Source: Pascua guehoae
Taxonomy: Eukaryota > Basidiomycota > Tremellomycetes > Trichosporonales > Trichosporonaceae
DNA: 64,000 nucleotides
Reading direction: 5' to 3'
NCBI GenBank assembly: GCA_001600415.1
Contig: BCJX01000005.1
Coordinates: 1,362,260-1,426,259, forward strand
Positions 1-64,000 of the stretch are shown here, one piece after another (within the stretch, counting starts at the first letter, position 1; every line of letters starts with the position of its first letter). The notes under the pieces are model-generated. The model did not search any database. It was not told where the DNA came from and saw nothing but the letters and a program-made list of their open reading frames with translations. The translations under genes were made by a program, and so were the position numbers.

Positions 1-1375
1 CCCGCCCCGACATTGACGACGCTCCTCTTGCCCCGCGTATCTCTCTTCCCTCCCCTTCTCTCTTTGTCTTCCCCCAACTGCCACCTGTATCCTCTCCATC
101 CGTCACTCGACCTCCTTTCGCCAACACCACTATCGCCATCACCAACACTACTGCGTCCCTTCCGACTGTTGTGCTATCGGTGACACGGGCGACCCGAGAT
201 ACATCCCACGCGACCCGTCCCAAGGTCCCACCTCTATCAAGCTTACGCTCTGTCAAAGTCCCGGCGTTTGTTGCTTGCCACCCTTGTGCCTTCCTCTTGC
301 GAGCGTCTGTCTGGACAACACGCCCACACCTTGGCCCCCGTCGCCATCCGCTACACACAACTCGCGCTTGCTAAAGGAGACAGCCCCACTCACAACGCGC
401 CCCCGATCGCCCATTTCCCCATCCCCAGCATCGTCCTTCCCCCCACCACCACCACACCACATACACCGCCTTCCCTCACCCATTCGTATCGCGTTCAACT
501 CTTGCAAACCAGACAGGTCTGTCCACCGCCGGCCGGTTACCCCTATACCTCTTGTCCTCTTCAACACATTACGCATCAACTCTCCGGCGTAGCGCCAACT
601 AGTGGACAGATACACGCGTCCCAGGCATCACTCGGAGTGATTAAAACAGCCCCAACATTGAGCCCGAGCGTACGCACGAGCATCATACACGCCCGTCTCG
701 TCCGCCTGAGAGCGGTGCACTATCCGTGATCGACGGCCCCACGCCCTGTCGGCGCTCTGCACAGTCTCGTCCCGGCTCCTTCCGGGTCCATTGATCCAGT
801 GCACACAGGCCCACACAGGCCCACACACACACCCACACGCACCCACACGCACCCACGCACAGAGGCCCGCTTTACCAGGCACACCAAAAGCACAGTAAAG
901 GTTAGTGAACTTGTCACGGTCGAGTGAGTAAGTGCGCACGCAACTGGAGGTGGGTTCTAGAGGCAAGGGAATGTCTCCTGTACAAAACCTCGGGAGGGAT
1001 CAACCTGGACCAAAGGCATGGCTCGGGTTCGCGACATTCGTGTCAATCATTCCTTCTTCCCACAATGAGCACTGTATGCGGCTGCCCAGTGTCGTTTAGG
1101 TTGTGTTCTTTGGCGTCCATCCCATACACCTACGCTAGAAAAGCGCATCAGTTCCGTGTCCACAGTGTTCCCCTCTGGTGTGCTCTGCGTCTCATTCTCG
1201 CGTGTACTTGTATCTCCTCCTTTGTGCCCTTCCCTCAAGGCACACTGCCTCACCCAAACGGCCCCCGTGGGTCCTCGCCTTGGCCTTCCAGCGCTCCTCA
1301 TCGCGTATATCCTGCTGCTCCCAACTGACACTCCATCAGCAGCCCTTGCCACTCTTCACCCCGGCATCACAGAAA
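1..1375. other. Upstream region of the velvet gene
   Basis: No gene is supported here. The stretch is rich in C and T on the plus strand and has short CACAC runs near 800-860. The open frames are short, overlap on both strands and lack recognisable domains or splice structure. The last several hundred bases probably hold the promoter and 5' leader of the velvet gene starting at 1376. Confidence 0.5.
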
Positions 1376-4300
1376 ATGTCTGTTGCAGTGCGTCAGCCCC
1401 ACGATATCAAGACCGAGTCGCGCGACGCCGAAATGGCCGAACGCGAGCACCAACAGCGCGAGCGCGAGCGCGACCATGCCCGTGATGACCACACCCCTCG
1501 CCGCCCCCAGCCAGCACAGCCTGCTCAAGTAGCCCAACCCGCCCGCCAACGTACTCCACACACCAACTCGCGCTCTCCCCACGACAACGACGCCTCGCCC
1601 AACACCAAGGCCAGTGGTTCGCGCTCTGGATCCGCTGGAAGCCCCAGTGGCGCAGGGGGCGACGGTGCAAAGAGCAAGGGCAAAGGTGGCGAGAAGTGGG
1701 TCGAGAGCGTCGACTATGCGTACGAGTATGTCCCCGTGTCCCAGAAACGCGAGGGAAGGAAAAATATGTGAGTGCTGGTTGTGTAACTTGTGCTGGATCC
1801 CACGCCCGCGTCTACCTGTGATGCTGGGCGAGCGGCCCAAGGCACGAGACCAAACCCTAGTAGATGTGCTTGGGTTTCGGCGACAACGATAACGAAGACC
1901 GTACAGCACGCTGACATTGCTTCTTTCTTGCACGCTTCCTTTATCTTGCCCTTATCCCTCATTCCCCACCATGCGCCCTTTTCGTACAATTCTGCGACTT
2001 GTAGCTCGTATGAGCTTGTCATGCGCCAACAGCCCATGCAGGCGCGCATGTGTGGTGTCGGCGAGAAGTGTAAGTGGTCCAGAACGTGCAAGGGCTATCG
2101 GCTGACCCGCGCAGCGGACAGGCGCCCTGTCGACCCCACCCCGATAATCCAACTCAAGGTCACCACAAGCGACGGCGAGGACGTAACGCCCGTTGACCCG
2201 CGCACACGCGACACGACGGACAAGGCGGGTCTCACGCGTCCTATCCCAAACGGCAACGGCATGCTGTTCATGCAGAGTGAGCTCACAGATGGCTGCCAGA
2301 GAAAAGCTCGGGTGCTGATGACAGACCCGTACTACTTTCTCTTTGCGTGCCTTGTCGGCGGCGACGACCAGGACTCGGAGCTGCACGTGATCGACGACGG
2401 CCGGACGCGTTTCCTCACTGGCACGCCCGTGTCGTCGCTCTACCATCTCAAGGACATTGACAACAAGGACGCCGCGTTCTTTGTCTTCCCCGACCTGGGT
2501 GTCCGCAAGGAAGGTCGCTACAAGCTCAAGCTCACGCTGTTTGAGATTGTCGACCAAGAGGTCTACTACTGCACGACCGTGCTCACGTCGACCTTCTCCG
2601 TCTACTCTGCCAAAAAGTTCCCGGGCATGTCCAAGGCGACAGAGCTCTCGCGTGCGTTTGCGGAACAGGGCTTAAAGATTCGCGTGCGCAAAGACCCACG
2701 CCCCGCCGGCCGCAACAAGCCGAAGCGTAAGAGCAGCGCCCAGTCGGATGACGAGGACCCGTATTCCAAGCGTACTCGTCACGCCCTCACTTATCCGGGT
2801 GCTGGCCACCCTGTTGATCCCCGCTACGGCCCAGAAGGTCACTATGCGACCTACCCGCCGCCGACTGGCTACGGCTACCAGCCGTACTCTCAGATGCCTC
2901 CCCCGCCTCCTCCTGCGTTTGAGGGGTACCGCCCTGGTTCGGCAGGTCCGCCGCCAGGCTACCCGCCCCACCCGGGCCACCCAGCTCCGCCGCATGGCTA
3001 CCCCCAGCAGCCATACAACCCACCTGGCTACCCGTACCCCCGTGACCCCCGTGACCCCCGTGGGCGCCACCCGTCGCTGCCACCGAACAGCTATCCGTCT
3101 GAGCCGTATGGGTATCCTCAAGGAGGACCTCCTCCCGGTGCCCCCTACGACCCACGCTGGGGTGACCGAGACCCTCGCGAAGTACGTGACCCTCGCGACT
3201 ACCACGACATGCCGCCGCGCGACTTGCCACCTCGGGACCCACGTGACCCCCACGACCCGCGTGACCCTCGCGACCCACGCGAGCTCCGCGGGTCTGTCGA
3301 GCCTACTACTCGTTCAGTCCCTCGCGAGCTCCCACCACGCGATGTGCAGGCTTGGGATCCACGCGACCCTCGTGCCGTTGATCCTCGCGTTGACCCTCGC
3401 GTTGACCTCCGCGACCCTCGTGCTGTTGACCCGCGCGACCCTCGTGCCGTTGACCCGCGCGACCCTCGCGCTGTTGACCTCGGCGTGGACCCGCGGGTCG
3501 ACCCTCGTGCTGTGGACCCACGGGCAGTTGACCCTCGTGTCGACCCTCGTATTGACCCGCGTCTTGACCCCCGTGATCTTCGTGGCGACCCCCGCGCCGA
3601 CCCCCGGGCCGATCCGCGTGCCGATCCCCGCGCCGACCCTCGTGTCATTGACCCGCGCGACCCTCGGGCGGTTGACCCCCGCGACCCTCGCGCCGTTGAC
3701 CCGCGCGCTGTTGACCCTCGCGCCGTTGACCCACGGGCAGTCGACCCTCGCGCAGTTGACCCTCGCGCAGTCGACCCTCGCATGGACCCCCGTCTCGACC
3801 CCCGTGTTGACCCTCGCCTCGACCCCCGTATGGACCCCCGGGTCGACCCCCGGGTTGACGCTCGCGACCTCCGAGACCCTCGTGACCCTCGTGAGCTCCG
3901 AGACCCGCGTGATCCTCGGGACCCTCGCGATCCCCGTGGAGACCCCCGCGACCCCCGCCACGAGATGTATTACTCGTCTCGTGGACAGTCGCCGTACAAC
4001 AACACGCCGCCTCACAGTGCGGGTGCAGCCATGCCTTCACAGCCGAATGTGTACCCCATGCACGAGCGCCCACGCACAGTGTCGTCGGCAGCGCCGCGCG
4101 AGGCCCACGCCTCGCCGGTTGTTCACGGCCATGGACGCCTCCCGTCCATCTCGCGCGCCGACGGCCCTCCCTCACTCGGCGCATACCCGCGTGATGCCCA
4201 GTACCGCGACCCCCGCGACCCGCGTGACCCTCGTGACATCCGCGACCCTCGGGACCCTCGCGAGTACCCACGCGACCCGCGAGACCCTCGGGAGCCTCGG

Positions 4301-4570
4301 GAGCCCCCGATGCCGCGCGACTACCCTCCTCCGCCTCGCGAGTATGTCCGCGACCCCCGTGACCCCCGTGACCCCCGCGACCCACGCGACCCCCGTGACC
4401 CTCGCGAGTACCGCGAGTTCCCGCGTGAGGACTCGCGCCCGCCTTCGGGGTGGAGTGGCAAGCACAGCGGCACGCACAGCAGGTCGCTCTCGCACCGTTC
4501 GAGCGAGCGCGCGCCGTCGCCGGAATCCAAGCCCACGGGGCGGATGGGTCTCGGCCATCTTGTCGACTAG
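1376..4570 (+). CDS. Velvet-family transcription regulator with long Asp-Pro-Arg repeat tail
   Basis: Velvet proteins are fungal DNA-binding regulators that dimerise in the nucleus and couple development to metabolism. Model: exons 1376-1767, 2005-2069 and 2115-4570, 970 residues. The velvet fold covers about residues 133-350. It opens with YELVMRQQP, continues through GEKSDRRPVDP, which forms only when the 45-nt second intron is removed, and ends with the FPGM, LSRAFAEQGLKIRVRKD block. That last block resembles VelB/VosA, but I cannot assign the subfamily. Residues 1-130 are polar and disordered. After residue 350 come a basic KPKRK patch, a Pro/Gly/Tyr-rich stretch, and then about 300 residues dominated by DPR and VDPR units, with a second DPR block near residues 845-921. 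The second intron is a multiple of three without stops, so an automated call may leave it in. Start chosen as the in-frame ATG that leads into exon 1; the extreme N-terminus is less certain. Confidence 0.88.
3034..4430 (+). repeat. Asp-Pro-Arg coding repeat array (two blocks)
   Basis: The sequence encodes dozens of DPR, DPRDPR, AVDPR and VDPR units, mainly at 3034-3960 with a second block at about 4189-4430. Asp, Pro and Arg codons vary between units (GAC with CCT, CCG or CCC, then CGT or CGC), so this is not a clean DNA-level microsatellite. The reverse strand shows matching long open frames rich in RGS or TARGS, which are shadows of this repeat. Confidence 0.9.
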
Positions 4571-5887
4571 GCGTTGATCGAGAATAGCAAGCGCCATTAG
4601 CAATGGTCGCCATCACAAGAATTTGCGAGATCCGTACTGATAATCAAAAGTGTGGCCCGTTAAGAAGAATCTCAACTATCTGTAGCATGCATAGTGTGAC
4701 CGAACGGGAAGCGGTGCTGCATTGGGAATGGCCTTGTTGCTGTTTGGCCCACACTGCGTCGTTTCTGTTGCTGCTGCCGCCTCGTCGGTTGCTGTTGATG
4801 GGACAGTGTGTTGGCGGAGCGGCGAATCAGTTCAACCTACCTCTCTTCTATCCACCTCTTGCTGAAGGTCAAACCCGGCCTCAACCCGGCCATAGCGAGA
4901 GACCATCTACTCCGAAGTTACATACATTGTTGCTACCCGACTCGACGGCCCAAGCATTCGACAAACGAACCCGAGCACACAGCATCCAAGCGACCAAGCG
5001 ACCCATCTGCCACAGTACCACAGGCGGACACGCTCGCCCCGCCTGAAACAGCGCCAAGGACATGGGTGCATGGCCCGTCGGCTCCCAGACCTGTCCCGGT
5101 TGGACCTTTGCCTCGGCCTGACTCTCCTCTCGGCACCATCCGCGCTACACACGCCGCATGCGCAGAACCCTTCTCCCAGGACCAGCAACGGAGAATGCGC
5201 AATCAGCAACGCACCAACCCTGCAAAGCGTGCGTGAGCCATCTGGTATCACTGAGCAGACAACCGATGTACCACAGAAGACACCCATGGTCGATACAAAC
5301 AGATTGACTTTGCCACAAAGCTACAACAGCCACACAACCGCCACACAACACGCCACGCTAGACGCCATACAGCCAAGCCAGCACATTCCCCATTCCCCTC
5401 TGCGGGCGTGACGCGTCGACTGTACATTCCTCGGGCATCCAGGTGCCTCGGCCATGGCCGTGGGCCCGATTAGATACCGAAACCCGGCCTCGACACGGCC
5501 ACGGCCGCACGGCCACCACTGGCCGGCGGCAACATGCCCGCCCCCGCCTCGAGGCATACTGTAGTGATCAACCCACCGGCTACGCCACGGACCACAAGCG
5601 GGCACACGAGCACACTAGTTGGTGTGGACGGGCGTTGGGTGCTGGGGACACGTCGCGGTGGTCTATAAGGCTTTCCCTCGTCTCTTGTCCGTCTTCTCTA
5701 CGTTCACCTCTTGACGGTCACGTTCTCCGTACTTGTCGACTGAACCCACCACGACACCCCAACCTCAACCACACCACACCTCCTCAACCCCACACCACCC
5801 CAGCACCCCACCCCATCACCCTCCCAGCCCAACCATCCCCCCAGCTCAACCACCCTCCCAACCCAACCACCAAACCTCCGCCACACA
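4571..5887. other. Intergenic region between velvet and serine hydrolase genes
   Basis: No gene recognised. From about 5740 to 5885 the plus strand is a C/A-rich, G-poor tract (ACCCCAACC-like), typical of a fungal 5' leader, running directly into the next start codon at 5888. A TATA-like element lies at 5663-5669. Confidence 0.5.
5663..5669 (+). promoter_or_regulatory. TATA-like element upstream of the serine hydrolase
   Basis: CTATAAG lies about 220 nt before the start codon at 5888 and just before the C/A-rich leader. Position and sequence fit a TATA box, but this is by eye only. Confidence 0.35.
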
Positions 5888-8692
5888 ATGCCCACACCCC
5901 ACCTCACACCCCAAGCCAAATCCGCCCTCGACGCCCTCCTCGCGTCGACGGCCGCGGCGCGCAACCTCCCCGCCGTCTTCTTTGGCGTCGCGACCGTCGA
6001 CGGCGAAATCTACTTTAACTGCGCGGGGGAAAAGGTGTTTGGCAAGCCCGAGGAGGGGCTGGTGGATGCTGATACTAGTGAGTGTCTGACTGGGAGTGTG
6101 TGTGTTGGGGCCGGGGTAGGGCTTGGGGGAGCTTGGTGGATTGGAGGAGCTTGCGGGAGCTTGGGAGAACTTGGTCAAGTGTGGGCGTGTGAGAGGGCGT
6201 GAGGGTGTGCGACGGTGGAGGCGACGTGCGGCAAGAGGGCATGCGCAAGCGAGGAAGCGAGGAAGCGAGAAAGGGAGCAAGGCAGGAAGGGAGGAAGCAT
6301 AGTGGCGCAGCCGTGGTCGGTGACACGGCCCCACGCTATGCCCGGATTGTCGTGGGATAGGGACAGTCTGGGACGGTGTGGGCAGGGGCGTGAGAGGGGA
6401 CGAGGTAGGATGGAGGCGGAAGGGCTATGGTGTGATCTGGTTATCGACGGGGCGGTGAGGACTCGTGACGACGGACGGGGAGAGCTTTGGAGACGAGGGG
6501 GGCACGCGCGGGGGGCCCCCGGGGGGGGGGGGGGGGGGCTCTGTGCAGGGCCGGGGCACGGCACGGGGTGCGGGGTGGGGTTGCGGAGTGAGAAGCTCTA
6601 GACAAGCAGAGGGCGATTTTGATGGCTCGCTGGTCTGGTAGAAACTGCGCCGTCGTGTTCCCGGTGTCGATTGTCCGGTACTGGGTGTCGGGTTTGAGGA
6701 CTGGACTGTCCGCCCCGGTCTGCCCGCTCAAATGCTCTCACCGCCTCATCAGTCTTGCGTATCACGCTGCAGCCTTGTTCCGTCATGTATTTGTACCAGC
6801 TATGCGGTACCCAGCTCGTTGAAGCGTGCAGGGAAAGGATACACACCGCAGTCACAAGGGATGGACTCGAAGTTGTCGCCATTCCCGCTCCGTCCTCCAT
6901 GCAACCCCACTCCCTCCCTGCCACCTACCACAATGCGCTCCCTCCCTCCCTGCCACCCGCCACAATGCCGCCCCCCCCCCCCCCCCGCCCCACCCCTACG
7001 TACCACTAACACCAGCACTGCAACTCTTCAGCATGACCAAACTGGCGACGGTGATCGCCATCCTGCAGCTGCGGCAGCAGGGCCTGATCGAGCTCGACTC
7101 GCCCGACTTTATCGCCAAGCACCTGCCCGAAGTGACGAAACTGCGCATCCTGACGGGGTTCAACGACGCGGGCGAGCCAGAGTACACCGAGCGCACCGCG
7201 CCGCTGACGCTGCGGCACCTGCTGACGCACACGTCTGGGCTGGGGTACGCCTTTCTGAACCCGACGCTGGCAAAGTGGGAGGCGGTGACGGGCGCCAAGG
7301 GCCCGCTGGCCCCCGGTGCGGGGATTGATGCGTTTGAGCAGGTCCTGCTCTTCGAGCCCGGGACGCAGTTTGCGTACTCGATCGGGATCGACTGGGCGGG
7401 TATCCTCGTCGAGCGGATTTCGGGCGTAAAGCTCGACGAGTACTTTGCAGAGCACATCTGGAAGCCCCTGGGAATCAAGACACTCACATTCTACCCCACA
7501 AAGGCGATCACGGACCGCCTCATGGCCATGACGGCGCGCGCACCCACGGGCGACATTGTCGTCCACCCGGGCATGCGGCCGCTCGAGACCATGACCCCGG
7601 ACCAGGTCGGCGTGCACTCCGGCGGCGCAGGCCTGTACGGCACCATCCGAGACTACCTCCGCTTCCTCCAAGAGGTGCTCGCGTGCCGCGACCGCGCGGG
7701 CATCATCACGCCCGACTCGTGGAAGCTGCTTTTCACAGACCAGCTTCCCCCCCGCGGTCCCGACAACCCCTGCCACGCAGGCGTGGGCGCCCTCCTCACC
7801 ATGGCCGGCACGGATGTGCCCGAGCAGCAGGACGGGAGCGTCGTCAGCTGGTCCCTCGGGATGGGCGTCGTCGAGGCAGACTCGCCGCATGGGCGCAAGG
7901 CGGGCTCGGGTAACTGGGAGGGCGTGGCCAAGACAAAGTACTGGATTGACCCCACGTCGGGCATTGCGGTGAGTCGTGGGTGGGGGTGTGGGTGGGGATA
8001 GGGGTGTGTGGGGGTGGGGGTGGTGTGGGTGTTGGGAGTGGCCCCAGAACACCGCTATGAGACGAGGGAGAGCGAGGCAGAGGTTTCGGTTCGTAGGCGT
8101 TGTCGAGCGAGTTTGTCGAGTGCTCGCGTCGGGGGGGCCAAACCATTCGCGGTTTGACGCGCCCCGTCCCAAACTCGACCCATTCTCGAGTGACTGTGAC
8201 TGCGATGGGCCGGGTCTAGAACGAGAGTGGCTACAGCGAGAGAGACTGCGGCAAGAGAGGCTGCGAGAGCGACTGCGAGAGCGTCTGCGGGACTGTGGGC
8301 AAAGACTGGGCAAAACCTCGGCCACGCTCAGATCAGTAGAGAAGGGTGGTAGCCGAGATTCCATGGGAGCGGCAGCGAGGCTGGCGGACAAGGCTCGACG
8401 CTCACCTCGGGGTGTCCGAGCAAAGCAAAGCGAGGATGGCACAGTTGTACTCCCCGAGCGAACAATACTGCCTCCAACGCACACTGCCTCCAAGCCTGTG
8501 CCACAAGCTCTTCCACTTTCATTCTCCTCCTCCGCGCAATACATACCCCCGCGAAATACACTCCCCGCGCCACGACCTAGCTAACACCAGGCCGTGTGCG
8601 GGACGCAAAACATGGACATGGACGCGAGCCACTTTGCCGCCGTGCTGCACAAGTTTGAGGAGACGGTGTATGCGGGGCTCGAGAGTAGTTGA
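5888..8692 (+). CDS. Beta-lactamase-fold serine hydrolase (class C / LovD-EstB type)
   Basis: Serine-dependent hydrolase or transesterase of the penicillin-binding-protein/class C beta-lactamase fold; in fungi such proteins are usually esterases or acyltransferases, and the substrate is unknown here. Model: exons 5888-6077, 7016-7968 and 8591-8692, 414 residues. The catalytic SxxK is S69-M70-T71-K72 (FSMTK) and reads correctly only after joining exons 1 and 2. The second motif is Y184 in YSIGIDWAG, and HSGGAGLYG replaces the KTG of true beta-lactamases, as in LovD/EstB-like enzymes. No signal peptide is seen, so a cytosolic location is likely. Both introns are long for this window (938 and 622 nt). 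The first carries an 18-nt G run and a 16-nt C run, the second Arg/Glu-coding tandem repeats. Other acceptors in these introns are possible, but the exon joins preserve frame and motif. Confidence 0.85.
6521..6538 (+). repeat. Poly-G run (18 nt) inside intron 1 of the serine hydrolase
   Basis: Eighteen consecutive G, preceded by short G5 and C5 runs. Lies within the first intron, so it does not affect coding. Confidence 0.9.
6971..6986 (+). repeat. Poly-C run (16 nt) near the 3' end of intron 1
   Basis: Sixteen consecutive C, about 30 nt before the inferred acceptor at 7015. A pyrimidine-rich stretch here could help acceptor recognition. Confidence 0.9.
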
Positions 8693-9676
8693 CTCGCGCG
8701 CGGCGCGCGACGAGCGGGCCGAGGTGCAAAGCTGTGACGGGCGGGACGGTGCGCGGGATTGTGCACTGAGGGCTAGTTTGGAAGTGGGGTGGGGACAAAG
8801 GAAATAAATGGGTCTGAAGGACAGAAATGGGTCTGAAGGAAATAGTCGAGTACCACCAGTTCGAGGCAAGGCCGTGGAATGAAGAAGACGAACTGTAGTA
8901 TGCAGATGACAATGTGAAGGTACGGTCGCCAGAGTGTGGTTCAGTGGCAGTGTCTGACCGCGTGTTGGGCCAGCCATGCAGCATCCACGGGACACCACAG
9001 GCGACGTACCGCGTAGACCTCGGCCTGCCGCGTGGCAGAGGCCGGCAGCGGTCCATCGACAACCCCTTCTACAAATTCAAGACAGCCGGCACATGTAGAC
9101 AACTCGTCAAGACAGCAGGTATATACTGTAGACAACTCATCAAGACAGCAGGCACGTATAGACAACTCGTGCATGGTACTGTACTGTACAGTGCATTTCC
9201 AACGCGAACCACCGCACGCCAGCCACGGCAGCGCCGAGGCCTGCGCCCAACCCCCTGGCCGCATTGCCGCGCAGCCAGGGAGTCTCGGCTGCCTATCGAG
9301 TGGACGGCGGAGTGCCTTGTCCCAGGTGAAGCTTGTGCCGTGCAGTGTGCACGAGCTGCGGGTTGTAGGTTGTGCTGCCTCGACGGGCATGAGGAAACGC
9401 TCGCGTGCGCGCGTGCGCGGGCAACGGTGGGCAGTGTAATTTCGGCTGGGGCACGGCCTCGGACAGGCGTGGATTGGCCGGCTGTGCGCTGCCGGCGGTC
9501 TGCGGTTCCTAGAGGCATGACCATGTCTGTTGATGGGGCACGAGGAGACGAGCACAATGCGTCCATTTGTTCAGCACCATCCAGGTTCAGTACCTCCATG
9601 GGGGCGCGCCCACCTCGCCCTCGCTCTTGTCACCCTCGCCCTCGCCCTCGTCTCCCCTCCCTCCCCTCCTCCGCTC
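8693..9676. other. Intergenic region with a triple tandem repeat
   Basis: Lies between the 3' end of the serine hydrolase and the 3' end of the minus-strand F-box-like gene. No gene supported. Contains the threefold repeat at 9078-9170 annotated separately. Confidence 0.5.
9078..9170 (+). repeat. Threefold imperfect tandem repeat, unit about 30-33 nt
   Basis: Three successive copies share the core CAAGACAGC then TAGACAACTC with small differences between units. The surrounding sequence lacks coding features. Function unknown. Confidence 0.8.
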
Positions 9677-10813
9677 TCACCGCGCTCCCTCCCCAAGCTC
9701 AAGCTCATACCGCTCCCTCCCAACCTTGTCCACATACTCGTCATGCGTAAACATATCCACCCCCTCCGCCGCACGCCTGAGCGCCTCTGGCTCAAACATG
9801 CCCGCCTCGTCCGCCCTGCCGGTGCGCGTAAACGACCATGAAAAGACGAAAAACTCGCGATACGTCTTCTCCGTCGCTGCGCGCGTGTCCGTGGCGAGGG
9901 CGTCCGTGACGACCGTGTACGAGACGCGGGGGCCGGCGAGGGCGATTTTGCCAATGAGGCGGGGAATGTCGAGCGAGGGGGGGATGCGGGGGAAGGCTTG
10001 GGATGTGTTTGGGGGTGGGGCTGGGGGTGGGAGTGTGTTTGGGGATGTGTTTGGGTGTGTGTTCGGGGATGTCGGTGACCCAGCCTGTGACCCCCCGCCC
10101 TCGCCCCCGCCCGAGTCGCCGGCACGCCCACCGGCCACAAGCACAATCTCCCGCACGCCCGAGCCAGTATAGACCCAATCGACCATGCCCGGATGGGACG
10201 CGACGACGACGGCGCGCACGGCGCCCGCCGGCAGCGGCGCGGCGTGCACGTACCCCGGTCCCGCGACGTCGACGACCGTCGGGGCGGGCAGGGGCGCGAC
10301 GGCGCACAGGCGGCGGACGGTCGTTACGCCCGACAGGGCGCGCGCGAGGCCCGGGACGGAGGGGATGTCTGCGTCGCCGGCGTAGGTGAGTGCGCGCGTG
10401 TGCGCGAGGGCGCGGAACGGGGCGGTATTCGAGGTTGGTGTGAATGTGCGCCGTGGCGGTGTCGAGTGGGAGAAGTTGGCGGTGGTGGGCGAGGGGAGAG
10501 GGGACGGCGCGCGCGAGCCCGGGCGCGACCCGGGGCGCGAGGCCGCGGGCGTCCCCACGGCGGGCAGGAGGGGGAGGCGGCCGTCCGGGTGCCACATCGA
10601 GACGGCGTACCGGTCCCCCCGGCCGAGGGTGACTCCCCTCCCCGGCGGATCACCCGGGATCGCAATGCCGACGACGACGTGTGCGAATAGCTGGGCGTCG
10701 GCGCGATCCCGGAACAAGCGGGAGGCGGCGCGGAGGGCGACGAGGGAGGGAAGGGGGGCCGAGGCGAAGATGGCGTCGATGAGGTGCGGGAAGGCGGTGG
10801 CGTCGATTGGCAT
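9677..10813 (-). CDS. F-box-like hypothetical protein (tremellomycete orphan type)
   Basis: Single-exon gene of 378 residues. The N-terminus (MPIDATAFPHLIDAIF, then a stretch such as LVALRAASRLFRDRADAQLF) resembles the degenerate F-box-like start of a protein family I recall as common in Trichosporon-type yeasts; true F-box proteins recruit substrates to SCF ubiquitin ligases. No WD40 or leucine-rich repeat follows, so partner and function are unknown. Two low-complexity Pro/Ser/Arg inserts occur, near residues 80-115 and about 255-290; the second is a threonine/proline/asparagine-rich run. The start was taken at 10813 because the next upstream frame enters a block of unknown bases at 10833-10902. 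A longer N-terminus or an upstream exon hidden in that gap is possible. Confidence 0.7.
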   Translation of the reverse strand: MPIDATAFPHLIDAIFASAPLPSLVALRAASRLFRDRADAQLFAHVVVGIAIPGDPPGRGVTLGRGDRYAVSMWHPDGRLPLLPAVGTPAASRPGSRPGSRAPSPLPSPTTANFSHSTPPRRTFTPTSNTAPFRALAHTRALTYAGDADIPSVPGLARALSGVTTVRRLCAVAPLPAPTVVDVAGPGYVHAAPLPAGAVRAVVVASHPGMVDWVYTGSGVREIVLVAGGRAGDSGGGEGGGSQAGSPTSPNTHPNTSPNTLPPPAPPPNTSQAFPRIPPSLDIPRLIGKIALAGPRVSYTVVTDALATDTRAATEKTYREFFVFSWSFTRTGRADEAGMFEPEALRRAAEGVDMFTHDEYVDKVGRERYELELGEGAR

Positions 10814-11634
10814 GGGGGGGGGTTCAGGGCGGNNNNNNNNNNNNNNNNNNNNNNNNNNNNNNNNNNNNNNNNNNNNNNNNNNNNNNNNNNNNNNNNNNNN
10901 NNGTGGAGGAGTGGGCGTGGGGTTGGTGAGGTGTGGGGGGTTGCGTAGGGGTTGCAACGTTGGGGGGTTGGCGTGCAGTGGCGACGGAGGGGTGAGGGAG
11001 AGGCGATGCGAGGGCAGGCGAGGGGTGGCGGGGGTTGTCGGCGGCGAGCGGGCGAGTACTATGCCCTATGCCAGGCGGTACGAGACACGACTGTGAAGAG
11101 TCGATATCAGTAAAACGGTGGACGATGATTCAAAGCTAAAGAACGAGGTCGAGGGTAGACTTTACAGAGTTTACAACATCGAGATCGAGTTCATTCACCC
11201 CCGCTGGGTCCATCGGCCACACGCCACTGCGTTCATTTGGTGACGATGACGGGTGGGTCCGCGGTGGAGGCGGGGCCCAGGCGGGATTTAGCCGATTTAG
11301 CCGACTGGCAATGGTTGCTTCTCTGCTTCTGACGCGAGTTGACATCGATTGTGTCTGGTGTGCTGGGGAGGAGTTGGGGGTTGCTGGTATCTGGGGGTGG
11401 GGCAGTGGCAGTGGTCTTGATGATGGTGGGGGTACGGCTGCTTTGGCCGCGCTGCGGATACTCGCTCAACGGTGAGGGAGAGTCTCTTGGCTGCATGTAC
11501 ATGTGCACGAGGGGTACGCGAGGGGAACATGCAGGGGGCGGCTTTGAACTGTGCAAGCGTCTCATGTGCTCATCTCTCTGCAAAGTCGAGTCTCAGTGCA
11601 GTCTTGTGCGTGTCGCCTGCGGGAGAAATGGGTG

Positions 11635-11667
<33 letters not shown>

Positions 11668-12284
11668 AGAAAGGTGAAACGAAGCCACGCGAGGTGAGCC
11701 ATAATAACTTTGTCATGCACACGCACACACACACACACACACATGCACACGCAAAATGCACACGCACACAGCACACACGATTGACGTGCCTCGACAACAA
11801 CACCTTCCTTCATCTCACTCGCACCTTTACAAACAGGATTTCATTGGCTACGGCTGCAGATCTGAATTAATACAGGAGGGCAACGTGTGCAACGCGCGAC
11901 TGGCGCGGCACGGGCTGGAAGACTGGGCCAGGACTCGGAGACATGGGTGGCGAGAGCCATTGGAGTTTGAGAGTGGATCTGGGGCTGGAAGCTTGCATTT
12001 CGCGCGGCGGTAGACTTTGGGGACGAGGGCTCGAGCGTAACGGGTGTTTCTGTTTCGGGGGTATCGACAAGACAACCCAACACAAATAGTGGTGGCGACG
12101 GGTGGCGACTACCACGACCAGGGGGGACTCGCGGGAGCAATGCTGAAACGCGCGGTGACTCCCCTCTGTGTGGGTATGGGTGCGCGTCATTGTGTACGTG
12201 ACGAGGCTTAACACAGTTAGCGATGTGACGTGTGTGTACCGGTACCGAGACCACCCACTTACATTCACGGGTCCCACGACGCAT
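10814..12284. other. Intergenic region with assembly gap and dinucleotide repeats
   Basis: Positions 10833-10902 are 70 unknown bases, placed just upstream of the F-box-like gene. Beyond it I see no gene. Short GT, GA and CA dinucleotide runs lie at about 11635-11745. Confidence 0.6.
10833..10902. other. Assembly gap (70 N)
   Basis: Seventy consecutive unknown bases flanked by G-rich sequence on both sides. It interrupts the promoter or 5' leader of the F-box-like gene. Confidence 1.
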
Positions 12285-13341
12285 TCATCCCCATGGCATC
12301 AGGGGGTGGCCATAGGGGTTCGTAGCGTGGCTGAGTGCAGCCTTGGGGATGAGGACCGCCTGGTACCCCTCGGGCGCGTCGGGTTGCCAGTGGGGCCATG
12401 CTGGAGGCGTGTCGAACACCGGATGGCTTGGTGGGGGCACCCAGGCGCAGCGGAGGTCTCTGCCGACCATTGAGCGGAAGAGGTCCCATTGGTATGCCGC
12501 CGTTGCGGCGGCGGCCTCATTCTTTGCAGCCTCGGCCGCATTCTTTGCGGAAGCGGCCTGTTGGAAGAAGCTACAGGCGCCAAGGCCCGCCATTGGGAAG
12601 GGCCAGTTGGGGTCGACGACCGAGTCGACGAGGTTCTTGAGCGAGTCGTGCATTCCCGCCAGGTCAGCCAAGGGGAGATGCATGAGGAAGAGGAGGGCCT
12701 GAGGTGAGCGCGTGGTCGGTGGCGTGGCAGATGCGTGAGGGAAGGCGCGGAGGTAGGGATGATGGAGCAGGTTGAGTGGGGATGGTGGCAAACCCCGAGG
12801 GATGAAGCTAACCAACATACCCTGAAGGCTCCCTCGCCACCGGCCTCGAGTCGCTCAGAGATCGCCTTGATGACTGCGTCCTTGGTTTCACTGTCATTAG
12901 CACTGCGCAGACGGTGGGGGCCATGGTCAACGAACGGGGTGAGATGGGGGCGAGTGTCGGAGGGAATGTACGCTCGCCACCAACAGGCACTCGCTGCGAG
13001 TGGCAAATGCACGGTGGTGGCAAGTGACTACATGGTGGTGCGAGGGGTGGCGAGGGGTGCGAGGGAAAGCAACCAGCTACTCACTCTTCGCCACACAAGG
13101 ATGCGACCTGGTCGTGCACCGAGTTCGGCACTTGGTTGGCACCCGGGGTGGTCCAGTAATTGATCAACGCCGTGGCGGCGTCGGCGCTCGACCCAACGTG
13201 GTTCTCGGTCCAGCAGAGGCGTGGGTGGCTCCAGTGGACGTGCTCGGCGTGGCAGCATGGGTGGGGTGGCGTAATGTTGTGGTGTGCATGGGACCAGGTG
13301 CAGACCTCTGATCCCCACCAGGGTAGATGACAGACGACCAT
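12285..13341 (-). CDS. Hypothetical protein, three exons (uncertain model)
   Basis: Unrecognised protein. Model on the minus strand: exons 13341-13085, 12902-12821 and 12698-12285, 250 residues. Support comes from splicing alone. GTGAGT and GTATGT donors join in frame to CAG acceptors, giving a helical stretch (ANDSETKDAVIKAISERLE, residues about 87-105) followed by a conserved-looking C-terminal half. That half has a LADLAGMHDSLKNLVDSV helix, an Ala-rich helix of alternating KNAAEAAKNEAA type, and an aromatic/proline-rich end. The first 50 residues are rich in Cys, His and Trp and look less protein-like, so the true start may lie elsewhere, perhaps at an upstream ATG near 13451 with another exon. 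No domain is assigned. Confidence 0.45.
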
Positions 13342-14116
13342 GGTGAAGGGTGGTGAATGTGGAGTAGTAAAAAGGAAAGGGTGGCGAGTGGAGATGTGAA
13401 GAGTTGTGGAAGAGATGGGAGGAAGAGTGGGGGAGACATGATGCGGGCCATGGGTAGTGTTTTTAAATGATCGAGCTGGGGGGTGACGCCCCTTGGGAGG
13501 CCCAGAAGCGTTAAGCGATTAGACTAGGTGGCGAGGAAGACGACAAGGTGACTGGGGTGAGTGACTGGGTTGCGTGGGAAGACGAGGGCAAGGTGAGATG
13601 GGGCCAGGCTACGCCAGCGCGCCACGAGCTGGGGGGGAAGGGGGAGAGCGCTGGTGAGTCGAAACGGTGGCGTCCAGACGTCAGAGGGGCGCTCGAGCAA
13701 GCACATGCAGATGACCAGGATAATGTTGAGCCACCTGCCCCACTCTAGTCACGAGGTGGGTCGTAGAATGGTGCAAAGTGGGGGGTGAGAGGCCTGTCGT
13801 CGCCAGTGTGCCTCTGTTGCGTGCCAAGGGGGTTGGCGGGTGATGGCAACTGGGGTGGTGATGGAGACGAGGCAGTGCGTGAGAGGCCACATGTCGAGGG
13901 GAAAAGGGGGGAGGAGAAGAAGCAGTGCACAAATGCGTGGTGAGGAGGTGCACTGGCGTCGTGGGGCAATTAGACATTATTGTTGATTGGGTAGTAGACG
14001 ACGAGGACAAGAAGAGAGCGATGAGGTTGAAACGCCTGCACGTGGGTGAACAGGCCGCGTGGCTGCAGTCTGTCTGTCCCCCGACCTCCCTTTGCGTTTG
14101 TACCTTGGTGACTTTT

Positions 14117-14117
<1 letters not shown>

Positions 14118-14172
<55 letters not shown>
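14118..14172 (+). repeat. TAA trinucleotide microsatellite (about 18 units)
   Basis: Uninterrupted TAA repeat of 55 nt in intergenic DNA. In other frames it reads as poly-Asn or, on the minus strand, poly-Tyr; neither is coding. Confidence 0.95.
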
Positions 14173-14173
<1 letters not shown>

Positions 14174-14349
14174 GTATGCCAAGATGCCTGCCTGGCCTGC
14201 CTGGATGCCTTGTGGGTGGGGTGACGCGCGTTGACGCGGCAGAGGGGAAAAAAAAGCAAACTGGATCGATCAGGCCCACTATTACAACGAGGTCTGTGCG
14301 CGAGGCGTCGTGGGGCGCACGATGCGCCCAGTCGCAATGCGCCCAGAGG

Positions 14350-14351
<2 letters not shown>

Positions 14352-14413
<62 letters not shown>
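14352..14413 (+). repeat. GA dinucleotide microsatellite (about 31 units)
   Basis: Uninterrupted GA repeat of 62 nt in intergenic DNA, about 180 nt from the TAA microsatellite. Confidence 0.95.
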
Positions 14414-14416
<3 letters not shown>

Positions 14417-16342
14417 CGGGGGCGCAGAGGCAGTGCGTGCATTGTGCGTGTGTGTGCATTCTCCAACCCACCCAGTTTTGAGCTGCACATTTCTGTCAAC
14501 AACAGAGTGAGCGAGGAAACACGGCTCCCTTTTATCAGCGACCAACGTATTGTGTGCCCGGAAACTGCACAGCCGCACTTGTGCATTGGAGGACATTGGG
14601 CTTAGATCCTGTGCTCGATGCGGTGCACGCTGTGATAGCTGTGCTGGGAGCAGCAGTATTGTCGCCACCACCAGGTGACTGTTTCGGGCCCTTTACACCC
14701 CATCTCCCCATCCATTGGCGCCGGTCACTCCGGCCCACGGCGATTGGGGCTCGGAAGTGGCGGCCCGATTACCGTCCGAGTGGACGTGCTTGCCAGGTGG
14801 CGCTTGGACGCTGCTGCGCTGCTGTGCTGCCAAAGTCCCGACCACAGGGCCTTTGATGCGCGCTGGCACATCCAATGTGAGGCATGCGGCGGATACCTCG
14901 CCGAGGATCAAACACTGCTCAAACACAGGCGCATGGCCCAGAGAGCACTGCTCTTGGCACTCGGGGGTGGACACAATGGAGGCATTGTCGAGTTGAACAA
15001 AGGACATGCCCTCTCCCTCCGAGCATGCATAGTTGCACAGGAAGAAGACCATCATGCCCACTACTCAAGAGCGAGCAACAGCATCGGACAAGTGCGGAGC
15101 GCCGTCCATGGGGAGTCCGCAAATGTCCGAGAATCAAGTGACCCGCATCAACAAGCAGGCACGCAGATGAGTGACCAGTTAGATGGGGGAAATACGCCCG
15201 CGTTCCTGATGGGGGCGTGCCTCCGAAGCATCATCTCCATGGCCTCCGATACAACGGCGTGGGAAGAAGCAACGGGCTCTCTGCCCTCGCTGTCCGATCG
15301 TGTCCGAGCACCGATCATGTCGAGCACTGTTTCTCGTGCCTGCACCGCACCTCACTTCGGCGTCAGGGGTCGGCGCCGGCTGGTACTGTGCTGCTGGAGG
15401 GGGAGGTATCCCGTGCGAGTGTCGGTGCAAGCCGAGGAAGGCTTCAGGTGGGCGGGGCGTTCAGACGTACAGAGGGACCGCCAGACCTCGAGGGCGAGGG
15501 TGGGTCCGTGCGCGCTAGTTGATGCTCGCCGAGTTGCACGGCAAGTGGGGGTGGGTGACAGAGTGATTAATAAACACTACTGTAAGTATCCGATCGTCGG
15601 AATATCCAAAGATCGACACTTTGTAAAGGGCTACCTGGGCAGCTGGGCTGCACACACCCCGGGGGTCGAGCTCAACCCGCGCATTGCGCGTAGCGTTTCG
15701 CATGCGGCCGCGTCGCTAGCTCGCTAGCTTCGGCTCGGTCGGGTAGATGACCGCAGGGATGCTGCGCCTCTACGCTGCTGGGGCTGCAAGGCGGACGCCG
15801 GACGCCGGACGCCGGAAGGATTCAGTCGATGCATGGCCATGCCCGCAGAACAGCGCAGGGTCGCGACGCGGTCGCCGGACTAGTTCGGTCTTGGGGGGTC
15901 GCGTGGCGGTGGCGCGGTGGCGGTACAGGTTTGGAGCTCGTACTGGTGGTCAGTAGGTAGTTGGGTCGCAAGCATGGCCATCATGAACGAATGGATAGCT
16001 GGCAATCAGTGAATGGTCAAGGTCATCGTGGTGAGAGATGGAGAGCGAACGCGGGTTGGAGTTTGTGTGGTACTTGTATTTGGTTCGTTGCGCCAGCCTA
16101 TCAGCGTCATCCGTGTCCGGTGACGTCATACCATCGGATTGCGTTCGGATGATCGGGTGTGATGAAAAGTCGGGAACGAGGCCTTGTGCTTGGCGAGGTC
16201 TGGATCTGGATCTGGACGACTCACGACTCACGCTGCTCACCGACTCACAACGCGTGCACAGCACCCAGTGAGGGAACGGGTACATATCTACAAACGTGAA
16301 GCATCCTCTCCTCCATCTATCCGGTCTCCCCACTGCCCCGCC

Positions 16343-16968
16343 ATGTTCAACTTCTACCTCACCTACGGATGGCTGTACTTTACGCGCCCGTCCGCGCCAG
16401 CCCCGGTCCCCGACGGTCTCGAGCGGCACTGGGTCAAGACGCGCGGCGGGGACATTGAAGTCCTCACCGCGCCAATCCCCGCCGACACGCCCACAACGCC
16501 TGGCCCGCCCATCGTCTTCTGCCACGGCGGCATGGGCGGCGCCTGGGTGTGGGCAGAGTACATGCGCTACCTGGCCGCGCGCGGCGTGCGGTGCTACGCC
16601 GTCTCGGTCCGCGGCCACGGCGGGTCGTGGTATCCTTTCTTCCTCCGCATGGTGTGCGCTACGCCCCGGAGCGCGCTCGAGGACGACCTCGTCGCGGCCA
16701 TCGACTGGGTGCGCGAGAAGGAGGAGGCGAACGAGGTCGTCCTCGTAGGCCACTCGAGCGGTGGGGGGCTCTCGCAGTCGGTCTTGGCGCAGGGAAGGGT
16801 GCAGGCGAGGGCGCTTGTGCTCCTCGGTGCCGTGCCGGCTTTTGGATCGTGAGTGTACACACCGCCCGCCGCTATTACCGATTGAATGGCTTTGTGAGAT
16901 CTCCGGATTGGCATTAGGAAGCCGGCAACGGCATCCTTTGGCCGAGAAGTTGGTCAAACTTGGCCATT

Positions 16969-17014
<46 letters not shown>

Positions 17015-17667
17015 CAAGGATGTGAGGAGTGAGGGGCCTACAGCCGCAGGCTGTGGTTGCAAGGTCGCTCGGCGTACATATGGGCTTGGTGTCGGTACTA
17101 GTGGTGCCTGGTTGCCGATCTGTCGATCCGCCGAACCACCGACCCACCTGTGTACCCCACTGACACCACAGCTTGGGCGTGTACATCAACTGGTGGCGTC
17201 TCGACCCATGGTTCACGCTCCGCTGCGCTTTGCAAGCCTGGCACCCCAACTCGCCCCTCTCGTGCCCCGAGCTCACACACCGAGCCTTCTTCGGGAGCGC
17301 CTTTCCGTCCTCGGCCGTGATCCCGTTCCAGAAGCGCATGAGCCGCTACGAGAGCTACATGTGGCCGTTCAGCATGATGCGCCCGTTTGCGACCGCTCCC
17401 AAGATTCTCGCCCATGTTGGCCAAAACAACACGGAGGGTACGAGCCGGCCACGCGTGCTCGTCATGGCCGGGTCGCAGGACAAGCTCATGACGCCCGACG
17501 TCACGCGCCAGACGGCCGCATTCTACCGCGCCGCCTCGGACGGCGTGGGGGACGACAAGGGCGTGCGCATGTGTCTCGTCGAGGGCGCGGGGCATCATCT
17601 CCAGAACGACGTGCAGTGGGAGGATGGTGCGGCCAGGCTGTTGGCGTTTTACAACGAGGTCGTATAG
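16343..17667 (+). CDS. Alpha/beta hydrolase with an 18S-derived sequence in its intron
   Basis: Alpha/beta-hydrolase-fold enzyme, probably a lipase- or esterase-like protein; the substrate is unknown. Exons 16343-16848 and 17172-17667, 333 residues. The oxyanion motif is HGG in FCHGGMGG. The nucleophile elbow is GHSSG with S138, the acid is D272 in GSQDKL, and the base is H310 or H311 in EGAGHH. All three catalytic elements are present and in the expected order, which argues for an active enzyme. The join TC|C gives FGSLGVYINWW and preserves frame. The 323-nt intron contains a 168-nt degenerate copy of the 3' end of 18S rRNA (annotated separately), starting five bases after the donor. An N-terminal hydrophobic stretch (FYLTYGWLYF) could anchor it to a membrane, but this is weak. 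Confidence 0.9.
16854..17021 (+). pseudogene. Degenerate 3'-terminal fragment of 18S (SSU) rRNA inside an intron
   Basis: The sequence follows the highly conserved 3' end of eukaryotic 18S rRNA. It has the TGTACACACCGCCC element, then CGATTGAATGGCTT, CTCCGGATTGG, GAAGTTGGTCAAACTTGG, AAGTCGTAACAAGGTTTCCG and TAGGTGAACCTGCG. It stops at GGAT, about five bases before the mature 3' terminus. Several substitutions against the universal sequence (for example CCCGCCGC instead of CCCGTCGC, and CGCAAGG instead of CGGAAGG) mark it as a non-functional, diverged copy. It lies on the coding strand of the host intron. The 5-mer GTGAG occurs directly before it (16849-16853, the splice donor) and directly after it (17022-17026). 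Confidence 0.92.
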
Positions 17668-19161
17668 GTGTTAGGGACTTGGGGGGATGGGACCGGGATG
17701 CGTTTGTTGCAGAGTACTTAATCATGGGCCCTGGATCGAAGCTCTCCAAATGGCGCTTGGGCAGACAAGTTGTGCTGGGAACAGCGACCTGTGATGCCGA
17801 AGAAGACGAGAGCGGGCGAAGAGGGCATTGTGAGGCCTGGTTATTGTGAGTCGGTGAGACTGAGTCTTTGGCATTCCTCCCGTAGTGGTCCAACAATCTC
17901 GCTTGACGGAAAATCAGTAGCACGTAGGAGTCCAGTGATGGGACGAGTTGCAGCAGCATCCTGAATGGCAAGAGGACGTGTTGGCACGCAGCTGAGGTAA
18001 ACATTGTCAACACTGGCACCGACTCGGGCCACTTTCTCCCTTTGTCTAACCTTATTCCTGGATAATTCCCTATCTCGTTGTTGCTCTACTCTAGTTTCAT
18101 CCATGTAGTAAACCTGCGTGAGTTCTGGAGTGGTTGCACACCTAGACCCATCGGACAACCATCTCATTCTGCCAACTCCTGAACTGATTCAAGCGAAATG
18201 ACATCCTGGGGCCCCTTGGCCACATTTCGAACAGGCACTCGCACGGGGTACCGGCGGCACGGCATTCTCATGCTTGAGATTACGTCTGTCCAACCAGGAT
18301 AAACAGCCGAGATGCTGGAGGGATGGCGGAAGAGACGGCACGGCAAGCGGGGGCGGGTGGGATGAGCGGCACTGGCGGGCCTGGCGGGCCGCCCAGAGAG
18401 GCCAGCGATGCCCAGGCGAGCCAGGCCATGCTTGCTTGCCAGCCACAGGGGTTGAATTGTTGAACGGGTGAGCAGCAAGGTCAGGTGAGCACATGTTTTT
18501 TGGGTGAATCGAAAAAAAAAAATGAAATCCCAATGGCAATTGGCCCACGTGGTCTGCCGCCCCAAGGCAGGACGAGGACCAGAAAGGCACAAGACGACGA
18601 AGGGGATGGACAAGAGTTTGGAGCAACCCCACACCCCCACCAGCCTCGCCCCCCAGCCAGCGCTAGCACCAAAGAAGGAGACACCAGCCAGAGAGACCGC
18701 ACCTGCAGCACATAGCTCGCAGCTTGCAGCCTAGCACACGAGGTGCAGGTCTTGCTACCGCAACCTATCGACGCCAATCGCTGCTGCGTTTTCCTGGCTG
18801 GGCCTAGAGTAGATACAGGATACCTAGGATGCAGGCGGCCGGCCTGGCGCTACGAGGAGGAGTATCGAAAAAGATGATGTGCGGGCGGTACGGCATCCGC
18901 GTGTTTCCTGCCATTGCCGCAAGGGCAGCAGCGGGTTGCCGCTCCGTGGTACCTGTCCCCAGCAAATGGGCGCACATCAGCCTCCGTCCATTCTCCTCAT
19001 CCAAACGACCGCGTGCCGCCACCACCTCCGCCCCCACACCAATCCACACCCACACCCACTGCCATTCCCGCCCTCAACAAGCCAGGGGCCGACCACTATC
19101 CATAGCAGCGTCTTCCATCGACTCCATCGCCGCCTTCCTCCTCGTCATCCCCACCGTCGCC
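17668..19161. other. Intergenic region upstream of PDH E1 alpha
   Basis: No supported gene. Overlapping minus-strand frames at 17841-18167 and 18164-18640 have no recognisable domain or splice sites. An A11 run lies at about 18512. C/A-rich sequence from about 19000 to 19160 looks like the leader of the next gene. Confidence 0.5.
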
Positions 19162-21338
19162 ATGCTCGTCGCCGCTCTCCGTGCGCAGGGCCTCCGCGCA
19201 TCCCGCACCGCTGTCGTGAGTACCCAGGGCCGTGCCACCACCAATCCCCGCACCAGTGACCGAGGTACTCACCGCCCCGCAGCCGCGCGCCAGCGCCATC
19301 ACCCTCGCCCGCCGCGGCCTCGAGACGGCCGCCGACAAGAGCGAGCCCAAGGACAATGTCCCCGAAAAGGCTGACCAGCCAGTAAGTCCAGACACGCGCA
19401 GAGCAGCGTCGCTGGCGTCCCGCTCTCGATCGCACTCACACGCGCGCGCAGTTCAAGATCCGCCTCCACGATGACTCGTTCCACGGATACCACTGCGACC
19501 CCCCCTCGACCGAGACCGAGGTCACCAAGAACGAGCTCATGTGGATGTACGACACGATGGTGCGTTTTTTTTTTTCCTCCTCTTCATTTCTCGCAGCGTA
19601 CACATGGCATGGGGGCGACGACCCAGCGCCGGCGGCTGCGGCACCCCGTCCACGGGCTCCGATTCGCCCACGAGAATCTGCGCCGGCGGCAGTGGTCACC
19701 CTTGCGGTATGATGGGTCGAAGCGCGTAATTAACCCATCCACCGTCTGTTGGTGTCCCCGGCACTTCTGGGGCACCCCCGTGTGCACGCGCAGATTACCG
19801 TATGCATGCACAGCCAGCATGCGAGCTGAGCGAGCTTGGGCTGGAACGCACAGCACCCGCTGGAGCGAGCTTGGCTCGAAACGCACACCATCCGCTCCCA
19901 TCTGCAATCCCCACCACCGCACGGCTCACACCCAGACCACGATGCGCCGCATGGAGCAGGCTGCGGACGCCCTCTACAAGTCCAAGCTTATCCGTGGTTT
20001 CTGCCACCTTGCCATTGGCCAGGAGGCTGTTTCGGTCGGCATGGAGGCGGCCATCACCCCAGAGGACAAGGTCATTACCTCGTACCGCTGCCACACCTTT
20101 GCGGTTCTCCGCGGCGGCACCATCAAGGGCGTCATGGCCGAGCTGATGGGTGAGTTTAGCCCGAGTTTGGGGGTCTTGGAGAGGAGGGGGAGGCGAACTG
20201 TCTGAAGCTTGGGTTTAGGAGCTAGGCTCCAAGTCTCGACAAGGCTTCTACTTGGAGCCTGAGATGGAGACGTTTCGGAGTTGGTCAATCCGACTGAAGA
20301 GCCTCCGGAGTTGAGAGCCTTCAGAGTGGATTTCGAAGCTGGGGAGAGTCCTGTGAGAGAGGAGCTAGACTGCCGACATGGCTTGGCTTCGACTTGCCTT
20401 GACTCCGTTGGAAGCATCTCTCCCGCAGCAACAGGCTAACGACCAGGCCGCGAGGCGGGCATGTCCAAGGGCAAGGGCGGTTCGATGCACATCTTCACCG
20501 ACTCGTTCTTTGGCGGCAACGGTATCGTCGGTGCCCAGGTTCCCCTCGGCGCGGGCATTGCGTTTGCGCAAAAGTACCTCAAGAAGCCAACTGCGACGTT
20601 TGCGCTGTACGGTGACGGCGCGTCCAACCAGGGCCAGGTGTTTGAGGCGTACAACATGGCCAAGCTGTGGAACATTCCCGTCGTCTTTGTGTGCGAGAAC
20701 AACAAGTATGGCATGGGCACGTCGGCCGAGCGCTCGTCGTCCAACACGCAATACTTTACCCGTGGCGACACGATTGCCGGTATCCAGGTCAACGGCATGG
20801 ACATTCTCGCCGTCAAGAAGGCGTGCGAGTTTGCAAAGGACTGGGCGGTCGCGGGCAAGGGCCCCCTCCTCGTCGAGTTTGTCACCTACCGCTACGGTGG
20901 CCACTCGTGAGTTTACCCTGCGTGCACCCCCTTGCAAACACCCCACTCACACTCCCCCAGCATGTCCGACCCCGGCACCACGTACCGCACGCGTGACGAG
21001 GTCCAGCAGATGCGTTCGGCAAACGACCCCATCACGGGCCTGAAGAAGTACATTCTCGAGTGGGGAATCGCCGACGAGGCCGAGCTCAAGGCCCTCGACA
21101 AGAAGGCAAAGGACGAGGTCAACGAGGCCGTCGAGGAGGCCAAGAAGAGCCCCATGCCTGGTCTCCACGAGTTCTGGACCGACGTTTACGTGAGTAGCCC
21201 ATCCTTGAGCGGAAGGCAGCATGCCGGACGCCGCTCGAGCTGGTCCCACCTGTTACGTTTGCTGACACGCAGAACTCTGCCGAGCCCGATTACCTCCGTG
21301 GCCGCACTAAGGACGAGATCCACCACTACAACAAGTAA
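19162..21338 (+). CDS. PDA1: Pyruvate dehydrogenase E1 component subunit alpha, mitochondrial
   Basis: Thiamine-diphosphate-dependent decarboxylase subunit of the pyruvate dehydrogenase complex in the mitochondrial matrix; it pairs with E1 beta and feeds acetyl groups to E2. Seven exons: 19162-19215, 19283-19381, 19452-19559, 19936-20149, 20447-20906, 20961-21189 and 21273-21338; 409 residues, normal for the family. The N-terminus is rich in Arg, Ala and Ser without acids, as in a mitochondrial presequence. The thiamine-diphosphate motif runs from G214-D215-G216 to E242-N243-N244. The phosphorylation loop is YRYGGHSMSDPG, with S312 matching regulatory site 1 of animal enzymes. The site-2 position reads GTTYRT, Thr instead of Ser. 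The codon for S312 is split by intron 5. Typical E1 alpha signatures ([23 protein letters not shown]) support the call strongly. Confidence 0.97.
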
Positions 21339-21952
21339 TGTGCCGAGGGATGTGACAATACTAGATTATGAGAGGCGCCCATGCTTCAAGTCGTGAGACT
21401 TAGTGCTCGACGTGCCTCAACCGTCTGCCTATGCGGTTTGTTCTATACCAGTCAGTCTTTATCAATTACGGGCGTGGCAGTGCGTGTGAGAGGCTCCCTT
21501 GGAGAGGAGTGCGTTTCCTACAATCGCTTGGAGCCGAGTGAGTTTCTTGCAATCGCTGAGGAGTGAGTTTCCTGCAAACCTATCACAGCCTAGCAGCAGC
21601 AGGGAACGCTGTTCTCGTGGCCGGGCCGTGAGCTGCGCCTTAACCGCCCATGCAGGAAGCAAGACTGCCGGTATACCCACTGACCTAACCCTCTCCCTGG
21701 TTAATCTTCTGTGGTGCCAATCTGGCTGCTACCTCCTACATACAGGCAGCTGGCATGGTGTGCTGTACGCCAACGAGAAAACGCGACAACGTGACATTAC
21801 ATGTCGATGAAACCGACCCACACTCATCCCGTCCAGCCTTTCAAGCCGTGTGCTCTGCAAAGGGTGTCTTCTGTAGTCGACACACTCGACCCAAACACAG
21901 CCAACACAACATGTTATATTACATCAGCCCGGCATCATCATCTACCTCGCGT
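21339..21952. other. Convergent intergenic region
   Basis: Lies between the 3' ends of PDH E1 alpha (plus) and the pepsin-like gene (minus). Only short frames; nothing recognised. Confidence 0.5.
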
Positions 21953-23454
21953 CTACATCGAGAGTAATGCCAGAGAAACGGCCCATAACAATACTGCGGA
22001 AACTGACAACAGGGGCACGCCAACTGCCGTACCGCTCGTCGCACCCGCCCCCTCTGTCGTCGTCTCCGGCTCCGTCCACGCGGACCGGGACGCCGTCGCC
22101 AGCGGCCGATCCCACGTCCAATTTCTATTCTGCGACTTTTGCGCGGGTGTCATCGCATTGAGGCCCGGCGCGAGCTCTGCGAATCCGACCCGGAGCGGCT
22201 CGTACTGGATGACCGTGTAGACGTTGCGCAAAAACGCCACGCCGAGGACATACCTCGTGTTCTGTCAGCCCCCAGAGACTATTGGGACCTGGCGTACTCA
22301 CTCTGTAGAATTGGAGCCCGTGACGTTTACCCCGATGACGGTCCCGCGACACATGGCGGGATTCTCCTGCAGGAAGAATTCACTCAGGTGCGCCGGATTC
22401 ACATGCCACCGTCTGCCCCCGATGGACAGGCCGACGCTGTCCGTCGCATTGCACGGGAGGGCGTAGAGCCCCTTGTACCTGTCGTTGCCGGTGGTGATGG
22501 GGTACGAGCCGGGGATGTGGGTGTAGAATTCCTCTGCGACGTCGTGCGGGAGGCGGATGTACAGGTCGCCCACGTTGAGGGCCGCCGGATACGGCCCCGC
22601 TGCACCTGACGCGGCGCTGCCGTTGGAGAGGAGGGGGGCGGTGAGGGCTAGCGCGTGGTTGTTGACGGTGATGCCGTCGAGGGCGACGCTGAGCGTCGTG
22701 TCGGCGGGCGTGTAGGTTACGTTGCCCGTGTATTGGGTCGGGTCCGTACCGCTGCGGGTGTCAGTCGGGCGAGCCGTGATACAAACCCCAGTCTCGTTCA
22801 GGTGGCACAGTCGTTTATCCGTTACGCACCCAAACGTAATCTGGCCACTGTTGCCGACCACGGTGTACAACTTGTAGTCGTTGGGGTAGACTGTCGGGTC
22901 GACGTCGGCGAGGTAGATGCCCACCGTGGGCTGCGACCACTGCGTGGCCGAAAAGTTCTTGACGAGACATCCAGCCGGTCCTAGCTGCTGCGACAGGCGA
23001 GGGGCGGGCAACAGGCCCAGAAACCCCCCACTCGCACTGGCCCGCCCGAGCGAAAAGCCCCCGTTCGTCTTGTAATCTTCATTGTGTAAAACAACGTCTG
23101 GTGGATTAGAGCCGAGTTGTGCAGATGGCAAGATCGATGGTACAGTACAGTACAGCACACAAGGTACTCACCCAATACAGCCGTCGCGTTGAAACCCCCG
23201 ACGCTGACCACATCGGTCGCCTGCTGTATTGTCGAGTAGAGTTGTCCTTCGTCGGTCGGAAACGGCGTCGTGAAATTGATACTAGCCCCGGGCTCGTACG
23301 TCGTCGAGGTATTCCGGAAAAACAGAGCCGTCAACGGGCTGATTCCACAGCATGGATCGCCGAAGACGACGAGCTCGCCAAAGTCCATGCTCAGGGTCAC
23401 GTTCAGCGGCTGCGGCGGCGTTCTTTGCCCGTCAGTCTGTAATATATCACGCTG

Positions 23455-23492
<38 letters not shown>

Positions 23493-23743
23493 CCGACGGT
23501 AATCTCCATGGCGTACCGGGACTGCAAGGATACAATGTCGGCCAATCTGCACCGCGGTCAGCTCGGCGTCGCCGCCATTTAAATGTCCAGAATACTCAAC
23601 GCGGCCTGGCCAGTTCCGACCTGCCGCGTGCCCAACGGAGCTCGACCATGATGATGATAGTTGAGCGGGAGGGTAATCGCCGCACGCGCTGATAACGACG
23701 CCACAATCGTGGCGGCTAGCACGAGATAGGTGGCGGCGCGCAT
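21953..23743 (-). CDS. GPI-anchored pepsin-like (A1 family) protein with altered active-site motifs
   Basis: Secreted pepsin-fold protein tied to the cell surface, similar to yapsins. Six exons on the minus strand: 23743-23601, 23546-23493, 23422-23172, 23097-22830, 22751-22302 and 22253-21953; 488 residues. A signal peptide covers about residues 1-22. The N-lobe shows YAMEITVGTPPQPLNV, then L-S-M-D79-F80-G81 where active A1 proteases have D-T-G. The C-lobe shows ITFGGTDPTQYTG, then A-L-N298-V299-G300 where the second D-T-G/S-G should be, followed by the usual CNA...SIGG and FLRNVYTV blocks. Catalytic Asp two is therefore Asn and the Thr/Ser of motif one is Phe, so proteolysis is unlikely. 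The C-terminus ends with a small-residue stretch and hydrophobic tail, as for GPI attachment. Many N-glycosylation sequons. A CA microsatellite sits in intron 2. The acceptors of exons 3 and 6 (AAG, GAG) are less usual but are required by homology. Confidence 0.82.
23457..23490 (+). repeat. CA dinucleotide microsatellite in an intron
   Basis: About 17 CA/AC units immediately downstream (in transcript sense) of the donor of the second intron of the minus-strand pepsin-like gene. Confidence 0.9.
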
Positions 23744-24379
23744 CGTGTTGTGTGTGAGTTCGAGTTCGAGAGTGGGCGGCACGTAGAACAACGCGCAACG
23801 GTTGGTTGGTTCGCTGGCTGGCCCTACTCCAACACTACGGTACGGCCGTCGATCAATCGACCCGCTGGCTGCAACTTCAAACACCATACCGGATTTAGCT
23901 GCAGGACGTCTTGCTTGGCGAGACCAGGCCGAGACGAGACCCACATGGGACAGCAGCGGGCAGCGGTCATCCATGCCCGTGGTTTCATGGTGATTGGTGT
24001 GCCTTTGTCCTTCCGCTGAATCCTTCCGCTGAAAGTCAAAAGTCAAAGGGATCTGTAGTTCACTTACCGAGTGACGCGTTGTGCCGGACGCGGGGTAAGG
24101 TAAGAATAGGCACATCCAGAGGCTTGGCATGAGAGGCGGAGCGGGCCGACGATCCCTCTGGTCGGGGTTGGCCAAGACCGAGCGAGTACTACACAGGCGC
24201 GACAGTATGGGATCCGCCCTCGTCAACATGCGCTCGCCCTCAATGGCGCCCGTGACAATCCGCACCACAAAGCTACCTGTGCTGTCCGTATTACTGTCTC
24301 TAGTTCCTCTCAGTCGACGACTTTGCGCCACGACGACTTTGCGCCGCGACGACTTTGCGCCACGACCTCGCGCGCCACA
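23744..24379. other. Shared divergent promoter region
   Basis: 636 nt between two divergently transcribed genes for surface proteins (pepsin-like, minus; type I membrane protein, plus). A 16-nt tandem repeat at 24315-24362 ends 17 nt before the plus-strand start codon. No gene inside. Confidence 0.6.
24315..24362 (+). repeat. Three tandem 16-nt repeats in the 5' leader
   Basis: Three copies of CGACGACTTTGCGCCA (the middle copy ends in G) lie directly upstream of the ATG at 24380. They could be part of the 5' UTR or a binding-site array. Confidence 0.9.
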
Positions 24380-26440
24380 ATGGCACTCGCATTAGCTGTC
24401 CTGCTCGCGTGGGCGGCGCCGGCATACGGCTATGCGCCAAACCTGCCGTTCAACAAGACGTTTAGCGTCATCCACCCGTTCCTTGGCTGGAAGCCAGAGA
24501 CACTTGGCGCGGGCAACTCGAGTCTGTGGAACACGTCGTTTTCAGACACGCCGTGGTCGCGCTATGTGCCGGGCATGTTGGGCGAGGGCGAGTCGGAGGC
24601 GACGTTTGGCAACGCAAGTGAGGCAAACCACCTCATGGGGTTTCAGTTCGTTTTCGTCGGGACGGCCATTGCGGTCCACGGCCATATGGAGGGCCAGGAA
24701 TGGGACCCAGAAAAGACAAAGTACCCGCCCATGTCGTTTACGATCGACGACAAGTCGAGGACCGTCGCGCGGCCCAATGGAACCGACATTGTTCATGCCG
24801 ACGGCATCCCGATGGCGCCGCACGAGATTGAGGTGTATATCGACCAAGGATCCGTGACCATCTCGGGCTTCTCGTTGGCAATGGGCATTGAGAGCCAGGC
24901 GTGCGTTGTTACTTGGCGTTCGTGGCAGAGCTAACCCGCTGTCCGACATTTGAAGATGTCGAGACGAGCACCCAGCAGTGGATTGTCAACGGCACCCGAA
25001 ACGACTTTTTCCTCTACAAGGGCAACTGGTCCATGTCTACGCACATTGGCGGTGTCGGTGCGTCCTTGGCAAGCCGGAAACTCGCTCCTATTGCCAACTA
25101 AAAGGAGTCGACGAGGGTGTAATTTGGGTCCTTGGCGCTGACAGTGTCGCAGGCGGCCAGCAGCCCATCGAATACGACACGCTGTTTCACACACTTGCCG
25201 AAGGCCCACTTTCCCAGACCTTTTTCAACATTCCCCGCAACACGTCCATGGTCATGATCAACGGGACCGTGGGGCACTCTTACACTGAGAGAATGGATTT
25301 TGATATCGTCCCAGTGCCCCCCGGCAAGGACCTTCCGGGGGTCACTGAATATGTGTCAATGAACAACGCGTGGACGGCCCCCGACGCCATTCTCTACTTG
25401 GCCGCACTGGATCCCACCGTCGAATACAGCGTCACCATCTCTCAGACCGAGACTTACCCGTGGAACGCAAGTAGCCCAAACGACGTGGGCCTGCACAGTG
25501 TCACCTTTTACAACGCCCTCTCGTACGTGGCCCCACGCCATCGTGAGCTGACACGCAGCAACGTCAAGCCAGCCTCGCCCGATGTCGCACCGGTGGTCGC
25601 CCCCGCGAGGGGCATGAGTCGTGGCCAAATTGCCGGCGCGGTTGTAAGTGTCCCCAGGTTCGGTCGTTGGCGCTGAAACCCATCCCAGGTCGGCGCGATT
25701 GTTGGAGCCGCTCTTATCGCCGCGGTCGCATTCGTCGTCGCCGGCAAGCTCATCCGCCGACGCCAGCAGAAACTGTGAGCCAACGCGTCTTCAAGAGACA
25801 CGTGAAAAAATCAACAGCTAACGGCCAGACGACACGGGGACCCGTCGACATTTGTCGTCGACGACGGCGACGAGGTGGCGCCCATTCCCTACGCCGGGAC
25901 CGCCAGCCCCATGGCAGAACGCAAGGGCGCCGACCCGCTCCCCGCGTAAGTTGAAATCCACGCGCGGTCTTGGCCGTCATAATGATGCTAATGTTGAGCC
26001 CAAGTCCAGGTCCAAGTCCGCGCCCACCCCCGCGCCCCAGACGCGTCCAGCAGGAATTCGACGCGGGCGCCGCCGCCGACGACGACATCGACTACATTCC
26101 GCCCCAGTACGACCCCCAATGGTCTCGACCCCGCGACGCGGGGCCTTCCAACAGCCCACAACCGTCGCCCGTGGGGTACGCCCAGCTCAAGACGGATCTG
26201 TTCTCGCCCATTACCCCGCCGGCAGGGTCGCCCGATACCGATACGCCGTCGCCGCAGGACGCGTACGAACAGCTCAAGTCGGATCTGTTGTCGCCCACCA
26301 GTCCTGCTGCACCTTCTCCTTTCGCGGCCAACCCCGTGCCGGGTACGCACGCTCAGCACCCCTTGGACTTGTTGTCTCCGGCTGCGGAGGGGGGGTACTC
26401 TCAATCCCAGCTCCATTCGGCGGCATTGTTCGAGAGATGA
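24380..26440 (+). CDS. Type I membrane glycoprotein with repeated LSP motif in the cytoplasmic tail
   Basis: Unnamed surface protein, 583 residues. Exons 24380-24900, 24969-25057, 25105-25643, 25689-25774, 25829-25945 and 26041-26440. A signal peptide covers about residues 1-18. The extracellular part (19-375) has many N-glycosylation sequons and looks like two beta-sandwich domains of a type I remember from basidiomycete orphan membrane proteins. One transmembrane helix spans about residues 380-405 (GAVVGAIVGAALIAAVAF), followed by a basic stop-transfer RRRQQK. The tail is acidic and Pro/Ser-rich, with repeated motifs around YAQLKTDLFSP (from Y497) and YEQLKSDLLSP (from Y526), then HPLDLLSP. 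A further 36-nt intron at 25523-25558 (GTACGT...CAG) is possible but keeps frame if retained. The exon 2 start is the least certain: nearer AG sites break the frame. Confidence 0.75.
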
Positions 26441-27630
26441 GATGAGATGAGAGAAGAGACGACATTGTTCGAGAGATGAGACATGATGAGAGAAGGGATA
26501 CACGATCATGGCTAGGTACACTTGTCTATATTATTAGAGCATCGAGTGCGGCAATGGATAGAGGCCAGCGACGGTTGCTGTAGCGGATCGGACAGGGTGC
26601 ACAAGTGCCACTTTGACAGTTTGATAGTTCGAGAATGACTTGGCGGTCGTCACAGAGGTTCTTGGTGCCTCATGATCGACTAGATCAGCCAGGACTCGAC
26701 TTGAAAGCCAGAACGACGTTGGACTAGTAGTCACAGGAACTCAGCGTCCAAGCACTGCCGTACGTACAGTTTGTACCAATGGCCTCGAGTTGCACCATTC
26801 AACACCTTTGTTGCTGTTCTCACAATCCATCATTTCAAGTGTCCAAACCAACACCGGCCTATAACCACGCCTCAGACAGACGCACACGGTCATTCTTTCT
26901 GGAGCGCGAAGCCCTTTATATAACCCCACACCTCGCCCAAAGTAGACCTCGTCAAGACGTGGGATATGCCAAGCCTAATATTCCACATAGGCTTGATCAA
27001 GCTCCAGCACGCAGCCCTGGATCGACTGTAGATGGTGTTGGCCACTATCAAACTAGTGCCCATTCCAACACCATCGGCCTATACCCACGCCTCAGACGCA
27101 CACGTATTCTTTCAGGAGCATGAAACCAGTTATATAACCCGACACGCCCATAGTAGACCTGGTCAGGAGGTGGGATACGCCAGCAATATTCCACATAAGC
27201 CTGATCAAGCTCTAGCACGTAGCCCTGGATCCACTGATGGTGTTGGCCTTTGTTAAACTCTTCACCGCCCAGACTCGTAAGCAACGCGCCGACAACCCAA
27301 CTAACCGAGATTTTGCTTGTCCATACGCAAACGCGCTCCTGCAGCCATATTCAGCCGTTCAGCCAGCTCCACCGTCCAACTCTGCCATGTACCGGCATGT
27401 TACCGGCCTTCTCCGCCGGCCCGAGAATGCACCGAGCAGCCCCCCCACCCGCTCTCAACAAGTGTACCGGTCCATGGCTCGTCTCCCCCTTTGTCACTTC
27501 TAGCCTCCTCACTCTTACACTCCTGCAATACACTTCTCCCCCACCTCTGAAAGACACCCCTCACCCCTCCTCTGAAAGACATCCCCGCCTCTGAGACACC
27601 CCCCCTCTGAAGGCTACCCCCTGACAGACC
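26441..27630. other. Intergenic region with a large tandem duplication
   Basis: No gene supported. Holds two diverged copies of a roughly 210-nt unit (annotated separately), followed by a CT-rich leader to the SDR gene at 27631. Confidence 0.6.
26845..27250 (+). repeat. Diverged tandem duplication, two units of about 210 nt
   Basis: Unit one starts near 26845 with CCAACACCGGCCTATA, unit two near 27062 with CCAACACCATCGGCCTATA. Both continue in parallel through GCCTCAGAC, a TATATAACCC element, GTAGACCT, GTGGGATA, ATATTCCACATA, GATCAAGCTC, GCCCTGGATC and GATGGTGTTGGCC. The units differ by scattered substitutions and small indels. Confidence 0.88.
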
Positions 27631-28219
27631 ATGCACATCCTCCTAACCGGCGCCACGGGCCGGGTGGGCCGGCACACGCTCGCCCACCTGCTCGCCGAGG
27701 GCCACACCGTGCTCGCGACCGACGTCGCGCCCCCGTCCCCCGCCGCCCCCCTGCCAGTGAGCGACGGGTATGTGTTTGTAGAGGCCGACCTGAGCTCGGT
27801 GGCTGCCGTCGACGCCTTGTTTGATACCCCCCGACCCAAGTCGGCGTCCACCCAAGCCTCCCGGCCCGAACCCGCCGCCGACACCGCCTCACGGCCCGAC
27901 CCCGCCGCCGACCCCGCCTCACGGCCCGGAGACCCCACCGGGGCCCCAGCCCCCTTTGACGGCGTCATCCACCTCGGCGCGATCCCGAACCCGCGGGCCG
28001 ACCTCGACGACCGGCTGCTCCACAACAACAACGTGACGGGCAGCTACAATGTGCTCCGCACCGCTGTCGACCGGGGGGTGACGCGCATCACGCAGGCGTC
28101 GTCTGTGAATGCGCATGGGATCAGTTATTCGCCCCCGGGGCATACAGTGTTTGACCGGTTCCCGATCGATGAGGATGTGGAGCGGCGTGATGTGAGTGGA
28201 GCTGGTTGTGACCGCGGCG

Positions 28220-28291
<72 letters not shown>

Positions 28292-29076
28292 GATGGGGGT
28301 TGAGTGTTGGTGGGCGTTGAGTGTTGTTGGTGGTGGTGGTAGTGGCGGTGGTGGTGGTGGTGGTAATGTGGAACAGCTGCCGGGCGTCGAGTCGAGGTTT
28401 GAACTTGGTGACAAGTGCGGAGAGCACTTCAGTCTGGCAGATCCCCGGTCTCATCTCGGCCATGGTGGAGGGAGACTCAAGAGGCGCTACAGTGCAGCCT
28501 GACGGTCTGGCGGCATGGCAGCCTGGCAGCTTGCAGCTTGGCAGTGTTGCGGCCTGGGCAGCCTGGACGTTCCACTCTGGCTCCATCCCAGCCAGTGACA
28601 GCCCACTAACACCGCAGGAAGACGCCTACGCAACCTCAAAGCACATCTGCGAAATCCAAGCCGACGCCCTGGTCCGCTGGGCGCGCGAGGCGGGCGTCCG
28701 CATCGCCTCCCTCCGCTTCCACATGGTCAAGGACGACTACGACGACGCGTGGCCGTTCTGCACCGTGCGCGACCTGTTTAGCTGGGTGTCGTACTCGGCC
28801 GCCGCGCGCGCGTGTCTCCTGGGCATCACGTCGGAGGGTTGGCGGGGCCACGAGGTGTTTAATATCGTCGCGCCCGAGATTTGCTGGGAGGGCAGTGTCG
28901 AGCAGCGGCGGAAGGTGGGGGAGCCCGGGGGTGAGCGGCCGGGGACGCTCGAGCTGGTCAGGCGGTATATCACGTATCCTGTCGAGGTGGACGAGGAGTA
29001 TTTCCGCAATAGGCCCAGGGGGGCGTTGTGGGTTAGTACCAAGGCCGAGAGGATGTTGGGGTGGAAGCATGAGTAG
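27631..29076 (+). CDS. NAD(P)-dependent epimerase/dehydratase (extended SDR)
   Basis: Rossmann-fold oxidoreductase of the extended short-chain dehydrogenase family, in the nucleoside-sugar epimerase-like group; substrate unknown. Exons 27631-28191 and 28618-29076, 339 residues. The cofactor motif is GATGRVGRH (G7 onward). Catalytic Tyr and Lys are Y191 and K195 in YATSK, at the start of exon 2, and the active-site Ser lies in TQASSVNAHG. Between the third and fourth strands there is an unusual proline/alanine-rich insert of about 40 residues (roughly 68-108), with repeated SRPxPAAD units before the normal FDGVIHLGAIPNP segment. The intron is 426 nt and contains a 70-nt G homopolymer. Start at 27631 places the glycine motif at the very N-terminus, as usual in this family. 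Confidence 0.9.
28221..28290 (+). repeat. Poly-G homopolymer, 70 nt, inside the SDR intron
   Basis: Seventy consecutive G, beginning 29 nt after the intron donor. This length is unusual for genomic DNA and may be a sequencing or assembly artefact. If real it would form G-quadruplexes in the nascent RNA. Confidence 0.95.
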
Positions 29077-30047
29077 GGTCGAGGTGTGGGTTGGGTGTCG
29101 TGATGCAAAGTACACAAATGCTGTGGCGAGGTGTTCACGTGGGCTACAGACGCTGTTCGTGACTTGCAGAGTCTGCTTCGCTGCGCTGGCGCTGCTTCCG
29201 TCTGTTTCATCCGCTCTGGCTACCTTCAGCGAGATTTGCCGGCTGTTGTGCGAGCTTGGGACTCGGATATGTCTGTGCGGTGTACTGGCACGAATCCAAA
29301 CCGTGACATTGACCTCCAGCCCGAATCTGACGTGGACCACTCCATGATCCGCCTGCCACCGGCTCTCTGACCTCACTAACGCGTTCAAATGACCTCCCCT
29401 CCGACTCCAACTCTGCGTGCACACCCACTCTAACCCATCATTATATACATCCGCTACGCAATGGGGCAACTCGAGCTAGTGGAGGGAAAGTAACTCGCGA
29501 CGGCCGACTGCGCACGGTCAAACCATTTCAGGATGGGCGTTGCAATCATAAACACGCGGGGCGTGGGCAGGGGCAGGGATTGAGACGTGGCCGGGGCCGG
29601 GTCTTGTTCTTCGGACGAGGGATCTTGTTCTTTTGGCCATGAGGTAAGCGATGTGTATGCAGGTGGGGGGTTGCTGAGGGGCGTACCAGCGAACGAGCGG
29701 ACTCGCGCGCGTGTGCGATGGTTGTCAAGAGCACGGTTTGACGAAACGCCTTTGAGGGGCAGGGGAGGGGGGCGATGGTGGTTGTGGTGAAGAGACTTTG
29801 AGAGAGGCTTTTGGGATACACACTGGGGAGGGGGAAGGTGGGTGTGATCAGTCAACACGTGGAGGAGTGAGACTGGAGCGGCGGACGTCGTCGTCGTCGT
29901 CGTCGTCCTAGTCGGAGTCGGAGTCGGAAGACGAGGAGGAGGAGGAAGAGGTGGTGGAGATGCAAGAGGGGAAGGAGGGGCTGGCAGGACTTGTTTCGAT
30001 GGAACTTGGTGCTCTGGCTGGTGAACACGCGGCACGAGTCCGGGTCC
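29077..30047. other. Convergent intergenic region
   Basis: Lies between the 3' ends of the SDR gene and the minus-strand gene at 30048. Contains GTC/GAG-rich low complexity near 29884-29960. The overlapping frames have no recognisable features. Confidence 0.5.
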
Positions 30048-31158
30048 CTACAGCAGGTGGACAAGCTCGACGAGCGACGGGCCGGCGTACTGGGGCTTCT
30101 CGAGGACGGCGAGCGAGAGGAGAAGCGAGTACAGGTTCTGGACCGGCGCGCTCGGGGTCGACGTGCCGTGGCCGCAGATGACGTGCGACACCTTGATCTC
30201 GTTGGCCTTGCGCTGGAAGACGACCGACTTGTCGAGGTTGGTAAGGACAACCCACGAAATGGAGGCGTCCTTGCGGTTCATGGCACGCGCAAAGCGAGTC
30301 CACACCTGTATTGGGGGGGGTGGTCAGCATAACGACTCACCGGGTAGGGAGTGTATGAATGGTGTGAGAGTCGGATAGTTCAAAAATACCAACCTGGGTC
30401 AGGAGGTTGAGGGCGTCGTGGTGGAGGAGCGCACAGCCCTCGCTGTGGGCGCTAAAGGCGCGGCCGCGCGTGGTGTCGTAGGCGACGCCCTTCTCGACGA
30501 TGCGAACAACAGTGTCGATGAGCTCGTTGGAGACAACGGTCGAGGGGTGGAGCTCGACAGCGACGCTAGCAGTGCCGCCGACCTTGAGCTCGATGCCACT
30601 GGAGCCAGGCTGCGAGCCGCAGGGAGCCGAGATGGACCAGAGGCGAGTGTCCGGGAGGCACTTGTTGCGGTAAGCGTCCGCGTGGAGGAGGACCGTGTTG
30701 AGCGAAAGGAGGAGCGTGCCGTAGACGACGGCCTGGAGCGAGCGGTAGCCGTCGGGGCGCTCAAACTCGAGGAGCTCGCGCGCCGACTGGATGCGGAGCG
30801 CAGGGAGGCCCGTCGTGAAGAGGTTGGGCGCGACGCCCTCGGCGAGGTACGCAAGGAGGGGGTGGTGGAGCTCGTTGCGGACGAGGCGTGCGTCAAAGGA
30901 AAACGAGCGGGCGAGGTCCTTTGCCTCGGCGGGGCACGTGGCAATCGGCTCGTGAGGGCCGAGAGCGTACTTGATCGAGGGGAGAGCGAGGCCGTTGATC
31001 TGGCCGAGAACGACGAGCACGTCGTGCGTGAGCGCCGGCGCAGGAGGTGCGACGGGGGCGACGCAGGGGCAGACGGGGTGGGAGTGAGCAGGAGCGTGGG
31101 TGTGGGCAGCGGGGCCGCAGCCGCCGTAAGTGTAGTGGTGGTGGATCTCGCCGGGCAT
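30048..31158 (-). CDS. Conserved-looking protein of unknown function
   Basis: Not recognised. Two exons on the minus strand, 31158-30394 and 30305-30048, 340 residues. The GTTGGT donor and ATACAG acceptor join as LLTQ|VWTRF without frame change. The N-terminus is rich in His, Cys and Pro (HHHYTYGGCGP, then repeated HTHAPAHSH), which could bind metal. The rest looks globular, with alternating hydrophobic helices, a Gly-rich loop (CGSQPGSSG) and a compact C-terminus (CGHGTSTPSAP). No signal peptide or membrane segment. The codon use and the long, clean first exon support a real gene. A TATA-like element lies about 115 nt upstream. Confidence 0.75.
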
Positions 31159-33747
31159 TTTGGTAGGGACTTTTGGTTGGGGGGAGGGAAGGTGAGAGAA
31201 GGTGAGAGAAGGGAGCTGTGGTGGGAGAGAAGTGAAGGGATGAAGAGAGGTCGCAGAGAGGATTCATGTCTTTATAGCTGGGGGCTGTGCGTGACCGTGG
31301 TCGAGCGCGGGTGCGAGCAAAGATGGCTGGGTGTGTTTGTGTGTGCGTGTGTCTGTGTTTGTCGTCGCGCCCCTGGCGTGGTGTGGGTCGGCCTGGAAGT
31401 GGCCGGGGGTGGGGGGGTGGGGGGGCGAGGCGAGGCGAGAGACAGAAGACCTGTGCAATGTGAGTAGGATGCGCAGGATGCGCAGGAAATGCAGGAAATG
31501 CAAGGCAGAGCACAGATGGATGGACGGGACACGAGGCAGGATCGTGGATACGCCCCCGCCGCCTGTGGGGTGCGAGCAAGAGGCGCAAGTGCAGATCATT
31601 AAAGGATCGATGCGCGCAAGGGAGCAAGGTGTGACGCAACACGGGCAGCCCAGAGCATGCGCAGCACGTAACACCAACACACGCACCACGCACAGAAAAC
31701 TCCGTCCCAATGGTGTGAGAAGAAACGTCTACAGCACGAGGGTGAGTGACAAGTTGGAGGACGTGCGCTTCTGCAACTATACCACTTGTGTCTTAAGGAT
31801 CGCGTACAGTAGTCGCTAGTGCCAGATGGCAGCCTCTGAGTGGTGGAGGGGACAGCAGCCAGTGGGCGGTGGGTCGCTGAATACGCGGCAGGCCGAGACC
31901 TTCGACCTGGGATGGATGCCAAAGAGCGGGGGAATCTGGAGCAGCGCAGTGTAGAGTGGGGACCGAGCGCTAGGGTCAATGACGCCCTACTGAACACATT
32001 CCTCGAGAGACGAAGACGACGAGGCAGACGACGAGTGGGGAGTAAGCAGGGTAAGCGAGTGTGAGTGTGAGTGTTTGAGGATCAGGATATCAGGATGATA
32101 CAAGATCGGCGTTCAGGAGAAGAAACATGCCGCACGACGAGGGTGATCGAAGCGGGCAAGCCCACGCCTGTCGTAAGTGGAGGTGCAACTGGTGTTGGAT
32201 GCGTGGCGCACAGCACTGTGGGGTTTGGTGTCCTTTGCCGAGGGTGGGCTCATATGTATGAGTGCCGCATTCCGCATACACGGGTCCACGGAAGACAGAG
32301 ACGGAAGCGAGCAAAAGAGGGCGCGAGTGGGCATCAGTGATCAGTGAACCAATCGAGCCCTCAGGCGAGAATCATGACTGCGCCCTTGTTCCCGATCATA
32401 TATCACGCCGCCCTTCACTCTTCTCATCGCCACGTTACCACGTTGCACCAGTCTCGAGTGTCGGATTGTCGTGATCCGTTCGGCTAGGGGCTAGCGGTTG
32501 TTGTGCATGTCGCGTGCATCTGTGTGAAATCGATGAGGCATTGCCAGCCCATCACCGACGTACCGACGTGCCCGCAGTCGGTCACGTCCAGGATGAGAGA
32601 CGTGACTTGGGGGGTGCGCCCCGGGGTCGAGCTCAAACTCATTGAACTGGGCTTGCGTGGGCATGGCACATGGCGTGTATGGCGCGCGCATGGCGTTGGC
32701 TTGGCTCAAGGAATCTGTAGATCCGTGGTATGGTGTGTGGCATGGGCGATCCGTGCGTTGCGAGGCAAGGACAGCGTTCAATAGGTCGATACGGTTCGAG
32801 GCCTTGACAGAGTGCGGCTCTGTTGCTCTGTACTGTAGATCTGTACTGTAGGTCGTTATGCCCGTATACCCGTAGGCGGTGGAACACGTGCACGTCTGTC
32901 ACGACGTGCACGACGAGTATCGTACGCAAGTGTGCAACAGGTGACAACTAGTCTGATCGTCTGAGGAAAAACAAACAATAGTTGGGAACAAGTAGAGTGA
33001 TGACGGGAATGGCAAAGGTGCTGCATGCTGCTGGCTGTTCACTCCTGATCATCTTTGGATTTCTACCGCAGTGACGTATTTAGGCAGGGCTGATTTCAGC
33101 ACGCCTGCCCACAACTCTGGATGATCCGGGTCATCTCATCCCAATGGCTTTGCCGAGCGGCCCCCACATCTGCATGCCGAAGTTTTGGTATACGCGCTTG
33201 ACATTTTTTTGGCCGCGGTTCAACGCGATTTATGCAAGCCTGTCCGTGGCCACCACTTGTGTTGACGGCCTTGGCTTGGTCTGCGGTGTGCCCAACGTCG
33301 AGCGGCCTAGCTCCTAGCAGCCAGATGAGCTTCGGCGCATGCACACCTAGAGCCACGAGGGATCAAAAGCGGCCTGTACCTGGGCTGCCCAGATGTCAGA
33401 TGGCCGCAAGGCTAAGCTCAAGCGCGCAAGCTGACGGATCATGACGGAGGAACTGGACGCCGTTAATCCGTCGGCTAAGTCCGGCCACCAGCCTCCCCCC
33501 CCTGCCATCACCGGCCTGTCGTCTATACCCGAGCGCGATAATATAACCTCGACAGCAGTGGTGGTAGCGCGGGGGTTACGTCTTTTGTGTCGTTTTTGCT
33601 ATCTCTTATCTCATCTCGATCTCGACGCCTCAACCGTGCACCTGCCATCGCGTAGAACACGACACAGAACTGTACTGTATCCGGCCTCGCAGCTTGTGAA
33701 CCGCACCCCTTGGCACCCCGCATAACACGAAAACACAACCCACCGCG
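31159..33747. other. Divergent intergenic region, 2.6 kb
   Basis: Separates a minus-strand gene from the AhpD-like gene on the plus strand. GA-rich DNA lies next to the minus-strand start codon. I find no frame with a recognisable domain, intron pattern or RNA gene. Confidence 0.5.
31270..31277 (-). promoter_or_regulatory. TATA-like element of the minus-strand gene at 30048-31158
   Basis: On the minus strand the sequence reads GCTATAAA, about 115 nt upstream of the start codon at 31158. Confidence 0.4.
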
Positions 33748-35085
33748 ATGGCCGCGTCCGCACTCAAGCTCTCCCCGTCGCTCAAGGCGCTCATCGCGCT
33801 CCCGGCCGCGCACGGCGCGCCGACCCCCTGCCCCGCGCGTGCGACGACGTATGCGCTCTTTGACCGCGTCCGCAAGGGCGGCGAGGCCGGCGGTGTCGGG
33901 CGCGAGACGTGGCTCTCGCTCGGGACCGCGGCGCTCTTCACCATCAACTCGCCCGATGCCGTCTGCGAGCTCTTCAACTATGCCACGGCCGGCCAGGCCG
34001 TCAAGGACAAGGTCCACGCTGCGGCTGTGAGTTGGGAGAAGGGAAAGCAGGTATTGTTGTTTGTGGCTGACGGTAGATTATGCGCGAGGCGGGTCTCAAG
34101 TGCATCAGCTTTGGAGGAGTGAGTGTTGCTCATTGAGCGCAGGTTGTGACTGGGCTGACATTTTTCAGATTCCAAGGGTGAGTCTGCCGAGCTAGCGATG
34201 TACGATCCACGGGGAGACCTGTGTAGAGTCTGTCACGTGCTGGATGAAGCAAAGGCACCGAGCCTACCCCGTTGGTCGAGATCAAGCTAATGCCAGGCCA
34301 TCAACAACCTCAACGCGCTGCACGCCCACTTGCCCGACGACGTCAAGGCGGGACTGTGGAAGGCTCCTCAGCGGTGAGTCTGCGCTCTTGCACAACGTGG
34401 TGTCCGACAAACCACCGCGCCCTAACCGCTGGACGGAGAGCTGGGGGAAGTGTTGCTGGTGACTGTGGCTCTGGATGGGCTGCTGGATGGCCATCGTCGG
34501 GACACTGGAGGCTGCTCCCAGTATCCCGCCATGTTTCAACGCCAGCAGCATTCTTGGCGGTGCGCGACATGACGGCTAAGCCGTGTGCACAAAACGACAC
34601 GACTCTCAGCCCCAGTTACCTCCCCAGCATCGAATGTCGCTAACAGCAGGATGCCGACCGACCTGCAGGGGCTGTACAAGCGCGGCCGCGTGCTCTGGGA
34701 CGGAGTGTACGAGCCACACTCTGAAAAGCTGATCCGCAAACTGGGCGCGGCGCACCCCGACCTCATTGTGCACATTCTCAACAGCCACTATGGCCCGCTC
34801 CTGTCCGACCCCGAGGGCGACGCGCCCGAAGGCGCATTCCGGCTGGGACGCGTCTTGACGAGCGTGATTGCGATTGCCGCGCTTCGTGCTCAGACCGGTG
34901 TGGGACCCCAGGTCACGAGCCACGTGTTTGGGCTCAAGAAGGCGCTCCTCGACGGCGGGGGCGGTGACGGGCGTGCGCTCCAGGGACAGGAGTGGCTTAC
35001 GACCGACGAGGGTGTCGAGTGGGTCATTAAGAGCGTCGACGACTTTGCGGCGACTGTCCGTGATGGCCAGACGGCGCGGCTGTAA
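33748..35085 (+). CDS. AhpD-like / carboxymuconolactone decarboxylase-like protein with a 9-nt microexon
   Basis: Fungal protein with an AhpD-like helical fold; relatives act in peroxide detoxification or as decarboxylases, but the activity of fungal members is unproven. Five exons: 33748-34026, 34077-34118, 34169-34177, 34297-34373 and 34650-35085; 280 residues. Exon 3 is only nine bases and codes Ile-Pro-Arg. Skipping it keeps the frame but removes the short loop between the CISFGG and AINNLNALHAHL segments, where relatives carry a short G-x-P-x turn. The C-terminal half carries the family feature HPDLIVHILNSHYGPLLSDPEG, followed by a long helix with ALRAQTG. I do not see the CxxC redox pair of bacterial AhpD, so a peroxidase role is doubtful. 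No targeting signal is obvious. Confidence 0.8.
34169..34177 (+). other. Nine-nucleotide microexon (Ile-Pro-Arg)
   Basis: Flanked by TTTTTCAG upstream and GTGAGT downstream. Phase 0 on both sides, so inclusion or skipping does not shift the frame. Confidence 0.72.
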
Positions 35086-37103
35086 GAGCAGGGCCTGGGG
35101 AAATCGCTACTAATGTATATCTTTCTTGGGGGTTGGCAAGGCATGCAAGAATTTGTTGTCAAGGTCGAGAAGTGGCAAGATGGGGGTGAACCAGCCCTGA
35201 GCTTGGCAAGAAGCACAGAACACGGCCAGCAGCATCACGTGCCGGCCAAGGCGAACCGAGTCATGTCCAAGCTTAACCAACTCTTTCATTTCGCTCGAGC
35301 TTTCCAAGCTACCGATGAGATGGCCGTGGCGAGAAACATGGTGACGACGCCATGCTCGCCTCGATCGCCTTGTTCGCCTTGGCTTGAACAACGGCATCGA
35401 CACTGACATGCCGGAAAGCGAACTCACGACCTGTTCTGCATCGCAAACCGAGCGGTGGAGGCCATGTGCTGCGCAATACATCAGCAACAGCGACGCCTGC
35501 ATCGCCTAGGTCGCCTGTATCGCTATCCTCTTGTATTATCGACAACAGCAAAAACAACATTGCCTTGTCAGATAGCGAAAACGGCATTGTGGATCCCGGA
35601 ATGCGAGCGTGTGGTATTGACATGGCCCAAATTGGCGAGGCGCCACTGCCTAAACGAGAGTGGGCACCAGTTTCCAGATCGAGCCTCGGGGGCCTGGGCT
35701 GCGCCTCTGCAGCCAGCGCGATCAGCGCGGCACAGTTATGCTTGACGGTGTGCATCCTGACCATCACCCGATCACAACTGGGTCGCACCGACGGCTCGAG
35801 TCTGTGCCATCTGCCGGTGCTGACGACTAGCCACAAGACACCGTGTTTGTTGCCCATCCACCCCACACGCCGTCCGTCCGCCGGCCCGGGGGGAGTTGTA
35901 TCGTTGCTAAGGGGCAACATGCGGCGACTCCAGGTGTACTGCCCCGCATTGAAACCGGAATGCGGTCTGCGCGTCGTGGGGCTCCGCCAACGTGCGGTGT
36001 TAGAAGCAAATCACGGCATGTCCAGCAAGCAATTGAGCGCAGGTGGTTGGGTTGTCAGGCTAAGGTTTCGGCACGGTGTCAGGGACGCATGTGCGACGGG
36101 GCCTCTGGTGTCCGAAGGCGCACCGTGCGGTTGTGTGCACACGTCGGCCATGGGGTATTCCGCCGCGAGCCGCTGGCAACCGCACCAAAGCCGCTGCGAT
36201 GGGCAGAGGACTCTGTCCTCTGTGGGACAATGGGACGGCTTCACGACGCCACCAGGGTGGTGGTGGGCGGAGACGACGGTGCCGGTACTGGCGCACTGGC
36301 AGTTTTGTCGAGGTAATGGGATCTCGCCAAGCTGGAGGGCGGCCCCTGTCTGGCGTCCACAATGTGGGGTCGGGTTATTTTCGGGGCCTGTGTGGTTGGC
36401 TGGAACCTCGGATGCCACCGATCACGACTCGTGCCCAGCCCGAAAACGAGTCGGCCTGGCTGGGCACGCACCCCACCCATGTTCGGCAACAATGGGCGAA
36501 TGGATAGCGAAAACAATCATGCAGAACGATCACCCAGATATCGTTCAGCTCGCCTCGAGTAGCAGGGTGCTCGGATTTGTGTGCAATGTCGCAGAAGCAA
36601 GCCCCCCCGCAGCTGGAACGGGCGGGGTTCGGGGGCTCGGGGACTCGGAGACTCGGGGCCACAAATCGAAATCGAGTCTTTGTCGACTTTGACGCACGCT
36701 CAGTTCCACCGACCCTGGCGTACGTTTTGGCACCCCTTGTTCACAACAATGCATCACGTCTGCGTCAGCACGAGGTGGGGCGGGCGGGGGAGGGGGCCAC
36801 TGGGCCATTGAAGCAAGACGTGTCGCAGCAAATGTGTTGCCCCGTGAGGGTCCCCGTCGTGCACTGGGCGTTCGGTGCTTTGGACAATTGAGTTTGTCCG
36901 ACCTAAGACCGCAACACCCACTTTTCGACCCTCTATGACTGGCCCATTGCTTGGATGCCGATGTGACCACTGAGCAAGCAGATACAAAAGCGCCAGCCTC
37001 GCACCCGGTTTTACAGCTCAGATCCCCACTCTCTTCTCGGTTCCCCCCGCCTCGTCTCTTTCTCTTCTCCTCTTGTCTCCATCTCACCTTTTCCCTAATC
37101 ACC
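35086..37103. other. Intergenic region upstream of SCOT
   Basis: About 2 kb. A 408-codon plus-strand frame (35466-36692) and overlapping minus-strand frames are present, but none has a domain, a good start context or introns; they look like GC-driven open frames. The last 100 nt are a CT-rich leader before 37104. Confidence 0.5.
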
Positions 37104-38879
37104 ATGTTCGCCCTGTCTCTCCGCAACGCTGTTGCTCGCAACGCGTCGACCCGCGCCCTCTCGCGCGTGGCCGCCAGCCGTGTCGCTCTCGCACGTGCCA
37201 CCGTCGCTGCCTCCCGCTCGTACGGTATCGAGGCCACGTCTGGTGGCTTCTCCGGCCTCGACTCGGTTCCAGGCAAGGTCGAGGGTGTCGGCCACGGCAT
37301 CAAGACTACGAGCAAGATGTACGCCAGCGCCGACGAGGCCGTCGCCGACATCAAGTCGGGCTCGCTCATCCTCTCGGCCGGTTTCGGTCTTTGCGGCACT
37401 GCCGAGACCCTCATCCACGCCCTCGAGAAGCGCCCCGACATCAAGGACCTCACCGTCGTGTCCAACAACGCTGGTAACGTCGGCCAGGGTGGTCTCTGTG
37501 AGTACGCCCACCTCCCGAACTTTTTCCACCAGCACCAGTGGAGCTCCACCTTTTAAAAACGCCGATCACGTGACTGACGCCATCAACCAGACCCATTGAT
37601 TGCCTCGAAGCAGATCAAGAAGATGATCCTCTCCTACGTCGGCACCAACAAGACGCTTTCGGACGGCTACATCAACGGCGACGTTGCGCTCGAGCTCAAC
37701 CCCCAGGGCACCATTGCTGAGCGTCTCCGTGCCGCTGGCGCCGGTGTTCCGGGCTTCTACACCCGTACCGGTGCCGGCACCGGCGTCGAGAAGGGCGAGA
37801 TTCCTATCATGTGGACCAAGCCCGACGCCAACGGCAAGCAGGAGGTTGCCATCCCGGGCAACAAGAAGGAGGCGCGCGTGTTTGACGACAAGCGCTACAT
37901 TTTCGAGCCTGCCATCCACGGTGACGTTGCTCTCCTCCGCGCCTGGAAGGTCGACAAGGCCGGCAACTGTGTCTTCCGTTACACGACGCGTGCCTTTGCC
38001 ACGCTCGTCGCCCGTGCCGCCAAGTGCGCCATTGTCGAGGCCGAGAACATTGTCGAGATTGGCGAGCTCCACCCCATGGAGATTGACCTCCCCGGCATCT
38101 ACATCCAGCGTGTCGTCCAGGCCACCCACGAGAAGAAGATTGAGCTCGTCACCCTCACCGAGGAGCACGCTGCCGAGGCCGCTGAGCCCGTCGACCCCAA
38201 GAAGGCCGCCGCCCAGGAGAAGCGCATCAAGATTGCCAAGCGCGCTGCCCTCGAGCTCAAGGACGGCTACTACTGCAACCTCGGTGTCGGCATGCCCGTC
38301 CTCGCCGCCAACTACGTCAAGCCCGGTGTCAACGTCTGGCTCCAGTCGGAGAACGGTATTCTCGGCATGGGCCGCTACCCCACCAAGGAGGAGCTCGACG
38401 CCGACGTCATCAACGCCGGCAAGGAGACTGTCACCCTCGTCCCCGGTGCCTCGGTCTTTGACTCGTCCGAGTCGTTTACCATGATCCGTGGTGGCCACGT
38501 CAACGTCTCCATCCTCGGCGCCATGGAGGTCTCGGCCAACGGTGACCTTGCCAACTTTATGATCCCCGGCAAGCTCGTCAAGGGTATGGGCGGCGCCATG
38601 GACCTTGTCTCCAACCCCGAGATGACAAAGGTCGTCGTCGTCACCGACCACACCGATAAGCACGGCAACCCCAAGATTGTCGCAGAGTGCTCGCTTCCCC
38701 TCACCGGCATGCGCTGCGTCTCGCGCATCATCACCAACCTTGCCGTCTTTGACGTCGACCTCGAGAACGGCGGCCTCACCCTCATCGAGACCGCAAAGGG
38801 TGTCACCGTCGACGAGGTCAAGGCCAAGACCGGAGCCACCTTCAAGGTCTCGGAGAACATCCAGCTCGACTCGTACTAG
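37104..38879 (+). CDS. Succinyl-CoA:3-ketoacid CoA-transferase, mitochondrial (SCOT)
   Basis: Transfers CoA from succinyl-CoA to acetoacetate (and related acids) in the mitochondrial matrix, activating ketone bodies for acetyl-CoA production. Exons 37104-37497 and 37591-38879; 560 residues, a little longer than the animal enzyme of about 520. The first 40 residues are Arg/Ala/Ser-rich without acids, a mitochondrial presequence. Both CoA-transferase halves are fused in one chain. The alpha-like half has [13 protein letters not shown] and [12 protein letters not shown] charged linker follows, near residues 330-345. The beta-like half has LGVGMP and the catalytic E385 in SENGILGMG, then [17 protein letters not shown]. 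Codon use is strongly biased to C-ending codons, suggesting high expression. A 451-codon antisense open frame is a shadow of this bias. Confidence 0.97.
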
Positions 38880-40379
38880 AGAACTCAAACTAGATGGTCG
38901 CGCAACAAAAAACATAGGCAAATTGGGGGCAGCTTGTATTGTTAGGAGTTATCTAGGTAGAAGTCGGTAGAAGATCATTGCATTGCATGTAGTCGTGAAC
39001 AATGGCTCCACACGCGCAGCACTCGTGATTCCAGCTCGTGGTTCCGGTTGGTCGTCGTCAGGTCTTGATATCGTCTGCCGGCCGATTTGATGACGGTAAC
39101 TGGGCCAGATGACTGCCGACCCATATCATCCTGTTACTGGTTGGGAAAGTGTGTCACCCTGTATCAGCCACGTACACGACCTACCGGTGGGTATCAGGGT
39201 GTTGAGGCAATGGACGGCAGTACAATCGTCATGGCCCAGACCGTTGAGCAATAGCGTGTCAGCCCTGCCTGGCAGAGGTGTGTCGATGGCGCACAGAGAC
39301 AATAAGAGTCGTGTCAAGGCGTAGTTTGACAGCGTCACAGGAGACATGGGTTGGGTGAACGCACGTGCCTTTGCGGGGACTCCAAGGGGGGGGGGGGGGG
39401 GTATTAGTCCGCGGACCCAGTTGAATTCCCGCTCTAGCGCCCACGCACACCCACTTCAGGCACACATGCAACTTTTCCCTTGGTTTCGCACGATCGCGTC
39501 CAAAATGTCGGGCCTGGACTGGATGTTGCATGTGTTCCCTTCCCCATGTACAACGTATTAATCTATTCAATCCCCCCCCCTTGGATCCTACAATCCCGCC
39601 CACCCAGACAACACACTGTGCACGCTGTGGCTTGCGTGCCGGGTCCCAGTCCCAGGATCGACCCCAGCGCCACTGACGTAGTCGATCCCCTCTTCTTGAA
39701 CCCCTTTCTTTGCCCCTTTGTTTGCCCTTCGGGTGCAGATGGGCTCCCGGGGCGGGGGGAGGGAAAGGAAGGAAGAGGGGCCGGGTTGCCTGGCATGTAC
39801 ATAGCATGCATGGTTGTTACAGGCTGCAACAAGACGCCCCCCCGGCCCACCGTGCAAGCCACGCCGTTGATGCCCAGCTTTGAGTCTCGCTTTAGTCCCT
39901 TTGCCCTTTGGTTTGGGAGTCGTTTAACCCTTTCCACACGTCAAAGTCGAGACAGAGTCGCACTACCACACCACACTACCTGCTTACGGCGAGGATCCCG
40001 CCTGGTCATCGTGCCCGTGTCCTGCCTCCCCGGCACTGACCGGCCCCTTTGATGACCGTCTGCATCCTCTCTTTTGCATCATCATCTTTTGATTAGCACC
40101 ACACTACTATCGACTTTCAACATCCTTTCGTCACCTGCATCTCTCGGCATTCTTTTCATCTACACACTTATCCCCATTATAATACCACACCTCGCACACG
40201 ACTATCGCCGTCTCGAGACTCGCACCGCAACCCCCCAACTCCATGATCGTTTCCTAGCAACACGCCAACATCCTTGCCTTCTTTCCTCGACGACTAGAAG
40301 CCGCCCTCGGATCGCCTCACGCACGTCCGTGCTCGCGTCCCTGCGGCGACCGTGGTCACCTCGTCGACAATAACACAAC
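38880..40379. other. Intergenic region upstream of the hybrid histidine kinase
   Basis: No gene supported. Contains a G16 run at 39386-39401 and, from about 40040, a CT- and CA-rich leader before the start codon at 40380. Confidence 0.5.
39386..39401 (+). repeat. Poly-G run (16 nt)
   Basis: Sixteen consecutive G in intergenic DNA. Confidence 0.9.
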
Positions 40380-43300
40380 ATGTCGATATCGTCGAGCGGG
40401 AGTGCCGCCTTTCCATCAGCCGACGAACTCGCGGTGCGAGGTTTGTTCAATGCCACCACTACCGAAAGACCACCATCTTCCTTATCCCCCGCGCTCCGTG
40501 TCCACTCGTCGTCGTCGACGCGCAAGCCTCCGACCGCCGACTGGATGTCGGGATGGGCGACCCTCGACCCCCAGCCAAACTACCCGCTCCTCGAGGACAG
40601 GCCAAAGGGAGCGACCGTTCGCTTTCAGTGCGTATCGTGTCAAAAGGGAAGCGTCATGCTGTGCTGACCTCTGTCCAGTTTCTGTCCGCAAGGGGACCCA
40701 AATTGTGTGTTTGTCTCCTCTCCATTCCCCCAGATCGATCTTGGCATACACTTGCTAACGTAGCTCCAGCGGCGTCCAACTTTCGCCGCCAGGCCCAAGT
40801 TGAAGCCCTCGACACAGTCTCGTCATCGGCGAAGCGCGCGGCCACCACGAATGGCTCATCGTCATCGACTCTGACGGTTGCCAACCCTCGTCACTATCGC
40901 CCACCATCAACCGTTCTCGCATGGTGGGAAGACGATCTCGGCCTCTGGTTTGTTCTCGAAGCCTCGCATTTGAGCTATACGCCATTCACCGACGTATGGC
41001 ACGACATCGTCGGTGCAGGGTGGCCAGAGCAGTGTTCCCCAGACGAAAATGGTCTGCCCGTCGAGAAGAACTGGGCGGCCGCCTGTGACCTCCTCTTACG
41101 AGCCGTGCAGTGTTTGCAAGCCCTCCATGATCGACAATTGTCGCTAAATTGGTGTCACCCCGATTGCTTTGGCGTAACCGGGGGCCAAGTGGTCATCAAC
41201 CGACTGTGGGGCGCAACGGCCTTGCCCGGCCTCTCTTTGCCACCCCTCATTACACCTGCCCTCGCCGCTTCGGCATTGTTCACTCGCGAGGCGCTACACC
41301 ACAGCACGTGCAACCTAAGCGAGGCCTACATTTTCCGCCACTTGCGATACCTCGCGCCAGAGGCGGCCATCTCGCGCCGCGTCTCTCCGAGCAACGACAT
41401 TTACAGCTGGGGAGTGCTTGCGTACGAGCTGGTCACGGGGACAACGATTGACGGGGGCCCGGATTCGCCCGACCTCTCGGAAATCGACCTCCTCGCCGAT
41501 ATCCACAAACACATTACCCATCGTATACGCCCTCCGCTGGAGACGTTAAGACGCGTGGCCGAGATCGGGTCCGTCGAGTTGGACATGCCGCCCAAGCAGC
41601 TGTCTGACATCATCATGTTGGCTCTGGCAAAGGACCCAGAAGACCGGTACAACTCATTTGATGCCCTGGTGTATGATCTGCGCAAGTTGTCGCAGATCTG
41701 TCGAGCCCACGGCGATCTTTCCAAGTTTACCCCTGGCGAAGTGGACCGCATCTCGCGATTCAGTTTGCCACCGGCCGTCATTGAACGAGAATCACAACTC
41801 GAGGCCCTCGATGCCGCGTTCGCCGCAGTCGCCCAGGGGACCGCGTCGTCGCGCGTCATCAACGTCTGGGGCAACAGCGGCAATGGCAAAACCCGTCTTG
41901 TTGACGAGTGGGCGAGCAATATTGAAGTCTCAGACTTGGGCAACAAGTGCATCTTGGGTTGGGCCAAGCCCGACGAGCACGTCAAGAAGCCCCTGGCCAG
42001 CTTTGTGCAAATCTTCCAGTCCCTACTAGACCGCGTGCTCACTGATCCCCGAGAGGACGCAAAGGACTGGCTCGACAGGATCCGCACTGCACTCGGCTCG
42101 CAGTGGGCATTCTTTGCGTCCCTTCTTTCGCGAGACTGTCGTCGACTTATTGGCGAAGAGACAATGTCTCACGCCCCTGCTATTGAGGTAATTACATCCG
42201 TTTGGCATCAGTTTCAACTCACCGTTCGACAGTGGGAGAAATTCCTTGCCGCGTTTCGTTCATGGTCGTGTCGTTTCCTTCAACTCTTTGCGACACGGGC
42301 GCGGCCCTTGATCCTGGTGATCGACGACACCCAGTGGTTGGCGCAGGATGAGGTAGATGTGTAAGTCACCCCGATCCCCCGCCTTCCTTTGAGGTGCTGA
42401 TTCCCGTAGGTGGCGCGACATTATCGACGGTGCGCGTCCGCTCAACCATGGTACGTTCCCTCTTTCAACATACGCGCTCATTCACAAGCCCTCATCATCA
42501 CCATGACTCGGTCCGAATCGCTTGAACCCCCACCGCAATCGTCTTCTCTGTCTGCAAGCACGTCGAGCCTTCCAGTCCATCGGCTTTCAGAGGAAGGCGT
42601 CGCGCAATTCATCAACACGTGCCTGAAAGGGCGTGTGGCGAGCTCGAGCCAGGCGATCGCTAGTTTCCTTTACGGAGAGACTGACGGCAACCCACTTTTC
42701 CTTCAGACGCTGATGACGACCCTGCTCAAGGAGCAAGTCGTCTCGTTTGATTATGGCAGCTTGCAATGGCGGTTCAACCTCGTCGCGCTTCAGGCGCATC
42801 TTTCGGACGCAAGCTTTGACGCGTATCTGGAGAATGTCATGCGTCGGCAGTCTTTAGACGTCCAGGACATGTTGAAGGTGCGACCTGTTCATCTGCAGCC
42901 GTCCATCTGACCCCTCAGTTCCTATCAAACCTCCCATCTTCAGGTTTCCCGTTGTCTCTTCTGTCGTCGGCAATTGGCAAAACGTTTGCCGACACAGACA
43001 ACGTGGTGCAGGCCGCAGTGTCGTCGGGCTCCGTTACACTGCGGGGGGACATTGTCCGGTTCACCCATGATCGCCAAAGGGTAAGTAGTGGCCCAATCTT
43101 GGAACACTGGGTCATTAACACTTGCAGCTGGCTGCGCAAAGACTCATCGCCGATGATGAACAGGGTCCAGTGCACGCAAAGATCTTTCAACTGCTCTCGC
43201 GCCCCGATCTCGTCGGCGACTATCTCTTTGACGCAGTGGAACAAGCCCTCGCTGGCCGGAAGCTGGGCATTCAAGTGACGTCTGATGTCAAACTGCTTCC

Positions 43301-46300
43301 TCTCCTCCTGGATGCCACGCAACGCGCAGCCACTTCGGCGAGCTTTCAATCTGCCAAGCATTTTGCTGAGCATGCTGGCTGTATGTTGAACCTCGTAGGC
43401 CAGAGCTAACTGTAGGCATTCTGGACAATTCGGGAGGCATTGCTGCCTGGGTCAAACGGGATCGAGCATTAACGTTCCGCTACGTTCGTTTGTCCACCGA
43501 CATGTCGACAGTCTTTCATGACCATGATGCGGCATTCAAAATGGTACTCTTTTTTGAGCGTGTTTTTGGGCTAATGCTAACATTGCACAGCTGGAAACCA
43601 TCATGCCGCTGTGTCGTACATCCACCGAGAAGATTGTGACTGCAACCCTTCTAGTCAAACAACTCATTGCAGGTAAGCTCAAAAATGCGCCGCAGAGGCA
43701 GAGCTCTGCTGACCAAGCTGATCATAAAGCAAACCGCCCACTTGTCGCCGTGGACCGGCTTGTGGAAACACTGGACGAGTTTGGATATCACCCTGAACAT
43801 CCGCGCTCCGTCACCCTTTGGCATCCGGAGCGGGCCGAAGATGTCGTAGCGTTTGAACGGGGCCTCAGCGAAGAGCCACCTGACCCCGATGACGACCGCG
43901 TCCTCATTCTGTCCCTGCTTGCGCTTGCTGGACCAACAATCTATGTGACGCAGCCGCAGCGACGTTATGCGTTCTTTGAGCTAGGCATCTCCATCGCGAA
44001 ACAACTGGGGCACCTCCATGAAAGTATGGGTTACCTCACGGTGGCACATGCAGTGACAGTGGGTATCAATGATGAATGTGGGCAAATGCTGACCTCACAA
44101 TAGATCTCGAACGCTCCCGTGCAGCATGCGCTCCTCGGGGTTGCACGGCGAATCGTCCAGTCAGGACCTGTTACATACCTCAGGAGCAGCACGCTCATCG
44201 CCATCGGCTGCTTGGCACCTGTGTGTATTCTGAGCGTACCAAGAGAGAGTGGGGCTGACAGCAGTACTTTGATGATTTTACAAACGTATCAGATCTACTG
44301 GAATCGAGTTTTGACGCGTCTCTGGGACAGGCCGACCACGAAGTGGCAAGCTGTGAGGCGCTTTGTTGTCGGTTGATTGCTAACGGTTACCAGATGTCGT
44401 TGGGCTAGATCTCGGAGTCCGGCTATTTGCCAAGTCTCCTGTTTCATGGGAGCCAGTTCTTCGTCGATACGAGTTGATCAAGTCGTACATGACGACTTCT
44501 CACCAGCTCTTTATCAACATTCCATTGCAGTATGGAGAGTCGCTCGCTCGTCCGTCCAATCCCGACAAGCCGTGGCTTTTGGAAGGCATTTTCTACCGTC
44601 GACGCCAGATAGAGCACGGTCTCCGGCTTCAACATGCCGTTTACGATACGTTGACGCTCCGCCTTCAACTGCTGTACGAGGCACCAAAGGATGTGCTCGA
44701 GGCCGGTATCAAGGCCGCGCTCCAGACGCTCGAGGCGTCAGAGGGGCTCATCTTTGCCATCGAAGCACGGTGGCTAATGGCACTTGCTGCCCTGCGCTGC
44801 AAGACAAATTGCCACCTGGTCGAGTCTGGTCGAGCGTTCTTGGCCAAGTATGCTCCGTTTTCGCCCGACATTCGCATGCGACTCGACTTTTTGAATGTTA
44901 CGCAGAGTATCACCAAGAACGTATTCGAAGCGCTCCCGCAAGCAGAGGCGACCATCCAGCGGTTTGACGATGAGTCTCGACACCTGCTCTCGGGCTGGCT
45001 CAACGCAGAAGTTGCATTCGCCTTGCTCGAGGCGACAGGTTCACCAAAACTGAGCGCTGGCTTTATCCGTGGTGCCTTTTCTGCATACTGCCATGCAGAA
45101 GCGTACGGCATGTGCGAGCTGGTTCGCAAAAAGTACCCAGACGTCTGCTCGTCCATGACGTTGAGTGTTCGTGGGCCGCGCGAGTACTTTAGTATCGGCG
45201 ACTTTGCGTCCGACGGCATACCTCTGGGCATCCCCGACCGTCGCGCTTCCTACTCGACCATCAGCGATACCACCACGGCGTCTTCCCAGCCAGTGACCGA
45301 ACCGACCGAGCCATTGTTCCCAAACGAGAACCTAGACACACTAGCGTATGTCGTCATTCGTCGTCTCCTAGCTAACAATCAAGGCTTATGCGGTCGTCGC
45401 TGGCTCTTGCACAGGAAAAGGACGGTCTTGTGCTCATGTGCACACTTCTTCGAATCCTGTGCCAGTTTGCACGGTGTGACTATGCCGCGATCGGCCTCAG
45501 CGATGAGGACGATCGCTCGACGTTGCGTCTCAAGGCTGCCGGACCCTTCCATCGGATCGTATCCTATGACCTCGACGTCAGCGATGATGCCGCACAGATC
45601 GTGTGCCCGACCGGGACCATGCTACACGTCGCGCGCACTGGAGTCGTGAGTAACCAGGACCGGGCTGTACGCTTACCTCCTCAGCCTATCACGCAGGCCA
45701 GTAAGATGTCGCGACTCCGACACGACCCGTTCTACAAGGATCGACAACCGCGCACTGTCCTGTGTCTGCCGATTATCAACCAAGGCGTGCAGTCTGGTGT
45801 CATTCTTCTCCTTTCGATGACGTCTGCCAGTGCTGCCATCCAGTCCGAGTCGGCACGGGAGGTGGTCAGCACGCTTGCCACGTTTGCGTACATTATCCAC
45901 CTCCACCATGTCTTTACGAGCCGTCTCAAGACTGAGGTTGCGCAGCGAACGCGCGAGCTCACTTCTGCGCTGCAAGCAAAGACCCAGTTCCTGTCACAGT
46001 GTAGCCACGAGCTACGCAGCCCGCTGGCAGCCATAATGGTACGTTGCCAACAAGACTACTGCCAAGGTCGCAGCTAACGTGCCAGGGTCTCACAGCGGTG
46101 CTCGAGGCGAGCCCAGGATTGACTGCTGTGCAACGGGAGCATCTCCAGACAATCACGGCGAGTGGTCAGGATCTGTTGTCTCTTATCTCGAACATCCTTG
46201 ACCATTCCAAGCTCGAGTCCAACTCTGTCCAGCTCGAACACATCCCATTCCACATTCGCGACGTCATCGAGTCGGCACTGGACATTATCGCCCCGGTTGC

Positions 46301-47933
46301 CCAGACAAAGAATGTTGAGCTCACCGTTGTGACCGTCTTCCAGAACGACCCGCCCGGTCTGGTAGGTGACCCCTTCCGCATCAAGCAGGTGCTTCTCAAT
46401 CTGCTGTCCAACGCGGTCAAGTTTACGCCTCCGAGCAGCGGTTCCAAGCGCAGCGCACGTGTCACTGTCGAACGCACTTGGGAGGAACTGGACGATCATC
46501 GGATCCGGATATCCCTGACGGTGGCTGACACTGTAAGTCGTCCACGCGAGCAATGTGACGGAAACCTGCTGACAATCCGTCCAGGGTGTCGGCATTCCCG
46601 CGTCCAAAATGTGCAAGCTCTTCAAGAGCTTTTCCCAGGTTGATTCGTCTATCACGCGTTCCTATGGCGGCAGTGGCTTGGGTCTCGTCATTTCGCGCGA
46701 CCTTGCGCGCCTCCTCGGCGGTGACTGTACTGTCGAGTCCGAGTTTGGCAAGGGCTCCAAGTTTACTTTTACGTTCCTCGCGACGCGTGACCCTAATTGG
46801 AAGCCAACGGCGCTGCGTCGGTTTCCGACCCCGAAGCAGTGCTTTGTCCTCAGCCCGCAAGACATGGTCTGGGGCAGCCTGCTGAATGAGGACCTTGGCG
46901 TGTTCAACTGCGCGACGACACTTTTTACGGACAATGTCCACTTGGCCCTGGAAAAGGATCGACCTGGTGGCCTCAACTGCGGCGTCGCCTTTGATATCCT
47001 GCTTCTGGACGCCGCAAGCCTCGATCGCAATACCCTCAGCCGCATGAGTGCTCTCCAGCCAAAAGCCAAGGTAAGAGAGGGCCTGGAGCCGTGGCGTGAT
47101 CGAGATCGACCACTGACGTCAGTTCCTGTACGTCGCACGCGCGACCGAGATTGCTCGACAAATGAGCAGGCTGCAGATTCCGGTACGTTGCGCAGCCGGC
47201 TGTTGCTGTTTCACGCCCCGCCGATGTTGTGGCTGACGTACTCCACAGCGCGAATCCATTCTCTCGCGTCCCCTGAAATTCAAGTCTTTGCACGACACGG
47301 TCGTGCCGCCTGCTGCCGAGCCAGAGCGCAAGCCGTCGCCCACGGTCAAACCCGGGATTAACCGCGAGCTGGCAAAGGAGATGCCGCTCAACATTCTTGT
47401 CGTTGACGATTCGGCTGTCAATGTTGCCGTGTGCCGCCGCATCCTCGAGCTGTACGGCTACAACAATGCCGACGCTGCCGCCGACGGCATGCAGGCTGTT
47501 GAGGCAGCAGAGAAGAAGAAGTATGACATGATCCTCCTCGACCTCCAGATGCCAGGTGGGTAGAGGACTGTGGCGCGCCTACCCGTCTCTGTTGCTGACG
47601 CAGACGCAGTGCTCGATGGCTTTGACGCACTGGAGCGTATCCGCGACAGTCCACTCGCCGGCGACCCGTGCTGTGTCTCCCTGTCGGCCAACGTAGACAA
47701 GGTGAGTTGTGAAGGACGAGACCAAGTCGTCCTCCGTTACCCCTCTCGCCTCTCCCTCGCCCCCCCCCCTCGCCCCCCTCGCCCCTGCTCACACCCAGGC
47801 TACACAAGATAGATGCATCGAAGCGGGCTTTTTCAGTGTTCTCAGCAAACCAGTAGATATACCCCGTCTGGGCGAGATCATTTTCCAAGTGTATCACCAC
47901 CGCAAGGGCATGGTCCCGCATGGCCACCTTTAG
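40380..47933 (+). CDS. Hybrid histidine kinase with N-terminal pseudokinase, AAA-type ATPase, GAF and receiver domains
   Basis: Sensor kinase of the fungal multidomain class related to fission yeast Mak2/Mak3 (often called group X), which pass stress signals through a phosphorelay. My model has 21 exons and 2184 residues, with starts 40380, 40679, 40770, 42410, 42489, 42919, 43128, 43416, 43591, 43730, 44104, 44265, 44394, 45384, 45685, 46086, 46585, 47123, 47249, 47604 and 47799. Domains in order: kinase-like region (about 95-430) with the APE and DIYSWG motifs but no HRD Asp and no DFG; ATPase with Walker A GNSGNGKT near 459 and Walker B LILVIDD; helical repeat region; GAF domain (about 1472-1640); H-box CSHELRSP with H1664, N-box NLLSNAVKFT, G boxes DTGVGIP and GSGLGL; receiver with VVDD, phospho-acceptor D2103 and the KP lysine. 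Introns near 42188 (45 nt) and 45646 (39 nt) are multiples of three; I removed only the second. Exons 10-12 are the least certain. Confidence 0.88.
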
Positions 47934-50231
47934 ATGTAAATTAGCTACATAGACTGCATATCACTCATCATGCATCCGGTTTTTCGGGCCTGGGTTGGGG
48001 GTTGGTTAGGCTTTGAGTGTGCCGTGTGCAGTTGCGGGGTGCGGTGCGGGGTGCGGTGCGTGGTTGCATGTGCGGGGGGGGTTGCATGTGCGGGATAGAA
48101 CGAGTGCTAGACGAGCAACAGCCCATCATCTGGTCGTCAAGCACGACTCTTGAGGAAGAGCACAGACATGTTGTGACAATCTCAACCGAAACAGAGCCGG
48201 TTCAAACGTGACGTCGACGGGGTCTCCAGAACTACCAGAGTAACCTAGGCGGGGAAGCGGACCCAACCAGGTTGTCCGCAATGACCTCTAGGTACACCCA
48301 GAGCGCACTACCCCCACCGACGACGTGGGCCCGCCCTGACGCCGACCTAGCCACCGGGTTCATGATAGGACGCCGCCGAGGCACGCCCACAGTACCGTGT
48401 CGAGCAACATGCACGGGTAGGGGGGGGCAGGGGCCAGGCTGGCCGAGCCGGCGAGCTGTCCCGGTCCCGGTCTGCTGACCACGGTGTGGCGTGAACACGA
48501 GCTCGCTCGATAGTCGTCGTCCATGGTCGTGGCCGGTGGCCGATCGCCGTCTGATACACGGCCTGAGGACAGAGGACACGACGGATACTGACCGGGCACG
48601 GCCACAGGCCACCCATGCCCACCGACACCGACACTGGCAATCTAGGTGGCCACCGATGTAAACCCACGCCCTGGTATTCTCATCCCGGCGCCGCGTCGTA
48701 ATCGCGACTTATCTCGGCGCACAGAGGGACCCGACCAGACGGTGGAGAGAGCAGGCGATGGATTGTATTTCCGAAAGCACGTGGGGCCGACTCGGCCGTG
48801 AAACACCCTGTAAACCGGCCGGGCACGAGGCACGCGCGCGAGCACGCCAGTGGGCCCTGGATGGATGACTGATGGGCGTGGCGTCGTGTGGCGGACGAGG
48901 GGAATGACGACGTGGGCGGCGTACGTCGACGGCGCGAGATAACGAAAAGAATAAAAAAAAAAACCGGAAGGGGATGTGGGTGGTACAGTGCAGTGTTGCA
49001 GCCCGGGGCCGGGGTGCAGTACAATATGGGGGGATACCTCCTTTGTGGCGCTCGACGGTGGCGAGACAGTCGGGCGAGGTTGAGGTCGAGGTTTGTTGTG
49101 GTTATCGCGGCATTGCAGGACTGGTCCGGCGCCAGCCAAGATGGGGCGGCATGACATGTGCCCGGGGGACACTCCGAGCCGCAAGAAGCACCCCGTTGCC
49201 GGTCGGTACGGGTGACTCACGACACTCTTTGTCTCTGTCTCTGCCATCTCATGCCAGTTGGATTACAGTAGGATACAAGGATCTAGCGGACGGGAATCCC
49301 TATCTACATGACATTGGCCAGGGACTTGGACCCAAAGGCTGGACGCGGGACTGCGTAATCGCGCGCGGCCGCGGGGGGATCACGCTGGGACAGAGACCGA
49401 CTCGGCCCAGAGGCTGCCATCTGCCATCTGCCAGGCTGCAGGCTGCAGGCTGCCAGGCCGTGCAGCCAAGAAGCCTGCAAAGCTGAAAGCTGAACGAACG
49501 CACGCACGCGGACGGAAGCAAAAGTTTCAATTTGACCGGATGGGGTAATTAACGAGGCTCTGACCGGTGGCGCCTCAGATTGGTCCGAGTGGCGAATTTG
49601 ACCGGCTGGAGTCAAACTGTGTGACGTCTACGTCTGCCTTTTTTTTCTGCTGTACTATCTTGGGCGGGTGGCCTGTCTGTGCGGCCGGGGGGTGGTGGCG
49701 GCGGCCGCGGTGAACACCGAGGATGACGATGGTGAGCCGCGTACGTAGAGGGCGCTGGGCTGGGTAAGCATGAAGGGTCAGGGACGCTGGGTGTACAGAG
49801 GACCAAAGCCAGTCGATGGGGGGGTAGAGCGTGGCTTGGTCGCGAATGGCTGGTGCCTCGCCGCTCGGGGTTGGGGGCCGGGAAAGAAAAGAGAGGCTCG
49901 AAGCTCGAGGCTCGAGGCTCGAGGCTAGTGTCGGTGAATAGAGGAACAATCCGAGGGCGGACCGACGCCCACGGAGGTCGACGGACTGAGCGCCAGCCCG
50001 CTCTCTGGGGATGGATGAGCAAGACGCAAAGATGCAACTTTTAGGATGACGCATCCATACGAGACCAGGATGGGAGGACATAAAAGAACTCGACGGGGCG
50101 GTGTTGGGAGGACCAGAACAACACAACACCACATCACATCGAGCCTCGATCACTCGCATACCTCGAGCCCACATCCAACACCCGCCTCAGTTACTACCAC
50201 CCCCCCAACCCATTAATCACCACCGCCAACA
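47934..50231. other. Intergenic region
   Basis: About 2.3 kb with no supported gene. Holds a short A-rich tract at 48950-48963 and a GCTCGAG tandem run at 49893-49926. The last 150 nt contain an ATAAAAG element and a CA-rich leader for the next gene. Confidence 0.5.
50080..50086 (+). promoter_or_regulatory. TATA-like element of the tetraspan protein gene
   Basis: ATAAAAG lies 146 nt before the start codon at 50232. Confidence 0.4.
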
Positions 50232-50975
50232 ATGTTCGGCAAGGACAAGAACGCCAAGCGCGCCGAAGGTGAGTAGACCCAGCAACTCATAGCCGCCGAG
50301 GATGGTCGCTGACAGTCCCAGACGAGGCGCCCAAGGGCCGCATCGGTCTCCTCTTCTCGACCAAGCGCCAGATTTTCGTGCTGTGCTTCATGATCTTCTA
50401 CTGCGCCGTCGACGTCTCCCTCCTCGGTCTCATCTCGGAGCAGCTCCAGAAGTACGGCAACGAATGGACTAGCTACCCTGATGGACGGTACTACCACGCC
50501 ATCGGTCTTGGGTGAGTGTGAAGCCGCGCGCTGCAAACTCCCGATCTCGAGCTCGAGCTAACGCGCCAGCCTCTTCGCGACCATCTTCGGCCTCCTGTTC
50601 GGCGTCTTCCACGCCTTCCTCTCGCACCTGATCATGCTCTTCTGCATGTTCTCCTCGGGCGTCTTCTTTGGCACCGTCGCCGGTATCCTCTACTACACCC
50701 CCTTTGGCCACGGTCTCCAGTGCGGCAACCCCGTCGACCGCTTCCCGGCAAAGTACCAGCCGTTTGTCAGCGAGTGCTCGCGCATCACGGCCATCTCGGG
50801 TCTCGCGTGGGCCATGTTTGCCCTCTCGGTCATTGGCTTCTTCTTCTTCTTCTTTGACAAGTTCTCCATCGTCTCCCACCGCGACCACATTTACATCCCC
50901 TACGAGGCGCCCGTCAAGCCGCTCAAGATCGGCAACCACCACGACGAGGAGGCCGCCCCCAACGCCGAGTGGTAA
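50232..50975 (+). CDS. Tetraspan (MARVEL-like) membrane protein
   Basis: Small integral membrane protein of 210 residues; exons 50232-50268, 50322-50511 and 50570-50975. Four hydrophobic segments are visible: around IFVLCFMIFYCAVDVSLL, FATIFGLLFGVFHAFL, LIMLFCMFSSGVFFGTVAGILY and AMFALSVIGFFFFFF. The N- and C-termini are charged and likely cytosolic. The loop between segments three and four has two cysteines (CGNP and ECSR). The arrangement resembles fungal MARVEL/tetraspan proteins of the plasma membrane, but I do not recognise a named family, and function is unknown. Splice joins (G|AC and GG|C) preserve frame, and the strong C-ending codon bias suggests good expression. A TATA-like element lies 146 nt upstream. 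Confidence 0.88.
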
Positions 50976-52137
50976 TTGTGATACCCCGCGACTTGTCGGA
51001 GCACAGCCACACCCACCCTGCATTCTACAGCATCCACCATACATTCATGCTATATTATAATGAATCGCATTATTCCCTCTACTGTACTGTGCTCTGCCCA
51101 CCAGTTCTGGCTGCCACTCTTGTTTCTCTTTGCCCGATTATTCATATTCCTACTTTGCTGACCAAAACGCCATACACACACGCGCCTCGAATCTCCTCAC
51201 GTGCCTGCCTCGGACACTGCACGTCCCCCCGTGCCACAAATTTGCCACAAACTCTTCCCGCCACTTACGTCACTACCCCTGGTACCCCTTGCTTTCCATC
51301 CGTGCTCGGCCGTGCGTCCTGTTTCGACTACGACGACAATCCGCCTGCCCTGGACGCCGCCTGCCTCATGCCATGGCCCACCACCCCAACCAGACATACC
51401 ACAGACCCCAGCTTCCTCACGACACGGCAGACTCGGCCGCCGCCACACGTCCAGGTATGTGGTAAGCAGTGCTGAGCGCGAGATCTCGATGGCCCGATCA
51501 GATGCGCTCGTGGCTTTATTTGTTTGTTCGATATAAAAAGGCAAACTGGAACTGACTGGGCAGTATTGGCAGGTAACTTCGAAGGAATTAGGGTCTTGGA
51601 CGCCCGGCATGTAATCGGGCGAGGGGAGATGTCGCAATCTGCATGGCTTGCAGTGGCCACGCGACGACACCCGACTGTGACAAAAATGTTGATGTTAGGT
51701 GTAGGGATGCAGCTCTTGGCCTCTGCCGAGATTAGAGGCAGTGTCATCCTGCGCCCCTCACGAACCTTTTCCGAAGATTACTGGGAATCCAAGGTGCGAC
51801 GACGTGCAGCCCGTGGCTAAAAGTCCACATGCGACGGGGGGTGGGACTCCTTGCTGTACTAGGTCGGCACTCACGTGAGCAGCAGCAGCGTCGCGGCATG
51901 CCTCGGCCTGCGCCTGCCATGTCCCAAGCCACAGTACCGTGCTCAGCACTCCGCTTGCCTCACGCCTTCCTTCTACGCGACATGGAATTCAGATCAACGG
52001 AGGCAGCAAGGCAGTCCCCAGCCACACGTGGCTAGTCACGGCGCAACTGCCACTCTGGACACAAGTGGCACTGACATGTCCCGCCTAGAACCAACCCCGG
52101 GCGAACCGCCTCGCCTCTCCCGTTCCAAAAAGCATCA

Positions 52138-52175
52138 GCCCTCGTGGTGTGGTTATCACACTCTCTGAGGGTTCT
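52138..52175 (+). pseudogene. 5' half relic of the tRNA-Pro gene
   Basis: Matches the first part of the intact tRNA at 52299 from the acceptor stem through the anticodon arm: GCCCTCGTGGTGT, then GGTTATCACACTCTCTGAGGG. Three bases are missing from the D-loop and there are several substitutions, including in the anticodon loop. No matching T-arm follows nearby, so it is not functional. Confidence 0.75.
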
Positions 52176-52298
52176 GTTCAGTCCCAAGCTAGTTCTTCCT
52201 CATTGGGAGCGAGTGTTGTGATTGTACAGCCAACTGCCTCACCACAAGCTTATCCGTGGCTGGACCCGAAACTTGTGCCCAAAGTCATTACGTAAGGC

Positions 52299-52398
52299 GC
52301 TCTCGTGGTGTAGTGGTTATCATACTCTCTTAGGGTTGTCATCAATCTTACGCCTCGAGCAGTGGGAGTGGGCCTGGGTTCGAATCCCAGCGAGGGCC
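52299..52398 (+). tRNA. tRNA-Pro (anticodon AGG) with a 27-nt intron
   Basis: Folds as a complete tRNA. The acceptor stem GCTCTCG pairs with CGAGGGC (one G-U). The D-arm follows with AGTGGTTA in the loop. The anticodon stem is CTCTC paired with GGGAG (one G-U), with loop TT-AGG-G. The T-arm is CTGGG-TTCGAAT-CCCAG, and the discriminator base is C. Anticodon AGG is at 52332-52334 and G37 at 52335. The intron, 52336-52362, starts in the standard place one base after the anticodon. A short T run follows at 52404. The AGG anticodon (read as inosine) decodes CCU and CCC Pro codons. Confidence 0.93.
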
Positions 52399-52403
52399 TT
52401 GCC

Positions 52404-52408
52404 TTTTT
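52404..52408 (+). terminator. RNA polymerase III terminator (T5)
   Basis: Five T residues on the plus strand beginning six bases after the tRNA 3' end. Confidence 0.7.
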
Positions 52409-52715
52409 GGCCTGTGCTGTTGTGTGCCTGCCGACACAGACTGCATGCAGCCTCGAAGTTCGAGTGGTGATCGGTGCGGGGCCAATTGTCCCAGGCGCCA
52501 CACACGCCCGCTCAGGCTCGGCATCGTCAGGTGCTGCACCTCGACTTCGCTCAAACTGCGCCGGCGCAGCTCCTGACTTGCTGTAGCGATGATGCACAAC
52601 TTGGCCCAGAGGGGTGCATGGGCATGCAGAACATGCTGGTGTGCTCGAATCTCTACCGGAACCAGTTTACGAAAACACGCAGGTGGCCTGGCGGCCAACC
52701 GTGCGTTATCGTAAA

Positions 52716-52748
52716 GTGGGCCACGGTTCGAATGCGGGCGAAGGGCCT
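52716..52748 (+). pseudogene. 3' half relic resembling the tRNA-Pro gene
   Basis: GTGGGCC, then CGGTTCGAAT, then CGAAGGGCCT, in the same order and spacing as the variable loop, T-arm and acceptor 3' strand of the tRNA at 52299. The T-stem no longer pairs, and there is no 5' half immediately upstream. Confidence 0.55.
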
Positions 52749-53528
52749 GGGCTCATGAGCTCTCTTTTATTGTCAGACGCGCTGACAAGGGCTGCTTGCG
52801 GGTTAGATGTCTATAGGGACGGCCGCTTCGCACGCAACCAGGCGACGAGGTCGGGGGGTGGTGGGCGTTTGAACGAACACGTCGACGTTTTGTACGCGTT
52901 TGCATGTGCTGACACGACGAAGTAACCAGGCGTTCCCTTCTGTACCCCACCCATGTTCCAAGGCGCAGCGCAGGCGAGGACGCAGTGCTGCTCACGGACG
53001 CTAATCCCACACAACACACCCGTCTACAGGGTCGTGTTCGAACTTGCAACCTGATACAGTACAGACTGTGATGAGGCGCAGGGACGCCGAGGCGTGTGCG
53101 GCCGGTGGGGCGGTTTACTCAGTCGCAACCGGTTCCACTGGATGACCTTTACAGAATCTGCCAAAACGGCTCGTGATGGGAGCAGGGCAACATTATCTCT
53201 CTGTGCAGGGCGTGTAACCCTAGCCGAGGTGAAGCCGCATGCCTTGGTATCCCTGCGCTGTGCCCATCACGAGCCATTTTGTCAGAGTCTGCATGCCAGG
53301 CTGCGCATCCAGGGGAAGCAACGTGGATGGCGCCGTCTTGCGAAGACCTTGCGGCTGGAATGCCCTACTTGTTCAAGTTCAGCGCTTGTCCGGAAGTCGT
53401 TTCGGCGAAAGAGACATGGTCGCTAGTCCCAGAGGACGTGTCACGCCATGGCGATTCTGCCGTGTTTCCTGCCACTGCACCGAATTGTTGGTCGTGCAGG
53501 AAAAGGGGGTCGGGCGAGTTGGACAATA

Positions 53529-53605
53529 CGAGCTGGGGACAGGGAGCTGGACAAGGCGAGGGCAAGCTAGGAACAGGGAGCTGGACAAGGCGAGGGCGAG
53601 CTTGG
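53529..53605 (+). repeat. Twofold tandem repeat, unit about 36 nt
   Basis: Two adjacent copies of CAGGGAGCTGGACAAGGCGA with similar flanks. No coding context. Confidence 0.85.
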
Positions 53606-56600
53606 GCGAAGCGGGCCGGAACAGAGGGGCCCAGCACAAACCTGCCACCGTGGACGAGGACTGTGCACATATTGCACGGCTGGGGCTGGCCAACGCCTAT
53701 CCGACCTCACTGTGAGCGACTCGGCCAAAGTGAACGTCGCGACGCCAGCATGCTGTTTCTCTCCAGCCTGCGAGTTGGGGCCAAGCATGTTGGAGACCCA
53801 ATGGACAAGGGCGGGCCTGGCATTGTGGACGTGACTCGGCTCTTCTTGATGCATGCCTCTGGTCCCCAGTCGGCCTTGTCGTTGGCGAGAGGAGACGCGA
53901 GGGGAAAGCAACCAGCTTTGGGTTCCGCTTGACCATACTGGGAAGGCTGACGAGGGGTGGATGAGTTCTGAGCGCGACTGGGCACCGGGGGTTTTATGAA
54001 CTGCATGGGGATGGAAAGGCCTGTGACAGGCCGAGCATCAAAGTGAATGAGGCTGCTGCTGTTCCGGTCGGGGTATTGTGCCGCATTAGCATTGTCTTGA
54101 GTAGCCTGCGCAGCCCTCCCTGCTACATCCCAAGCACGTGGTTATCGGCCATCGACCGACTCAGCAAACTGGGTGCGATAGGGAGCTCGTTGGGCGAGAC
54201 CCTGTGAGGCGGCCTGATACGTTCCGTGTCACCGGGGTGTCACTCGTAGTCTGCCAGGGTGGGACACACGCCACTTTACGGAGCGGGGGGAGGGTGAGGG
54301 GTTGACGTTGTCCTGGACGTGCGTTTAGAGTGGCTTGGAATAGGGGTTGTTGACTGGGAGGAAGTGCACCTAACCACCCAATCTGAGGGGTCGGGTCACT
54401 TGGACAAACTTTACCCAAGCACCATGAGTCTTGCCTTCCATGCATACTTGTTGGTGGCGTCCCGGAACGGCCGTTAGGAATGGCCTCGAGGGCTATGTCA
54501 ACTTGGACCAACTTCACCCACCGTGAGCCTCCACATTCGATGTATACTGTAGTTTGTTTAGTGCCGAATTCTCGACCGTGAGGTTCTTGCAGTCTTGGGG
54601 TCAGTTACATTGAAGCAAACCGACCAACGGACCGCAGGACACTTCAATCACTGACATGGTTAGGTCTTTACGAGGACAGGACCGTCCTTGGGTCATGTTC
54701 CGACACTCCAGCGCGACCGCTGACGTTGGTCGCGTTCAGAACCCCGACACCGGTCCATACACTGTCCGACCAAAAGGTCGGTCGGTGGAGCGGGGTGGCC
54801 CAGAGCGACGACTCTCCACACGCATCTCAACACCGAACCCTGCGTCGTTTGTCCGACCACTTTGTCGGAGGTTGGCATGGTATGCGGAACTTGACCTCCG
54901 TCCATCGCTCGTCCAGCACATACCAGCGACGCGGAAAGGCTGGGCGCCACACTCTCATGAATAGACGCGTCGCAGGTCCGCACACCACGGCCGTTACATT
55001 CAGTGACGAGTAACGCTACGCCGACGACGCGGCGCCGCGCGGTGCGTTGCGGGCTAACCGCGCTGCTGGGTGGTGAGACTTTCCGCTCTCGGGCACCCAT
55101 GTGGGGGAACCGTCAGGGACACCGGGGTCCAGCCCGCTCATGGGTCGTTGTGCATGTTCTGTGTTGGATGCTTCGGGAGAATGGCAGCGGGTCGTCGACG
55201 AGCGCGTCGTGCGGTGGCGCTGGTGGTGCTGATGGTGATGGACAAAGTATCATGCAAACCGGTAGTGGTTTGCTAAGATCTGTTTGTTATTGGATTGCAG
55301 CCATGCAAGGAGACGAAACTCTCAAACGCGCGACGTGTGCCTGCCTGCCTGTCTGCGGAGCCATGTTTCCCCGTGGCGCGGGCGCCATGGCGTCACATGC
55401 GAATGTCAATACGATACGGAAAGGGCTGGGCCGGAGTGGGCGTTTCTGGCGTGCGACGGCGTGAGCCACGCCACTCCGAATCGGTGGTGCCGCAACCCAG
55501 GAGGTTAGTCGCCACGAATATTGTTGTTGTCGTCGTCGATCGTCATCCCTCGCGTGCAGTGGCGTGATGCATCACCTAGTTCGTTCGTAGAGACCGAAAA
55601 AATGAATTGATTCCGTCGCCGCCGCCATCCACATGCATTCACAACATTGCTACCCGCTGCGTGCTCGATGTATTCCGCATTACGGGCGGGCGGACCTTGG
55701 AGAGGAACGTGGCACTGTGGGATTGTGGATGTGTATTATTTATGGGATCTGGGATGCACAGTATCGGTATGCTGTCCAGGCCTAGCTTAGCCGAGGGAGG
55801 AGCGAGTTTTGCGAGGACAAAAGGCACAGCGTTGATATTCCAATCAAGCAACAACTAGCCGATCTTGTTCGGAATTGACAAAAGACAAAAAGAGGTCAGC
55901 TGGACAATCCTTGGGAGCATGTTGCATGGCCACTCTACGCTCTTCTACCACGCGCTCGAACTGGATGCGATGCATGCGATGTGCTCTGTGAGGTCATTCT
56001 AGTCCAAATTTTGTTCTGCATGCATCGCCGCGGGTGGTGGCGCCGAGGCAGGTCTCACTCTCCTACCACTGTAGGTGGAGGGGGAGATTAGACGGGGGAT
56101 TTGTGTCTATAATTGTAGCGGGCTAGTCGGTTAATTATTCCTCTAATAGCATAGGGGGGGGGGTGGACCCTGAGTGGCAAGCCAAGTACTCCGCCCCCGG
56201 GGAATCCGAATATCCCACCCCACAGCCTCCGGCATGTGCACACTCTGTGCGGCCGCGGCCGCCTGCCGCCTGGCGCGCGCTCCCTGCCCTGGGGTCCTTT
56301 GGCGGCAAACAATCTTTTGGGTCAAATTGACTTTTCCCCACACGCCGCCGCCGCCAATATACAGTACGCCAGCCAGGCAGGCAGGCGCCAAGGGGGGCAG
56401 GGAACAGGGGCGACAACGGGGCGGGGCGGGGCGGGTGGTTGCAGCGTAAGCCATTCCGAACATGACCATCTGTGCGCAGATCATTACGAGTAGTACTCCG
56501 CTCTCTTGTTTCCACATCTCTCCACCATCTACCATCTCCGCACCTTGCTTGGCCCAGACTCAACCACTATTGCACACCGCCATTGCCCTTCAGCGTGTCT

Positions 56601-56646
56601 TTTTGACAACATCCACTTCACCACTTCACCACTCTTTTCCTCGTCC

Positions 56647-58480
56647 ATGGACACTTCCACTCCCCCACAAGCAACACTCGCTCCACGACCCGCGACTCCT
56701 CGGACGACTGCGCCACCACCGCACCCCGCCTCCACACTATCCGACACGGGCCCAGACGCGTCGCCGCTCCACCCGTCCATCTCATTTCTATCGTCGGCGA
56801 CTACGAGCAGCAGTAGCCAGTCGTCGACCTCGACCTCTTCATCCCCCATCAAGACCATGAACCCAACTGCCAACGGCTCATCGTCGACGCTCACCACTGC
56901 CCCACAACAGGCCGCCTTGGGGACCATGTCTGCGTCCGCCCCAGGCCCCGCACCAACAGCGGCCCCGCACGCCGACCCGCTCAGAAGACGGCGCGGCGTC
57001 GTCGGCTGGATCCAACATGCCGTCCTCAACACGCCCCCATCATTCTACGCCATGACCATGGGTACTGGCATTACATCCATTCTCCTCTACAAGTTTCCAT
57101 ACAACGCATACTGGCTCCGCGTACTCGGCATCATTGTCTTTGTGATCAATGTCGTCCTCTACAGCGTCCTCTCCATTCTCACCATTGCGCGATACGTCTT
57201 CTTCCGCGGCGTGTTTGGCATTGTCGCCAAGCACAATGTCGCCGGTTTCTTCTGGGGTTGCGCACCCATGGGTTTCACGACGATTGTGGTAAGTCTTGGC
57301 TTCGTTCGGCCTCATCTCTGCAGTGTGCAGCCTTTGCTAACTGCTCAGAACATGATGGCGTTCGTCTTGGTACCGTCGTGGAACGGCCCATGGGCTGGCA
57401 TCACGTTTGGTTTCTGGTGGTTCAACGTTGTCACATCCATTCTCGTCAACTTTGGCATGGTGTTCACTCTGTAAGTCGCATCCGACTCGCGCTGGTCGTG
57501 TGCAACCCACTTACACACCCAGGTTCACCCGTCAGTCTCAGACGGCGACGTCGTTTGCGCCAACCATCCTCCTCCCGATTGTCACATCGGTCGTCGCGGC
57601 CGCATCAGGCGCGCTCGTCTCCGAGACCCTCATGCCTATCAACCTGGGCCTGGCGCGATCCACCCTTATCGTCTCGTTTGTCGTGTGGGGCACTGGTGTC
57701 CCGGTGGCCATGATGGTCGTCGCCCTCCTCATCTACCGCTTTGCGCTCGGTGGGCCCCCAGGTTCCATGGCGCTCGCATCCGTCTTCCTCCCCCTCGGAC
57801 CGATGGGCCAGGGAAGCTACGGTATCATCAACCTCGGTGCAAGCGTCCGTCGCTTGGCATACGAGTACGACTATCCCTTCATCCCAGGAATGACCGACGC
57901 GATGGGCGCCAAGTACGTCGCAGACGGCATCTACGCCGGTTGCCTCATCACGGGTCTCATCATGTGGGGTCTTGCCCTCATGTGGTACACGCTCGGAGCG
58001 TTCATGTTCATCGACGGCGTCCGCAAGGACTGGCGTCTCCTGGCTCCCGGCAAGTTTAGCGTCGGCCTCTGGGCACTCACTTTCCCCATCGGGTGAGTTC
58101 AATCATACCCTTGTGGAAAACGCCACTAACCATACAGCGTCTTTGCAACCTCGACCATTTCCCTCGCATCCGAGCTCAAGTCGCCGGCGTTCAAGGTCCT
58201 TGCCGCGTTCGTCTCGGCCCAGGTCATCTTTCACTGGGTCATCGTGTCCTTTTTGACGATTGCAAAGCTCTTCCGCCAGGAACTCTTTGCGGCGCCAGAA
58301 CTGCTCGACCTCGACGACGGCGCCGTCACCAAGCGCTACAACCTGCACCGAGGACAAGGGGATTTGGCGCAGGATATCGAGGCCGCGTACGGTGCGCCAG
58401 AACCTTCTGTGCACCAGTCGTCCGGAGGAACAGTGACGCCGTCAAGTCATGCCGGCTTGACGACAACCGAGAAGCGGTAG
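56647..58480 (+). CDS. SSU1: SSU1-like sulfite/anion efflux transporter (TDT family)
   Basis: Integral plasma-membrane exporter of the tellurite-resistance/dicarboxylate transporter family; the fungal SSU1 branch pumps out sulfite. Exons 56647-57288, 57349-57470, 57523-58092 and 58138-58480; 558 residues, longer than baker's yeast SSU1 (458) because of a Ser/Thr/Pro-rich N-terminal tail of about 115 residues. The membrane part starts at NTPPSFYAMTMGTGI, the SSU1-type signature, continues through FPYNAYWLRVLG and FFWGCAPMGFTTI, and has the conserved LGPMGQGSYGI and FSVGLWALTFPIG. About ten hydrophobic segments can be counted. The closely related malate permeases share the fold, so substrate is inferred. 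Start: the in-frame ATG MDTSTPP was preferred over an upstream in-frame ATG at 56506 that lies in a CT-rich leader. Confidence 0.88.
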
Positions 58481-58867
58481 AAGACCACGAACTTTTCATT
58501 CACACACTGCATAGCATTGGACACCAGCATTTTGAAATCATCACAAGAGGTTAGAACTAGCATGGGTAATAGATATTTTGGATGTTGTGCATGCACTTAC
58601 TTGAACACGTACAATGGAGCGGCGGCGATCCATGTCAGCTGTGTCTGGTATAGCATCATTCGGCAGCATAGACCAAGATGATACAACACGACCTCGAGGC
58701 AGAATGGAGACGTCGTGTATTTGACCTTCAAGCCTATCGCCAAAGCTGTGTACGAGCTGCATCAGGGAACAGGTTACGCTTTCATAACATATGCCATAGG
58801 AAGGAATCGTAATATAAGCAATCCACCCAGGTCACCTGCTCCTTGTACTTGCGCTACTCTAACATAT
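58481..58867. other. Convergent intergenic region between two transporter genes
   Basis: 387 nt between the stop codons of the SSU1-like and MFS genes. No gene; presumably 3' UTRs and terminators of both. Confidence 0.6.
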
Positions 58868-60857
58868 TCACTCGTCTGCCTCTTCTCGTGCCGCCGTGTC
58901 CTTGTACGTCGGCAGGCGGACTGCGGTACACAGCAAAAACGCCACCATCAAGCTTGCCGCAGCGACGAGAAAGATTGCGGGCGGATACCATCCAATCGTC
59001 GCCGAGAAGACGCCCGCATACAGCGGGGCGGACAAGAAGTAGAGACTAAGGGCGTCGACGACGCCAAAGGCCCCAAAGAGGCGGCCGGGCTGGACGTCTG
59101 GCGGGGCGAGGGCCAGTGCGAGACTTGCAAAGCACGAGTCGAGGGGTGAGGCGAGCATGGCCCACGCCGACGCGACGACGTACAGGGCTGCACTGCTGTT
59201 GGTATCGGCGCCGAGGGCGAGGTAGGCTGAGATTTCAATGATGAAGCATGTGAGGAGCGTGTAGTAGTCGAAGCGCATGCTGCCGCGTTTCTTTGTCGCT
59301 TCTGTTGGAGGCTGTGGGGGGTCGGCATCGGAGGCTGCCTCGTGGTCGCTCGTGGCGAGGAGGGGTGTGTGCTCGGTGGGGGCGTCTGCATCTTCGACAT
59401 CGTCGGTGCGGGGGTCTTCCTGGCTCGTACGGGAGAAGAGGGGTTGGACGTATTTCGTCAGGACTGGGTGGAGATCAGTAACGTGCAGCAGGGTAGACAC
59501 GTGTACTACTTACAAGGCATGAAACACGTCAGAATAACCACTTTGCACGCGTCGATGAAGGAAAAGAATGGGCCAAACTGCGCCTGGGTCCATCCATATA
59601 CCAGGATGGCGTACTGGGTCTTGGAATCACCAATGCCCTACAATACCTCGTCAGTCTCGTCTTCTCGTCTTTTACGAGCTACGTACCTTTGTCAAGGCAA
59701 TGACAAACTCGACTACAGCCAAGATGAGCAGATTGTAGTGACCCCGGGCCATGGCCGTCGAGCCATTGGGCGATGGGAGAAAGATGCGCAGCGGCTCAAA
59801 GGGGGCGAGTGCACGGCGTGTCCACTTGTCGAGCGTGCTCGTGTCGCTCGGTGCGTCACGATGTGCCGCCTGACGCTCGGTCGCAGCCTTTCTAGCAAGA
59901 TTATCACGCTCTTGGCGGGAGAGCGACTCGGGAATGAGTGTGAGGAGTGCAGCGATGAGAATGCAGTGTGCGCATACGGCGACTTTGAACGGCATTAGGC
60001 TGCAAGAGAGACATAAGCATTGGCCTAGTAGTAGCGACAGCGACTCACGTATCATTGGTACGATTGATCAGAAATGTCCCCGCAATAGGCCCAGCCATTG
60101 CACCGACACGGAGGACGCCCATAATGAGCGAGAGATAGGCAGAGATGCTCCTGTCCCCAGCCACATCGGCGAGGTAGGCCGTCATGGCGGTATTGTACGC
60201 GCCCAACCCACCACATATCCCCTGGAGCAACGGCCCGACAAACAGAGTCCACACGCCGACCGACGTGATGAGTCCAGGATGCGTGACGATGAACAGGAAT
60301 GCGGCCTCGTACAGCAGCAGCCCAGATTGACCAATGGCCATGACCCCCCGGCGGCCGACACGGTCAGACATGGACCCCCAGAAGCCCGTGGTCAACACCG
60401 CCATCAGGCCGCCGATCAACGTGAAGCCCATTTGGATCCGGGCCGCAAACCGCTGCACGCCCACGTCGCGCCGACACCGCGCCGTGTCGAGGTCGGGAAA
60501 TGGCGACGGGACAGAAGTGTTGCTCGTCGTCGCCGTGTAGTTGGGCTGTGCGGTACTACTGACGACAGACTCGGTCCTCGCGTACAATGCGCCCAGAGCG
60601 CTCTCCTGCTCCAACAGGTATGGCGTCCCTACGGTATAAGCAGTGGCTGCTTGCCCAGACATACCATATATCTCCACAGAGTCAGCGGCCGGGACCGCGG
60701 GGGGATGCGCGATACATGCGAGGTCCACTAGCAGCTCGGGTCGAGGCGCGGTCGTCATCCCGAATGTGAGTACGACCGCGAACCCATACGGCATGAGCCA
60801 GTACGGCCCCGGTCGGCGCCACCATGGGCGCGTGTGAGAGTTGTCGATGGAAGACAT
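58868..60857 (-). CDS. Major facilitator superfamily transporter
   Basis: Membrane transporter of 613 residues. Exons on the minus strand: 60857-60049, 59999-59687, 59637-59514 and 59463-58868. The first transmembrane helix (YWLMPYGFAVVLTFG) is followed by a long extracellular loop with several Asn-glycosylation sequons and two cysteines. The loop between helices 2 and 3 carries the MFS signature GFWGSMSDRVGRRG. The central cytosolic loop is long and charged (SRQERDNLARKAATERQAAHRD). The C-terminal half has an acidic loop with TEHTPLLA. The topology, with the large first loop, recalls the SLC46/tetracycline-exporter-like group, but the substrate cannot be read from the sequence. The gene converges with the SSU1-like gene and lies head-to-head with the ABC transporter. 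Confidence 0.87.
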
Positions 60858-60970
60858 GAGTGGAGGATGTGACGGCGCTCAACGCGACTGATGCCATGCT
60901 TTAGAAGAACAGGCTGTCGCATTCTTTGACACGACCTTGTTTGAGACGGCCTTGTCCCGAGCTAGAAGAC

Positions 60971-61180
60971 GCCCCAGCCAGGGTGCAGCTCCCAGCCAGG
61001 AGGGCGCAGCTCCCAGCGAGGGGCAGCTCCCAGCCAGGAGGGCGCAGCTCCCAGCCAGGAGGGCGCAGCTCCCAGCCAGGGTGCAGCTCCCAGCCAGGAG
61101 GGCGCAGCTCCCAGCCAGGACCAGCTCCCAGCCAGGAGGGCGCAGCTCCCAGCCAGCACCAGTTCCCAGCCAGCCAGGCC
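60971..61180 (+). repeat. Minisatellite, about ten units of 15-21 nt
   Basis: Repeats of CAGCTCCCAGCCAGGAGGGCG with shorter and variant units (GGGTGCAGCTCCCAGCCAG, ACCAGCTCCCAGCCAG). Begins about 110 nt upstream of the MFS start codon, so it may lie in its promoter. Open frames across it (WELRPPG or AGSCALL repeats) are not genes. Confidence 0.9.
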
Positions 61181-61500
61181 AGTGGAGACTTGCTCCCCGT
61201 TGCCCGTTGGTAGGCCTCGAGTTCCATACAAGGCAAGATGCAATCATGAGCAAGGACAGATTTGGCAACGTCCTCCAGTTAAACTTTCGACTAGTGCCTC
61301 GGCCCCACGTGTATGCATGGGGTGCTGCATGCTGTAGCCGCCCTCGACGCGCTCGACGGTCGTCGCCGAGTTGCAAGTTGCCGCCACGCGATTGAGCATG
61401 CCAAGACTTGACCCGACCTCGGACAAGCTGAAATAGACCCTCTTGGACTCACAGCCAGCCTGATGCACCGGCCACACCAGAGTGCTTCCGCTCCATGGAA

Positions 61501-61515
61501 GGGGGGGGGGGGGGG
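61501..61515 (+). repeat. Poly-G run (15 nt)
   Basis: Fifteen consecutive G in the divergent promoter region. Confidence 0.9.
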
Positions 61516-62078
61516 TGTATCGCGTCGTGCCTGGGTGTGCCTGTACACGAGGGCCACACGTCACAACCACCCCAGTTTCCTTCCTGGTTGACAAGTCTGA
61601 ACTTTACTGGGTCTGCACCACATGTACCACATGTCCCGAGACCCGTGGATAAGGGGACGGCCCCGCATGGCCCCACATGCGCGCCGTCCAGTCCGAGCGA
61701 GTTGGCGCCCGGCCCGTGTCGGTCTCCTTTGGCGGGGCATGGTCAATGCTCGGTGCGGCCTGCTGTAGAAGCTAGCAACCCATGTGATCCCCATGGAGCA
61801 CCGAGCTAAACAACGCACACGTCCAAACAGGGGCCGGCCAGCAGCCGCCGTCCACTTCTGGCGTGTCATGGGCTGTGAAACGCCCTGCACGGGATGTACC
61901 ACATGGGGTTCGAGCGTTATCTCAAGGATCCCACCGCCCATTCGCCATGTGCGGTATCTGGAGCTGGTTAACTTGACGGCGCACTCTGAGAATGGAGCGG
62001 GTGGACTTGTTCTTGAATCCATCCTAACTATCACTCATTGAGGCGCACTGGTCGTTGTTGTCATCTTGCCCCGTAAGA

Positions 62079-64000
62079 ATGGGTACGAACACAAAGGACA
62101 ATACGATGCGTGAAGCGGGCAACGAGGCTGTGGACGAGCCTGAACGAGATGACCGTTACGACGACAAGGATGGCCATGAGGCTCCTCGCGGCAAGAGTTG
62201 GTGAGTGGTACCTCCGAGTATGCCATTATTGGCTTACACCAAGGTGGCGTGTCTTTCGACAGCCGCTCCCTCCCAGAGAAGCGCTCGACGATGCAACAGA
62301 GATACCGCTCGCCACGGCCAACATTGTGTCCAAGCTGTTGTTCACGGTGAGTCTTGGTGCCGCCCCCGCCTGCATGCCTGACGTTTTCAGTGGGCGTCTC
62401 CCATGGTGGCGACAGGTTTCAATCGGCCCCTGCAGGCTACCGACTTGTGGAAGATGGATCCAAGTCGGGAGGGTGAGTGTCGTCTATAATGAAATCCAAG
62501 CCACGACTGACCGTCAGCACTCACGCTCTCGGACAAGTTCATGGCCAACCTCGACAGGCGACAGGAGCAGGCGGCAGAATGGAACGCTCTCCTACCGACC
62601 GCCAAGCCGAGTCGGACACGTCAACTGCGCTGGAACATTCGGGCTACATGGAGTCTACCATCCGACTATGCTCAATTTGGGCCTACCGACACGTACGCTC
62701 AACGAAAAGGGACGCTCGCGGCCGAGTGGCGGGCGCGGTCGGGAGTAAAGCATGCCAACGTTGCGTGGGCTCTGAGTGACACGTTTCCTGGGTTCTGGCT
62801 TGCTGGCCCGTGGAAACTGGTGAGCGATGTGGGCATGGTCGCCTACCCGCTCTTGATCAAGGAGATTATCACGTACGCGCAGTCGGTTGCCGCGGTAGGC
62901 GCAGCATCCGAGCCCCTCCCTCCCATCGGCCGCGGCGTTGGACTGGCGTTTGCGCTGTTTGGAGTCATGTCTGTCGCCTACATGTGCTTGCGCCAGTTCT
63001 TTTTCCGGTCCATGCATGAGGGCGTGCTCATGCGTGCGGCACTCGTCGCTGCCGTCTACAAGCGGGCGTTAAAACTGTCCGTGACGGGGCGAGCAAAACA
63101 GCCAGACGGCAAGCTCATGACGCTCCTTTCTGCCGACCTGTCGCGCATCGACATGGCCACCGAGTACTTTCATTGCGCGTGGACCGCACCGATTACCCTC
63201 GTGGCGACGATTATTCTTCTATGCCTCCAGATTGGACCGAGCGGCCTCGTTGGATTTCTCGTGTTTGTGGTCGCCATGCCGATTACGACGTGGAACATGA
63301 AGATTGGACTCAACCTGCGCAAAAAATCTATGCAGTCGACCGAGAAGAGAACAACGCTCCTCCAAGGCTTGTTGTCATCCATGTCGATTATCAAAATGTT
63401 CACCTACGAAACGCCATTCCTCGACCGACTGAGCAAGATCCGCGACAAGGAAATGAGCAGCTTGCGCACTCTGTTGTTTACACGGGCCGGCAACGAGGCC
63501 ATGACACTCAGTCTCCCGACCATTGCGTCTGTCTTTGCCTTCATCATGTACGCGAGTCTCAACCCCGACTTCAACCCGGCCCTCATCTTTACCGCCCTAT
63601 CGTACTTTAACAGCTTGCGCGGCCCGCTCAACCAGATTCCCAAGTCATTGTCCTTTCTGCAGACGCCTATACCGCAATGAAGCGGCTGAGCGACTTTTTC
63701 GAGGCCGAGACAGCATCTGAAAGAATCGCCATTACTCCAAACCTGGATGCTGCCGTGACGGCAACCAACGCTTGCTTCCAATGGCCCAAGTCGGATGCGC
63801 TGGAAGAAGGCCAAGGGCCAGCTCCCGAGCCCTTCGCCATCCGCAACCTCAACCTCAACATCCCTCGAGGACGCATGGTGGCGATAGTTGGGCCCGTCGG
63901 GAGTGGTAAGAGCAGTCTTCTTCAAGGGCTCCTGGAAGACATGACACTTGTCGACGGAAGTGTCAAGTTTGGCGCCCGGCTGGGCTACTGCCAACAGTCT
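62079..64000 (+). CDS. ABC transporter, ABCC type (YOR1-like), truncated by the window end, with apparent frameshift
   Basis: ATP-driven efflux pump of the multidrug-resistance-associated class; YOR1-type members export organic anions and drugs across the plasma membrane. Exons 62079-62200, 62244-62346, 62391-62472 and 62518 onward. The cytosolic N-terminus is followed by the first membrane domain: WRARSGVKHANVAWAL, then LFGVMSVAYMCLRQFFFR, KLMTLLSADLSRID, and a conserved FNSLRGPLNQIPKSLSFL. At about 63660 the frame shifts: it ends shortly after SLSFL, while the expected continuation (DAYTAMKRLSDFFEAE) is in another frame and runs on into the first nucleotide-binding domain with Walker A GPVGSGKSS near 63895. 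No intron with a GT donor can repair this without removing conserved residues. One lost base, either a real mutation or a sequence error, would explain it. The second half of the protein lies beyond 64000. Confidence 0.83.

Follow-up and report, generated by a model that had tools for sequence, protein, structure and literature searches.

The sole intron of an alpha/beta hydrolase gene was found to harbor a 168-nt fragment from the 3′ end of 18S rRNA, which makes up 52% of the intron (168 of 323 nt) and is bordered on both sides by the direct repeat GTGAG, the left copy of which is the 5′ splice site. With about even confidence, we interpret the fragment as a 5′-truncated copy of the 18S 3′ end that was written into an already existing intron by primed copying at a staggered break. 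Such a fragment in an intron is a known type of genomic debris, and the initial annotation of this DNA, which reported an rRNA-derived sequence making up half of a protein-gene intron, was right in outline. All positions given without a contig refer to the window, that is, the whole stretch of 64,000 bases that was analyzed, and the features described for the hydrolase gene and its intron lie on the forward strand.

The identity of the fragment (16854..17021, helices 44 and 45) as the 3′ end of 18S rRNA, as initially proposed, is certain. The Rfam model SSU_rRNA_eukarya matched 16860-17018 with 126.5 bits (E 7.9e-34), with no other Rfam match in the window reaching gathering score, and the fragment, located at C5:1379113-1379280 in the assembly, aligned to positions 1628-1795 of the 1800 of yeast 18S with 85% identity, the yeast query sequence having been typed by hand. 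The fragment ends 5 nt short of the mature 18S end, and no A tail was observed there, with the terminal GGAT being followed directly by GTGAGGAG. Much of the divergence from yeast is confined to the variable portion of helix 44. Only two of the 69 strongly conserved (upper-case) Rfam sites are changed, 16869 T>C and 16875 C>T, which weakens the earlier statement that the fragment has many substitutions; that it is not recent does not follow either, given that these sites are nearly intact and that the assembly yielded no host 18S gene for comparison. The alignment used contains 47 standard and 15 non-standard pairs, with most of the latter lying in variable helix 44, for which the Rfam consensus is itself weak, and position 17015, a lower-case Rfam site, carries C where yeast has G, which disrupts a pair of helix 45. 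A helix-44 stretch, CATTAGGAAGCCGGCAACGGCATCC, is common to the intron copy and to C25, the second 3′-end 18S fragment of the genome (one base short at its end in C25), and is absent from the yeast 18S query, a pattern that fits descent from the host's own 18S. In C25, five of 42 strongly conserved sites are changed, gaps counted. Scans of public contigs for the variable helix-44 sequence yielded 0 stretches in viral contigs (two scans) and 0 in genome contigs.

The hydrolase gene (16343-17667) consists of two exons separated by one intron. Exon 1 (16343..16848) matched the Pfam family Abhydrolase_1 (3.6e-16), and a search of the genome (33.6 Mb, 28 contigs) with the hydrolase protein returned only its own two exons, residues 1-170 matching exon 1 and residues 168-333 matching exon 2 (17172..17667, including the stop), so the gene is single-copy. 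The intron (16849..17171) begins with GTGAGT and ends with ACAG, and its likely branch point is CTGAC (17160..17164), the sole match in the intron to the branch-point motif YTRAY, located 7 nt upstream of the final AG. Removal of 16849-17171 leaves an open frame of 333 aa, and the junction FGS|LGVY aligned without a gap at that place in all 11 hydrolase homologs compared, which were picked from 120 listed and include one, P0113, without its N-terminal part. The remainder of the intron outside the 18S piece is unique in the genome and the gene is intact on both sides within a contig of 2.25 Mb, and the initial view that a misassembly is unlikely was thereby strengthened. Among the homologs listed, the hydrolase has about 66% identity to Hypocreales ascomycetes (Fusarium) and about 61% to Trichosporonales (Cutaneotrichosporon), and the higher identity to Hypocreales may point to horizontal transfer or differential loss. 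The 3-oxoacid CoA-transferase encoded in the window has its nearest named relatives in Vanrija, Cutaneotrichosporon and Trichosporon (79-82%), in line with a Trichosporonales-like host. Elsewhere in the window, a long ORF at 2021-4570 carries a DPR-rich repeat run (RDPRDPRDPR and AVDPR units), with an N-terminal part that presumably resembles a velvet-type regulator, and long simple repeats whose translations in several frames are poly-N and RE/SL runs were observed at about 14059-14481.

The two GTGAG copies, at 16849..16853 and 17022..17026, abut both ends of the fragment, and both resulting donors agree with CAG|GTAAGT at five of nine positions. They differ at +6, where the upstream donor has T, the first base of the insert, and the downstream donor has G; a T at +6 would generally make a fungal donor stronger than a G. 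Splicing from 16849 is predicted to restore the reading frame. The downstream copy, proposed earlier as an alternative 5′ splice site, is a poor candidate, as its computed use would retain 173 nt, shift the frame and read FGS-stop at once, which makes the duplicated donor a liability.

The earlier reading of the GTGAG repeat as a target-site duplication, with insertion at intron position +5, was supported in part, in that the copies abut the fragment, the first is the donor and the 18S sequence starts at intron position +6, but the duplicated stretch may be 10 bp long and extend into the exon. The exon ends in GGATC, which together with the splice site forms GGATCGTGAG (16844..16853), the left copy of the candidate duplication, and this aligns to GGAT-GTGAG, that is, to GGATGTGAG (17018..17026), as a putative right copy that has lost one base and whose GGAT doubles as the end of the 18S fragment. 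GGATC is found both at the end of the exon and close to the 3′ terminus of 18S; 18S itself reads on as GGATC, and the right junction lacks that C. In the 64,000-base window, 102 positions (0.16%) have identical 5-mers bordering a stretch of 168 nt, and under a blunt-insertion model 352 of 63,976 positions do. A 9-of-10 match such as GGAT(C)GTGAG was observed at four of the 63,976 blunt-insertion positions; among 400,000 random pairs of flanks, 12 showed one. This test was post hoc, having been devised after the sequence was known. When the flanks were aligned locally without such framing, the best alignment reached p = 0.049 with 15-nt flanks and p = 0.32 with 40-nt flanks. Overall, the GTGAG repeat is moderately significant. 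In the available part of a survey of 213 introns, direct repeats were described near the borders of all of them (PMC11782384), suggesting that short repeats beside splice sites are easily found; the repeat found here likewise includes a splice border, but it borders the insert and not the intron.

At least 11 dispersed rRNA fragments, 50-278 bp in length and in both orientations, were detected in the genome, with three places obtained with the yeast 18S query and eight with a query of 5.8S and partial 25S; the count is a lower bound, as only the best candidates were scored and the 25S query did not include its last part. As far as the queries reach, the other ten derive from the interior of 18S or 25S and not from 3′ ends, and the intron copy is the only fragment seen between the exons of an identified gene. 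With 11 fragments scattered through the genome, no special cause has to be invoked for the intronic location of one of them, and the rarity that was initially emphasized was overstated, given this number and the existence of precedents. A Pfam scan of 20 ORFs selected from ten loci revealed families at L008, L011, L014 and L015, with most of the ORFs having none, and no gene spanning another rRNA fragment was found among these ORFs; some of the other fragments may still lie in introns or UTRs of uncharacterized genes. None of the other ten fragments is abutted by an exact repeat of ≥5 nt, with 0 or 3 nt of slack allowed, indicating that the GTGAG repeat is not an artefact of end calling. The longest fragment, L009 (locus positions 1297-2401; C13:1087467-1087744), is a 278-bp piece of 25S with 95% identity to yeast and belongs to an insert of ~830 nt. 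This insert interrupts a short element with inverted repeats (arms of 31 nt, 90%), of which another copy, at C2:1326829-1327114, lacks the middle part. Parts of the L009 insert match many other places of the genome. Another 25S fragment, L016 (locus positions 1467-1654; C1:2064894-2065016), lies between imperfect direct repeats of ~31 nt (flank-test p 0.0015), which exceed the usual length of a target duplication. The assembly yielded no intact 18S: a conserved 28-mer with ≤3 mismatches matched the intron copy only and yeast 18S matched only the three fragments; the 5.8S/25S query likewise gave fragments only, and the assembly seems to lack the rDNA array. Two mobile-element origins were considered, of which the first is judged improbable and the second was discarded. 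GTGAG could have belonged to an element through an end, GGATGTGA, common to C25, but the recognisable similarity to C25 ends 37 nt (against the intron copy) or 50 nt (against yeast) before GGATGTGA, and covariance alignment placed the GTGA of C25 in the helix-45 loop. Against a mobile family headed by 18S sequence, the rest of the intron is unique and the fragments derive from different rRNA regions.

We infer that the intron copy arose by primed copying, for which an even chance seems a fair estimate. A strand exposed at the break and ending in ...GATCC would have paired with GGATC close to the 3′ end of 18S and served as the primer for copying, which would have proceeded upstream through helices 45 and 44 and halted at TGTACACACC, where the far end would have been joined without homology. 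Fill-in of the stagger would then have duplicated GGATCGTGAG, that is, the exon end with the 5′ splice site, and the right copy would later have lost its C. As the insert starts with T, the upstream donor now reads GTGAGT; it would keep the protein intact, and the insert would be removed with the intron and decay as neutral sequence. Primed copying of 18S RNA, its cDNA or its gene would account together for the position near the 3′ end, the shared GGATC, the homology-free truncation at the 5′ end and the repeat; a random piece of rDNA would not be expected to end 5 nt short of the mature 18S terminus. The rarity of the 9-of-10 match, the lack of abutting repeats at the other ten fragments and the pseudogene-like change at 17015 also argue for it. 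Against it are the post hoc nature of the 9-of-10 test, the right copy being one base short, the weak results with wider flanks and the internal position of the other ten fragments as far as the queries reach.

The genome contains 55 reverse-transcriptase matches, and the frames were read at eight of them, five being judged by eye. L038 (C3:1378500-1383500) matched R2 retrotransposon proteins weakly (E 8.6e-05), pointing to a reverse transcriptase of the non-LTR type, which counts in favour of primed copying; on the other side, no match to the LINE endonuclease domain Exo_endo_phos_2 was obtained in the genome at E 0.001. L034 encodes RNase H and integrase domains and is thus of the LTR type, and L040 contains RVT_1 only, with no match among solved structures. 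By eye, the open frame of L039 (C7:336500-341500) is very similar to that of L038, and its reverse transcriptase looks R2-like as well. According to the accessible portion of one report, the human genome contains tailless retropseudogenes of 5′-truncated 18S (two) and 28S (ten), for which internal priming was proposed (PMC5322556), and the intron copy resembles them, so far as that portion describes them, in being a 5′-truncated rRNA copy with no A tail, with a candidate short target duplication and a 3′ junction that internal priming may explain. The human cases belong to the L1 system, whereas the present one is in a fungus and has a short candidate duplication that is imperfect by one base if it is 10 bp long. 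More specifically, 18S rRNA itself may have been reverse-transcribed in place at the exon-intron boundary that matches GGATC, the duplication giving a second, better donor (GTGAGT versus GTGAGG) and today's splice site being a by-product, a version that we consider rather unlikely.

The neointron of Daphnia is said to have been originally reported by Li et al. in 2009. It derives from an insertion of mitochondrial 16S rDNA, and 33 exon-end repeats of 4-12 bp, ascribed to staggered breaks, were described in the part of the source available (PMC4202315). On that description, both cases combine sequence derived from an rRNA gene in a spliceosomal intron with short direct repeats, but the Daphnia intron was newly gained from a mitochondrial source, whereas nuclear 18S sequence most likely enlarged an existing intron here. 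A nuclear 18S fragment in the intron of a fungal protein gene was not found among the titles and abstracts that searches of open-licence PMC listed, which is weak evidence of absence.

Capture of a piece of rDNA when a staggered double-strand break was sealed by end joining, without any RNA and with the nearness to the 18S end arising by chance, is a tentative alternative that deserves serious weight, being somewhat less probable than primed copying. The fragments of many 18S and 25S places in both orientations are consistent with it, and it fits the ten other, internal, fragments better than primed copying does; the composite insert of L009 may likewise resemble multi-donor break repair. By itself, however, it gives no account of an end 5 nt inside mature 18S or of GGATC. 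Templated insertions at yeast double-strand breaks were reportedly described by Yu et al. in 2018. The portions consulted of two further reports point in opposite directions, with rDNA being among the inserts at breaks in aged yeast cells (PMC10802722, preprint), while very few rDNA insertions occurred in the mutants studied in PMC11724301, in contrast to Dna2-deficient cells. Both there and here, short stretches copied from rDNA or from elsewhere were inserted at breaks or putative breaks, but the yeast breaks described were experimental and at one locus, whereas the insertion here is fixed in the genome and carries a repeat.

Gain of the whole intron at once, with the 18S piece belonging to a composite insert placed in the exon, is improbable. 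For it speak the share of the 18S piece, half the intron, and the remainder of the intron, which is unique in the genome and carries another GTGAG at 17029; GTGTACA also occurs both at the insert start (16853) and in exon 2 (17179). This sharing of a short 7-mer is likely due to chance, and the remainder has an ordinary branch point and acceptor. The second GTGAG is moreover intron nucleotide 174 of 323, so that the repeat borders the 18S piece and does not lie at opposite ends of the whole intron. Retention of the 18S stretch for a function, for example as a structured RNA that steers splicing or as a released small RNA, is more improbable still. The 67 intact sites of the 69 strongly conserved ones and the folding of the intron, which is stabler than 98 of 100 shuffles (z -2.2), would agree with it, but the source 18S is already structured and conserved, so both are expected of any young rRNA copy; the change at 17015 disrupts its helix pair, and such an intron did not turn up in a second gene. 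Most likely, the insert has no function. A chimera of an 18S read with the gene, in assembly or library, which leftover or filtered rDNA reads might suggest given the missing 18S, is hardly credible in view of the changes at conserved sites, the sharp repeat-bordered ends, the intact gene and the ten other diverged fragments.

The intron provides a clean example of growth by foreign sequence without damage to the gene, in which the duplication of the donor would preserve splicing. The dispersed rRNA scraps of this genome, about a dozen, offer a record from which break repair or retroposition can be studied, and they can mislead the mapping of 18S reads and contamination screens; the intron copy spans conserved regions that we take to be targeted by V9 primers. 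If 18S rRNA was indeed reverse-transcribed in place at the exon-intron boundary, rRNA retro-insertion would be a route by which fungal introns lengthen while a working donor is kept.
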